From positions 1 through 36,127 of the forward strand of contig CAIWVW010000041.1 in assembly GCA_903916255.1 (NCBI GenBank): a stretch of 36,127 bases of DNA, given 5' to 3'. How positions within the stretch are numbered: position 1 is the first letter of the stretch; every line of letters begins with the position of its first letter. The DNA comes from an uncultured Bacteroidota bacterium (GTDB taxonomy: Bacteria; Bacteroidota; Bacteroidia; JABEUT01). Below, piece after piece: positions 1 to 36,127 of the stretch. The notes under the pieces are model-generated. The model did no database searches, had not been told where the DNA came from, and worked only from the letters and a program-made list of their open reading frames with translations. Made by a program: the position numbers and the translations under genes.

Positions 1-75
1 ATGAATAATGAAAAATTTAAAATGAATAATTTAGCGGTTGCTGATTATTTTTCACTTTTCATTTTTAGTTTTTCA
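1..75. repeat. Inverted pair of heptamer tracts
   Basis: Positions 1-35 are five consecutive 7-bp units of ATGAAAA type (ATGAATA, ATGAAAA, ATTTAAA, ATGAATA, ATTTAGC). Positions 48-75 are four 7-bp units of TTTTTCA type. The two tracts are roughly reverse complementary, so the region can form an A/T-rich hairpin with a 12-bp spacer. It lies just downstream of the stop codon of the minus-strand gene at 77. The right tract is almost identical to the tract at 19028-19055. It may serve as a terminator, but the 7-bp phasing suggests a member of a dispersed repeat family. Confidence 0.75.
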
Positions 76-76
76 T

Positions 77-2938
77 TTAATTTGTTTTCACCACTTTTTT
101 CTGGCTAACCAAATTGCCGTTGTTATCTAATATGCGTATTAAATAAATTCCGTTTGGTTGGTCAGATATGTTAATAGTGGATTGTGGCCCGTGAATGCTG
201 GATTCAGTGTAAACTTTTTGTCCAAGCATATTATAAATCTCTACAGTATTACTTTCAACTTTCAACTTTTCACTTTCAACTGTAATTGTAAACTGTCCCG
301 ATGTTGGGTTTGGGTAGATGGTGATGTTATCCAATCCGGCGCAGCAGCCGCTATTGTTTTTATCATCCTTTTCTTTAACCGTTGGCAAATTACATACTAA
401 AGAAGTAATGTAAACAATACTGCAATGGTTTTTATCGGTTACCGTAATGGTATATGTATTTACAGTCAGGTTAGTCAATGTAGCCTTGGTTCCACCTCCC
501 GGCGACCATGCATAGGTGTAAGGGGCAACGCCTCCTTTCACTCCAAGGGTAGCCGTTATATAATTATCATTGCAACTTGAACCTACAATACTATCGCGCA
601 AATCGCCAGGCTGGGTAATTGTCAATGGACAAGCTGAACTGGAGCAACCGTTGGCATCGGTAACTGTTACCGAGTAGATACCTGCACTAAGTCCGGTAGC
701 CGCTGCATTAGTTTGCCCGTTGGTCCAGAGGTAGGTGTATGGTGCCGTACCCAGCTTCACTCCTACTGTTGCGCTTCCGGTTGCAGAACCATTGCACAGC
801 ACATTCACCTTTGAAGACGATACAATGGTGTCGTGTATGGCAACCGGCTGGGTTATGGTTAAGCCCACCGTTGCCGAACAACTGTTTTTATCTTTCACGG
901 TAACGGTATAGCTTCCGGCAGTAAGCTTTGTGCAGCTTGCAGTAGTGCTTAATGCGCCTGTCCATGTGTATGTATAAGGAGTGGTTCCACCGGTAGCCGT
1001 AACAGATGCGCTTCCTTTGCCGCTATGGCAGAATGCTTCGGTTACCGGGCCCGCTAAACTAACAGATAAAACTGCAGGCTGTGTAATAGTAGCCATAGGA
1101 GCCGCATTGGTAGCGCTGCATCCGTTTTTGTCGGTTACCGTAACTGTATATGTTCCGGCTGAAAGCCCGGTAGCAGTTGCCAGGGTGCTTCCGCTGCTCC
1201 AGGAATAACTGTAAGGATATGTTCCCCCTGAGGCGGTGGCTGTGGCTTTGCCGCCATTGCCGCCGTTGCATCCCACTTCAGATACAGAAGAAATACCGGA
1301 ATGAACTCCCGTAGGTTGTGTAATGCTTACGCTTGTGCTGGCCGAACTTCCGCATGAATCATGTACGGTTACCGTATAACTTCCCGCGCTTAAAGTAGCC
1401 GGAGTGGATTGTGCAGTAGCTATTACCGCATGTGCCGCATTGGTCCATGAATAGGTAAATGGCGATGTGCCTCCGGCAGGTGTTGCTGCCGCCTTTCCGT
1501 TAGCCAAACCATTGCAGGTTGCATAATTTACAACACCTGCATGCACAGTAAGCGCAGTAGGTTGCGTGATGGTTGCAGTTGCCGTAACACTGCACGAATT
1601 TGCATCCTGCACAGTTACCGTATAAGTTCCCGCGCTAAGTCCCGTGGCGGTTTCATTGGTTTGCGCATTGTTCCACAAATAAGAATATGGCGGCGTACCC
1701 AACGCAGGGCTTGCAGTTGCACTGCCATTGCTGCCTCCGCGGCAACTTACACCGGTAGTTTCATTGGCAACAGCCTCGAGCGTGCAATACGCAAGATTAT
1801 AATCGAATACTATGCCGTAATTATTTTGTCCTCCGGCATACGTTGTGCCATACAGGTTGTTCGAGGTAAGCAGCAGTTGTTCATAATAAGGGCTGTATCC
1901 ATCCCCGGCCCCAAATTGGAAATCGTGAAGCTTGTTAAATGAAGTACCGCTTGTGCTTACCGAAAAAAGAACACCTTCGCCATCGGCGCCTCCGCCGTTT
2001 GTTACACCATACATGGTGCTGCCGGAAATTACCAATTGGCCCAAGGGATATGAACCGTTGGGGTAGCCGTCAAAATTATAAAGGTCGGTGAAAGAACTTC
2101 CGTTGGTATTCATTGAAAAGATAACACCTTCGCCGGAAGTGCCGCCATTAGCGGTTATTCCCATTAAAACACCTCCGTTATCAGTTAACGAACCTATCGG
2201 ATAAGAGCCATCGGTGGTGCTTCCGGTAAAATCATGAAGGTCGGTAAAACCACTGCCATCATTATTAATTGAAAAAACCATGCCATTGTTATTTGCGCCG
2301 CCGTATTCTGTCATTCCATACAGAACGCTGCCTATAAGGGTTACAGACCCATATGGTAATGCGCCATCGTTTGTTGCCCCGGTAAACTGATGGAGGTCGG
2401 AAAACCCGCTGCCATTTATATTCATCGAAAAAACAATACCGTAATCGGGCGAACCGCCATAGGTTGTCATTCCATACATGGCGCTTCCCGAAATAACCAA
2501 TGTTCCACCGGTAGGGTATCTGCCATCAGAGGCTGCCAGCGAGAAATCATGTATATCGGCAAATGAGCTGCCATCCGTATTTACGGAAAAAATGATGCCC
2601 TCATTATAAAGCCCGCCACCGTGTGCCATGCCATATAATACGCCACCCGAAAGGGTTAATGAACCAATAGGCCCGTCGCCATCAGTGGTTGTGTTTGTAA
2701 AATTATGGATAACCGAATATCCGCTGCCATCCATATTAGATGAATAAATTACGCCAAATCCGGCTGTTCCGCCATCATTGGTCATTCCATATAGTTTGGT
2801 TCCGTCGGTTATTACCGAACCATAAGGATTGGCGCCATCCGTGCCGCTGCCGAAATCATGGATATCTGAAAATTGGGCGTTAACAGTAGTTATTGCTAAT
2901 AACGAAAGGCTAAAAGCAAATAGGTTGAGTTTTTTCAT
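77..2938 (-). CDS. GloVer/SprB-repeat T9SS secreted surface protein
   Basis: The 953-residue product starts with a signal peptide (about residues 1-21, ending VNA-Q). Residues 22 to about 385 hold about seven roughly 50-residue GloVer-type repeats (pattern D-H-F ... G-x-L-x-L-S-G-x-x-L-Y-G-M-T-x-x-G-G ... G-x-I-F-S), expected to form a beta-propeller. Residues about 390-870 hold SprB repeats (G-T-x-P-Y-x-Y-x-W ... L-S-A-G-T-Y-T-V-T-V-x-D). The last ~75 residues are a type A sorting domain (IYPNPTSGQFTI ... YNMLGQKVY ... GIYLIRI ... KKVVK). It is likely exported by the Sec and T9SS routes and displayed on or released from the surface as an adhesin. Ligand unknown. The loop ESEKLKVES in the sorting domain is encoded by a heptamer tract. 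Confidence 0.93.
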   Translation of the reverse strand: MKKLNLFAFSLSLLAITTVNAQFSDIHDFGSGTDGANPYGSVITDGTKLYGMTNDGGTAGFGVIYSSNMDGSGYSVIHNFTNTTTDGDGPIGSLTLSGGVLYGMAHGGGLYNEGIIFSVNTDGSSFADIHDFSLAASDGRYPTGGTLVISGSAMYGMTTYGGSPDYGIVFSMNINGSGFSDLHQFTGATNDGALPYGSVTLIGSVLYGMTEYGGANNNGMVFSINNDGSGFTDLHDFTGSTTDGSYPIGSLTDNGGVLMGITANGGTSGEGVIFSMNTNGSSFTDLYNFDGYPNGSYPLGQLVISGSTMYGVTNGGGADGEGVLFSVSTSGTSFNKLHDFQFGAGDGYSPYYEQLLLTSNNLYGTTYAGGQNNYGIVFDYNLAYCTLEAVANETTGVSCRGGSNGSATASPALGTPPYSYLWNNAQTNETATGLSAGTYTVTVQDANSCSVTATATITQPTALTVHAGVVNYATCNGLANGKAAATPAGGTSPFTYSWTNAAHAVIATAQSTPATLSAGSYTVTVHDSCGSSASTSVSITQPTGVHSGISSVSEVGCNGGNGGKATATASGGTYPYSYSWSSGSTLATATGLSAGTYTVTVTDKNGCSATNAAPMATITQPAVLSVSLAGPVTEAFCHSGKGSASVTATGGTTPYTYTWTGALSTTASCTKLTAGSYTVTVKDKNSCSATVGLTITQPVAIHDTIVSSSKVNVLCNGSATGSATVGVKLGTAPYTYLWTNGQTNAAATGLSAGIYSVTVTDANGCSSSACPLTITQPGDLRDSIVGSSCNDNYITATLGVKGGVAPYTYAWSPGGGTKATLTNLTVNTYTITVTDKNHCSIVYITSLVCNLPTVKEKDDKNNSGCCAGLDNITIYPNPTSGQFTITVESEKLKVESNTVEIYNMLGQKVYTESSIHGPQSTINISDQPNGIYLIRILDNNGNLVSQKKVVKTN
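251..285 (-). repeat. Heptamer tract inside sorting-domain codons
   Basis: Five consecutive 7-bp units of the type ACTTTCA on the plus strand. They encode the ESEKLKVES loop of the first gene's sorting domain. Seven bases times three gives a seven-residue period, so the tract can expand by three units without breaking the frame. Confidence 0.7.
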
Positions 2939-3318
2939 ACAGAGGAGTTTTAAAATTTTTCCGAATTTATGCTTATTTCTTTTACTGAATATTAATAAAT
3001 GTTACATTAACTTAATTGCAACACTTTTATACAGATTTTAAATGCAGCATATGCCCATAACATACTGGTTCCTAATTATTAACCAATAACTACTAATTAA
3101 AAAACAACTGTTGCAATTAAGTTGCGTGGCAAATGTGTGCCAAATGATGGTTAATGAGTTTTGGGGAAGATAATGTCTAAATTTAACAGAAAGTATGTTA
3201 GCCCCAAGTAAAGTTGAGCGCTTGCTAGAATGGAGTTATCAACAGCAGCAAAAATAGGCCTAAAATATTTGAATATGTGCTGAAAAAAATTAACTTTGCT
3301 TAGCTTGTTAATGTAAAG
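2939..3318. other. Intergenic region with 15-bp inverted repeat
   Basis: No convincing gene. AACTTAATTGCAACA at 3009-3023 is matched by its exact reverse complement at 3109-3123, 85 bp apart, with A/T-rich sequence between. The 11-bp word GTAAAGTTGAG occurs at 3208-3218 and again at 3313-3323, the second copy overlapping the promoter of the next gene. A box TAACTTTG at 3291-3298 also fits the Bacteroidota -7 consensus. Confidence 0.6.
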
Positions 3319-3348
3319 TTGAGTACAATAAATAAAATTGTATTTTTG
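3319..3348 (+). promoter_or_regulatory. Bacteroidota-type promoter for the DUF1828 module
   Basis: TTG at 3319-3321 is followed after 19 bp by TATTTTTG at 3341-3348, matching the Bacteroidota TTTG/TAnnTTTG promoter. This decides the start of the next gene: the in-frame TTG at 3319 lies inside the promoter, so ATG at 3355 is preferred. Confidence 0.65.
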
Positions 3349-3354
3349 TGGCTT

Positions 3355-3828
3355 ATGGCTTATACTGATTCTGATATTAAAAAACTTATTTCTTGCCAAA
3401 AAGAAATTGTAACAGTTCCTAAGGGCTTGAAGCCTGAAAGAGGGAGCTTTAGAGACTCGTTTACCCTAAAGTCGTCAGATGGTCAATATCATTTTAATTG
3501 CTTTATAAGAGAACTGGTAGAATTCCCGGAAAACTTTTCAATAGGATTAGATTATAACCCTAAAGAGGAAAAAGGAGTAATTAAATTACTTCGCTTTAAT
3601 GGAATGCATGGTGGGCATATTGAGTTTCCTCATCATGCACATTGCCATATTCACCAAGCAACCGCATTTTCTATTAATAATGGATTAGACCCTACAAATA
3701 AAGCGACAGAAACGAATGACTATACAACCTTATCAGAGGCTATTCAATTCTTTTTGCGTTATGTGAATGTAAATAGTGGCGATGCTTTAAAATATTTTCC
3801 ACCTCCAAGATTAGACCTATTTTCTTAA
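3355..3828 (+). CDS. Hypothetical protein, first gene of a DUF1828 two-gene module
   Basis: The 157-residue soluble protein starts at MAYTDSDIKK. A longer reading from TTG 3319 would begin within the promoter. It has no signal peptide or membrane segment. A His-rich stretch (H-G-G-H-I-E-F-P-H-H-A-H-C-H-I-H, mid-protein) is notable and could bind metal. It resembles the small uncharacterised proteins (DUF6978-like) often paired with DUF1828 proteins; this assignment is from memory of the family and is uncertain. The stop codon overlaps the ATG of the next gene by one base (TAATG), so the two are translationally coupled. Base composition is more A/T-rich than the flanking surface-protein genes, which fits a horizontally acquired module. 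Confidence 0.8.
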   Translation: MAYTDSDIKKLISCQKEIVTVPKGLKPERGSFRDSFTLKSSDGQYHFNCFIRELVEFPENFSIGLDYNPKEEKGVIKLLRFNGMHGGHIEFPHHAHCHIHQATAFSINNGLDPTNKATETNDYTTLSEAIQFFLRYVNVNSGDALKYFPPPRLDLFS

Positions 3829-4583
3829 TGAAAGAGATATTAGACAAAATACAAGCAGACTTTAACCATAGAGTTAAGATTGAGGAAAGACGACCTGGAA
3901 TATTCCAATTATATCTACCTATCTATCATGAAGACGGAGATATGATTGATGTATTTATTGTTCCTAAATCTGGCAATAAGTATGAACTTTGCGATTTTGG
4001 ACAAACCCTTATGCGCCTTTCCTACTCTTATGAAATAGACACTCCTAATAAGGAAACTATATTACAACGTATATTGAATGAAAACAAATTAACTGAAGAC
4101 GATGGTAATATAAAAATGGAAACAAATTCAACAACCATTTTTACTGACATAATGCACATTACCCAAGCCTATGCAAAGATTGGAAGTATGCGTTATTTCA
4201 AAAGAGAAGTTATTGAGAGTTTGTTTTTTGAACAGTTGGATAGATTTATAGATACTGAGCTACAAGATTTTCACCCTCAAAAAAAAGTGCTTCCAATTCC
4301 TGGACGTGACGATTTGGAAGCAGATTATCAGTTCATGCCTAACGGACACCCAGTTTACTTATTTGGAGTTAAAGATTCAAATAAAGCTAAATTAGCTACT
4401 ATTTGTTGCCTTGAATATAGAAAGGCTAATCTAAACTTTAGAGGTTGGGTTGTAAATGAAGACATGGAGAAACTACCTAAAAAAGACTGGCAAAGACTTA
4501 CTAATAATTGCGACAAACAATTTACCTCACTTGAAGACTTCAAAATGGATGTTAAAAATTTCTTAGAAAGGGAACGAAAGTAA
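3828..4583 (+). CDS. DUF1828/DUF1829 domain protein
   Basis: The 251-residue protein carries an N-terminal DUF1828 domain (about residues 1-120, with DGDMIDVFIV, YELCDFGQTLMRL and a helical part ending DIMHITQAYAKI) and a C-terminal region of DUF1829 type (about 150-245, with PVYLFGVKDSNKAKLATICC). The biochemical role of this family is not established. It occurs in accessory regions, and the tight coupling to the upstream gene suggests a toxin-antitoxin-like or defence-like pair; that role is inference. It ends within a poly-charged tail (NFLERERK) and is followed by 437 bp with no gene. Confidence 0.85.
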   Translation: MKEILDKIQADFNHRVKIEERRPGIFQLYLPIYHEDGDMIDVFIVPKSGNKYELCDFGQTLMRLSYSYEIDTPNKETILQRILNENKLTEDDGNIKMETNSTTIFTDIMHITQAYAKIGSMRYFKREVIESLFFEQLDRFIDTELQDFHPQKKVLPIPGRDDLEADYQFMPNGHPVYLFGVKDSNKAKLATICCLEYRKANLNFRGWVVNEDMEKLPKKDWQRLTNNCDKQFTSLEDFKMDVKNFLERERK

Positions 4584-4960
4584 TAATTCATAATATTATC
4601 CATCATCTTTTCCTTAGAACCTGCAAAGTTGCCCCTTCCCCGCTCCGTCTCATTTCGTGGGTAAATAACCTTTAAACCGTGCATAAATTGAGCCGATTTA
4701 ACCCGGTATTTTTATATGCCAGCCCCCCCTCTCCCCCGGCACCGCTAATTAGTGTCCTTACCTCTAAAGCACTATAACATGCATTACATTTACCGCACTT
4801 GCCTCGTTAATAAATTATAGCAAACCTTTTTCTTTTTATTCCCACCGGTATGACATGCTTATACATACCTCTTGTTCAATCAATAAATTAGTGTATTCTT
4901 TGTTTTTCACATTTCCTAAAACATGGTAAAAGTGTGACGTAATGTGACGCAAAACAGCAT
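4584..4960. other. Intergenic region, no gene seen
   Basis: A/T-rich sequence with a short C-rich patch near 4722-4740. TGTGACG is directly repeated at 4933-4939 and 4943-4949. I see no RNA gene, promoter box or conserved ORF. Confidence 0.5.
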
Positions 4961-4993
4961 AAAAAAAGGAGAACATTGCTGTTCTCCTTTTTT
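4961..4993. terminator. Bidirectional intrinsic terminator
   Basis: A 14-bp perfect stem (AAAAAAGGAGAACA against TGTTCTCCTTTTTT) with a four-base loop TTGC. A-run and T-run flank the G/C core, so it can work for the minus-strand gene ending at 5021 and for transcripts coming from the DUF1828 module. Confidence 0.88.
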
Positions 4994-5020
4994 AGTTGTA
5001 ATAGCCAGCAGGGCCTCCTT

Positions 5021-6433
5021 CTACTTTTGTATTACCAGTTTTCCTTCTCCAATAAGTTCACCGCTGTTTGCTACAACACGGTAAAGGTAAACGCCACTTG
5101 GGCTTGAAGACAAATCAAGGGAACAGTGGTTAGTAGTTAGTGAATGGGTGGAGTATATTTTTTCTCCCAGCACATTGTAAACTTCGACTGACCACTGCCC
5201 ACTGCCTACTGATGACTGAACAGTGAACATACCGCTTGAAGGGTTCGGATAAACTGAACACTTACCATTTGCTACCGACAACTGCTGTATTCCCAAACCG
5301 GTGTATGTAAAGCTGAAAACATTTCCATCTACTTTACTACCACCCTCCCAGGTAACGCCATAAAATACATCGCCGGAAAGTATCAAATCGCTTAAAGGTT
5401 CGCGGCCATTGATGCCGTCAAAGTCGGCTAAATCGGTAAGGTTGGTTCCATCGGTGTCAATGGCAACAATGTACCCGTCGCCATTTACCCCGCCATTGGT
5501 AATCATACCTATCAATCTTTTACCCAACAGCATAAATGAATTATGCGGATAGCTGCCAATAGAATCCTTTAAACTTACCCGGGTCTTTTCGTTTGTTCCA
5601 TCTGTATCTACCGAGAAAATGCAACCCTGATTATAAACACCGCCGTTGTATGTCATTCCCCACAGGGTTTTGTTCACGCATGTAACATGCGAATAATCGG
5701 GATTGGCGCCATTCGCGCCCGTAAAATTGATAAGGCTTTTATAATTGTTTCCGGTGGAATCTACCGTAAAAAGTGTTCCATAGTGATTGGTTCCGCCATC
5801 CTGGCAAAGGGCATACACTTTATTGCCCACCACGGTTACTCCGCCTGAAGGATGGTTCCCGTCCGGACCGCTGCAACCATGCAGTACTTTGTAATTGGCT
5901 CCATTGGTATCTACCGAGAAAACCACTCCGCTGTCGCCGGGGCCATATTGAAAAGTAGCGCCGAAAAACTTGCCTCCCGAAAGGAACAGCGAACTGCTTG
6001 GCACACCGCCTGTGGCGCGGGCAAAATCATATAAATCGGTAAATCCGTTTCCGTTTGTATCTATCCGGAAAATGTTTCCCATAAAATTAGCTCCGCCTTC
6101 TTCTGAGCAGCCATATAGGTTTTTACCGATAAGTATAAGTTGACCAAAAGGAGCTCCGCCATTGGTTCCGTTAAAATCGAGCAAATCTTTGAAACCCGTG
6201 CCATCCACATGAATGGAATAAATTTGTCCTTCTCCCGACGGTCCGCCTTCTTCGGTGGTACCATATAATACATTCCCCGAAAGGGTTAAGGTAGAAATCG
6301 GGAATTTCGTATTGGTGTTCCCTACTGAGCCTGTATCGGCAAAGTCGTGCAAATCGACAATTTGTGCGTTGCACATAGGAGTGAAAAGGGAAAAGGTGAA
6401 AGTGAAAAGAGAAAGCGTAAATAGTTTTTTCAT
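5021..6433 (-). CDS. GloVer-repeat T9SS secreted protein
   Basis: A 470-residue protein: signal peptide (about 1-23, ending CNA-Q), then about seven GloVer repeats (DLHDF ... LSGNVLYGTTEEGG ... GQIYSI and variants) predicted to form a propeller, then a ~75-residue type A sorting domain (VYPNPSSGMFTV ... YNVLGEKIYS ... GVYLYRVVANSGELIGEGKLVIQK). Likely exported by T9SS. The hydrophobic core of the signal peptide (LSLFTFTFSLFT) is written by a 7-bp-period tract at 6380-6414, and both sorting-domain loops are written by another inverted pair of heptamer tracts. The last 20 codons are nearly identical in DNA to those of the gene at 10356. The stop lies 27 bp before a strong terminator. Confidence 0.93.
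   Translation of the reverse strand: MKKLFTLSLFTFTFSLFTPMCNAQIVDLHDFADTGSVGNTNTKFPISTLTLSGNVLYGTTEEGGPSGEGQIYSIHVDGTGFKDLLDFNGTNGGAPFGQLILIGKNLYGCSEEGGANFMGNIFRIDTNGNGFTDLYDFARATGGVPSSSLFLSGGKFFGATFQYGPGDSGVVFSVDTNGANYKVLHGCSGPDGNHPSGGVTVVGNKVYALCQDGGTNHYGTLFTVDSTGNNYKSLINFTGANGANPDYSHVTCVNKTLWGMTYNGGVYNQGCIFSVDTDGTNEKTRVSLKDSIGSYPHNSFMLLGKRLIGMITNGGVNGDGYIVAIDTDGTNLTDLADFDGINGREPLSDLILSGDVFYGVTWEGGSKVDGNVFSFTYTGLGIQQLSVANGKCSVYPNPSSGMFTVQSSVGSGQWSVEVYNVLGEKIYSTHSLTTNHCSLDLSSSPSGVYLYRVVANSGELIGEGKLVIQK
5124..5223. repeat. Inverted heptamer tracts within a sorting domain
   Basis: 5124-5144 holds three 7-bp units of TAGTGGT type. 5189-5223 holds five units of TGACCAC type (TGACCAC, TGCCCAC, TGCCTAC, TGATGAC, TGAACAG). 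The left and right units are reverse complementary. Both lie in coding sequence and encode variable loops of the type A sorting domain (THSLTTNHCS and SSVGSGQWSV). Confidence 0.75.
6380..6414 (-). repeat. Heptamer tract encoding a signal-peptide core
   Basis: Five 7-bp units on the plus strand (AGTGAAA, AGGGAAA, AGGTGAA, AGTGAAA, AGAGAAA). On the minus strand they encode the Leu/Phe/Ser/Thr-rich hydrophobic core of the signal peptide of the gene at 5021-6433. Confidence 0.65.
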
Positions 6434-6719
6434 GGGGAATAGTTATTTTTTAGGATGTAAATGTACTTATTTACCGAAACAAATGACCGGAGACAGAGCA
6501 TGCGGTAAAATTCCAATCCATTTAAAGTACAGCATTTTAAAACTTCATGGGCGTAAATACAGCAACTTTCCACTGCTCCTCCGCAGGCATAACAGCCATG
6601 CAATGCATTTGCCGGGTATCCGCTGCAATCCGTCGCAGACAGAGCCGAATGAGTTTCCTCTATTTCAAAAACTTACATAACATGCTATTCTTTTAATACC
6701 TGTAATTAGATAATTTCAG
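6434..6719. other. Divergent intergenic region, little seen
   Basis: Region between the minus-strand GloVer gene and the zeta-toxin-like gene. No RNA gene, inverted repeat or clear minus-strand -7 box is visible. The word GACAGAGC occurs twice (near 6490 and 6638), probably by chance. Confidence 0.4.
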
Positions 6720-6727
6720 TACATTTG
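6720..6727 (+). promoter_or_regulatory. -7 box of the zeta-toxin-like gene
   Basis: TACATTTG matches TAnnTTTG. It covers the upstream in-frame TTG at 6725, so translation most likely begins at ATG 6767, about 40 bp downstream. Confidence 0.6.
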
Positions 6728-6766
6728 AAATTTATTTGTATATATTATTCCACAATAATTCAACTT

Positions 6767-7684
6767 ATGAGTACCCGTAACCCTTATGCCCGGCCACTGC
6801 TTACAGATAAAGAAATGCGTGCATTTTTGGAACAAGCGTTAGAAATACCTAACCCTATCATGGTAGAAGAACTTGCTCAGTGTGAAGGGAGTCTTGAGAT
6901 ACTCAACGATAATCAATTTACAATTGATTCGGATGCTTTCAGAAATGTTGCCTATTCTACAGATGCCAAAAGATGGGAGTTACGGAAAAGAATTGTTCAT
7001 GAATTATTCCATAAAAAGCGAGCAACGAATGATGAACATATAAAACTTGGCAAAGGTGGCGCATTGGCATTGCCTAAAAAGGAATTGAAAAAAAATAGTA
7101 AGGCCTTTGTAATTATTGGGTTGCCTGCCTCGGGTAAATCAGGCGTTGCCAATACTATTGCCAACCATTATGGGGCTGTTATATTGGATTCCGATTATGC
7201 CAAAAGAAAGCTTCCGGAATTTGAAAAAAAAGACGTTGGTGCAACCATAACCCACGATGAATCAGATGCTATTGTTTTTGGCGGGTTCAAAAAACAGCCT
7301 TCCGATTTTGAATCTTTATACAGTAAATGCGTAAAAGAAAAAATAAATATTGTCATCGTAAAAATTGGAAAAACGCAAGAGAACATACTGGCATATGCCG
7401 AGGGCTTAAAAAAACTACACTATGATGTCCACCTGGTTCTAGTTAGCCTTGACAGGAAGCTTGCCACCTGCAGGGCATATAACAGGTATAAAAAAACCCT
7501 TAGGTATGTTCCCTTAGCGCTAATTTTTGATGGATATGGCAATGACCCTATACTTACCTATTACAGGTTAAAAACCTTTCACCCCAAAGAATTCAAGGGT
7601 TTTTTGAAACTATCCACAAATGTTCCCGTACATAATGATCCGAAGGTTATTGATTCAATGGGAGCTAAGTTAACATGTTTTTAA
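6767..7684 (+). CDS. Zeta-toxin-like P-loop kinase
   Basis: Read from ATG 6767 the product has 305 residues (MSTRNPYARP...). An N-terminal helical region (about 1-100) precedes a zeta-toxin kinase fold: Walker A GLPASGKSG at about 118-126, ILDSDYAKRKLPEF at about 139-152, and GATITHDESD shortly after. Characterised zeta toxins phosphorylate UDP-N-acetylglucosamine and block wall synthesis; here the substrate is unknown. No classical epsilon antitoxin lies upstream. The only small neighbour is the Lys-rich 66-residue protein downstream, which has its own promoter. It may therefore be a solitary zeta-like kinase or part of an unrecognised toxin pair. An alternative TTG start at 6725 would add 14 residues but overlaps the -7 box. 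Confidence 0.85.
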   Translation: MSTRNPYARPLLTDKEMRAFLEQALEIPNPIMVEELAQCEGSLEILNDNQFTIDSDAFRNVAYSTDAKRWELRKRIVHELFHKKRATNDEHIKLGKGGALALPKKELKKNSKAFVIIGLPASGKSGVANTIANHYGAVILDSDYAKRKLPEFEKKDVGATITHDESDAIVFGGFKKQPSDFESLYSKCVKEKINIVIVKIGKTQENILAYAEGLKKLHYDVHLVLVSLDRKLATCRAYNRYKKTLRYVPLALIFDGYGNDPILTYYRLKTFHPKEFKGFLKLSTNVPVHNDPKVIDSMGAKLTCF

Positions 7685-7724
7685 TTTTATATTTGTTTAA
7701 CAGAACGTATCACTAAATAATCCT

Positions 7725-7732
7725 TATATTTG
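7725..7732 (+). promoter_or_regulatory. -7 box of the small Lys-rich gene
   Basis: TATATTTG, 11 bp before the ATG at 7744. A second TATATTTG lies at 7688-7695, directly after the zeta-like gene. Both match the Bacteroidota consensus, so the small gene is probably transcribed on its own. Confidence 0.65.
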
Positions 7733-7743
7733 TATTGTAATTA

Positions 7744-7944
7744 ATGAGTAAAATGGCAAACAGAAAAAAATCGGCAAAAAGCGGGTTCAAAAAATCGGCA
7801 AAAATTGGATTCAAAAAATCGGCCTTTAAAGAATCTTCCAACATTTTGAGCGTTATCTATAGCTTTGAAGACAATGATGCAGAAAGATTTATCAAATCTT
7901 CCGAACAAATTGCCGCGTCCCTTAGGGTAAAAAGCGTTTCCTGA
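7744..7944 (+). CDS. Small Lys-rich repeat protein
   Basis: A 66-residue protein. Its N-terminal third is a threefold eight-residue repeat of KKSAKxGF type (24-bp period in the DNA), strongly basic. The rest is an amphipathic acidic/neutral helix-like segment (FEDNDAERFIKSSEQIAASLRV). An internal ATG at 7753 (MANRKK) is an alternative start. I do not recognise the family. The basic repeats resemble nucleic-acid-binding tails. Its position behind the zeta-like kinase makes it the only nearby candidate for a partner or antitoxin, but its own promoter and lack of known antitoxin motifs argue caution. Confidence 0.6.
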   Translation: MSKMANRKKSAKSGFKKSAKIGFKKSAFKESSNILSVIYSFEDNDAERFIKSSEQIAASLRVKSVS

Positions 7945-8141
7945 AATTCACGTTACTTTTCCATTTGAGTGGGTGTAAAATCATGTTTCATGGTTTTAAA
8001 ACAAAGTAAATTTCTGTAAATTGAAACCTGCATTTCCCCTGTCAGCCTCGCATATCTGCGAATTATGCACTTCTTGGGCAAGTAACGTTTAAGCAGTCCT
8101 TTAATCAAGCCGTTATTATTAATTGCCTGTCTGGCTCAGAC

Positions 8142-9317
8142 CTAAAGCTGGTAGCTGAAAATCATTCCTTCAGAATTGGCGCCGCCCAGACTGGTCATGC
8201 CGTAAAGTAAGTTGTTCTCCAGAATGAGCGAGCCGGTTGGGGTAGAGCCAAACGCACCCGCAAAATTAAAGAGCACATTATAACCGCTTCCGTTTGTTCC
8301 AATAGAAAACAGCACACCATATCCTGAGCCTCCGGTGGAAGCCATGCCATACATGGCAGACCCTGATATAACCAGCGAACCAAGCGGTGCGCCTCCGGTG
8401 GAAGAACCGTTGAAATCGAACAGGTCGGTATAGCCGGTTCCGTTGGTATTAAGTGAAAAAATGCAGCCATGGCCGTGTGCGCCCCCGGCAGAAGTCATGC
8501 CATATAGTGTATGTCCTTGCAGCACCACGTTGCCTTCAGGAGTGGACCCGTTCGTGCTGACTCCGCCAAAGTTATACAGTAAGGTAAAACCGGTTCCGTT
8601 GGTATCGATAGAAAACACACAACCGCCACTGTCTATGCCGCCAAGCCTTGCCATTCCGAAAAGGGTGTCGCCGGTGGCCGATAAGGTAAGGGAACCGTTG
8701 GGGTTGCCCCCTGTTCCTACTCCGTTAAAATTATAAAGGCTGCGGTAATTGCTACCGTTTACATTAATCGAAAATATATTCCCTGCCTGAAAAGCGCCTC
8801 CGGCAGTGGTCATGCCATAAAGGGTGCTGCCAATAACTATAACTGAACCCGTAGGCTGGCTGCCATCGCTTCCCGCGCCCGAAAAAGTATGTATTACCCG
8901 GAAACCGGAACCGTTGGTGTTCATGGCAAAAATGGTACCGTTGTTGGAAGCCCCGCCATTTACAGCCATTCCGTATAATACGCCGCCTGAAAGAACCAGG
9001 TCGCCGAAAGGATAAGCCCCGTCTGTATTGGCAAAATCATGTAAGTCGGTATAACTTGTACCATTGGCATTAATGCTGAAAATGTTGCCATACTGGTTGG
9101 CATTAGGGCCGCCATATTGCGTCATGCCATAAAGCACACCACTCGAATAGGTTAAATCGCCATAGGGGTTGCCTCCGTCGGAACCTGTAAAGCTGAACAG
9201 GTTCGATAGGTTTCCCGATGTGGTTACATTGCTTGCATTGGTTGGCGTAGTTGTATCCGATTTTTTACACGCAGCAAACAAGCCAATTACGATGGCTACT
9301 AAGGCTATTTTTTTCAT
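8142..9317 (-). CDS. GloVer-repeat lipoprotein
   Basis: Read from the ATG at 9315-9317 this is a 391-residue protein with a lipoprotein signal peptide (MKKIALVAIVIGLFAAC, lipobox LFAAC, Cys17). An upstream in-frame ATG at 9353 lies inside the -7 box and is rejected. After a Thr-rich linker come about seven GloVer repeats (YxxLxxFxG ... GxLTLSGxxLYGMxxxGG ... GxIFSIxxNG), which fill the whole protein. Unlike its two relatives in the window it has no T9SS sorting domain and ends with the last repeat (SEGMIFSYQL). It should be lipid-anchored in the envelope. Function unknown; a propeller-type binding protein is likely. Confidence 0.9.
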   Translation of the reverse strand: MKKIALVAIVIGLFAACKKSDTTTPTNASNVTTSGNLSNLFSFTGSDGGNPYGDLTYSSGVLYGMTQYGGPNANQYGNIFSINANGTSYTDLHDFANTDGAYPFGDLVLSGGVLYGMAVNGGASNNGTIFAMNTNGSGFRVIHTFSGAGSDGSQPTGSVIVIGSTLYGMTTAGGAFQAGNIFSINVNGSNYRSLYNFNGVGTGGNPNGSLTLSATGDTLFGMARLGGIDSGGCVFSIDTNGTGFTLLYNFGGVSTNGSTPEGNVVLQGHTLYGMTSAGGAHGHGCIFSLNTNGTGYTDLFDFNGSSTGGAPLGSLVISGSAMYGMASTGGSGYGVLFSIGTNGSGYNVLFNFAGAFGSTPTGSLILENNLLYGMTSLGGANSEGMIFSYQL

Positions 9318-9350
9318 GGCAATAACAGGGTTATCTATTTTTTTATAGCA

Positions 9351-9358
9351 CAAAGATA
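9351..9358 (-). promoter_or_regulatory. -7 box of the GloVer lipoprotein gene
   Basis: CAAAGATA on the plus strand reads TATCTTTG on the minus strand. It lies 34 bp before the ATG at 9317 and sets that start. Confidence 0.6.
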
Positions 9359-9441
9359 TATTTTTTCATAAAATTAAAAAACATTGTCCGTTTTGGGGCT
9401 ACTTTAAGGGGCTGAACCATTTGTTATTATTCCCGCAAAAA

Positions 9442-10245
9442 TCAAAGTGCAAGCATCAGGTAAACTGATGCAATTATCCCGGAATCAGTCCATCCGTTTG
9501 TTTTTAAAGAAAAGTTAAACGGTTGTGTAGATGTGCCGCTCATCGAATTTGTTTCCGTAAATGTTTGCTGGCCTCCCAGTGTTTCATACAGCAATGCCGC
9601 CGTAGCTTCAGAGCCTAAAGAAATATGTTTTCCCAATTTAAAATCGAATCCGATAGCAGGGCCAATACCAAAAGTTACACCACCGGGTGTGGTGTACTTA
9701 TCTGTTTCGGAATAAGCGGAAGTAACGTATGTATAGCCATTGTAATAGCTGGATGTTTGATTATAATTTATACTTTGGACGAGGTTGGCATAGTATGTAA
9801 AATCAAAATCGAGACCAACATGTAAATGCGTAAATTTATTGATGCGGATGTTTTGCTGGCATCCGGCTACCAAATAATAACCATTTTGAGTTTCGCTCAA
9901 CACTGCCGAACTTCTGCTGCCCGATGTGTCGGATATGGTTACAGAAACATTGCTGCTCCGTATTCCGGCTCTTATTTTAAGCGAAAAATTGTTAGCTAAA
10001 TCAAAGTAGCCTCTGACACCTAAAGAAAAAGATTTGTTGCTAGTGGTTCCGGCTTCGCCGCTGGCACCGGTATATCCGTAATAAAGCACAGAATTAAAAT
10101 CAACATAAGGACTGTTGCCCATCGTGTTTATTTCAAGCCCCAGCCCCATACCTTTTATGCTGTCGTGCTGCGCGTTGGTTATTAATGGCATAAAACAACT
10201 TATTAACATGCATAATAAAACATACCGGCTTTTACAATTTCTCAT
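9442..10245 (-). CDS. Outer-membrane beta-barrel protein
   Basis: A 267-residue protein with a signal peptide (about 1-26, ending TNA-Q) followed by alternating hydrophobic/polar strands with aromatic turns (FSLGVRGYFDLANNFSLKIRAGI, FTHLHVGLDFDFTYYANL, GPAIGFDFKLGKHISLGSEATAALLY) and a last strand ending SVYLMLAL. This is the usual layout of small eight-strand-type outer-membrane barrels in Bacteroidota. Function unknown. It shares the general build of the three plus-strand barrels at 11.5-13.9 kb but is not closely similar. A -7 box TATTTTTG lies at 10299-10306 on the minus strand. Confidence 0.87.
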   Translation of the reverse strand: MRNCKSRYVLLCMLISCFMPLITNAQHDSIKGMGLGLEINTMGNSPYVDFNSVLYYGYTGASGEAGTTSNKSFSLGVRGYFDLANNFSLKIRAGIRSSNVSVTISDTSGSRSSAVLSETQNGYYLVAGCQQNIRINKFTHLHVGLDFDFTYYANLVQSINYNQTSSYYNGYTYVTSAYSETDKYTTPGGVTFGIGPAIGFDFKLGKHISLGSEATAALLYETLGGQQTFTETNSMSGTSTQPFNFSLKTNGWTDSGIIASVYLMLAL

Positions 10246-10298
10246 GGGGATGTAATTAGTTGGTCAATTATTCTGACTTAATGAATTATTTTTAATTC

Positions 10299-10306
10299 CA
10301 AAAATA
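10299..10306 (-). promoter_or_regulatory. -7 box of the beta-barrel gene
   Basis: CAAAAATA on the plus strand, read as TATTTTTG on the minus strand, about 54 bp before the ATG at 10245. Confidence 0.5.
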
Positions 10307-10355
10307 ATGAAATATTTCATCTGATAACTACTGAAGGGTATTTTCATTTCATTAT

Positions 10356-11318
10356 TTACTTCTGAATTACCAATTTCCCTTCTCCAATAAGTTCACCGCT
10401 GTTTGCTATAACACGGTAAAGGTAAATACCATCGGGCTGGGCAGATAAATCAAGGGAATAGTGGTTAGTGGGTGGAAGATAGTTGGTGGAATACACATTT
10501 TCACCAAGAATATTATATACCTCGACTGACCACTTGCCACTGACAACTGACGACCGCATAGTAAACACACCCGCAGACGGACTGGGGTAAACGGAAATAG
10601 TAGTTTGCGGTTTTCCTATGGCATGAATAGCACTCTCCGGGCAAGTGTGAAAAATAGTGCATCCACCTGCGGGAAATACAATAGTGGAGTCCTCAAAACA
10701 ATTTATATTACATCCTCCCTCAAACGGCGGATAAATATCTTCCATAAGGCCAAGCCAACTTCCAATACCTTCTGTAATGGAATCGAACGCCCAATAAATT
10801 GATACACTGTCTTGTGAAATAATAAACTGCTTTCTATATGTGCTACCCACTAAAATTGAATCTATAGAACAAACAAAAAAATTATTAGAAATATTACTGT
10901 AAGACATAGGTAAAGTATCTCCAACTTTCAAATTAAAATCATATAGCAATGTATCCTTTCCATAATTAGGTTTAAAAGAAGCATATACTTTCCTGGATAA
11001 CGTATCGTTTCGTAATAAACAAAAAAGATAATTATAGCATTGGTAAACTGTACTTCCCAAGTCATCATATTCAATGCCTCCGGAAATATTGAGTTTACTA
11101 TATGTTTTACCATTAACCACTGTATCGCCCCGCACATAATAATCAAATTCGTTATGCCCTACATCAATAGGATTGCAGGTCATACAAAGCCAATAACTTG
11201 TTTCTCCCCAAGCCGCATTACTATCCGGAAACGGATGATACACGTTAAACTGCGCCTTGCAAAAAGTGAATAGCGAAGAGCTGAAAACTACAAGTAAAAC
11301 AAGTACATTTTTTTTCAT
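10356..11318 (-). CDS. T9SS type A sorting-domain protein
   Basis: From ATG 11318 the product has 320 residues: signal peptide (MKKNVLVLLVVFSSSLFTFCKA-Q), a central ~215-residue Cys-containing domain I do not recognise (WLCMTCNPIDVGHNEFDYYVRGDTVVNGKTY and so on, with paired Cys), and a type A sorting domain (VYPSPSAGVFTM ... YNILGENVYS ... GIYLYRVIANSGELIGEGKLVIQK). Other in-frame ATGs at 11324 and 11354 are possible. The DNA of the last ~75 bp is almost the same as in the gene at 5021, while the rest is unrelated. A heptamer tract at 10527-10554 encodes the SVVSGKWSV loop. Its promoter carries a triple 21-bp-spaced repeat shared with the LytTR gene, so it may be a LytTR target. Confidence 0.9.
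   Translation of the reverse strand: MKKNVLVLLVVFSSSLFTFCKAQFNVYHPFPDSNAAWGETSYWLCMTCNPIDVGHNEFDYYVRGDTVVNGKTYSKLNISGGIEYDDLGSTVYQCYNYLFCLLRNDTLSRKVYASFKPNYGKDTLLYDFNLKVGDTLPMSYSNISNNFFVCSIDSILVGSTYRKQFIISQDSVSIYWAFDSITEGIGSWLGLMEDIYPPFEGGCNINCFEDSTIVFPAGGCTIFHTCPESAIHAIGKPQTTISVYPSPSAGVFTMRSSVVSGKWSVEVYNILGENVYSTNYLPPTNHYSLDLSAQPDGIYLYRVIANSGELIGEGKLVIQK
10527..10554 (-). repeat. Heptamer tract inside sorting domain
   Basis: Four 7-bp units (TGACCAC, TTGCCAC, TGACAAC, TGACGAC) on the plus strand, encoding the VVSGKWSV loop. It is the same heptamer type as at 5189, 15762 and 34332. Confidence 0.7.
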
Positions 11319-11367
11319 ACGCATGAAATTACAACAGACTAAGCATTTCGTCAAACCATTTGCTAAT

Positions 11368-11375
11368 CAAAGGTA
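11368..11375 (-). promoter_or_regulatory. -7 box of the T9SS gene at 10356
   Basis: CAAAGGTA on the plus strand gives TACCTTTG on the minus strand. A TTTTG lies about 15 bp upstream of it. The triple TACCAT array begins exactly 36 bp upstream. Confidence 0.65.
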
Positions 11376-11411
11376 CTATAAAAACCAGTTCAAAATTTCA
11401 ATACTTATTGA

Positions 11412-11459
11412 ATGGTAGGTTTTATTGAGTAGATGGTATGTTTTTGGCGGTGAATGGTA
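11412..11459 (-). promoter_or_regulatory. Triple 21-bp-spaced operator (copy 1)
   Basis: ATGGTA at 11412, 11433 and 11454 on the plus strand, i.e. TACCATTCA, TACCATCTA, TACCATTCA read on the minus strand with a strict 21-bp period. LytTR regulators bind 9-bp direct repeats spaced by about 12 bp (21-bp period), so this fits a LytTR operator. An equivalent array sits before the window's LytTR gene at the same distance from its -7 box. The array also lies 47 bp before the -7 box of the divergent gene at 11529 and could act on both. Confidence 0.75.
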
Positions 11460-11468
11460 AAATTCAAA

Positions 11469-11489
11469 GTGATACGTGATACGTTAAAA
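11469..11489. repeat. Short heptamer tract
   Basis: GTGATAC twice in tandem followed by a degenerate third unit (GTTAAAA), between the operator array and the next promoter. Confidence 0.45.
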
Positions 11490-11506
11490 GTTATTACCTG
11501 AATACT

Positions 11507-11514
11507 TACCTTTG
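11507..11514 (+). promoter_or_regulatory. -7 box of first tandem barrel gene
   Basis: TACCTTTG, 14 bp before the ATG at 11529; it matches TAnnTTTG. Confidence 0.6.
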
Positions 11515-11528
11515 TTTTTTTAATCCAA

Positions 11529-12326
11529 ATGGCCAAACGTATATTCCTGCCGATGTTTATTCTGTTCACCTATTGGTGTCAGGCGCAAGATTATTATATG
11601 CCCCGCAATCCTGCATCATCGCCAAAGCCGCAGAATTATGCGCGCTTTAAAGATTCTATCCCCGCGAAAAGATATTTTATCGCACTCAATCTGGGTATCT
11701 CCATTCCGCTGGGCGGCTTTGGTGAAAAAGATACCAACCAATATTTCATGATACCAACCAACACCGACTCGACCCATGCCAAAGGCTTTGCCAATGTGGG
11801 TTTCCATATAAACGCCAAAGGCGGGATTTTTTTAAGCCAGAATTTTGGACTGCTTGCCAAAGTGGGCTACAGCGTTAATACATTCGATGCCAATTCACTT
11901 AACAGTATTATTAACGGATACTATTACTACAGCGTTAGCGGCAATTACAGCATCTGGCAGGTTATGGGCGGCGCGTTTATACGCCTGCCCATTAGCGATG
12001 CTACCTCCTTCCGTGCAGAAGGCATGCTGGGCGGTATCTATGCCAATTATCCAACAGCCTCGGTATCAAACAGCCTTGAAACAATTAGTTTTAAACTCTC
12101 CAATGCCAGCGATTTTGCTTACTCCCTCAGTATAGGCATCGAGCAGGAGATAGATGATAACTTCAGCTTTACAGGCGGAATTACTTACACAGGGGCCGAA
12201 TTAAATTACCCTACCGCTACCTATACCTATAGCGGAACCGTAGCCGGTACCTACTACCAGCGCTACCCCGTTTCCATGTCATACGGCAGCCTCGATTTTT
12301 CTATCGGGCTCATCTATCATTTGTAA
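11529..12326 (+). CDS. Outer-membrane beta-barrel protein, tandem paralog 1
   Basis: A 265-residue protein: signal peptide (about 1-19, ending CQA-Q), a short Pro/Ser-rich linker, then a beta-barrel (IALNLGISIPLGGFGEKD ... GFANVGFHINAKGGIFLSQNFGLLAKVGY ... SIWQVMGGAFIRLP ... FSFTGGITYTGAELNYP ... PVSMSYGSLDFSIGLIYHL). It resembles the porin-like/OmpA-like barrels common in Bacteroidota. It is the first of three consecutive paralogs. Its last ~65 bp and the following spacer are nearly identical to the end of paralog 2 and its spacer. Function unknown. Confidence 0.9.
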   Translation: MAKRIFLPMFILFTYWCQAQDYYMPRNPASSPKPQNYARFKDSIPAKRYFIALNLGISIPLGGFGEKDTNQYFMIPTNTDSTHAKGFANVGFHINAKGGIFLSQNFGLLAKVGYSVNTFDANSLNSIINGYYYYSVSGNYSIWQVMGGAFIRLPISDATSFRAEGMLGGIYANYPTASVSNSLETISFKLSNASDFAYSLSIGIEQEIDDNFSFTGGITYTGAELNYPTATYTYSGTVAGTYYQRYPVSMSYGSLDFSIGLIYHL

Positions 12327-12448
12327 GAAAAAACAACCTGCAAGTATTATTTTTTTACATTTGCCCCTATAATCAAGGCACTGTATTTTTAATTAATGAA
12401 AAGAACCCTGCTCCTTTTTGTTTTATTTTCACAGGCTTGTTTGGGGCA
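12263..12448 (+). repeat. Junction repeat, copy A
   Basis: Near-identical to 13097-13283. The repeat covers the last strand of one barrel gene, its stop, the spacer with TACATTTG at 12356-12363, and the whole signal peptide of the next gene. The spacing between copies is 834-835 bp, the size of one gene unit. This points to tandem duplication, followed by conversion keeping the junctions alike while the barrels diverged. Confidence 0.88.
12356..12363 (+). promoter_or_regulatory. -7 box of tandem paralog 2
   Basis: TACATTTG, 32 bp before ATG 12396; it is repeated at 13191-13198 before paralog 3. Confidence 0.6.
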
Positions 12449-13160
12449 GAGTGAACTACAGCCACCGACAACACACGTAAAAAACACGGTGAAATTAAAG
12501 CGGTTTATTGTTTCAGTAAATATTGGAGCCTCCTCGCCTTATGCAGGATTTGGCACTAAAGACACTGCTAATTTTTTCATGACTCAGAAAGACTCGAACA
12601 AAGTCCGTGGATTTGCTAATGTTGGAGTTCATGCTTCTGCCGATGCAGGATATTTTATTACAGCACACTTGGGCGTGGAAGGAAAAGTTGTATTCAATTA
12701 TAATACAATTGACATGGAAAAGTTCAATTCTTTCCTTGTACCGCACAACCATAGTCCGGAGGTTAGTTTTGACGGAGGGTATAGTATATGGCAATATATG
12801 GGTGGGCCTTTTATAAATTTCGACACAAAAGATAACACCACTATTTGCCTGAAATTTATGACCGGAATGCTATCCATTAATTACCCCGATTTTTACATTA
12901 CCGGGCCATCCAATTATTTCGAAATTATACTTCCCCAGGTACATACAATTGCTTATTCTTTCACCTCCGATTTCGAAAAAAGACTTTCCCCTCTGATAGG
13001 GATAAAAGCAACCATTGGTTATACAGGCGCTTTGGTAAACTATGCTTCGTTTACCTACATATATACGGGCGCCACATCAGGCAGGTACAGCAGCCCCTAC
13101 CCCGTTTCTATGTCATACGGCAGCCTCACATTTTCCGCAGGGCTCAATTTTCATTTGTAG
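12396..13160 (+). CDS. Outer-membrane beta-barrel protein, tandem paralog 2
   Basis: A 254-residue paralog of the preceding gene: signal peptide MKRTLLLFVLFSQACLGQ, then IVSVNIGASSPYAGFGTKDTANFF, RGFANVGVHASADAGYFIT, GGYSIWQYMGGPFI and a terminal PVSMSYGSLTFSAGLNFHL strand. The conserved frame of strands matches paralog 1, while loops differ strongly, as expected for surface-exposed loops under diversifying pressure. It has its own -7 box in the repeated spacer, so the three genes are probably separately transcribed rather than one operon. Role unknown. Confidence 0.9.
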   Translation: MKRTLLLFVLFSQACLGQSELQPPTTHVKNTVKLKRFIVSVNIGASSPYAGFGTKDTANFFMTQKDSNKVRGFANVGVHASADAGYFITAHLGVEGKVVFNYNTIDMEKFNSFLVPHNHSPEVSFDGGYSIWQYMGGPFINFDTKDNTTICLKFMTGMLSINYPDFYITGPSNYFEIILPQVHTIAYSFTSDFEKRLSPLIGIKATIGYTGALVNYASFTYIYTGATSGRYSSPYPVSMSYGSLTFSAGLNFHL

Positions 13161-13283
13161 GAAAAAACAACCTGCAAGTATTATTTTTTTTACATTTGCA
13201 CTCATAATCAAGGCACTGTATTTTTAATTAATGAAAAGAACCCTGCTCCTTTTTGTTTTATTTTCACAGGCTTGTTTGGGGCA
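13097..13283 (+). repeat. Junction repeat, copy B
   Basis: Second copy of the 12263-12448 segment, with one extra T in the poly-T run and a few substitutions. The signal peptide of paralog 3 is encoded by the same bases as that of paralog 2. Confidence 0.88.
13191..13198 (+). promoter_or_regulatory. -7 box of tandem paralog 3
   Basis: TACATTTG, part of junction repeat copy B, 32 bp before ATG 13231. Confidence 0.6.
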
Positions 13284-13932
13284 AGTAACAAACCATCCCA
13301 ATACTTCCGCGAAAGACTCTGTTGCCAAAAAGCATTTTTTTATCTCCATTAATTATGGTATAAATTTACCAACCGATAATTATGGAACGGCCACCAATAC
13401 TATTGCTTCCAATCAAATTCAAGGCTACGCCAAAACCGGCACACATGCTAATGTTGCAGGGGGAGTTAGGGTATCTGGTAATATCTCTTTGCTGATAAAA
13501 ACAGGCCTTGATATGAATAATTCTGATAATCCTGTAACTAATACTCAATATAGCGGAGGGTTTAAAATATGGCATGTTTTGTGCGGCGTATCATATGAGG
13601 TAGCACCATCGCAATACACCCTTTTGCGTGTGTATGCGCTGGCGGGATATATGGTGGCAAATTACCCTGAAACAACAATCAATGTAATGGGAATAACAGA
13701 AACCGACGCCTTTAAAAACTCGAATAGCTTAGGCTACTCCATGGGCATTGGCTTTGAACGGAAGTTTAACACAACATGGGGATTGGCGGCCAATTTGGCC
13801 TACTCGGCAAGTTATTTAACATATCCTTATTACAATGTGAGTATTAATGGCACCATCGTTTCTCAAAGCAGCGCCATAAGTATGCTTTATGGCAGTGCCG
13901 AAATTACGGTTGGCTTAGTTTTGCATTTGTAA
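13231..13932 (+). CDS. Outer-membrane beta-barrel protein, tandem paralog 3
   Basis: A 233-residue paralog. The signal peptide is identical to that of paralog 2 (MKRTLLLFVLFSQACLGQ). It keeps the frame FISINYGINLPTDNYG ... GYAKTGTHANVAGGVRVSGNISLLIKTGL ... GGFKIWHVLCGVSYEV ... SAISMLYGSAEITVGLVLHL but is the most diverged of the three and has the shortest loops. It likely sits in the outer membrane. The gene is followed by a hairpin terminator region at 13982-14020. Confidence 0.9.
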   Translation: MKRTLLLFVLFSQACLGQVTNHPNTSAKDSVAKKHFFISINYGINLPTDNYGTATNTIASNQIQGYAKTGTHANVAGGVRVSGNISLLIKTGLDMNNSDNPVTNTQYSGGFKIWHVLCGVSYEVAPSQYTLLRVYALAGYMVANYPETTINVMGITETDAFKNSNSLGYSMGIGFERKFNTTWGLAANLAYSASYLTYPYYNVSINGTIVSQSSAISMLYGSAEITVGLVLHL

Positions 13933-13981
13933 ACCCTTTTATAAGTATTCTCTATTTCCAAGTTGTGCTCCGACCCATGAC

Positions 13982-14020
13982 AAAAAAAAATCCGCAATGC
14001 ATTACACAAAGCGGATTCTC
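13982..14020 (-). terminator. Intrinsic terminator for the small membrane gene at 14039
   Basis: AATCCGC at 13989-13995 pairs with GCGGATT at 14011-14017. On the minus strand the hairpin is followed by a run of nine T (the plus-strand A-run at 13982-13990), placing it right after the minus-strand stop at 14039. It may also stop transcripts from paralog 3. Confidence 0.75.
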
Positions 14021-14038
14021 TTTCTGAAAAAAAACAAA

Positions 14039-14236
14039 CTATTCCTTGGTAAAGATGAATGAACGTATTTTTGAAGTTACATACATAAAGGGTGAGGCTA
14101 ATATCAAAATCGGAAGAGGCAATGCAATAAGAACCATGAAAAGGGTTTTCAATAAATGGGAAACATCCAGTTGGCCACCGTTCATATAATTATGGGTAAA
14201 CCAAACGGTAAGTGTGTGTAATAGTTCGTTATGCAT
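14039..14236 (-). CDS. Small membrane protein
   Basis: A 65-residue protein with one strong transmembrane helix (about residues 31-53, LFMVLIALPLPILILASPFMYV) followed by a positively charged tail (TSKIRSFIFTKE). No family recognised. Support comes from the ATG start, the terminator directly behind the stop, and the lack of any competing gene. Function unknown. Confidence 0.55.
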   Translation of the reverse strand: MHNELLHTLTVWFTHNYMNGGQLDVSHLLKTLFMVLIALPLPILILASPFMYVTSKIRSFIFTKE

Positions 14237-14343
14237 CTCGTTTAAATTTGATGATGCAAAGTAAATTCAAACAGGGGGTTCAATACAATGACCTATGCCA
14301 TTAACAGCGGAGTATTTGGTCATTTTTTCGCATGATTTTTGTC

Positions 14344-14359
14344 AGCCGGAATTTCGGCT
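14344..14359. other. Small hairpin downstream of fic
   Basis: AGCCG at 14344-14348 pairs with CGGCT at 14355-14359. It lies after the fic stop codon but has no T-run on the minus strand, so a terminator role is weakly supported. Confidence 0.3.
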
Positions 14360-14399
14360 TGATTTCAAAATTAACCATAACATCCTGAATATTAAAATA

Positions 14400-15515
14400 T
14401 TATTTCCCTTCCAAAATCCGTATCAAATCATTATTGATGTAGTAAACTTCCTTGCCGTCTTCCTTGGCGGAAAGTATTTTATGTTTCACCAACTGCGAAG
14501 TGTAGCCCGACAAAGTGGTTCTGCTTGTCCTTCCCAACACTTCGCCAATCGTTTTAGGTTTTATGTATGGCTGCGCGAATAATGCTTCATTCACTTCCTT
14601 GTTGTACCATTTAATTTTTGATTTGCCATAGTCCAGCGTTTCGGCCATCTGGTCAATAATTTCATCCACCTGCCTGTTGGTGTACCTTGCTGTATATTCC
14701 ACAGCATTAAGCATAAACACAATCCACCTTTTCCACGATTTCCGTTCCGTAACCGACTGAAGGCTGAAGTAATATTCATCCTTATGTTCAATTATGTATT
14801 TGCTTAAATACAGCACCGGCTGCGACAACAAACCTTGGTTTACCAGATATAATAAGTTCAATATCCTTCCCGTCCTGCCGTTTCCGTCATCAAAGGGATG
14901 TATCGCCTCAAACTGGTAATGCGCTATGGCCATTTTCAGCAGCGGGTCAGTTTTGTCTTTTTTATCGCCATTCAGATATTCTATCAGGTTCTGCATTTTC
15001 TTCTCCACAATCCCCGCGCCCCGGGGCGGGGTATAAATTATTTCACCCGGACGCAATTCGCTGTTCCCCCTTTTTATAATCACTTTTGATTGTGGCGGCC
15101 TGATTTTTTGCGTGGTATTTTTCACCTGCTGGTAAATGGCGATAGTACCCTTTAAATCCATTTCCCCTTTCTTCATAATAGTACGGTAGCCTGCCCACAA
15201 AGCTTCCCTGTACCGCAGCACTTCCTTTGTATGCGGGCTTGCCCCTGCTTCTTTCACCGAATCGGAAATAGCCTTGTAAAGTTCATCTTCCGTGGTAAAA
15301 ATATTCTCTATTTCCGAAGAACTTTTTGCTTCCTGCAACGCTATGGTGTTTATCAGCATGGCAGGGTTGGGCAGCCGCAGGATGTTCTTGTTTAATTCAG
15401 CCAGGTACCTGCTGGCAAGCCCCCATTTCATAAGCACTTCACTATCGAGTATATCTGCCGGAGGAGGCAATAGTGGCAGGTTATTGTAGGGAATATTCCG
15501 GTCGAATTGAGCCAT
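14400..15515 (-). CDS. Fic-family AMP-transferase with N-terminal inhibitory helix
   Basis: A 371-residue protein of the class II Fic type. The inhibitory motif [S/T]xxxE[G/N] is present as S66-SEI-E70-N71, where E70 would block the ATP site. The core motif HPFDDGNGRTGR is at about 206-217, with catalytic His206, and the flap-like TPPRG is at about 162-166. The C-terminal ~90 residues look like a winged helix (TIGEVLGRTSRTTLSGYTSQLVKHKIL) and a wing (KEDGKEVYYINNDLIRIL). Fic enzymes transfer AMP from ATP to protein hydroxyls; the target is unknown. The winged helix suggests DNA binding and autoregulation, which agrees with the elaborate operator array immediately upstream. Confidence 0.95.
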   Translation of the reverse strand: MAQFDRNIPYNNLPLLPPPADILDSEVLMKWGLASRYLAELNKNILRLPNPAMLINTIALQEAKSSSEIENIFTTEDELYKAISDSVKEAGASPHTKEVLRYREALWAGYRTIMKKGEMDLKGTIAIYQQVKNTTQKIRPPQSKVIIKRGNSELRPGEIIYTPPRGAGIVEKKMQNLIEYLNGDKKDKTDPLLKMAIAHYQFEAIHPFDDGNGRTGRILNLLYLVNQGLLSQPVLYLSKYIIEHKDEYYFSLQSVTERKSWKRWIVFMLNAVEYTARYTNRQVDEIIDQMAETLDYGKSKIKWYNKEVNEALFAQPYIKPKTIGEVLGRTSRTTLSGYTSQLVKHKILSAKEDGKEVYYINNDLIRILEGK

Positions 15516-15522
15516 TTTTATA

Positions 15523-15735
15523 TGTTCAGTTTATTATCATTTATTGGACACGTTGCAAATATACGTCCATTTTTTGATACAAAATACATTTCATGTTCAG
15601 TTTTTTATTATTTTCTGAACATATACCCAAAACATGTTCAGTTTTTGATGCAATCAATATATCATGTCCAGTTTTTACTTCTTTTCTGAACATGATGGCA
15701 TTATATGTTCAGTTTATTATGTTAAAAGCCGATTT
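15523..15735. promoter_or_regulatory. 71-bp operator array between fic and thiolase
   Basis: Three tandem 71-bp units start at 15523, 15594 and 15665. Each has the same layout: TGTTCAG, 14 bp, CTGAACA, 13 bp, TGTTCAG. Units 2 and 3 are close to consensus. Unit 1 has degenerate second and third boxes (TTGGACA and CGTCCAT) which flank the fic -7 box. TGTTCAG/CTGAACA words are at 15523, 15594, 15615, 15635, 15665 (TGTCCAG), 15686 and 15706. The array fits multiple binding sites for a dimeric repressor, possibly Fic itself through its winged helix. Confidence 0.8.
15556..15563 (-). promoter_or_regulatory. -7 box of fic
   Basis: CAAATATA on the plus strand reads TATATTTG on the minus strand, with TTTG (CAAA at 15580-15583) 16 bp upstream. 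It is enclosed by the two degenerate operator boxes of array unit 1. Confidence 0.65.
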
Positions 15736-15737
15736 TA

Positions 15738-15745
15738 TAACTTTG
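15738..15745 (+). promoter_or_regulatory. -7 box of the thiolase gene
   Basis: TAACTTTG matches TAnnTTTG and lies 50 bp before the ATG. The last operator word (15706-15712) falls where the -33 element would be, so the array could repress this gene too. Confidence 0.55.
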
Positions 15746-15761
15746 CCATGCATTTGAATAC

Positions 15762-15789
15762 TGACCACTGACCACTAACCACTGACAAC
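15762..15789 (+). repeat. Heptamer tract in the thiolase leader
   Basis: Four units (TGACCAC, TGACCAC, TAACCAC, TGACAAC) ending 6 bp before the thiolase ATG, in the 5' untranslated leader. Confidence 0.75.
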
Positions 15790-15795
15790 CACTTT

Positions 15796-17001
15796 ATGAA
15801 AGACGCATTTATAATTAACGGAGTCCGCACGGCAATAGGCAATTTTGGCGGCACGCTCGCACCTGTCCGTACCGATGATATGGCAGCCCTTGTAATAAAG
15901 AAACTGATGGAAAAGAACCCCTCGGTGGACCCTGCCGATATTGGCGATGTAATACTCGGTTGCGCCAACCAAAGCGGCGAAGACAACCGCAATGTGGCGC
16001 GTATGGCCTTGTTGCTGGCTGGCCTGCCCTACTCCGTCCCGGGGGAAACGGTGAACCGTTTGTGCGCTTCGGGCTTGGGTGCAAGCATTAATGCCGCCCG
16101 TATGATTCATTGCGGCGATGCGGACCTTGTTGTTGCAGGAGGTGTAGAGAACATGACCCGCGGCCCTTGGATAATCTCTAAAACATCTACCCCGTTCGGG
16201 CGCGATGCGCAAATGTTCGATTCCAGTTTCGGGTGGAGGTTCATTAACCCCAAAATGCAGGAACTGTATGGCACAGATGCTATGGGCGAAACAGCCGAGA
16301 ACCTTGCCGATATGTATAAAATTAGCCGCGAGGACCAGGATAAATTCGCTTACAACTCGCAGCAGAAAGCTGCCAAAGCAGCAGCAGCAGGGCGTTTTGA
16401 AAAGGAAATAATACCCGTAACCATTCCTCAAAAGAAAGGCGACCCTAAGGTTTTCGCCAACGATGAATTTATAAAACCCGCCACCACTTTAGAAGGCTTG
16501 GCAGGATTAAGGCCCTCCTTCCGCAAGACGGGAACAGTTACCGCAGGCAACGCATCGGGCCTGAATGATGGAGCAGCAGCCTTGCTAATCGCATCGGAAA
16601 GCGGAATTAAAAAACATGGGTTAAAACCGCTGGCGCGGATAATATCATCAGCCGTAGTGGGTGTAGAACCACGCATTATGGGCATCGGCCCGGTGGAAGC
16701 ATCTAACAAAGCCCTGAAAAAAGCAGGATTAACATTCGATAAAATAGATATTATAGAACTGAATGAGGCCTTTGCAGCGCAGAGCCTCTCCTGCATACGC
16801 CAATGGGGATTAGCCGATGATGATGCCCGCATTAACCCGAATGGCGGTGCAATAGCCATAGGCCACCCGCTGGGCATGAGTGGCGCACGGATACTTAACT
16901 CTGCTGCGATTGAGTTGCATTTGCAAAACAAAAAATATGCTTTGGTAACGCTGTGCATTGGTGTTGGGCAGGGCTATGCAGCGGTGATAGAAAAAGTGTA
17001 A
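15796..17001 (+). CDS. pcaF: 3-oxoadipyl-CoA-type thiolase (acetyl-CoA C-acyltransferase)
   Basis: A 401-residue thiolase, the usual length of PcaF/PaaJ enzymes. Acyl-accepting Cys90 is in NRLCASG, His357 in GGAIAIGHPLGMSGAR and Cys387 in TLCIGVGQGYA, so the active site is complete. The stretches FGCANQ-like LGCANQSGEDNRNVARMALL and GWRFINPKM are typical of the 3-oxoadipyl-CoA branch, which cleaves the beta-ketoacyl-CoA to succinyl-CoA (or a related product) and acetyl-CoA in aromatic-acid catabolism. A PaaY homologue 2 kb downstream supports a phenylacetate context. General fatty-acid thiolase activity cannot be ruled out, and paaJ would be an equally fair name. A small membrane gene follows after 3 bp. 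Confidence 0.92.
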   Translation: MKDAFIINGVRTAIGNFGGTLAPVRTDDMAALVIKKLMEKNPSVDPADIGDVILGCANQSGEDNRNVARMALLLAGLPYSVPGETVNRLCASGLGASINAARMIHCGDADLVVAGGVENMTRGPWIISKTSTPFGRDAQMFDSSFGWRFINPKMQELYGTDAMGETAENLADMYKISREDQDKFAYNSQQKAAKAAAAGRFEKEIIPVTIPQKKGDPKVFANDEFIKPATTLEGLAGLRPSFRKTGTVTAGNASGLNDGAAALLIASESGIKKHGLKPLARIISSAVVGVEPRIMGIGPVEASNKALKKAGLTFDKIDIIELNEAFAAQSLSCIRQWGLADDDARINPNGGAIAIGHPLGMSGARILNSAAIELHLQNKKYALVTLCIGVGQGYAAVIEKV

Positions 17002-17004
17002 AGC

Positions 17005-17253
17005 ATGCCAAAAACTCCCCAAAAAAAGGAACATATATTACTCCACTTTTTCAAACGAAACTGGATGCATTTGGTTGTAATTACCGTGCTGCTTATGGTT
17101 TGCAAAAACGAGTACATAGGCCAGGTGCTGGATTATAGAGATTCTTTTCAAATTACCCTGTGCCTTGCCGGATTAACGCTCGGTTGTTTTGTATTGGCAG
17201 TTGCCGTTATGCTTTTCCTGAGGCTTATAGAATGGGGAGTTAGCAAACTGTAA
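17005..17253 (+). CDS. Small two-helix membrane protein
   Basis: An 82-residue protein that starts 3 bp after the thiolase stop, so it is probably co-transcribed. A basic N-terminus (MPKTPQKKEHILLHFFKRNW) is followed by two hydrophobic helices (about 22-34 and 49-75). No family recognised. Its role is unknown, and the coupling to a soluble thiolase may be incidental. Confidence 0.6.
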   Translation: MPKTPQKKEHILLHFFKRNWMHLVVITVLLMVCKNEYIGQVLDYRDSFQITLCLAGLTLGCFVLAVAVMLFLRLIEWGVSKL

Positions 17254-17378
17254 ATGCGACCTGATGGCTGCGTAAATGCATTAAAAAAAAACAGGCAATT
17301 ATTAAGTCGTTTACAATTTATATTATTTTCGTAAATTAAAATGCATATTAAAAGTATGTACCTTAAAACCCACTGTAA

Positions 17379-17672
17379 ATGAAAGTAATTATGAAAATGA
17401 AATGGAACGGAGTTTCTCCAAAGCAATATGAAGAAGTAAAAAAACATGTAAATTGGGAGGGAGAGCCACCTGTGGGGCTTCTGCTTCACATAGCAGGGTT
17501 CAGCGGCGGGGCATTACATATTACCGATATGTGGGAATCAGCGGAACATTTTGAAAACTTTAGCCACGACCGGCTTATGAAAGGTGTTGCTAAAACCAGT
17601 TTTCTGGGTATCCTGCCCGAAGTAGAAGTATTTCCCGCGTATGCGGTTTATTCACCTTCTGTCAAGATATAA
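17379..17672 (+). CDS. Hypothetical protein, possible dimeric alpha/beta-barrel fold
   Basis: A 97-residue protein whose pattern (strand MKVIMKMKW, helix SPKQYEEVKKHV, strand GLLLHIAGFSGGALHITDMWESAEHFENF, helix DRLMKGVAK, strand PEVEVFPAYAVYSP) fits a ferredoxin-like dimeric alpha/beta barrel of the antibiotic-biosynthesis-monooxygenase kind. W-E-S in IxDMWES is common in that group. No catalytic function can be named. It stands alone between small membrane-protein genes. Confidence 0.75.
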   Translation: MKVIMKMKWNGVSPKQYEEVKKHVNWEGEPPVGLLLHIAGFSGGALHITDMWESAEHFENFSHDRLMKGVAKTSFLGILPEVEVFPAYAVYSPSVKI

Positions 17673-17704
17673 TTATTGCAAGTAATTAACGAAAGGAACT
17701 GTTG

Positions 17705-17911
17705 TCAGCCTTTAATAATTCTTGCCAAATCGCAAAACGCCAGAATAATCAGCGAAGCGCCCACTATTTTAGAATATCTTTTTTGATAGGCTTCCACCGA
17801 CATCATGTGGAATCCGTTGGGAAACCAAAATACCATAGGCTTGCTGAGCAAGATTGCACCAATTAGCAATAAGCCGATAATCCCGATAGTATTGATAATT
17901 GTAATTTCCAT
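17705..17911 (-). CDS. Small membrane protein
   Basis: A 68-residue protein with two hydrophobic helices (about 5-22 and 48-62) joined by a polar loop (PNGFHMMSVEAYQKRYSK). A -7 box TAATTTTG at 17931-17938 on the minus strand lies 19 bp before its ATG. No family recognised. Confidence 0.65.
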   Translation of the reverse strand: MEITIINTIGIIGLLLIGAILLSKPMVFWFPNGFHMMSVEAYQKRYSKIVGASLIILAFCDLARIIKG

Positions 17912-17930
17912 AGTATCTTGTTTTGAATGA

Positions 17931-17938
17931 CAAAATTA
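17931..17938 (-). promoter_or_regulatory. -7 box of the small membrane gene at 17705
   Basis: CAAAATTA on the plus strand, TAATTTTG on the minus strand. Confidence 0.5.
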
Positions 17939-18026
17939 AGCATTTTTTTCATATCCTCAATTTAACCGGGCAGCTGGAAGCCGGGCAATTTTAATAATTC
18001 CATACCTTTACATTTTAAATATCGCC

Positions 18027-18647
18027 ATGTCCAACATTAATCCTAACGCATCTAAAGAAATAGACCGGGCCTTTGAAGAATTCACGGGCTTTCAAAAGAA
18101 ATTTTGTATGCACTTGCGCACCCTTATCCACGAGGCGTTGCCCGATGTGAAAGAAGACTGGAAATGGGGCCCTAACTTCAACGTAAATGGGATGGTTTGC
18201 GGCGTGTGGGGCTTCAAAAAGCATGTTAAGCTGGTGTTTTTTAAAGGCAGTCTGATGGAGGACCCTTACGCCCTCTTCAACGATGGCGACGATAATACCG
18301 GAAACCGAAGCATTAACTTTTTTGAAACATCGGTGATAGATGACGCAAAAGTGTCCGAATACTTGAAAGAGGCCGCAGAATTGAACAAGCAGGGCGTAAA
18401 ACCGGAAAAGAAAAAGGTGCCTGTAGATGTTCCGGAAGAGCTGATGCGCGCGCTCAATAAACACAGCGGGCTTAAAATGTATTTTGAAAAGATGGCTCCT
18501 TCGCACAAGCGCGAATATGCTGAATATATTGCCGATGCCGTGCAGGTTGAAACGAAAGAACGCCGCGTTAAAAAAGTGATAGAGATGATTACGGAAAACA
18601 GGAAAATGAAAGAGAAAAACGAAATCAAGAACAGACATCGTAAATGA
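18027..18647 (+). CDS. YdeI/OmdA-like DUF1801 protein
   Basis: A 206-residue protein. The N-terminal part is a DUF1801 domain (about 20-125: LRTLIHEALPDVKEDWKWGPNFNVNGMVCGVWGFKKHVKLVFFKG). The C-terminal part is the OmdA/YdeI-associated domain (about 135-205: VPVDVPEELMRALNKHSGLKMYFEKMAPSHKREYAEYIADAVQVETKERRVKKVIEMI). Family members are small cytosolic proteins, some linked to bacteriocin or stress tolerance; biochemical role not established. Its TGA stop lies inside the first unit of a heptamer tract, so the last codons were probably rewritten by that insertion. Confidence 0.9.
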   Translation: MSNINPNASKEIDRAFEEFTGFQKKFCMHLRTLIHEALPDVKEDWKWGPNFNVNGMVCGVWGFKKHVKLVFFKGSLMEDPYALFNDGDDNTGNRSINFFETSVIDDAKVSEYLKEAAELNKQGVKPEKKKVPVDVPEELMRALNKHSGLKMYFEKMAPSHKREYAEYIADAVQVETKERRVKKVIEMITENRKMKEKNEIKNRHRK

Positions 18648-18676
18648 AAAATGAAAAACGAAAAATGAAAAATGAG
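18642..18676 (+). repeat. Left heptamer tract of the four-helix-bundle cassette
   Basis: Five consecutive units of AAATGAA type (the third is AAACGAA, the last AAATGAG). It holds the stop codon of the upstream gene (18645-18647) and the ATG of the next (18672-18674). It is the reverse complement type of the tract at 19028-19055. Confidence 0.85.
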
Positions 18677-19022
18677 CGAAAACCCTTTAAAAACTAAAAG
18701 TTATACGTTTGCAATTAGAATAATAAATCTTTACAAGTTTTTAACTTCCGAAAAAAAGGAATTTGTAATGAGTAAACAGGTTTTGCGCTCAGGTACCGGA
18801 ATCGGAGCATTAATCTGTGAGGCCGAATTCGGACAAAGTAAGGCAGATTTCAGATCGAAAATGAGCATGGCGCTAAAAGAGGCAAATGAAACTATTTATT
18901 GGTTGTCATTACTCAAAGATACAGACTATATTGACTTGAAAATGTATGAGAGTTTAGTTAAAGACGCCAGGGAACTAACAGCAATGTTGGTTGCTACTGT
19001 TAAAACCACTAAACCTTTATGA
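18672..19022 (+). CDS. S23-type four-helix-bundle protein
   Basis: A 116-residue protein of the S23/four-helix-bundle family (TIGR02436-like), with FAIRIINLYKFLTSEKKEFVMSKQVLRSGTGIGALICEAEFGQSKADFRSKMSMALKEANETIYWLSLL as the family core (about 13-80). Relatives are encoded in 23S rRNA intervening sequences and resemble the Avd accessory protein of diversity-generating retroelements. Stand-alone copies are frequent in Bacteroidota and have no assigned function. Here the gene lies between inverted heptamer tracts that overlap its start and follow its stop by 5 bp, as if the gene were the cargo of a small mobile cassette. No reverse transcriptase or rRNA gene is nearby. Confidence 0.93.
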   Translation: MSENPLKTKSYTFAIRIINLYKFLTSEKKEFVMSKQVLRSGTGIGALICEAEFGQSKADFRSKMSMALKEANETIYWLSLLKDTDYIDLKMYESLVKDARELTAMLVATVKTTKPL

Positions 19023-19027
19023 ATTCA

Positions 19028-19055
19028 TTTTTCACTTTTCATTTTTAATTTTTCA
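19028..19055 (-). repeat. Right heptamer tract of the four-helix-bundle cassette
   Basis: Four units (TTTTTCA, CTTTTCA, TTTTTAA, TTTTTCA), inverted with respect to 18642-18676. It differs by one base from the tract at 48-75. It ends 5 bp before the ATG of the PaaY-like gene. Confidence 0.85.
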
Positions 19056-19060
19056 TTTAT

Positions 19061-19657
19061 ATGATTTACGAATTTAATGGATATAAACCGGTCGTGCACA
19101 AATCGAGTTTTGTGCATCCGCAGGCAAGCGTTACAGGCAATGTAATTATCGGCAAAGATGTATATATAGGCCCCGGTGCAGCCATCCGCGGCGACTTTGG
19201 CGAAATCATCATTAAAGACGGTTGCAATGTGCAGGAAAACTGCACCATACACATGTTTCCGGGTGTAACGGTAATACTGGAAGAGAATGCCCACATTGGC
19301 CATGGCGCCATTATACATGGTGCGCATATCGGCAAAGACGTGCTCGTGGGTATGAATGCCGTAATTATGGACCGCGCCGATGTAGGCGAAGGCAGCATTA
19401 TAGGCTCGCTGTGCTTTGTGCCCGAGGATATGGTTATCCCACAGGGGATGCTGGCGGTAGGCATTCCCGCCAAAATAATTAAAGAAGTAAGCGCAGAAAT
19501 GAAAGGCTGGAAAAAACTCGGCACCGAAATATATCAACGCCTGCCCAAAGAACTCCAAAACACATTGAAAGAATGCGAACCGCTAAGGTCGGTGCCTAAA
19601 TTCAGGAGGAAACAAACGAATTATTATAAGACCTGGAAGCAGGAGAAGGGGGAGTAA
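19061..19657 (+). CDS. paaY: PaaY-like hexapeptide-repeat (gamma-carbonic-anhydrase fold) protein
   Basis: A 198-residue left-handed beta-helix protein. Hexapeptide turns run from about 18 to 150 (VTGNVIIGKDVYIGPGAAIRGDFG ...). Metal-ligand-type histidines occur in NCTIHMF, AHIGHGAIIHG. The C-terminus (WKKLGTEIYQRLPKELQ ... CEPLRSVPKFRRKQ) matches PaaY, the thioesterase-like protein that removes dead-end CoA esters in phenylacetate degradation. Carbonic-anhydrase or acyltransferase activity are alternatives within the fold. With the thiolase at 15796 it suggests aromatic-acid catabolism in this region, though the core paa genes are not in the window. Confidence 0.87.
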   Translation: MIYEFNGYKPVVHKSSFVHPQASVTGNVIIGKDVYIGPGAAIRGDFGEIIIKDGCNVQENCTIHMFPGVTVILEENAHIGHGAIIHGAHIGKDVLVGMNAVIMDRADVGEGSIIGSLCFVPEDMVIPQGMLAVGIPAKIIKEVSAEMKGWKKLGTEIYQRLPKELQNTLKECEPLRSVPKFRRKQTNYYKTWKQEKGE

Positions 19658-19715
19658 TCAGGTATTAAACATAAAATAAAGCCATTTTTTGTGCTTTTTC
19701 TACATTTTTTATGCT

Positions 19716-19723
19716 TATATTTG
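19716..19723 (+). promoter_or_regulatory. -7 box of the ATPase/RloB operon
   Basis: TATATTTG, 20 bp before ATG 19744, matching TAnnTTTG. A TTTG at 19688-19691 is a possible -33 element, though 24 bp is a long spacer. Confidence 0.6.
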
Positions 19724-19743
19724 CACTCTAATTAATAATAAGC

Positions 19744-21069
19744 ATGATTATTGAGTTTTCAGTCCAGAATTTCCGGTCCATTTATGATAAGGTAACCTTA
19801 AGCATGATGGCTGCCAAACTGACCGGAAAAGAAGCCACACTTGACAATATCTTTTATCATCCAAATTACCCGAATATCCCCCTGCTTAAATCGGCAGTAA
19901 TTTATGGGGCAAATGCATCAGGGAAATCGAATGTGTTGAAGGCATTAAAGAAATTTCAAGAGTTTATCGAAAAATCCACAGATTATAAATTCGAGCAAAA
20001 ATTACCTTATGAACCCTTCCGGTTATTAAAAAACTCAACAAATGAACCTAGTTCTTTTGAAATGGACTTTATTGCTCTAGATGGGATAAGATATATTTAT
20101 GGGTTCAAAATGAATGAAGAGGAAATTTTGGAAGAATATCTCTCTTCATATACTAGTAGAAAAGAAACCAAATTATTTGTAAGAAAGAAAGGAGAAAAAA
20201 TTGTATTTAGTAGTGCTTTTAAAGGAGAAAAAAAGATTTTGGAAGATCAGCTACTAAAAAATAATCTACTGCTTTCAAAAGCTGCAAATAGTAATTATGA
20301 GCAAATGCAAACCATATACAGCTATTTTGTTAATCAATTCATTATGAATATGGGTGATATTGCTTGGAAAGGGTATTCAAAACGAAAATTAGTGAATAAC
20401 CTCGATTTAAAAAACATTATCACTGAAATTTTGAAATTGGCAGATACGGGAATTAATAGTATTGAAGTTGAAAAAAATGAATCGGGTGGTGTATTCAAAG
20501 ATTCACCTGATTTACTGAAGGTTCTAACCGAGGTGGAATCTAAGCTTCCTAAAAAAATGTCCACTCCGAATAATATGATGTATTCAAGTCTTTTATCTGA
20601 ATTATATTCAACAGATGTGATTCACTATACCAGTGATGAAACGGAACCAAAACGCGTTATTTGGGCCTTAAGCCAGGAATCATCCGGAACTCAAAAACTA
20701 TTCGAATTGGCAGTACCTATCATTGATGTTTTAAGAAGCGGAGCAGCCCTTGTGTTCGACGAAATAAATAACAGCCTACATCCACTGCTTAGTAGACTTA
20801 TTATAGAACTTTTTCATAAAAATAGCAACCCTAAAAATGCCCAATTAATTTTCACAACTCACGATGTGAGTTTGCTTACTAGTGAGATCTTCCGCAGAGA
20901 CCAAATTTGGTTTACAGAAAAGAACAACGAGGGTATGACAGATTTGTATTCTCTTGGTAGCTTTGATAAGAAGGACGTCCGCAAGGATATTCCGATTGAT
21001 AAATGGTATTTGAGTGGCAGATTTGGAGCAATCCCTATTATTCAAGAATTAAATATTAAACCAGAATGA
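19744..21069 (+). CDS. AAA ATPase of a RloA/AbiLi-type defence pair
   Basis: A 441-residue ABC-like ATPase: Walker A GANASGKS at 55-62, signature-like SSGTQKL (about 319-325), Walker B ALVFDEINNSLHP (about 337-349) and the H-loop FTTHD (about 374-378). The layout is that of RloA/AbiLi and related OLD-family ATPases. Its gene overlaps the following RloB gene by 4 bp (ATGA), so they form one operon. Such pairs (AbiL in Lactococcus) act as abortive-infection systems in which the ATPase controls a nuclease-like partner; activity here is inferred from family and context. It is more A/T-rich than its neighbours, consistent with transfer. Confidence 0.92.
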   Translation: MIIEFSVQNFRSIYDKVTLSMMAAKLTGKEATLDNIFYHPNYPNIPLLKSAVIYGANASGKSNVLKALKKFQEFIEKSTDYKFEQKLPYEPFRLLKNSTNEPSSFEMDFIALDGIRYIYGFKMNEEEILEEYLSSYTSRKETKLFVRKKGEKIVFSSAFKGEKKILEDQLLKNNLLLSKAANSNYEQMQTIYSYFVNQFIMNMGDIAWKGYSKRKLVNNLDLKNIITEILKLADTGINSIEVEKNESGGVFKDSPDLLKVLTEVESKLPKKMSTPNNMMYSSLLSELYSTDVIHYTSDETEPKRVIWALSQESSGTQKLFELAVPIIDVLRSGAALVFDEINNSLHPLLSRLIIELFHKNSNPKNAQLIFTTHDVSLLTSEIFRRDQIWFTEKNNEGMTDLYSLGSFDKKDVRKDIPIDKWYLSGRFGAIPIIQELNIKPE

Positions 21070-21674
21070 CTTTCAGGCGTTACGATAAAATACGCCCGAT
21101 ACGGCAAAGGATTCTGATTTTATGCGAAGGCACGGAAACAGAACCCAACTATTTCAATTCCTTAAGAGCGGATAAATTAAAAAGTAAGCGTTCGACAGGG
21201 TTGCGGATTATTGTTCATGAAACAAAAATAAATACTGCAAAGGAACTGATTGATGAGGCAATCGCGCTAATGAAAATTGCCAAGAGAGAAGATAATGAAT
21301 ACGATGAGGTTTGGGTTGTCTTTGACAAGGATGGTTACACTAAACATCCGGAATCATTTGACAGGGCAAAGGCCAAGAAAATTAATGTCGCTTTTTCAAG
21401 CCCGTGTTTTGAATTATGGTATTATTTGCACTTTAAATATTCCACAGCCCCCGTTAAAGATGGCGATGCTATGTGTAAGCGGCTTAAGGAACATATTAAT
21501 GGTTATCAAAAATCTGAAGATTATTACAATACACTTAGCCCCCTTACTGAAAAAGCTATTGGGCATGGTAACCAAATTATTAAACATTGGAAAGATACAG
21601 GAGATACAAGGCTTTGGGAACATAACCCTTACACCGACGTCGGCATTCTCGTCGAAAAACTCCTATCTTTATAA
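21066..21674 (+). CDS. rloB: RloB-family protein (AbiLii-like, TOPRIM-like nuclease candidate)
   Basis: A 202-residue RloB protein. The first strand and acidic residue are in ILILCEGTETEPNYF (Glu near residue 20), and a second acidic motif, VWVVFDKDGY, lies near 81-90. The arrangement resembles a TOPRIM-type metal site. CFELWYYLHF (about 117-126) is also typical. The start overlaps the ATPase stop (ATGA), ensuring coupled translation. In related systems the RloB/AbiLii partner is the toxic effector and the ATPase its sensor or regulator. The effector chemistry is inferred, not shown. Confidence 0.9.
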   Translation: MTFRRYDKIRPIRQRILILCEGTETEPNYFNSLRADKLKSKRSTGLRIIVHETKINTAKELIDEAIALMKIAKREDNEYDEVWVVFDKDGYTKHPESFDRAKAKKINVAFSSPCFELWYYLHFKYSTAPVKDGDAMCKRLKEHINGYQKSEDYYNTLSPLTEKAIGHGNQIIKHWKDTGDTRLWEHNPYTDVGILVEKLLSL

Positions 21675-21688
21675 TCAAATAGTAAATC

Positions 21689-22063
21689 ATGCAACCCGAC
21701 TACACCCACTACCACACCCACCTCGATATCAAATTTAAACATTTGGAGAAGATTGACATTCCGCAAATGGTGAAGGAATACACCCATAAATGGTTCAACC
21801 AAACCCTAACGCAAGTAAACGACAGCGTTGTACGTGTGGGTATTGTAGAAGGTGAATACCATTGGCACAAGCACGATAACGATGATGAGTTTTTCTTTGT
21901 GCTGGAGGGTCAGCTGTTAATCGATTTGGAGGACCAAACCATTGAACTGAATCCCGGTCAGGGTGTAACTATCACCAAAGGTGTAATGCATCGCCCGAGG
22001 GCGCCTAAAAAAGCCGTGATGCTGATGGTGGAAACCAGTGCAATACAACCAACCGGTGATTAA
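21689..22063 (+). CDS. Cupin-domain protein
   Basis: A 124-residue single cupin. Motif 1 is GEYHWHKHDNDDEFFFVLEG (His, His and Glu metal ligands) and motif 2 is GQGVTITKGVMHRPRAPKK (third His). The substrate cannot be told. It starts 14 bp after the RloB stop and might be read through from that operon, but nothing links it to defence. A house-keeping metal-dependent isomerase or sensor is equally likely. Confidence 0.9.
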   Translation: MQPDYTHYHTHLDIKFKHLEKIDIPQMVKEYTHKWFNQTLTQVNDSVVRVGIVEGEYHWHKHDNDDEFFFVLEGQLLIDLEDQTIELNPGQGVTITKGVMHRPRAPKKAVMLMVETSAIQPTGD

Positions 22064-22288
22064 TTTTCGGTCATTTAAAAAAATATTGTTATTCTTTTAG
22101 TTAGCCTGTCAGGGGTTAAAAACACACTGTATTATAGGTAGATACAAACAGTACAAGTACCTAAAAGATGACCCTTTTCCTTTAAAAGCATTAAAATGCT
22201 GATGCAAGTCAGTTAGACTTATTGGATTATTTTGTTATATTGCAGTAATCTATTCGCAACCTGTAATATTTTAATATTGTTTTAATGC

Positions 22289-22414
22289 ATGAATAATACT
22301 ATTCGATTCTTTCGGAATGAAGTGGTTGATAAATCTGCCAGGCAAAGGTTTTCCATTGTTATGTGTATTATGCTGTTTTTTGCCTTGCTGACAATAATCA
22401 TGTCCTTTACTTAA
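22289..22414 (+). CDS. Very small single-pass membrane protein
   Basis: ATG at 22289, TAA at 22412-22414, 41 residues. A basic/polar N-terminus (MNNTIRFFRNEVVDKSARQR) is followed by one transmembrane helix (about 21-40, ending IIMSFT). It is like the 53-residue ORF at 22562: both have a polar head, an A-R-x-R/S-I-V segment, one helix and the ending S-[FL]-T. The likeness supports both as real genes. Function unknown. Confidence 0.5.
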   Translation: MNNTIRFFRNEVVDKSARQRFSIVMCIMLFFALLTIIMSFT

Positions 22415-22561
22415 AACCATTATATCCTATTGTATAACTGATACTTATAAACACCCCTGCCTTCTATTCAAACTGCCTTTGCCTGCTCGTTTTATATTCT
22501 ACGTAACCTGAAAGGCCCTAATTCGGTATAAATTCTAAAAAGCAAATACCACAAGTCCATA

Positions 22562-22723
22562 ATGAGAACGACTATCCAAATTCAGACATTCGAGGAAAAA
22601 AATACCGCCTTAAAGGACTATTGGCAAATTATAGCCGGTAACAATGCCCTTGCAAGGATATCCATCGTGGCCTCCATCCTTGTGTTTTATGCTGCTTTAA
22701 CGGTTTTAGTTTCCCTTACCTGA
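22562..22723 (+). CDS. Very small single-pass membrane protein, relative of 22289
   Basis: ATG at 22562, TGA at 22721-22723, 53 residues. The polar N-terminal ~30 residues (MRTTIQIQTFEEKNTALKDY...) are followed by one helix ending ALTVLVSLT. It is similar in build to the preceding small ORF. No promoter box was identified. These could be small membrane regulators or type I toxin-like peptides; neither role is shown. Confidence 0.5.
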   Translation: MRTTIQIQTFEEKNTALKDYWQIIAGNNALARISIVASILVFYAALTVLVSLT

Positions 22724-22825
22724 TTCGGGCGTAATACACCGGCTTTCCATTTCAAGTCCTCGCAAAGCCTGTGGGCTTTCCATTACAATCCGGCGCAGCT
22801 ATTTCCACATCATTTTTGCAAAACC

Positions 22826-22840
22826 CCCGACTTTATCGGG
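22826..22840. other. Short G/C hairpin
   Basis: CCCGA pairs with TCGGG around the loop CTTTA. It lies directly after the stop of the orphan sorting-domain fragment and may be its former terminator, but no T-run follows. Confidence 0.4.
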
Positions 22841-22852
22841 ACTACTCTTGTT

Positions 22853-22993
22853 TTATTTTTGAAGCAGCATCCTTTTTGTGTCAACCACATTGCCATTTAC
22901 AACAAGGCTGTATGAATAAATACCGCTTGTTAAATTATCGAGTGTAACATTTAATGTGCCATTACCTGTTTGGCTTAGCTCAACAACTTTCAT
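22853..22993 (-). pseudogene. Orphan T9SS sorting-domain fragment
   Basis: The minus strand reads 46 residues from MKVVELSQTGNGTL to KRMLLQK. This matches the last 45 residues of the 1066-residue protein at 25970 (KEVQLSQTGNGTI ... KRMILQK) but has no signal peptide, no YPNP segment and no upstream passenger. It looks like the remnant of a deleted surface-protein gene or a spare sorting-domain module. Intact reading frame and few differences suggest recent origin or conversion with the intact copy. Confidence 0.75.
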
Positions 22994-23006
22994 TTGATTA
23001 ATATGG

Positions 23007-23073
23007 GATGAAAGAATTTAATTACAAATTAAAACATTAGGTAAGCACTGATTGCAAATCAGCGCTTACGGGG
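23007..23073. repeat. 67-bp hairpin repeat, copy A
   Basis: Near-identical to 25008-25074. It contains a 13-bp stem with one mismatch (GTAAGCACTGATT with AATCAGCGCTTAC, loop GCA), followed by GGGG. It lies 13 bp after the stop of the SBBP gene (minus strand), so it may act as a 3' end structure or a REP-like element. Confidence 0.85.
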
Positions 23074-23086
23074 GGATTAATTGTTT

Positions 23087-24838
23087 TTATCGGATAATAA
23101 ATTTGCCTGATGAAATCAAATTGCCCTGTAGATTAGTAACTCTATATAAATATATTCCGTTTGGTTTATTAATAATATCAATGCGATTGTCACCCTGCGC
23201 AGAGGGAAGGGGCTCGGTTAGCACTTTTTCTCCTAATACATTATAAATTTCAAGTAGTAGAGATTCTTCACTCCGTTCAGAACGACAAACGAGGGTGAAA
23301 ATTCCGCTATTAGGATTGGGATAAAGATTTATACTGAAATTTGGGCTTTCTCTTGTTTTATTTCCTGTTGTTATTAAACATTCCCCATCTGACCATCTTG
23401 CTATAAAGGGATAATTAACCTCATTGGGTTTGGGGTTAACAGATGTTCCAACAGTATCATTTCCAAAAACAACAGAGGTATCAACTGTTCCACCATAATA
23501 AACGAAACAACCCGAAGAATCAACCGCGAGCGGTTGCACTACACCGTAGCCAGGAATAGATTGAAAAAGATAGCCATTTAAGACCGTTCCTGAAGAATCC
23601 ATTTTAATAAATAGAAATAGGTTGCCTGCGTCATTTTGCTTAAGAGTATCCATATCAAATACTACTTTTGCATTGCTATAAAGGACTGTGTTTCTGAAAC
23701 CAGTGAGATATAAATTTTCAGAAGTATCTACATTAATGCTCCAACCATCCCATTCCATTAAATCTAGGTCATACGATTGTTTAGCCCAAAGCGCATTTCC
23801 GCGGCTATCGTACTTTGCCCAATAAATAGAATAGTATTGATTTCTTGCAGATATTAAAGTAGTAGCTCCAAATTTTACCGAATCATTTATAAAGCCTGTT
23901 GTATAAATATTGTTTTCCTTATCGGTGCAAATACCATACCCCTCCGCATAACTTCGACTACCTGTGTGAGTTGATTGCCTTGCCCAAATTACATTACCGT
24001 TAGAATCGTACTTTACAATATAGGAATCATATAAAGAAGGTGATGTAAGTGTTTGAGTACCAAAAATAATTGTATTCTGAAAACATCCTGAAATGTAAAT
24101 ATATCCCAATTTGTCAATAGTTATGAAATGACTTAGATTGTAATAATTGCTGCTATTTGATTGTTTTGCCCAAATTACATTCCCATTGGAATCATATTTC
24201 ACTAAAAAAGTACCTATATTTTGCGTTTTTAAAGTATAGGAGCCAAAACTAACCGTATCACCAAAATACCCTGTAACATATACGTTTCCAGATTTATCAC
24301 ATACCAGACCTTGTCCGCAATTTACATTACCTCTTCCTCTTGCCCTCGTGCATTGTTGCGCCCATTTCACATTGCCATTTGCATCATATTTTGTAACATA
24401 TACGAGCGCATTATACTGGTTTTCCAATACAGAAGATTGAAAATATTCAGTATCCCAAAAGTTCCCTGTAATATATATGTTATTATAAAAATCGGTAGCC
24501 AAGCCAACAGAATTGGTACCTAATGGAGAAGTCCCATCGCCGCTTTTCGTCTTACTTTCAGAAGTCCGTGCCCATAGCAAATTACCATTTTCATCATACT
24601 TTTGTAAAAAAGCCTGTCGGCTTGGTCCTTTTATTAACAAGGTATCTGTCGCCAATACCAGCGTATCGTTTGAAAAAGTTCCTGTAAAACAGGCATTATG
24701 AAGATTATCTATTGCAATAGCATCTCCCTCATTTTGGGTAGTATGATTCTTTCCCTGCCTTGCCCATAGCCATGATTGGGCGGAGAGGGTGAAAAGGGAA
24801 TAACTGAAAAATAGAAATAAGAGGAGAATCTTTTTCAT
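23087..24838 (-). CDS. SBBP-repeat beta-propeller T9SS protein
   Basis: A 583-residue protein: signal peptide (about 1-21, ending LSA-Q), then about eight SBBP-type blades (pattern I-D-x-x-G-N-x-Y-x-T-G-x-F-x-x-T-x-x-F-G ... L-x-x ... K-Y-D-x-x-G-N-x-x-W-A-x-Q), then a type A sorting domain (LYPNPNSGIFTL ... YNVLGEKVLTE ... GIYLYRV ... SSGKFIIR). Likely a secreted or surface propeller. Two loops of the sorting domain carry in-frame insertions (CRSERSEES and EPLPSAQGDNR) that match repeats scattered in many Bacteroidota genomes. The gene is flanked by 67-bp hairpin repeats. Confidence 0.92.
   Translation of the reverse strand: MKKILLLFLFFSYSLFTLSAQSWLWARQGKNHTTQNEGDAIAIDNLHNACFTGTFSNDTLVLATDTLLIKGPSRQAFLQKYDENGNLLWARTSESKTKSGDGTSPLGTNSVGLATDFYNNIYITGNFWDTEYFQSSVLENQYNALVYVTKYDANGNVKWAQQCTRARGRGNVNCGQGLVCDKSGNVYVTGYFGDTVSFGSYTLKTQNIGTFLVKYDSNGNVIWAKQSNSSNYYNLSHFITIDKLGYIYISGCFQNTIIFGTQTLTSPSLYDSYIVKYDSNGNVIWARQSTHTGSRSYAEGYGICTDKENNIYTTGFINDSVKFGATTLISARNQYYSIYWAKYDSRGNALWAKQSYDLDLMEWDGWSINVDTSENLYLTGFRNTVLYSNAKVVFDMDTLKQNDAGNLFLFIKMDSSGTVLNGYLFQSIPGYGVVQPLAVDSSGCFVYYGGTVDTSVVFGNDTVGTSVNPKPNEVNYPFIARWSDGECLITTGNKTRESPNFSINLYPNPNSGIFTLVCRSERSEESLLLEIYNVLGEKVLTEPLPSAQGDNRIDIINKPNGIYLYRVTNLQGNLISSGKFIIR
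23186..23290 (-). repeat. Two in-frame dispersed-repeat insertions in sorting domain
   Basis: About 23186-23223 encodes EPLPSAQGDNR and about 23255-23290 encodes CRSERSEES. Both replace the two loops of the sorting domain that are variable in the other T9SS proteins of this window. From memory, both peptide signatures recur across unrelated proteins in Bacteroidota, as in-frame repeats do in Rickettsia palindromic elements. Confidence 0.55.
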
Positions 24839-25007
24839 TACTTACGTATTTACCCATACAAATGTAAAAATAAAACTGATATACGGAAATAAAAGTGTAT
24901 TAATCTTTTATTAACAAATTTGCAATATATTTATGTGGTAGTTATAATGCATTTGTTCCGTAACTTATTCGCTACAGTGTGCCAATGAGCAAAGCCCAAT
25001 AAAAATT
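24839..25007. other. Leader and promoter region of the SBBP gene
   Basis: It contains the minus-strand -7 box TACATTTG at 24859-24866 (plus-strand CAAATGTA), about 21 bp before the ATG. The rest is A/T-rich sequence in which I see no gene. The 67-bp hairpin repeat copy B follows. Confidence 0.55.
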
Positions 25008-25074
25008 GATGAAAGAATTTAATTGAAAATTAAACCATTAGTTAAGCACTGATTGCAAATCAGCGCTTACGGGG
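25008..25074. repeat. 67-bp hairpin repeat, copy B
   Basis: Direct repeat of 23007-23073, same orientation, about 2 kb away. It lies 73 bp after the stop of the LuxR-type gene, so both copies sit at the 3' end of a minus-strand gene. Confidence 0.85.
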
Positions 25075-25146
25075 CATAAAAGTGCAGCATATAAATAGAA
25101 ACATGCGTGGGAATTTTTGCAAAAAAATCAACCTTTTTTTATGCTG

Positions 25147-25812
25147 TCAGCTTACCAGCTGGTTCCTTACGGCATACATTACCAGCCCGGCAGTGTTATT
25201 TATGCCCAGTTTGCTCATAATGTTTTTGCGGTGCGTATTAACCGTATGCACACTCAAAAATAATTTGTCGGCAATTTCCTGGTTCGACAATCCTTCCGAT
25301 ACATATCGTATAATCTCCATTTCACGCTCGCTGATATTTACCCCTGCACAAACGGAATAGAGCGGACATCCGGCATCATGTCCGTCAAGTTCGCGCTTAG
25401 GAATATTTATAAGTGCATTCAGCACCTTTCCGCAAAGAAAACGCTCGCCTTTAGCCGTTTTAAGCAAGGCTTCGGTAATTTCAGCCTTATCGCAGCACAA
25501 AAGCAGGTAGCTGGTGACTCCGCTGCCCAGCACCACCGAAATTTCATTGCGTTGCTTAACGGTATTAAACGCCAGCACCTTCAGGCCCGGAACATATTTC
25601 ATAACCCGTTTAAGTATATCCTCGCTCCAGCCTATAGAGGATATGTCGATAGCCAACACATCGGCCTGTTTATTGCTGAGTTTGTCTATCAGTTCAATTT
25701 CATTCAGTACGGTTCCGGCGAGTTCAAACAGGAGCGATTCCTCTATCAGGCATTCCATCCCTTTTGTAAACAAGTAATTATCTCCCGCAACAACTATTTT
25801 AATTCGTTCCAT
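25147..25812 (-). CDS. NarL/FixJ-type response regulator
   Basis: A 221-residue regulator. The N-terminal receiver-like domain (about 1-125) has Asp56 in VLAIDISS as likely phospho-acceptor, but only one acidic residue (Asp11 in VVAGDNYLF) at the metal site, so phosphorylation may be weak or absent. The LuxR-type helix-turn-helix is at about 155-215 (ISEREMEIIRYVSEGLSNQEIADKLFLSVHTVNTHRKNIMSKLGI). No histidine kinase is adjacent, so it is an orphan. The -7 box TAATTTTG lies at 25841-25848 on the minus strand. Targets unknown; the T9SS genes on either side are candidates. Confidence 0.92.
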   Translation of the reverse strand: MERIKIVVAGDNYLFTKGMECLIEESLLFELAGTVLNEIELIDKLSNKQADVLAIDISSIGWSEDILKRVMKYVPGLKVLAFNTVKQRNEISVVLGSGVTSYLLLCCDKAEITEALLKTAKGERFLCGKVLNALINIPKRELDGHDAGCPLYSVCAGVNISEREMEIIRYVSEGLSNQEIADKLFLSVHTVNTHRKNIMSKLGINNTAGLVMYAVRNQLVS

Positions 25813-25840
25813 TTATGTATATATGATTCTTAAAGTTCGG

Positions 25841-25848
25841 CAAAATTA
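25841..25848 (-). promoter_or_regulatory. -7 box of the LuxR-type regulator
   Basis: CAAAATTA on the plus strand, TAATTTTG on the minus strand, 29 bp before the ATG. Confidence 0.5.
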
Positions 25849-25900
25849 AATTAATGGAGGAAATGGCAGCTACCGCAAAAGGGGTATTTTGTAATGGACA

Positions 25901-25938
25901 TAAAAAAAGCCCATCCGGGGGCTTCATCCGGACGGGCT
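25901..25938 (-). terminator. Intrinsic terminator of the 1066-residue gene
   Basis: AGCCCATCCGG at 25908-25918 pairs with CCGGACGGGCT at 25928-25938 (one G-T type mismatch). On the minus strand it is followed by seven T, a strong terminator 31 bp after the stop at 25970. Confidence 0.9.
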
Positions 25939-25969
25939 AAAACTTACTAATTAGCAAACGGCTTTCGGC

Positions 25970-28900
25970 CTATTTCTGCAAAATCATTCTCTTGGTATCT
26001 ATTACTTTACCGTTTACAACCAGGCTGTATGAATACACTCCATTAGCAAGGTTTTCAGGATTTAGGTTAATTGTTCCATTGCCTGTTTGGCTAAGTTGCA
26101 CTTCTTTCAACTGGTTGCCATAATTATCATAGAAAATAACCGTGGCGCCCAGTGTTCCTTCAGGCAGATAGTAATTAATTTTGGTACTTGTGCTGAAAGG
26201 ATTGGGAATGTTTTGATACAACAAAGGTGCATCGGCATTCGACAAGCTAACCTCCTGCGTATTGCTGATATTTCCATTTATTCCGCCCTGAATATTCGGG
26301 TTTGAACTTTGCGAACAGATTTGGTTGAGGCAGGTTTGCATGCTTTGCAATGCAGTTTTCAAACTATCGATAACTTGTTGTTGCTTTTCTATTTTCACAG
26401 TTTCCGTGTTATGGTTTTCAGTTACCGCTGAATCCACATCCTTAATAGCATTAATTGCAGTATATAAAACAGCTTGTTCATAAATACTTAAAACAGTTGA
26501 AGTATCTCCATCTTTATCACTTTTCTTGATTACTGATTTCTTAACTGCGTAAGGCGCAACGCTTGCCAGGTTTTGAGCTTTTAATCCGATGTAGCTATTT
26601 CGGGTATCAAGCCCACCTACTCCATTGTATTTATAGTTAATAGGCTTTAAACCCCGAATCACTTTTATTCCATCATTAAAAGATGTTATATCCTTCTTTA
26701 GTGTTGAATCGGAATAGATGTAACTTCCACCGGTTTCGATGCCGCCATTAACATACATTAAAGCAGGCAATGAACTAAAAGTTGGAAATGTTCCTAGATT
26801 AAATCCAACACTGACTATTCCGCCGTAATGAGGTACAAATATTGCGTATTGGGAATCTGTATCAATATCATCTGCTTCAAACCAACCTGCAACGTTATAA
26901 AATTCTGAACCCGAAGGAGGGGGCAGGTAGCTTTTTAACCCAATCACTGGATAAGGGGATGTTTGAGTGCCAGCAGACAAATCATCGTTTTCAACATAAA
27001 TGCCTATGCTAGTCTGAGACGCGGTTGAAGTTGCACCGGAATTTTGCAATACATCCAGTTTTGCCTGAGGTGTATACCCGCATGGGTTTCCAATTACAAC
27101 ATCTTCAACCCCTAACTGTTGGCTCCCGTTTCCGGCAAAATAGAAGTTATATGGCGAACCTGCATTTGAAAGAAGGTTATACCCGCCATTATCAGTCATG
27201 GGTGTCAGACCTCCTGATGAACAATACCCTAGCCCATTGTTTGCAGTAAATGATGGAGCTACATAAATCACATTTCCATATCCATCTACACTTAATACCC
27301 CTTGTGGAGCAGGGTTTACACCCATTATGTTAGTAAAATTTGAATTATTCAAGGCAACTGGGGTAGATTTAGAATTTAAATCATGGAATCGCAACCCGGT
27401 CGTTCCAGTAGCTGGATTCACCGCAACATAATAATAATTTTGTGCAAGTGGTTGAGCATTCCAATTATTTGGCCAAGGTGAATTTTCGGTGGCTATTTCA
27501 AGATTCGTTGTCCCCATTCCAGATGGAAGAGCGCCTGAAAGTCCAATTGCAGCGGTTACATTATTATTTCCCAGTTCCATTTCATTGCTTGAATACACTT
27601 GGGAATATGGGCCAATGGCTGAAGCATTACTTATTATATTTGCAGAAGTAAGAGAACTTGCTTTAGTTGCCTGTATACCTAAAAACATATCATCAAAATC
27701 TTTTACAACATTGGAAGTTCCGCCTGCACCATTTCCCACGGCAACATTACCGCCCCAGCAATAGGTTGAAGCTGGCACGCCTGCTTGAATAAAATTAGTT
27801 AGTGTCCCCGAACCGATGGCTGTGTTACTGTCTCCAGTTGTAAGAGCAGACAAGGCTGCATTTCCAAACCCACTGTTAGATTTACCCGCTGTGTACGCCC
27901 GCAGAACTTTATAACCAACTGCGGTATTATTTGCACCTGTTGCTGTTGTGCCACCCTCCATTGCCTGATACCCAACAGCTACATTATCATTGCCTTCACT
28001 ATATTCCATAGCAGCACTGCCAACAGCAACATCAGCCACCACTGTTGTATAAGAGAGGGCTGCACTACCAACTGCCACATTATCATTGCCGGAGGTATTA
28101 CTTTTTAACGCACTTCCACCTACGGAAGTGTTGCGCACACCTGTATTGTCATTCTGAGATGCTTGACTACCTATAGCAGTACAACCATCAACTGCATTAG
28201 GATTAAAATTTTGAAGAGCACTCCACCCCACCGCAGTGCAATTCATTCCCTCAGAAACCACGCTGGGATTAAGTTTTTGCAAGGTATAGGCACCTATAGC
28301 AACATTTTGGCTTCCAAAGGCATTTGGTGGCCCACCTGCAAAACCTTGGTCTGATGCAAGTGCAGCATAACCCATAGCAGTATTTTCATACCCTTGCGTC
28401 ATATTATACATTGTTTCATATCCGACCCCACAATTACGATATCCTGAAGTATTTTTATAAAGTGTATATCCACCTACAGCCACATTATCGCTCGCCGTAT
28501 TGTAGAATAAAGTGGAAGGGCCAATTGCAACGCTTGCATTGCCTGTAGTATTTGTAACTAAAGAATTTAAGCCAACTGCTACATTACTATCGCCATAATT
28601 ATTTCTCAAACTATTATAACCAATACCGGTATTATCATACCCGCAGCCTGAAGAACTATTTCCATTTAAACTGTACGCTCCAACGCCCGTGTTTTGATAG
28701 TTCACAGCCCCCCCGTATGCATTATAATATAACGCCGCTATCCCAATACCTGTATTGCCCGCGGCATTACTACCTGTTCCATCTGTATAATACAAAGCCC
28801 GATATCCATCAGCGGTATTACCCCAAGCCTGAGTAAGACTATATAAAGCCTGCGAACCTGTGGCGGTATTCTCAAAACCATCGATTCCCATAGCAGGCCA

Positions 28901-29170
28901 ATTATAGAGATTATACATTGTTTGAAACCCTATCGCTGTATTATCGTTTCCGTTTACTGCCGTATTGCCAGTAGGTCCAAATGTATTTACACCATATCCT
29001 GTGTTATTTGTTCCACCTGGACAAGAAGTTATATCACCGATTGAATAAGTTGAACAGGAGGAAAGACCATCTTGAGTAGCTCCTCCATACGTAGTATTAG
29101 TCTGCCCAAACCCCTTCCCTGCCAACAATAGCAAGCAGGTTCCGATTGTTAGAAATTTTAGATTTTTCAT
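25970..29170 (-). CDS. YadA-head/S74-chaperone/T9SS surface protein
   Basis: A 1066-residue protein in three parts after a signal peptide (1-23, ending GFG-Q). Residues about 30-510 are some twenty YadA-head-like repeats (N-T-A-[VI]-G-x-x-A-L-x-x-x-T-x-G-x-[DN]-N). A linker region of about 300 residues follows. At about 820-915 is a tail-fibre S74 intramolecular-chaperone domain (SDSTLKKDI ... GLKPINYKYN ... YIGLKAQNLASVAPYAV). Then come a coiled coil (about 900-955) and a type A sorting domain (LYQNIPNPFSTSTKINYYLPEG ... GVYSYSLVVNGKVIDTKRMILQK). It is likely a trimeric adhesin. S74 self-cleavage would separate the sorting domain from the head, so either cleavage is absent or the order of events is special. 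Confidence 0.92.
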   Translation of the reverse strand: MKNLKFLTIGTCLLLLAGKGFGQTNTTYGGATQDGLSSCSTYSIGDITSCPGGTNNTGYGVNTFGPTGNTAVNGNDNTAIGFQTMYNLYNWPAMGIDGFENTATGSQALYSLTQAWGNTADGYRALYYTDGTGSNAAGNTGIGIAALYYNAYGGAVNYQNTGVGAYSLNGNSSSGCGYDNTGIGYNSLRNNYGDSNVAVGLNSLVTNTTGNASVAIGPSTLFYNTASDNVAVGGYTLYKNTSGYRNCGVGYETMYNMTQGYENTAMGYAALASDQGFAGGPPNAFGSQNVAIGAYTLQKLNPSVVSEGMNCTAVGWSALQNFNPNAVDGCTAIGSQASQNDNTGVRNTSVGGSALKSNTSGNDNVAVGSAALSYTTVVADVAVGSAAMEYSEGNDNVAVGYQAMEGGTTATGANNTAVGYKVLRAYTAGKSNSGFGNAALSALTTGDSNTAIGSGTLTNFIQAGVPASTYCWGGNVAVGNGAGGTSNVVKDFDDMFLGIQATKASSLTSANIISNASAIGPYSQVYSSNEMELGNNNVTAAIGLSGALPSGMGTTNLEIATENSPWPNNWNAQPLAQNYYYVAVNPATGTTGLRFHDLNSKSTPVALNNSNFTNIMGVNPAPQGVLSVDGYGNVIYVAPSFTANNGLGYCSSGGLTPMTDNGGYNLLSNAGSPYNFYFAGNGSQQLGVEDVVIGNPCGYTPQAKLDVLQNSGATSTASQTSIGIYVENDDLSAGTQTSPYPVIGLKSYLPPPSGSEFYNVAGWFEADDIDTDSQYAIFVPHYGGIVSVGFNLGTFPTFSSLPALMYVNGGIETGGSYIYSDSTLKKDITSFNDGIKVIRGLKPINYKYNGVGGLDTRNSYIGLKAQNLASVAPYAVKKSVIKKSDKDGDTSTVLSIYEQAVLYTAINAIKDVDSAVTENHNTETVKIEKQQQVIDSLKTALQSMQTCLNQICSQSSNPNIQGGINGNISNTQEVSLSNADAPLLYQNIPNPFSTSTKINYYLPEGTLGATVIFYDNYGNQLKEVQLSQTGNGTINLNPENLANGVYSYSLVVNGKVIDTKRMILQK

Positions 29171-29322
29171 AGTCTTTAAAATTTAGTGTGTTAATAATTA
29201 GTACACCAAGTTTACTATGAAATACACCGATTTTTTTTGAAGCTACCTTGTGTTGCAGTTTGCCTGCATCAAGTTGCACTTTTCCTGCTGCGAAATGAAT
29301 TTTAGAATACTACCCGCTCCTA

Positions 29323-29766
29323 TTATCTTTTATTCGGATAATGGAAAAAAGCGAAAAAAGCTTTGCGGTAAGTTCTGTTGAGGGTAATGTAAATAGGCTT
29401 GCCATTGTCCGTTACATTGTTAAGGTAAATGGCATCCTCGTCAAGGTAATGAATGGCAACAGGCGAAACCAAATCCTGCTTATTCACCTGCAGCAAAAAC
29501 CCGGTTAGTTTAATTAACTCATCTAATCCGTGTCCGCGGATTATATACATAATATTGCCCTTCAGGTAAAGCAATTTATCGGCATGGCCGCCCTTAATGG
29601 CCCGCACCAATAAAATATCGGGCAATAAAATTTTTACTTTTTTCCTTCCACCCGAAAGGTTGAAAAGATAATAATCCTTCAAATGTTCATTAGCGGTAAT
29701 AACCGGCCCTGCATAGGGTAGGTTATTTTTCTCATTCAGCGAAATTACATGCAGTGCTTCCTTCAT
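29323..29766 (-). CDS. LytTR-domain transcription regulator
   Basis: A 147-residue protein. Residues about 45-145 fit a LytTR DNA-binding domain: LLPDILLVRAI, LLYLKGNIMYIIRGHGLDELIKL, FLLQVNKQDLVSPVAIHYLDEDAIYLNN and GKPIYITLNRTYRKAFF (the usual N-R/S-x-x-V-N and final basic strand pattern). The N-terminal ~45 residues are not a receiver domain, so it is a stand-alone LytTR protein, possibly a one-component regulator. Its promoter (-7 at 29847) carries three TACCAT repeats with a 21-bp period, the expected geometry for its own binding site, indicating autoregulation. Confidence 0.8.
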   Translation of the reverse strand: MKEALHVISLNEKNNLPYAGPVITANEHLKDYYLFNLSGGRKKVKILLPDILLVRAIKGGHADKLLYLKGNIMYIIRGHGLDELIKLTGFLLQVNKQDLVSPVAIHYLDEDAIYLNNVTDNGKPIYITLNRTYRKAFFAFFHYPNKR

Positions 29767-29846
29767 ACATCTAATTTTTACATACAGATAAAAAAATGTA
29801 GTTACAAATTAATATAAGGGTATATTATTTCTTCACTATTGTATTA

Positions 29847-29854
29847 CAAAGATA
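29847..29854 (-). promoter_or_regulatory. -7 box of the LytTR gene
   Basis: CAAAGATA on the plus strand, TATCTTTG on the minus strand, about 80 bp before the ATG. A TTG lies 16 bp upstream. Confidence 0.65.
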
Positions 29855-29890
29855 TGTGCAATGCAGATTACAATTTCTGCCATTTATTGG

Positions 29891-29938
29891 ATGGTATGAT
29901 TTATTGAGTAAATGGTATAATTTTGGCGGTAGATGGTA
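29891..29938 (-). promoter_or_regulatory. Triple 21-bp-spaced operator (copy 2)
   Basis: ATGGTA at 29891, 29912 and 29933 on the plus strand; TACCATCTA, TACCATTTA, TACCATCCA on the minus strand, 21-bp period. It ends exactly 36 bp before the -7 box, as in copy 1 at 11412. The linkers between units are also conserved (CCGCCAAAA and CTCAATAAA), whereas the 36 bp down to the -7 box differ. Confidence 0.78.
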
Positions 29939-29954
29939 AAACAGCCTTGGGCAA

Positions 29955-30533
29955 TTACCGGTTTTTCACCCAGTCGGCAAACTTTTTCACGGCCCGGGCC
30001 CGGTGGCTCAGTTTGTTTTTTTCCTGCAGCGTCATTTCAGCAAAGGTGCGGGTATATCCTTCGGGTTTAAAAACAGGGTCGTAGCCGAAACCATGGGTGC
30101 CCTGCTTTTCTCGGGTAATCGTTCCTTTCACCACGCCTTCAAAAAATAAGGGCGTATCCCCTACTCCAACTAAAGCTATAACGGTTTTAAATTCCGCATT
30201 GCGGTTTTCAATGCCGCTCAATTCGGCCAGCACTTTGGCAATATTATCGTCGGCGCTTTTATTTTCTCCGGCATACCTTGCCGAATAAACACCGGGCCGT
30301 CCATCCAGCGCAGCTATTTCAAGCCCGGTATCGTCGGCAAAACAGGGTGTCTTAAATTTAGCGAATATGAATTGGGCTTTTTGCAATGCGTTTCCTGCCA
30401 GTGTAGGCGAAGTCTCCGGTATTTCATCTGTAAAACCCAGGTCGGGCAGGCAAAGTAATTCTATGGATGCCGGCAACAGAGGTTTTATTTCCTCCATTTT
30501 ATGCCTGTTTTGCGAAGCGAATACTAAACGCAC
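29955..30533 (-). CDS. rdgB: RdgB/HAM1-family dITP/XTP pyrophosphatase
   Basis: A 192-residue enzyme with all family signatures: FASQNRHKMEEI at the N-terminus, CFADDTGLEIAALDGRPGVYSARYAG (about 59-84, Asp catalytic), GFGYDPVF (about 147-154) and LSHRARA (about 175-181). It hydrolyses non-canonical purine triphosphates (ITP, dITP, XTP) to the monophosphate and keeps them out of DNA and RNA. Soluble. The ATG lies just before a heptamer tract, so its promoter may have been displaced or supplied by the gene upstream at 30639-31322. Confidence 0.97.
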   Translation of the reverse strand: MRLVFASQNRHKMEEIKPLLPASIELLCLPDLGFTDEIPETSPTLAGNALQKAQFIFAKFKTPCFADDTGLEIAALDGRPGVYSARYAGENKSADDNIAKVLAELSGIENRNAEFKTVIALVGVGDTPLFFEGVVKGTITREKQGTHGFGYDPVFKPEGYTRTFAEMTLQEKNKLSHRARAVKKFADWVKNR

Positions 30534-30538
30534 TGTTA

Positions 30539-30636
30539 TAATTAGTAATTAGTAATTAATAATTAGTAATTAAGAACAGAATACTATTCAAACTAGACCC
30601 TTTCAATTGCTAATTACTAATTATTAATTACTAATT
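30539..30636. repeat. Inverted heptamer tracts with 35-bp spacer
   Basis: 30539-30573 is five units of TAATTAG type and 30609-30636 is four units of CTAATTA type (in phase GCTAATT/ACTAATT), exact reverse complements apart from two changes. A 35-bp unrelated spacer lies between. It can fold into one long A/T hairpin. It separates rdgB from the upstream minus-strand gene and could terminate or pause transcription. Confidence 0.88.
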
Positions 30637-30638
30637 AT

Positions 30639-31322
30639 TTATGCAAAGTCTTCTTCCTGCTGTTCGGCGCTTTCGTCCTCATCGTCCACCATTTCCGCAT
30701 CTTCCACCGAAGCATCTTCTTCGGTTTCTTCATCCGGAGTTTCCAATGCCACTTCTTTCACTATACGGCGTGGAATTACTTCATCCTCTTCTTCTGCAAC
30801 ATCAAATTCGTGCGCTGCTTCAGGATGCACATATGTGTCTTCAGCATCATCGACAATAGCAGCTTCAATTTCTTCTTCTTCCACCACCGGGATATCGGCA
30901 GGCGAAGTAACTTTATATTGGGCAGGAGCAGCACCTACGCTTTTATTTATGCGCGGATAGGTTACAGATGCTTCCGGAATAATTTTCATCAGCTCGATTT
31001 GTAATACCCAATTGGCGCCTTCAGGGTCAAACTCATAAATAAATTTTTGGTGCGGGTCCTCCATAAATGCGGCCAGTTTTGTTTCGTGCATCCAGGTGCC
31101 TTTCAGCCCGGCGCTATGGTTTTTGTGCAGCAATATTATTTCCTTGCCTTTGCGCCAGGTATCGTTACTTACAAAAAAAGAAGTTGGATGCGCACCATCG
31201 AAACCGATGGCAGTTTGGATTATTTTATGAAAATCCTCGAAAGTCTGGGTCGACCTTATTTCTATTTCACGAATAACGCTTTCGTCGTCTTCAAAGTACA
31301 CTTTAAATCTATATACAGCCAT
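30639..31322 (-). CDS. Plasmid pRiA4b ORF-3-family protein with acidic tail
   Basis: A 227-residue protein. The N-terminal ~125 residues match the pRiA4b ORF-3 fold (VYRFKVYFEDDESVIREIEIRSTQTFEDFHKIIQTAIGFDGAHPTSFFVSNDTWRKGKEI; KFIYEFDPEGANWVLQIELMKI). The last ~90 residues are a highly acidic, disordered tail (runs of Glu and Asp). The family has no established function. A -7 box TAGTTTTG is at 31375-31382 on the minus strand. The stop codon lies just at the heptamer tract boundary. Confidence 0.9.
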   Translation of the reverse strand: MAVYRFKVYFEDDESVIREIEIRSTQTFEDFHKIIQTAIGFDGAHPTSFFVSNDTWRKGKEIILLHKNHSAGLKGTWMHETKLAAFMEDPHQKFIYEFDPEGANWVLQIELMKIIPEASVTYPRINKSVGAAPAQYKVTSPADIPVVEEEEIEAAIVDDAEDTYVHPEAAHEFDVAEEEDEVIPRRIVKEVALETPDEETEEDASVEDAEMVDDEDESAEQQEEDFA

Positions 31323-31374
31323 AATTAGTTTACATTAACTGCGGTGTTACACGCCTCTTGTTATATTGTTTCGG

Positions 31375-31382
31375 CAAAACTA
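31375..31382 (-). promoter_or_regulatory. -7 box of the pRiA4b-like gene
   Basis: CAAAACTA on the plus strand, TAGTTTTG on the minus strand, 52 bp before the ATG. Confidence 0.5.
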
Positions 31383-31526
31383 TGAAAAATATTATCGTTA
31401 TTCAATCGCCTTACTCACAAAATTATTCCTGCGCTCATTTCTCCTTTGCCTATCGTAAGTAAAGATATACAAAATTATTTAATGCCGCGCATGGCAGCTT
31501 TTTATACTACTGACGGTAATAGCAGT

Positions 31527-32630
31527 TTACTTTAGCGAGCGGAGCAATGCAAAACAAAGCTTATCGATATTCGCATTTTGCGAATGAAAAGAGGAAACAT
31601 TCGACAGAATTATAATGCCGCTTTTTTTCTTTACATCCATAGCCAGACAGGTGCGGTAGCCCCCTGTGCCACCATTATGCCAATAAATATCGTCCTTGCC
31701 GGCAGTTGTTTTTATAATCCATCCCAAGCCTATATCCATACCCGGTTTATCCGTAAATGTTTTTTGCCTTGGCAAGTCATACACTTTATTTTCCGTAAAA
31801 TTTGCCTGCATAAACTTTACCAAATCTTCCGCATCAGACCGTATGGCGCCCGCACCGGCAGTTGCATCGGTAAAGGTCCAGCTTTCGGCGGTATCGCCAT
31901 CCATGTTGCGCCCCTTCACCAAACGCCCCTTCACCAAAGCAAGATTGGTGGTAGAGTTTTTCATTCCCAATGGCCTGAATATATATTCCTGCACTAACTC
32001 CTCGTAGGTTTTATTCGCCTTTTTGCATAAAACAAAACCCAGCAAGCCTCCACCAAGGTTAGAGTAGCTGAATTTAGTTCCGGGCACGGTATCCAATTTC
32101 ATTTTATGCTGCAAATAATCATCGAGCGCTTTTTCATCATATACTTTATACGGATTATTCATATCGATACCCAGGGCACTAAACATGCTTGGGTCTACCC
32201 TTGGCAGGCCGGAGGTATGATTGGCAAGGTTTTCGAGCGTTATTTCTTTCCCGTTCAGGCTGCTTTCTTTCAGCGGAAAAGAAAAAAAACTCTTCAGCTC
32301 GTCGGTTGTTTTTACAATTCCGCTGTTTACAAATGATGACAACAAAACAGAAGTAAACACTTTGCTCAGCGAGCCTATTTCAAAAATAGAGTCCCGGTTC
32401 TCCACCACATGAAATGAATCTTTCCCGATTATAATTCCGCCATAAATTACCTTATCGTTTTGCACCATGGCAATGGCCACCTCGGTATTCACCGGAAGCT
32501 GCCACAGATACTTGCGCAGCGTATCCATCTGCTGTCTGGTGAAATTATTATTTGCATTTCCGTCGATTGCAAAAGCCCGCGAACTGACTATTAATGCCAT
32601 TATTACTGTGCAGAACTTGTTCTTTTTCAT
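31527..32630 (-). CDS. Beta-lactamase-like serine hydrolase
   Basis: From ATG 32630 the product has 367 residues, with signal peptide MKKNKFCTVIMALIVSSRAFA. The fold is class C beta-lactamase/penicillin-binding type: S-L-S-K at about 87-90 (catalytic Ser), Y-S-N at about 189-191, and H-N-G at about 318-320 replacing K-T-G. Members act as D-alanyl peptidases, esterases or beta-lactamases in the periplasm. H-N-G suggests an esterase or peptidase rather than a strong beta-lactamase. The in-frame start at 32648 lies in the -7 box and is rejected. Confidence 0.9.
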   Translation of the reverse strand: MKKNKFCTVIMALIVSSRAFAIDGNANNNFTRQQMDTLRKYLWQLPVNTEVAIAMVQNDKVIYGGIIIGKDSFHVVENRDSIFEIGSLSKVFTSVLLSSFVNSGIVKTTDELKSFFSFPLKESSLNGKEITLENLANHTSGLPRVDPSMFSALGIDMNNPYKVYDEKALDDYLQHKMKLDTVPGTKFSYSNLGGGLLGFVLCKKANKTYEELVQEYIFRPLGMKNSTTNLALVKGRLVKGRNMDGDTAESWTFTDATAGAGAIRSDAEDLVKFMQANFTENKVYDLPRQKTFTDKPGMDIGLGWIIKTTAGKDDIYWHNGGTGGYRTCLAMDVKKKSGIIILSNVSSFHSQNANIDKLCFALLRSLK

Positions 32631-32645
32631 GGTTGGGATAAAAGT

Positions 32646-32681
32646 CAAATATAGAATATTTGCAGGTTTGTTTTATATTTG
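32646..32681. promoter_or_regulatory. Divergent pair of -7 boxes
   Basis: CAAATATA at 32646-32653 is TATATTTG on the minus strand for the hydrolase. TATATTTG at 32674-32681 on the plus strand serves the DUF1801 gene. They are 20 bp apart, so the two promoters face away from each other and may compete. Confidence 0.6.
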
Positions 32682-32695
32682 TGGAAACATCTGAA

Positions 32696-32781
32696 CGTCA
32701 TTGCGGGGCTCTGCAAAGCAATCTTACCGCTATGAATATTTGGCGGTAGGAAATAATTGCGGCACTGCATTCACAATGACG
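32696..32781. repeat. 86-bp imperfect palindrome (MITE-like)
   Basis: The ends CGTCATTG and CAATGACG are exact inverted repeats. Inner arms CTTACCGC and GCGGTAGG also pair around TATGAATATTTG. The word CGTCATTGCGGGG..AAGCAATC is a signature I associate with dispersed palindromic repeats in many bacteria. It fills the 5' leader of the DUF1801 gene. Confidence 0.7.
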
Positions 32782-32805
32782 AACCAGAACGGTAAACATC
32801 TTCTT

Positions 32806-33195
32806 ATGACACCAACCGAATACATCTCTGCTCAATCTCCCGAAAGACAAGCGCTGCTGAAATCCATACACGCGCTTATTTTAAAATTAAACAAAAAGAT
32901 AACTGCGGAGGTAGCTCCGATGATGGGCACTGAAATGATACAATATAAAATAAATACGTATTTTGCTTATGCGCTTGGTTCCGGAAAAGCCCATATAACC
33001 CTGCATGCATTGCCCATGTATATGCATAAACCGATACACGAAAAATTCTCCAAATTATTTAAAAAGGCGAAATTCCAAAAGGGCTGTATCAATTTTAAAA
33101 ATGCCGATGAAATGCCGTTGGATATGGCTGAACAATTCCTTACCGATTGCTCAAAGGTTGACTTGGTAGCAATAATGAAAAAATACGGGAAATAA
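32806..33195 (+). CDS. DUF1801-domain protein
   Basis: Preferred start ATG 32806 (MTPTEYISAQSPERQ) gives 129 residues. Earlier in-frame starts (TTG 32701, ATG 32776) lie inside the palindrome. The sequence is a single DUF1801 domain (LKSIHALILKLNKKITAEVAPMMGTEMIQYKI..YFAYALGSGKAHITLHALPMYM ... LFKKAKFQKGCINFKNADEMPLDMAEQFLTDC). Relatives include iron-chaperone-like and YdhG/YjdI-like proteins; activity unknown. It ends 9 bp before the next gene, suggesting co-transcription. Confidence 0.88.
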   Translation: MTPTEYISAQSPERQALLKSIHALILKLNKKITAEVAPMMGTEMIQYKINTYFAYALGSGKAHITLHALPMYMHKPIHEKFSKLFKKAKFQKGCINFKNADEMPLDMAEQFLTDCSKVDLVAIMKKYGK

Positions 33196-33221
33196 CTATG
33201 AACAATGAACTATAAACTATT
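33194..33221 (+). repeat. Heptamer tract over a start codon
   Basis: Four units (AACTATG, AACAATG, AACTATA, AACTATT). The ATG of the lipoprotein gene (33205-33207) is the end of the second unit, so start and first codons are written by the repeat. Confidence 0.65.
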
Positions 33222-34026
33222 CCCCGCTATTGCATTTACATTCTGCCTTGCCGCATCCTGCAATATGGCGGGGCCAACAAAAACAAATTCGACAGATAAA
33301 ACTGCCACTGATTCTGCCCTGAAAGCAAAAGACTCCACCTTCAGCGCAGCCTATTCCACTGAAAAAATTAAAAGCCTGCAATCGCATTTTCCGGCCAACA
33401 AAAACTTTCCGGTTAGTATCGATTCCGCTTATATGACGATGGTTGCCAAAGGGCATGACTCATTAGGCGCAAATGAGGTGAAGATGCTGGTAAAGCCCGG
33501 TAGTGAAGGTATGCTTGCAGGCCCGGACAGCAGCGAGCTCAGCAATTTTTGCAAACTCGATTCGATAAAAAAGAACCACGCCCTGGAAAAATGGATGGAT
33601 AACCATCCCGATGGAATGCCTACCCAAATGAATGCGTATGCTTTGCAAGAAACCCCTATGGCTGACGAAACCCTGCTGATTTGGGCGTTTGTTTTTTCAG
33701 CGCAACAGGCCGACCCAATCTATGAATACACAGACATTTATTGCTCTGTTCTGAAGAGCAATGCCATTTTAATAACCTACAAATTGGGCGAACTCTCAGA
33801 TGGCATGGACCCGCCTATGGGTTGGGAATCTTCCATTACGGGAAAATTAGGTGAAGACGGAAAATTGCTGATTGATAAGAAAAATACCGATTTCGATATA
33901 GACAGCGACACCGCCGTATTAAATCACATTCACTATGAATATCTATTCCATCAGGGCTTCATAAAACTGCAATCGAAAAAAGAAGACGCACCGAAAGAAT
34001 TTAAGATGACACCTGAAAAACAATAA
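33205..34026 (+). CDS. Hypothetical lipoprotein
   Basis: A 273-residue protein with a lipoprotein signal peptide (MNYKLFPAIAFTFCLAASC, lipobox LAASC, Cys19), a Thr/Ser/Lys-rich linker to about residue 60, then a domain I do not recognise (PVSIDSAYMTMVAKGHDSLGANEVKMLVKPG ... LIWAFVFSAQQADPIYEYTDIYCSVLKSNAILITYKLGELSDGMDPPMGW). It is expected on the inner or outer membrane. It starts within a heptamer tract and is followed directly by a terminator. It is probably the second gene of an operon with the DUF1801 gene. Confidence 0.87.
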   Translation: MNYKLFPAIAFTFCLAASCNMAGPTKTNSTDKTATDSALKAKDSTFSAAYSTEKIKSLQSHFPANKNFPVSIDSAYMTMVAKGHDSLGANEVKMLVKPGSEGMLAGPDSSELSNFCKLDSIKKNHALEKWMDNHPDGMPTQMNAYALQETPMADETLLIWAFVFSAQQADPIYEYTDIYCSVLKSNAILITYKLGELSDGMDPPMGWESSITGKLGEDGKLLIDKKNTDFDIDSDTAVLNHIHYEYLFHQGFIKLQSKKEDAPKEFKMTPEKQ

Positions 34027-34049
34027 ACCCCGCCATTTCCGGCGGGGTT
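34026..34049 (+). terminator. G/C-rich hairpin terminator
   Basis: AACCCCGCC pairs with GGCGGGGTT, loop ATTTCC, immediately after the lipoprotein stop. No long T-run follows on the plus strand, so strength is uncertain. Confidence 0.65.
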
Positions 34050-34145
<96 letters not shown>

Positions 34146-34150
<5 letters not shown>

Positions 34151-36127
34151 TCTTGCGCATCACCACCAGTTTCTTCACCGTTATGCTGTTATTGGTTTGC
34201 ATACGCAAAGAATAAATGCCGGAAGCAAGATTTTCCAAATTGATTTGCTCGCTGTTCGAACCGCTGTTCATGTATTTATTTTCAGAATAAACAACTTGCC
34301 CGAGTTCATTAATAACGCTTATGCACCCAACTGAAGACTGACCACTAACCACTGACCACTGCACTGTAATAGAGCCATTGCTTGGATTCGGGAAAATATT
34401 CAGGTGTATATTCTCATCCGAAACAGGTTGAACGGCTGTTTCGGTTTTTACAGAGCCATTGGAGAATGAGCCTGAAAGCATGTGTACAGAAGCGCTGTGC
34501 TGGCGTATGCTTGCTGTTGGTATGCAAGTGCTGGAAGGGTTTACAGCCTCTACCACATATAGGGAACCTCCGGGAGGCAAGGTATCGTGATAGGTAAGCA
34601 CTGTGTTTGGAACGGAATCAATCTGCACCAGGCTTGTTAATGAAGGCCCGCGGAAGATGCGGTATTTCGAAGGCGCGAATCCTACATAAGGCGTCCAGTT
34701 TAAAATATTCACATTTACACCCGCAGTAACAGTAAGGTAAATGGTAGTGTTCACCGCGCTCAAAGCCGATTCGCCGCAACTGTCGTCTGTAGCTAATTTA
34801 TAACTTACAGGGCCAAGGGAAGGGGTGGCGCTCGTGTCTATATATTCGCTTAACACATTTAACGGCTGGTTTTCTATCGGCACAAATACCGAAGAGGCGT
34901 TTTCCTTATACACAATGTAAGAACCATATCCGCCTTGCGGAGGAGAGTTGGTCCTTCCCCAAATTACCATCGCCTTGCCGTTTAGTGTATCTACCGTAAC
35001 TATGCAAATTGGTTCATTAAAATTATTCGTGCAGTTTGCTACATACACCGTAACCGAATCGGTAAGCACTCCACACGTATCAGTTGCCGTGAGGGTGTAT
35101 GTAGTTGTTACCGTTGGAGAAGCCATCGGGTTGGCACAGGTGGTGCAGCTCAAGCCTGTTGCAGGTGCCCACAAATAGGTAGCCGCCACAGGTATGGAAG
35201 AAGACAAATAACTGCTGTCGCCCATTGTTATGGTGGCAGGGAATGCAGAAACAGTAAGCGATACAGCGGCAGAAGAAACTCCCACAGAAGCTGTTGCGCT
35301 GCAGCCTGTATTGTCATGCACAATTACGGAATAGGTTCCCGGAGTTAATCCGGTGATGGTGGCTGTTGTTTGCCCACCGGGGTTCCATAAGTAGGTGTAT
35401 GGGGGCGTTCCGCCGGATGGCGTTACGGTTGCTGTTCCGTCATACGAAGAAGTGCAACTGTAATACGAAGGCGTACTGCTCATGGCCAGCGGGAAACATT
35501 GAATGTTAATATCCACCGTATCTGTATAGGTTCCGCAAGGCGTAGTTATAGTAACCGTATAAACTGTATTGGTAGCGGGATGCGCATATGTACTCGATGA
35601 TGTTGGATTTGTTACAGATGCCGAAGGCGCCCATGAATACACAGCGGAAACATTGCAGGTTGCGGTGAGCAAAGTGCTGTCGCCGGCGGTAATGTATAAT
35701 GGATTTCCTGTTGCGGAATAAACAACAGAATCACTGCCAATGTTTGCCGAACTTGTTACGCTGCATCCCGCAGAGTCGGTTACCGTCACCGTATATATTC
35801 CGGCGGATAAACCGGAAACACTTGCTGTTGTTTCACCTCCGGGAGTCCATAAATAGGTATACGGAGGTATGCCCAGCGTGGCTGTCGCCATGGATGTTCC
35901 GCTCAATGATGAGCAATAACTGGATGTGGAAGTAGTGGTAACGCTGAAACAATTTACAGTTACCAATACGGAATCGGTAAATGTGCCGCAAGCGGTAGTA
36001 ATGGTTACCGTATATTCGGTGGTTACAGGCGGAGCCGCATAGCTACTTGCCGAATTAGGATTCGTTACATTAGCCGCAGGAGCCCATGAATACGTGGCAG
36101 GAGCCGTACAAGTACTACTAAGGTAGG
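34146..36127 (-). CDS. SprB-repeat T9SS surface protein (5' end beyond window)
   Basis: The reading frame is open to the window edge, so the start lies beyond 36127; the TTG at 35966 is internal. At least 660 residues: SprB-type repeats (GIPPYTYLWTPGG..LSAGIYTVTVTDSAGCSVT, twice), Ig/PKD-like repeats (SASVTNPTSSSTYAHPATNTVYTVTI), a fibronectin-III-like middle part (KAMVIWGRTNSPPQGGYGSYIVYKE and following) and a type A sorting domain (IFPNPSNGSITV ... VINELGQVVYSE ... GIYSLRMQ ... KKLVV). Secreted, likely adhesive. The loop SVVSGQSSV is written by a heptamer tract at 34332-34359. Confidence 0.92.
34332..34359 (-). repeat. Heptamer tract inside sorting domain
   Basis: Four units (TGAAGAC, TGACCAC, TAACCAC, TGACCAC) on the plus strand, encoding the SVVSGQSSV loop. 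Same type as at 5189, 10527 and 15762. Confidence 0.72.

Follow-up and report, generated by a model that had tools for sequence, protein, structure and literature searches.

Does a run of three short boxes, repeated at a 21-bp step before a gene for a secreted protein, form a regulatory site, and if so, what kind of protein would read it and at how many promoters? The stretch of DNA analysed (hereafter, the window) comprises 36,127 nucleotides from an uncultured Bacteroidota bacterium. It contains two arrays of three TACCATNNA boxes on the minus strand, at 11409-11459 and 29888-29938; the repeat array described in the initial annotation is thus real, with its three boxes where they had been placed, the 21-bp step and a second copy. 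As had also been described, the first array precedes a gene for a type IX secretion system (T9SS) protein, and the same array precedes a LytTR gene. The features of the two sites are as follows.

11451-11459, minus strand: box 1, promoter-distal LytTR-type half-site, TACCATTCA
11430-11438, minus strand: box 2 of the T9SS-gene array, TACCATCTA
11409-11417, minus strand: box 3, promoter-proximal half-site, TACCATTCA
11400-11408, minus strand: position of the fourth, inverted half-site, directly adjoining box 3; ATAAGTATT, a weak copy of the consensus ATAARTGG, at the reverse-strand peak of the published LytTR matrix over all arrays
11368-11375, minus strand: -7 promoter box TACCTTTG, 33 bp after box 3
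10356-11324, minus strand: target gene for a secreted protein with a T9SS type A sorting domain (PF18962, E 9.9e-10; TIGR04183), ATG at 11324
29930-29938, minus strand: box 1 of the second array, TACCATCTA
29909-29917, minus strand: box 2 of the second array, TACCATTTA
29888-29896, minus strand: box 3 of the second array, TACCATCCA
29879-29887, minus strand: inverted fourth half-site of the second array, ATAAATGGC
29847-29854, minus strand: -7 promoter box TATCTTTG of the second array, 33 bp after box 3
29323-29766, minus strand: 147-aa receiver-less, divergent LytTR-domain protein (AlphaFold, Foldseek, hhalign), a candidate regulator and itself an array target
25970-29170, minus strand: 1066-aa S74/T9SS-type secreted protein, downstream of the LytTR gene; sorting-domain score below the family cut-off

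The listed open reading frame of the T9SS target extends to a TTG at 11354. Four overlapping two-box matches were found in the window against 0.03 expected from shuffles, and the array matrix scored 78.9 and 68.2 at the two arrays, with the next independent place at -10.8, which leaves only two arrays in the window; the same matrix scan detected none at its other T9SS genes. The two arrays do lie at the same distance from their -7 boxes, as had been claimed, but this distance is 33 bp and not 36 bp. The further observation that the linkers are conserved while the stretch down to the promoter is not holds in the four-member group that includes both window sites, in which the linkers have identities of 0.88 and 0.92 and the spacer 0.29. 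Additional control of the divergent barrel gene at 11529, raised as a possibility, finds no support, since arrays consistently face the promoter on the box-3 side. A TACCTTTG box is located at 11509-11516, just before the ATG of this gene and ~49 bp from the outer end of the array; the leader of a transcript from it would be very short.

The regulon of two members that had been proposed from the window was not borne out, as a search of the 3.74-Mb genome with an array profile, built from the sequences of 17 arrays only, returned 22 sites at E<1e-6. The reversed three-box pattern, used as a control, gave zero matches in the genome. Among the congeners, the same profile gave 19 matches in G002 (98% complete), weak ones included, several each in G007 and G003, and one strong match in G004, while no convincing array was found with it in G006 (99% complete), G008, G010, and G005. 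A scan of 84,980 species genomes with the exact pattern, which is strict and thus does not prove the absence of arrays elsewhere, matched two MAG contigs only, both labelled 'uncultured Bacteroidetes bacterium'. From what is generally known of such bins, a freshwater origin may be guessed at. A two-box match on C36, beside a response-regulator gene, lacks the array features and was discarded as an AT-rich chance match.

The position of the arrays relative to the promoter is nearly invariant. In 33 of the 36 arrays, box 3 is followed at 33 or 34 bp by a TAnnTTTG element (no more than one mismatch), other distances having 0.16-0.30 sites each, a phasing far beyond chance under a simple composition model. 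The arrays of this genome have sharp edges, with a mean identity of 0.56-0.80 inside and of 0.29-0.32 in the flanks and spacer, i.e., chance level; the two C79 sites have their flanks in common as well and are a recent duplicate. These values support the earlier suggestion that spacing is selected and argue for a spacing-constrained operator. Near-identical copies with sharp edges at unrelated genes, gained and lost at homologous ones, would also be expected of a dispersed repeat landing near promoters by chance, without any regulatory role; however, the phasing in 33 of 36 copies, their uniform orientation, and their retention at orthologous promoters despite spacer divergence to 47% identity render this explanation highly implausible.

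At orthologous promoters, where the initial annotation expected the array to recur, the outcome is divided. All homologues of the window T9SS gene in six congeners, as well as its C70 paralogue, lack the array, and so does the promoter of the closest relative of the window LytTR gene (in G003, 54% identical overall). Two other orthologous sets, in contrast, keep it: the array of the TonB gene is present in three species (this genome, G002, and G007) and absent in G006, G001, and G009, and that of an RNA locus is present in four (this genome, G002, G003, and G007), with identities of 67-76% in the boxes, 86% in ATAARTG, 47% in the spacer, and 94% in the -7 box. Arrays have thus been kept at some promoters, while others have acquired or lost them.

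The RNA locus yields a conserved transcript of ~250-300 nt with no evident open reading frame, which starts at the array promoter in all four species (L141:721-1141, i.e., G000:C57:45720-46140 in this genome; G002:C62, G003:C13, and G007:C41). It begins after a gene for a secreted-protein-like product, near panD in several species, and contains a strong hairpin (CCTGCCGCAAC...GTTGCGGCGGG) and the motif GGTGAGACT, the structure being based on four sequences and two compensatory pairs. An Rfam search with the transcript gave no match, and its assignment to a known RNA family was therefore rejected.

What kind of protein the array is built for can be judged from published operators. LytTR repeats such as ACCACTTAC-12 bp-ACCACTTAC are mostly located 10 bp before a -35 element, and a Bacteroides thetaiotaomicron promoter among those listed has TATCTTTG at its end (PMC6193735). 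A matrix built from 32 of the published 9-mer half-sites (PMC6193735) was slid along the 36 arrays in 130 registers, and on the forward strand it peaks only at offsets 1, 22, and 43, with means of 1.9 to 3.9 against -4.4 for the next register and a median of -12.4. The reading that fits the box best is therefore ACC[A/G]TNTAA, shifted inwards by one base relative to the register initially assigned. The arrays accordingly have tandem 9-bp direct half-sites of the ACCnnTTAn type with gaps of 12 bp, within the 10-13 bp of LytTR operators, and a position directly before the -35/-33 element. In several of the G2, G4, and G7 sites, exactly 10 bp separate box 3 from the start of TTGACA, which is the bias of the published LytTR repeats; the -33 elements of the sites in this genome are weak. 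The matrix registers, the gap length of 12 bp, and the 10-bp distance to TTGACA support the earlier reading of the array as a LytTR target, and the arrays probably represent a spacing-constrained operator of the LytTR type, to which a protein would bind.

The reverse-strand peak of the matrix is at offset 51, where an inverted half-site (ATAARTGG) abuts box 3, so that the proximal site is near-palindromic, e.g., CCCATTTAATAAATGGG on C77. Three direct half-sites together with an inverted one would constitute a new composite form of LytTR operator. The arrays on C66, C132, C144, and C149 (L145, L147, L149, and L151) have ~30 more upstream bases in common, at 0.71 identity, including an inverted repeat GGCAAATG...ATTTGCC that is possibly an extra pair of half-sites.

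Conserved positions are also found between and beyond the boxes, namely AAA in the linkers and ATAA after box 3. Such information outside the boxes, as well as the 21-bp period of the direct repeats, would fit an activator of the AraC/XylS type, bound as tandem two-helix monomers to the repeats next to the -33 element; the AraC I1-I2 and XylS sites have this geometry of two-helix monomers in tandem. We nevertheless consider such an activator improbable, given that the published LytTR matrix picks precisely the three boxes and no other register, that the linkers vary between array groups more than the boxes do, and that a LytTR gene sits under an array.

Comparison with known systems refines the LytTR assignment. 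The LytTR regulatory systems (HdrR, BrsR, and others; PMC6193735) have the same 9-bp ACC-initial half-sites with a 12-bp gap, located ~10 bp upstream of the -35 element in an autoregulatory placement. They have two direct half-sites, whereas the arrays have three and an inverted one, which is no part of the classical LytTR operator, and they differ further in that the sites described here have a -7 box of the Bacteroidota type and many T9SS cargo targets, with no membrane-inhibitor gene beside the LytTR gene. A membrane partner of this kind was therefore rejected for the LytTR gene of the window. Three-repeat LytTR operators are known from RcoM1 and CoxC, which likewise have three direct half-sites, their centres about two helical turns apart; however, their half-sites are TTCNNGCA or TTNNNGCN, unlike those of the arrays, and both are CO-sensing regulators, CoxC being a repressor that overlaps the -35 box (PMC11347149).

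The targets point to secreted surface proteins. In this genome, 17 of the 22 arrays precede genes for T9SS-cargo products that end in a sorting domain, a count in which the C101 gene is interrupted by a frameshift and the C132 and C149 genes were judged from C-terminal sequence. The binomial probability of this proportion is 5e-13 at the most generous background, which was deliberately set high: of an assumed 3,200 genes, 150 to 344 were counted as sorting-domain candidates. The remaining five arrays precede the window LytTR gene and genes for a TonB-dependent protein and a lipoprotein, the conserved non-coding transcript, and a short ORF of unclear nature. An array on every T9SS gene was ruled out, as the genome has at least 150 sorting domains and the other T9SS genes of the window lack one. 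Behind the array at C71:28507 (L146, G000), which has its promoter, only a possible 47-aa ORF is found. The frame of the T9SS gene behind the array at C101:8604 onward (L157, G000) shifts after 388 aa, and the sorting domain continues in another frame; this may reflect a frameshift, a pseudogene, or an assembly error.

Transcriptional control tied to type IX secretion is also the task of PorX/PorY-SigP in Porphyromonas gingivalis, which uses an ECF sigma factor and an unrelated PorX site to drive the genes of the T9SS machinery (PMC8265659). The arrays, in contrast, mark mostly cargo genes, and their promoters carry TAnnTTTG boxes of the housekeeping type instead of an ECF-type promoter on machinery genes.

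The window offers a candidate regulator in the 147-aa protein encoded at 29323-29766. Its AlphaFold model has a pLDDT of 82 and the beta-rich LytTR fold, and the best 13 Foldseek matches against the PDB are all LytTR proteins (AgrA, ComE, and one from Bacillus cereus), with a TM of up to 0.84 on the target; hhalign with canonical LytTRs gives 92% and E 5.7e-7. Searches with the protein against Pfam, including the LytTR profile PF04397, and NCBIfam returned no match, its receiver-containing paralogues have sub-threshold PF04397 scores only, and a PDB sequence search with a LytTR profile yielded no useful match. The conserved LytTR motif FhRhHRS (PMC4227749) is replaced in its family by an LLQVNK-type sequence, so the DNA contacts of this family may differ. 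By fold and profile, the protein is thus classified as LytTR, albeit divergent in sequence. It resembles the response regulators AgrA and ComE in fold and in the direct-repeat operator upstream of the promoter, and differs from them in having neither a receiver domain nor the FhRhHRS core and in being missed by Pfam; its paralogues on C18 and C116 do have a receiver. The gene is flanked by an ORF resembling RdgB-like pyrophosphatases in sequence and by that of the 1066-aa T9SS-type protein, which may be co-transcribed with it.

Relatives of the 147-aa protein are confined to the genus among 60 genomes searched, and the LytTR sequence matched nothing in a protein scan of the same 84,980 species genomes. 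In the tree, it groups with G003 C39, C18, C116, and G007 C12 (support 100/99), all from array genomes, and members of its subfamily were found in no genome without arrays. In G002, an array precedes a truncated member of the subfamily, MQRKLQCILVDHDPIIHDIFKDYLTRQG*, and otherwise only the more distant member C39 is present; the truncated receiver-LytTR gene behind this array (G002:C31:35915 onward, L170) is followed by apparent histidine-kinase remnants. This genome has at least eight other LytTR domains, and no upstream array was found at the other LytTR-family genes examined.

Taken together, these data are best explained by a LytTR-type operator that binds LytTR proteins cooperatively and activates transcription, an account to which we assign a probability of roughly 0.75 and in which binding, activation, and the acting protein are inferred. 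The arrays themselves, their spacing, the number of targets, the LytTR fold, and the agreement with published LytTR operators are shown computationally. LytTR subunits would bind side by side on one face of the DNA over the three direct half-sites, with a further subunit on the inverted half-site. Directly downstream of the array lies the -33 element of a housekeeping-type (TAnnTTTG) promoter; the bound proteins would most likely contact RNA polymerase at this weak element and thereby activate transcription, which we infer in preference to repression. Co-regulation would thus extend to some of the T9SS-secreted surface proteins, to a TonB-dependent protein, and to the conserved non-coding RNA, and the position of the LytTR gene at 29323-29766 under an array suggests feedback.

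The 147-aa protein is one candidate binder. The array might be read by another LytTR protein, such as the receiver-LytTR paralogues C18 and C116 or a canonical member, with the 147-aa protein acting only as a target or as a competitor without a phospho-switch; this is a sub-case of the LytTR reading and no alternative to it. Receiver-LytTR paralogues exist in the genome, the 147-aa protein lacks the receiver domain that normally controls activity, and the 98% complete G002 keeps many arrays without an intact member of its subfamily, for which reason the 147-aa protein is not named as the sole regulator. Against this stands its being the only LytTR gene examined here with an intact promoter array, which fits autoregulation, and we put the odds of another LytTR reader slightly below even. 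A broader proposal, in which a lineage-specific, divergent LytTR subfamily without the HRS core reads a new composite operator that spreads between promoters as a sharply bounded cassette and recruits T9SS cargo and a new conserved non-coding RNA into a regulon with fast turnover among species, is speculative and rather unlikely to hold in full.

Most of what is known about the regulation of T9SS cargo comes from P. gingivalis and a few flavobacteria. For an uncultured Bacteroidota lineage, the arrays define by sequence a putative regulon of ~22 promoters, whose operator is precise and whose candidate regulators are few; its promoters gain or lose the complete operator yet keep its exact spacing to the -7 box.

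Two further groups of genes in the window are of note. GloVer tandem-repeat proteins (TIGR03803) are encoded without arrays at 77-2938, 5021-6433, and 8142-9353, two having T9SS sorting domains and one being lipoprotein-like; elsewhere in the genome, proteins with similar repeats are encoded behind arrays. After the gene at 11529, two tandem barrel-like ORFs (12396-13932) start with identical signal peptides (MKRTLLLFVLFSQACLGQ), which suggests a recent duplication.

Follow-up and report, generated by a model that had tools for sequence, protein, structure and literature searches.

Genes for S23 proteins (also called IVP, or "four helix bundle protein") are abundant, and we know of no function that has been assigned to them since the rRNA intervening sequences (IVS) were discovered. 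The locus considered here raises the question of whether such a gene, when it lies between inverted tracts of 7-bp period, forms a mobile cassette together with those tracts, as the original prediction had suggested. The locus lies in a contig of 36,127 nucleotides from an uncultured Bacteroidota bacterium, the whole of which is referred to below as the window. From the data S23 gains a consistent natural context and a role that can be tested. The cassettes probably constitute a mobile family that resembles the REPIN/RAYT system; in this family S23 would recognize and mobilize its own heptamer ends, and the rRNA IVS would be a special case of it.

Architecture of the Window Cassette

Arrays of period 7 are detected by TRF at 18642–18675 (4.9 copies of AAATGAA) and, as the inverse, at 19024–19058; direct reading of the left array gives five units, with a single C among them and a G at the end. 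The upstream open reading frame (ORF) terminates in the first of these units and the S23 ATG lies within the fifth. The S23 stop codon occupies 19020–19022, the four units of the right arm begin 5 bp beyond it (19028–19055), and a further 5 bp separate the end of that arm from the next ATG. The predicted arrangement, with the stop of the previous gene inside the left tract and the right tract ending 5 bp short of the next gene, thus holds to the base. The inverted-repeat score of the two arms is 27.5. Coordinates are collected in the table.

Features of the S23 cassette and of gene-less doublets in the window
Feature	Coordinates	Strand	Remarks
Left arm	18641..18676	+	Five units of about AAATGAA, C-poor strand; the upstream gene ends and S23 starts within it
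S23 four-helix-bundle gene, 116 aa	18672..19022	+	PF05635, TIGR02436; relative of PDB 2rld
Right arm	19027..19060	+	Four units of TTTTTCA type on the G-poor strand, inverted relative to the left arm
Upstream flanking gene, DUF1801/OmdA family	18027..18647	+	Stop inside the left arm
Downstream flanking gene, PaaY/gamma-carbonic-anhydrase-like hexapeptide protein	19061..19657	+	
Inverted doublet without S23, AAATGAA arm type as in the window cassette	1..79		At contig end
Inverted doublet without S23, AATTAGT type	30534..30645		Type of the S23 cassette on contig C79

The encoded protein matches PF05635 (E = 8e-25, 87.5 bits against a curated cut-off of 33.8), which is its sole match in Pfam, and TIGR02436 (4.5e-28, 97.6 bits against a curated cut-off of 24); its similarity to the solved relative 2rld reaches E = 5e-39. 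No nuclease or transposase domain was recognized in S23 by the Pfam profile search, and a blastn search of phages with the window cassette gave no matches.

The tract pair had also been described as recurring without a gene near position 1. This is accurate for the right arm, which recurs at 47–79 with one mismatch, and less so for the left half of the 1–79 pair, which is a poorer match. The pair has two close copies on contig C122 (25–57 and 3839–3871). All three are part of a near-duplicate sequence that is longer than the doublet and lies at the 3′ ends of genes, and so do not represent three independent events. The window contig terminates within this twice-recurring doublet, and repeats of this kind probably broke the assembly there.

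Other period-7 sequences are present in the window. A long array of 13.7 units (ACTTTAT/ACTTTCT) lies close to a gene end at 34051–34146, and its ACTTTCT type is also found at an S23 cassette on contig C131 (L004). Shorter tracts (ACTTTCA, ACTGACC, AACTATG) occur at 251–281, 15760–15786, 33194–33220, and 34337–34361, and some of them are like the arm types of S23 genes in other genomes of the genus.

Inverted Arms at Other S23 Genes

The genome to which the window belongs (G000; 3.74 Mb in 149 contigs) holds ten genes above the PF05635 cut-off. The flanks of all ten have inverted-repeat scores between 16.5 and 28.5, and only 5 of 333 other ORFs score at least 16. The heptamers differ by locus (GTGGTTA, AATTAGT, AAAGTAG, AAATTAG, AGCTATA, GTTATGA, AAATGAA, and others). 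The cassettes are placed between conserved housekeeping genes, at junctions that we take, by eye from the sequences, to be accB/accC, ffh/folD, paaA/paaB, and sufE/sufT. An S23 match on contig C34 (L009:5001–5312) has two in-frame TAG codons and weaker arms, and is possibly a decaying copy.

With a threshold score of 14, inverted arms are found at 68 of 88 Bacteroidia S23 genes. Other ORFs and arms swapped between loci served as controls: of the arms paired between loci 2.2% score this high, as do 2.9% of such pairs drawn from one genome and 6 of 333 other ORFs. The best period among 69 aligned Bacteroidia loci is 7 in 60 cases and 8 in seven, and the median arm has 31 bases. One S23 clade (L086, L089, L095, L098) has units of 8 bp (ATTTGATA), and a Muribaculaceae locus (L257) has units of 9 bp; unit length may therefore follow the S23 clade.

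The arms are not confined to Bacteroidia. Scanning 84,980 species genomes gave a set of 80 S23 loci that span many phyla, and 59 of these have inverted arms (mismatched pairs, 1.6%; neighboring ORFs, 4/102); outside Bacteroidota the count is 41 of 53. The armed loci include those of cultured isolates (Thiohalocapsa, Rhodopseudomonas, Pontibacter), a planctomycete with arms of about 160 bp, two CPR genomes, and a Methanophagales archaeon; many of the genomes compared are metagenome assemblies. Heptamer arms also enclose all seven plasmid S23 loci examined, four of them cyanobacterial (three Nostoc, one Euhalothece) and the others from Treponema, Bernardetia, and one further Nostoc record. On two Nostoc plasmids (L397 and L403), XisH/XisI genes adjoin the S23 cassettes. 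Clear arms are absent, at the chosen threshold, from 20 of the 88 Bacteroidia and 21 of the 80 cross-phylum genes. The expectation that 7-bp periodicity and inverted complementarity would mark the flanks of other S23 genes, and not those of genes in general, is borne out by these counts.

Arms Follow the S23 Protein

Among pairs of loci from different genomes that are not flagged as orthologous, arm similarity correlates with S23 identity (r = 0.42; permutation maximum, 0.10), a correlation for part of which unrecognized orthology could account. Strongly similar arms occur in 62% of the non-orthologous pairs in the highest identity band and in none below 45% identity. For example, S23 proteins that are related to one another have AATTACG arms in G004, G008, and G009, and also in G012, which belongs to a different family. 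At the orthologous sufE/sufT site both arms differ between species, yet they match each other.

Because the heptamer follows the S23 phylogeny at non-orthologous sites, the arms and the gene travel together. The arm sequence would then be part of the element, since close S23 relatives share a heptamer at unrelated sites in different species, and each S23 probably recognizes its own heptamer array.

Empty and Variant Sites in Relatives

The site of the window cassette is empty in G007, where the flanking genes are joined directly and the upstream stop overlaps the downstream ATG. The same site holds a solo heptamer tract in G001, a gene-less inverted pair in G008, and a longer spacer without S23 in G002. 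Orthologs of the downstream PaaY-like gene are present in six congeners, and S23 precedes none of them. G002 and G003 have nothing inserted between paaA and paaB, seven congeners lack S23 at the pckA junction, and the sufE–sufT junction carries S23, a solo arm, or nothing, depending on the species. Presence and absence among relatives, as anticipated, is thus seen at the window site and at others.

No transposition event or circle was seen, and target-site duplications are unreadable at the empty sites because the relatives have diverged and because the arm resembles a stop/start junction. For this reason the mobility claimed for the cassette is read from the patterns of dispersal, which support it together with the empty sites.

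Dispersal of Gene-less Arms

In sampled stretches of the window's own genome totaling 710 kb, on which its tract densities are based, there are 87 lag-7 tracts, and no other lag between 4 and 12 yields more than 22. Inverted tract pairs have two main sizes, with either a spacer of about 3–90 bp and no gene or about 340–420 bp and an S23 gene; apart from the short spacers, S23 is the only content found between paired arms in this genome. Most tracts lie outside genes (57 of 78 are intergenic or at a gene edge, while ORF coverage is 88%), and the polarity of doublets is that of cassettes in nine of ten. One gene-less doublet (L393:1501–1533) lies directly 5′ of the start ATGGCTAAAGAAGTATC, which from its resemblance we take to belong to ribosomal protein L11 (rplK) in a core ribosomal operon.

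Copies of particular arms are concentrated in genomes that carry S23. An AATTAGG arm of G002 (AATTAGGAATTAAAAATTAGGAATTAGGAAT), whose second unit is imperfect, has 17 copies in G002 (5 exact), 2 in the window's genome, and none in G006, a congener without S23. The GTTATAA arm has 36, 20, and 0 copies in the same three genomes, many of them as inverted doublets 47–58 bp apart with variable spacers; reversed-pattern controls for both searches gave zero. The AATTACG arm is present in 10–17 copies in three congeners that hold the corresponding S23 and is absent from six of eight others, the exceptions being G005 (9 copies; 52% complete, no S23 found) and G002 (5 copies). With up to three mismatches allowed, the window arms occur at nine places in their own genome, both arms included, versus 0–2 in ten congeners.

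Imperfect arrays recur exactly at unrelated sites (31/31 and 33/33 bases); the 33-base imperfect array of the window left arm has such a copy (33/33) in a doublet without S23 at G000:C139:4635–4667. Exact copies of this kind demonstrate copying rather than independent slippage. It might be supposed that replication slippage at gene junctions generates the tracts and that inverted pairs around S23 are a coincidence in tract-rich genomes; tracts are indeed common in the window's genome, and the number of units varies, as it does among Coxiella strains. When arms are swapped between S23 loci within one genome, however, they match so seldom, and imperfect arrays recur so exactly, that we reject this explanation and attach almost no probability to it. 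The absence of tracts from the 86 kb sampled of S23-less G006 also speaks against it.

The relation of tracts to S23 extends across genomes. Two tracts were found in about 548 kb from 12 genomes without S23, versus about 125 in about 1.1 Mb from 12 genomes with S23 (rho = 0.68, p = 3e-4). Samples of 30–40 kb from the S23-rich genomes G033 and G058 contained none. Tract density also correlates, more weakly, with counts of Y1_Tnp genes (rho = 0.47). This second correlation would suit an explanation in which the tracts make up a dispersed repeat class of their own, with host processes or a different transposase moving them, and in which S23 settled as a passenger in one doublet and moves along with it. 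That cassettes are fewer than gene-less doublets, and that S23 is without a known catalytic domain, would likewise be accounted for. We nevertheless consider this quite unlikely. A passenger would not be expected to be the only gene between paired arms in its genome, to be tracked by arm type from clade to clade, or to be associated with arms in many phyla, in CPR bacteria, and in an archaeon. Moreover, other repeats flank the Y1_Tnp genes that were inspected, and G019, with 12 S23 genes and tracts, has no Y1_Tnp. On these last two grounds Y1_Tnp (RAYT) is rejected as the owner of the heptamers; a helper role lies outside this rejection.

The Y1_Tnp (IS200-like) genes at L037:13681–14022, L021:7566–7907, and L195:11994–12338 are flanked by repeats of their own, of AATAAGGT type and GGAGC/GCTCC type, which make up a second, distinct repeat system.

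Selection, Orientation, and Predicted RNA Structure

S23 is under strong purifying selection, with dN/dS values of 0.04–0.14 for S23 pairs from the rest of the genus. Residues Q36, R39, E50, and E73 (window numbering) are 92–99% conserved in 166 S23 sequences. The gene is co-directional with its upstream neighbor at 142 of 148 loci and with both neighbors at 126 of 148, whereas the small ORFs in the window's genome give 53 of 123; in many loci the S23 ATG lies at the edge of the arm. In the predicted RNA the arms pair with each other and enclose the S23 ORF (MFE −97.9, z −3.9).

These features raise the alternative of a system that acts at the level of RNA, in which the arms would form a long double-stranded stem around the S23 ORF in a polycistronic mRNA, RNase III would excise it as it does the rRNA IVS, S23 would act as a translational regulator by binding to heptamer tracts of mRNAs, and the dispersed tracts would be its regulon. 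The predicted pairing, the insertion at stop/start junctions, and the shared orientation with the upstream gene are all consistent with such a system. Precedents exist in the rRNA IVS, whose stems are cleaved by RNase III (PMC4990558), and in the TAACTGA repeats of Beggiatoaceae, which lie upstream of start codons and have been interpreted as translational sites (PMC4679880). Mismatches between the arms, however, show no excess of the G·U-compatible kind on the sense strand (45 versus 75 of A·C type), and selection for sense-strand pairing through G·U tolerance is rejected on that count. A regulon would also leave unexplained the empty sites, the exact recurrence of imperfect arrays in new positions, and gain and loss between sister species. 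As the explanation of these loci an RNA-level system seems unlikely to us, but it is compatible with mobility, and the two are not mutually exclusive.

Proposed Mechanism

In the mobile family that we favor, one S23 gene and an inverted arm on either side of it would make up the element, and each arm would have about 4–6 copies of a unit of about 7 bp. Insertion would occur mostly at stop/start junctions between co-directional genes, so that S23 would be co-transcribed. The S23 pentamer would recognize its own arm type and promote copying of the arms with the gene, as a cassette; acting in trans, it would also spread arms without the gene, as inverted doublets (hairpins) and solo arms. This trans dispersal is modeled on the RAYT transposases, which are thought to act in this way for REPINs. 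We do not adopt a fixed number of five units, one for each subunit of the pentamer: arms usually have 4–6 units, and some have many more. The copying chemistry may be borrowed from host replication or from another enzyme. We infer a role for S23 in binding the arms and driving their copying, and propose it because the observed pattern is that of REPINs and RAYTs. The S23-encoding rRNA IVS would be an element of the same kind that landed in 23S rRNA.

A broader claim can be put forward more tentatively. S23 may be the mobilizer of an unrecognized class of transposable elements, present in bacteria and archaea, that does without DDE, HUH, serine, tyrosine, and reverse-transcriptase proteins. The ends of such elements would be heptamer arrays that change freely, with the specificity of S23 following, and their products would include the rRNA IVS and the dispersed heptamers of cyanobacteria and other organisms. 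We regard this as possible, though somewhat doubtful. The pairing of each S23 with its own heptamer array would in itself unite the rRNA IVS, the heptamers of cyanobacteria and Beggiatoaceae, and the heptamer-rich gene junctions of Bacteroidota; it is a pairing of protein and repeat that evolves quickly and is open to experiment.

Comparison with Known Systems

One close precedent is the rRNA IVS of Coxiella burnetii, of about 430 bp, in which an S23 ORF is looped in a stem of terminal inverted repeats of about 28 bp and is directly preceded by tandem GACAGAT heptamers in strain-variable number (PMC4990558). According to the same source, mobility of the IVS with involvement of the ORF was proposed earlier (Ralph and McClelland 1993), and solved S23 relatives are toroidal pentamers (Lin et al. 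2006). The original prediction had considered a stand-alone cassette of this kind undescribed. Searches of the open-licence literature gave no earlier description of S23 cassettes with heptamer-array ends, but heptamers before the S23 ORF had been reported for Coxiella and not generalized (PMC4990558). The rRNA IVS is like the window cassette in that terminal inverted repeats enclose the S23 ORF. It is cut out by RNase III with no religation. It sits in 16S/23S rRNA genes, whereas the cassettes described here are intercistronic: the S23 loci scanned with Rfam gave no rRNA match, and the window cassette lies between DUF1801/OmdA and PaaY-like genes. The cassettes differ further in the free variation of their arms, which track the S23 clade, and in the dispersal of gene-less arm copies.

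Heterocystous cyanobacteria carry STRRs, which are dispersed intergenic tandem repeats of heptamers. Like the S23 arms, the STRRs and the TAACTGA repeats of Beggiatoaceae (PMC4679880) are dispersed intergenic arrays of direct heptamers. The STRR and TAACTGA reports are not known to connect the repeats with S23 or with inverted pairs as element ends. TAACTGA itself occurs within one S23 arm in G002 (L078), and heptamer arrays of this kind enclose the S23 genes on Nostoc plasmids.

The Avd accessory proteins of diversity-generating retroelements have a related S23/IVP fold. Those retroelements possess a reverse transcriptase, whereas RVT_1 has no matches in the window's genome or in G002, and a basis in reverse transcription is rejected for these two genomes. 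Classical insertion sequences have a transposase gene and a target-site duplication; S23 is without a recognized transposase domain, and at the empty sites divergence and likeness to the arm obscure any duplication.

There is also a likeness to REPINs and RAYTs (PMC3116915), with which the S23 arms share the extragenic position of short repeats, hairpin-forming inverted doublets, singlets, and the presence of several types per genome. A repeat type specific to its associated gene is found here too, with the exceptions noted in G002 and G005. The RAYT protein is an HUH Y1 transposase, whereas S23 is a four-helix bundle that gives no Y1 match. REPINs are built from palindromic REPs with a short tag such as GTAG, whereas S23 arms are direct arrays of heptamers. 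Unlike the arrangement in the REPIN/RAYT system, the S23 gene lies inside the inverted pair.

Follow-up and report, generated by a model that had tools for sequence, protein, structure and literature searches.

A TACCAT repeat array upstream of a divergent LytTR gene is probably one copy of an operator shared with T9SS cargo genes

Three short boxes repeat at a constant step in front of the gene for a small LytTR-type protein in an uncultured Bacteroidota genome. The question raised by this locus is whether the encoded protein reads these boxes and controls its own gene, or whether the boxes belong to a wider set of operators of which this gene is one target. The window, by which we mean the whole stretch of 36,127 nucleotides analysed here, comes from a genome of 3.74 Mb that is 97% complete (G000). 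On its minus strand, the boxes TACCATCTA (29930-29938), TACCATTTA (29909-29917) and TACCATCCA (29888-29896) make up the TACCAT array (29888-29938) upstream of the gene for the 147-residue LytTR protein, with 9-bp boxes, 12-bp spacers and exact 21-bp steps. The initial annotation had described three such boxes with this period, and both were borne out; its end at 29938 was correct, but its start at 29891 was 3 bp short and covered only the TACCAT of the last box. The promoter of the LytTR gene has the -7 box TATCTTTG (29847-29854, minus strand), with TTTG 46 bp past the start of the last TACCAT box. Between the end of that box and the -7 box we counted 33 bases, in place of the 36 bp given earlier.

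Boxes at a 21-bp step form four exact pairs and two exact triples in the whole window, as against 0 pairs and 0 triples in 300 dinucleotide shuffles of it. In a self-similarity scan of the window at periods from 15 to 30, with simple 7-bp repeats set aside in the ranking, the best 21-bp stretches were both TACCAT arrays and an array of TGCAAC units at 29253. The shuffles and the scan together rule out a chance origin of the TACCAT array. Neither the second TACCAT array of the window (11409-11459) nor the TGCAAC array, which lies across the LytTR gene, had been mentioned in the initial annotation. The window also contains tandem repeats at 7765-7823 (period 24) and 34051-34146 (period 7/14).

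Pattern searches of G000 for triples of boxes returned three exact matches, four with one or two mismatches and seven with three mismatches. The three-mismatch class proves little by itself, as 10 matches with three mismatches or fewer came from the reversed control pattern in the same genome; a two-box pattern gave 34 matches compared to 18 for its control. From 14 aligned arrays of G000 we built R1, a profile 66 positions long that is based on sequence only, and used it on all 11 genomes of the genus. At E<1e-3 it matched 23 places in G000, 14 of which had been used to build it, 11 in G002, 7 in G007, 4 in G003 and 1 in G004, fragments adjoining a stronger match being left out of these counts. 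The array of the LytTR gene scored 54 bits (29875-29938) and the second array of the window 59.9 bits (11396-11459). No match at E<1e-3 was observed in G001, G005, G006, G008, G009 or G010. Since G006 is 99% complete, the absence of arrays there is real at the sensitivity of R1, and some arrays may be hidden in the incomplete genomes of the genus. Among 18 weaker matches inspected in other genus genomes, real-looking two-box arrays followed by a -7 box were seen in G008 (C37), G009 (C8) and G001 (C4); many weak matches look like chance, and the weak class is excluded from the counts.

Examination of 43 of the 46 matches at E<1e-3 (omitting G000:C113:14595 and two of G003, on C93 and C43) revealed a preferred distance to the promoter. 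Counted from where the last box starts, TTTG begins at 46 bp in 19 of the 43 arrays and at 47 bp in 11, against a mean of 0.6 arrays over all offsets; it lies exactly one unit further in four arrays, and nine do not fit. Among 17 G000 arrays, mean identity was 70% over the 60-bp array, 30% over the 63 bp upstream and 33% over the 24 bp downstream. The drop from array to upstream flank indicates that these are not simply duplicated promoters, and plain promoter duplication as their origin was rejected, homologous flanks being present in only a few array pairs. Inside the G000 arrays, conservation reaches 74% in the boxes and 63% in the two inner spacers, which are A-rich (ATAAGTGAAACC, CCGCCAAAAACC and CTCAATAAAACC). 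The unit consensus is TACCRTYYA followed by a conserved A-rich spacer, repeated in three 21-bp units.

The genes behind these arrays were characterised by scoring the first co-oriented gene against a profile made from 30 T9SS tails. A T9SS tail was found on this gene for 28 of the 43 arrays (16/22 in G000, 9/11 in G002, 3/7 in G007, 0/2 in G003 and 0/1 in G004), leaving 15 with no recognised tail behind them. In G000, 16 of 19 array genes had a tail as compared to 12 of 79 other genes of the same loci (Fisher p 2e-8), and in G002 the figures were 9 of 9 and 3 of 40 (p 1e-7); the test drops arrays that lack a complete downstream gene of at least 150 aa, i.e. 3 of 22 in G000 and 2 of 11 in G002. 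The cargo set is large, with at least 150 Por_Secre_tail domains in the 3.7 Mb of G000, so that most cargo genes carry no TACCAT array. The second array of the window (11409-11459, minus strand) is identical in geometry to the first and is followed on the same strand by the -7 box TACCTTTG (11368-11375) and a T9SS cargo gene with a Por_Secre_tail domain (10356-11354).

Non-cargo genes behind arrays include the LytTR gene of the window and, as judged by eye, an outer-membrane-receptor-like gene. One further non-cargo array is an intergenic site kept in four species. At this site (L129, about 1610-1935, plus strand, with orthologous stretches in L148, L161 and L165) the array lies between a GH92-like gene, so called by eye, and panD, in place of which the G003 version has an NAD kinase. 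There is no apparent gene behind the array; it is followed by about 250 nt with blocks kept in the four species (GGTGAGACT..., AGTCATGACATA... and GTTGCGGC). Rfam gave no convincing match to this stretch, which is a candidate for an unannotated structured RNA.

The gene behind the first array (29323-29766, minus strand) encodes a protein of 147 residues without a receiver domain, and the gene upstream of it belongs to the Ham1 family. The protein itself matched no model of Pfam, at the PF04397 cut-off or otherwise, or of NCBIfam. Pfam LytTR is matched at E<=0.1 by 10 of the 16 proteins in its family (best 6.9e-6), and hhalign aligned the family profile with the canonical LytTR domains of G000 at a probability of 95.5% (E 1.4e-8, 91 columns). 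The initial assignment to the LytTR domain thus holds by way of the family and not by a match of the protein's own. The FhRhHRS motif is conserved in LytTR domains, and part of it contacts DNA in AgrA, as described for that protein (PMC4227749); in the 147-residue protein the corresponding position reads FLLQVNK and most of the motif is lost. Of the 10 genus mates, 9 have relatives of the protein, and of 49 genomes outside the genus none does; most of the relatives are REC proteins that match LytTR weakly. A structure model from the single sequence, with no alignment, had a pLDDT of 38. A search of PDB sequences with the family profile (hmmsearch) yielded one chance-like match (E 0.45), and a related-locus search of genome contigs with the protein found nothing. 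The description that suits the protein best is a divergent LytTR protein with no receiver domain.

Downstream of this gene lies the TGCAAC array, TTCATTTCGCAGCAGGAAAAG / TGCAACTTGATGCAGGCAAAC / TGCAACACAAGGTAGCTTCAA (29237-29299, minus strand), a candidate operator of the 147-residue protein. It is followed on the same strand by a putative -7-like box, TAAACTTG (29207-29214), and by the partner of the LytTR gene, a surface-protein gene of 1066 codons with a Peptidase_S74 chaperone domain and a weak T9SS tail (25970-29170). The encoded surface protein combines these two features with phage tail-spike-like repeats. In G003, the orthologous LytTR gene also has a surface-protein partner; the two partner proteins are homologous, repetitive and 36% identical, and the gap between the two genes measures 152 bp in the window and about 135 bp in G003. 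The gaps contain 21-bp units (TGCAACTTGATGCAGGCAAAC-TGCAACACAAGG in the window, TGCAACTCACTGCAGGTAAAA-TGCGACTTACTGCAAC in G003), and in each gap the period of 21 bp scores best, with 0 of 300 shuffles reaching it. A TGCAAC pattern made from these two sequences matched exactly only at the two of them in 11 genomes (G000:C41:29252-29278 and G003:C39:9920-9946), with one further match at three mismatches. The last TGCAAC unit starts 43 bp before TAAACTTG in the window and 43 bp before TAGTATTG in G003, each of which is one base off the -7 consensus TAnnTTTG. The TGCAAC array thus shares its geometry with the TACCAT arrays.

Among further members of the divergent family, surface-type genes with SprB or NHL repeats lie behind three (C18, C116 and G007 C12), and no significant 21-bp period was seen in these gaps. 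Tandem small genes lie behind another three: the gaps of G007 C27 and C128, which are near-identical paralogues, have a significant 21-bp period with TGCATCTTRTTACA boxes, and that of G008 C1 has three TAGTAC words at 21 bp with a score that is not significant. Overall, a significant 21-bp period was found in 4 of 16 divergent-family gaps, two of which are those of the near-identical G007 paralogues, versus 1 of 27 canonical control gaps. The tandem genes behind three divergent LytTR genes (L067 149-1348, L068 1408-2164 and L055 3-1352) encode small proteins of about 119-147 aa; the two tested had no Pfam match, and one showed a weak match to a PHROG tail protein.

LytTR operators have been described as direct repeats of 9-11 bp separated by 11-13 bp (PMC4847170), and published boxes such as ACCACTTAT-12-ACCGCTTAT and the like have a 12-bp spacer and sit just upstream of the promoter (PMC6193735). 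The TACCAT array falls within these ranges, its box is near the published ones, and it lies directly 5' of the promoter, 30 of the 43 arrays having TTTG at 46 or 47 bp. The LytTR-operator geometry proposed at the outset is supported. A pattern scan of named genomes detected two-unit TACCAT arrays in the genus and in distant Bacteroidota. In one of the latter, G061 (L234), a two-unit array precedes the gene for a 1011-aa PF06580 His_kinase protein, which is followed by a REC-LytTR regulator gene. Judged by eye, L226, L228 and L234 have their -7 region about 47 bp past the point where the last box begins; spacer conservation in the distant genomes is only partly independent, since the scan pattern fixed much of the spacer. 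For the arrays of G060 and G062 a kinase-LytTR pair was not shown, the G060 gene running off its contig as a fragment that matches no kinase model.

The array-linked regulator of G061 is 39% identical to the C52 regulator of G000, and closer matches to it occur in G008 and G009, genomes without strong arrays. A phylogenetic profile (a tree of 71 proteins and a comparison with the G060-G062 regulators) gave the C52 and C132 types as candidate binders, and both types are also present in genomes lacking strong arrays. Among 75 LytTR-gene loci of the genus, some of them cut by contig ends, an array lies upstream only at the gene of the window and no canonical LytTR gene has one; one weak array match (L258) lies behind a LytTR gene rather than before it. 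The TACCAT arrays are most likely bound by a canonical response regulator of the LytS/LytTR type common to the whole set, and the C52 type is the best candidate among the G000 regulators.

The initial annotation had read the array as a sign of autoregulation, with the 147-residue protein binding the boxes before its own gene and perhaps, one might add, controlling the other arrays as well. The LytTR-type geometry and box, and the divergent LytTR domain of the gene product, would fit this, and autoregulation through direct repeats 5' of the promoter has been published for LytTR regulatory systems (PMC6193735). If the protein were the binder, however, genomes with arrays should have it, and G002 (98% complete) has 11 arrays and only a REC-type relative of 28% identity. 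Likewise, an array serving self-control should be kept with the orthologue, yet the G003 orthologue (58% identity) has no TACCAT array upstream even with the search filters off, and G003 has arrays elsewhere. The profile search also located the array at 22 other places in G000, mostly before T9SS cargo genes, and among the 75 LytTR-gene loci of the genus only the gene of the window has it upstream. The loss of most of the FhRhHRS motif is a further point on this side. Based on G002, G003, the 22 other arrays and the conserved TGCAAC array that lies downstream instead, we rejected autoregulation as the main reading and regard it as unlikely.

The array might instead bind a regulator of another family that uses 21-bp direct repeats, with the LytTR gene as one regulon member among others. 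Families other than LytTR likewise use direct repeats spaced two helical turns apart, the LytTR binder named above is only a candidate, and the spacer is conserved beyond the need of a bare pair of 9-bp boxes. Against this, the same unit occurs at the same promoter distance before the LytS kinase-LytTR operon of the distant G061, and the box is near the published LytTR boxes (PMC6193735), which makes this explanation decidedly unlikely in our view. That the arrays are copies of a spreading repeat element or of gene duplications, with no regulatory meaning, is highly improbable: the upstream flanks average 30% identity, the arrays keep a fixed distance to the -7 box, most of them are directed towards a gene start close by, and four species have retained an orthologous site. 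Some copies are indeed duplicates, as C79a/C79b and C66/C132/C149 have homologous flanks, and the subgroup C41a, C41b, C77 and C118 has both inner spacers in common.

The array regulon, its link to LytTR regulators and the conserved TGCAAC array lead us to propose, with moderate confidence, that the TACCAT array is a shared activator operator whose targets include the LytTR gene, and that the 147-residue protein acts on the TGCAAC array, making up a two-step cascade. The array before the LytTR gene would be one copy out of some two dozen in G000, each presenting three 21-bp units at a fixed distance 5' of a Bacteroidota -7 promoter and mostly preceding T9SS cargo genes. A shared canonical LytS/LytTR-type regulator would bind these copies, including the one that drives the gene at 29323-29766. 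The product of this gene probably acts on its private TGCAAC array and not on the TACCAT array, and the TGCAAC array would in turn drive the neighbouring surface-protein gene (25970-29170). The arrays and their distribution, the fixed promoter distance, the association with cargo genes and the conserved second array can be read from the genome sequences directly; activation, the identity of both binders and the cascade are what we infer from them.

Extrapolating from this locus, one may tentatively imagine a LytTR wiring code for surface proteins across the genus, which we find conceivable though somewhat short of probable. One canonical regulator would serve the TACCAT operators of dozens of T9SS cargo genes. 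The divergent paralogues, some of them without a receiver domain, would each precede one surface-protein gene and read a private array with a 21-bp step in the gap before it, and the box sequence would covary with the DNA-contact motif among the paralogues. Should each of these divergent proteins indeed read its own array, they would form a natural series for studying sequence choice by a beta-strand DNA-binding domain. An operator before cargo genes also offers a testable regulon of secreted and surface proteins in other Bacteroidota. Literature searches on LytTR in connection with type IX secretion, with Bacteroidetes promoters and binding sites and with direct repeats in Bacteroidota, with subscription papers mostly outside their reach, returned no description of such an operator, and none was found among the best 12 of 754 matches for T9SS with promoter motifs or direct repeats.

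Among known systems, BtsS/BtsR of Escherichia coli, a LytS/LytTR two-component system, resembles the present one: of the NCBIfam models, that of BtsR scores best for both the G061 and the C52 regulators, in each case under its cut-off. The BtsR box is ACC[G/A]CT[C/T]A, and the targets of BtsS/BtsR and of YpdA/YpdB are few transporter genes; here, in contrast, there are dozens of T9SS cargo genes with a Bacteroidota -7 promoter. The likeness to YpdA/YpdB, an E. coli system of the same LytS/LytTR kind, lies in a LytTR regulator, YpdB, acting on direct repeats, with a GGCATTTCAT repeat (PMC4847170). In Staphylococcus aureus, the LytTR domain of AgrA similarly binds direct repeats 5' of the P2 and P3 promoters (PMC4227749), but the 147-residue protein differs from AgrA in having neither a receiver domain nor most of the FhRhHRS motif.

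The LytTR regulatory systems HdrRM and BrsRM of Streptococcus mutans have 9-bp ACCnCTTAn boxes with a 12-bp spacer just 5' of the promoter, and a soluble LytTR regulator, and their repeats activate transcription (PMC6193735). In these operons the regulator gene has a membrane inhibitor gene as its partner, whereas the next gene here encodes the 1066-aa S74-domain surface protein; the array here has three units rather than two and is common to many cargo genes. Membership in this group was rejected as no membrane inhibitor gene adjoins the LytTR gene, its neighbours being the S74-domain protein and the Ham1 family gene. A member of this group would be expected to keep autoregulatory repeats upstream together with its regulator, and the G003 orthologue is without a TACCAT array. 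Known control of T9SS mainly concerns its machinery, in Porphyromonas gingivalis, where PorX/PorY and SigP control the machinery genes through an ECF sigma factor (PMC7712824); in the genomes studied here, unlike in that system, it is the cargo genes that appear to stand under a LytTR-type operator.
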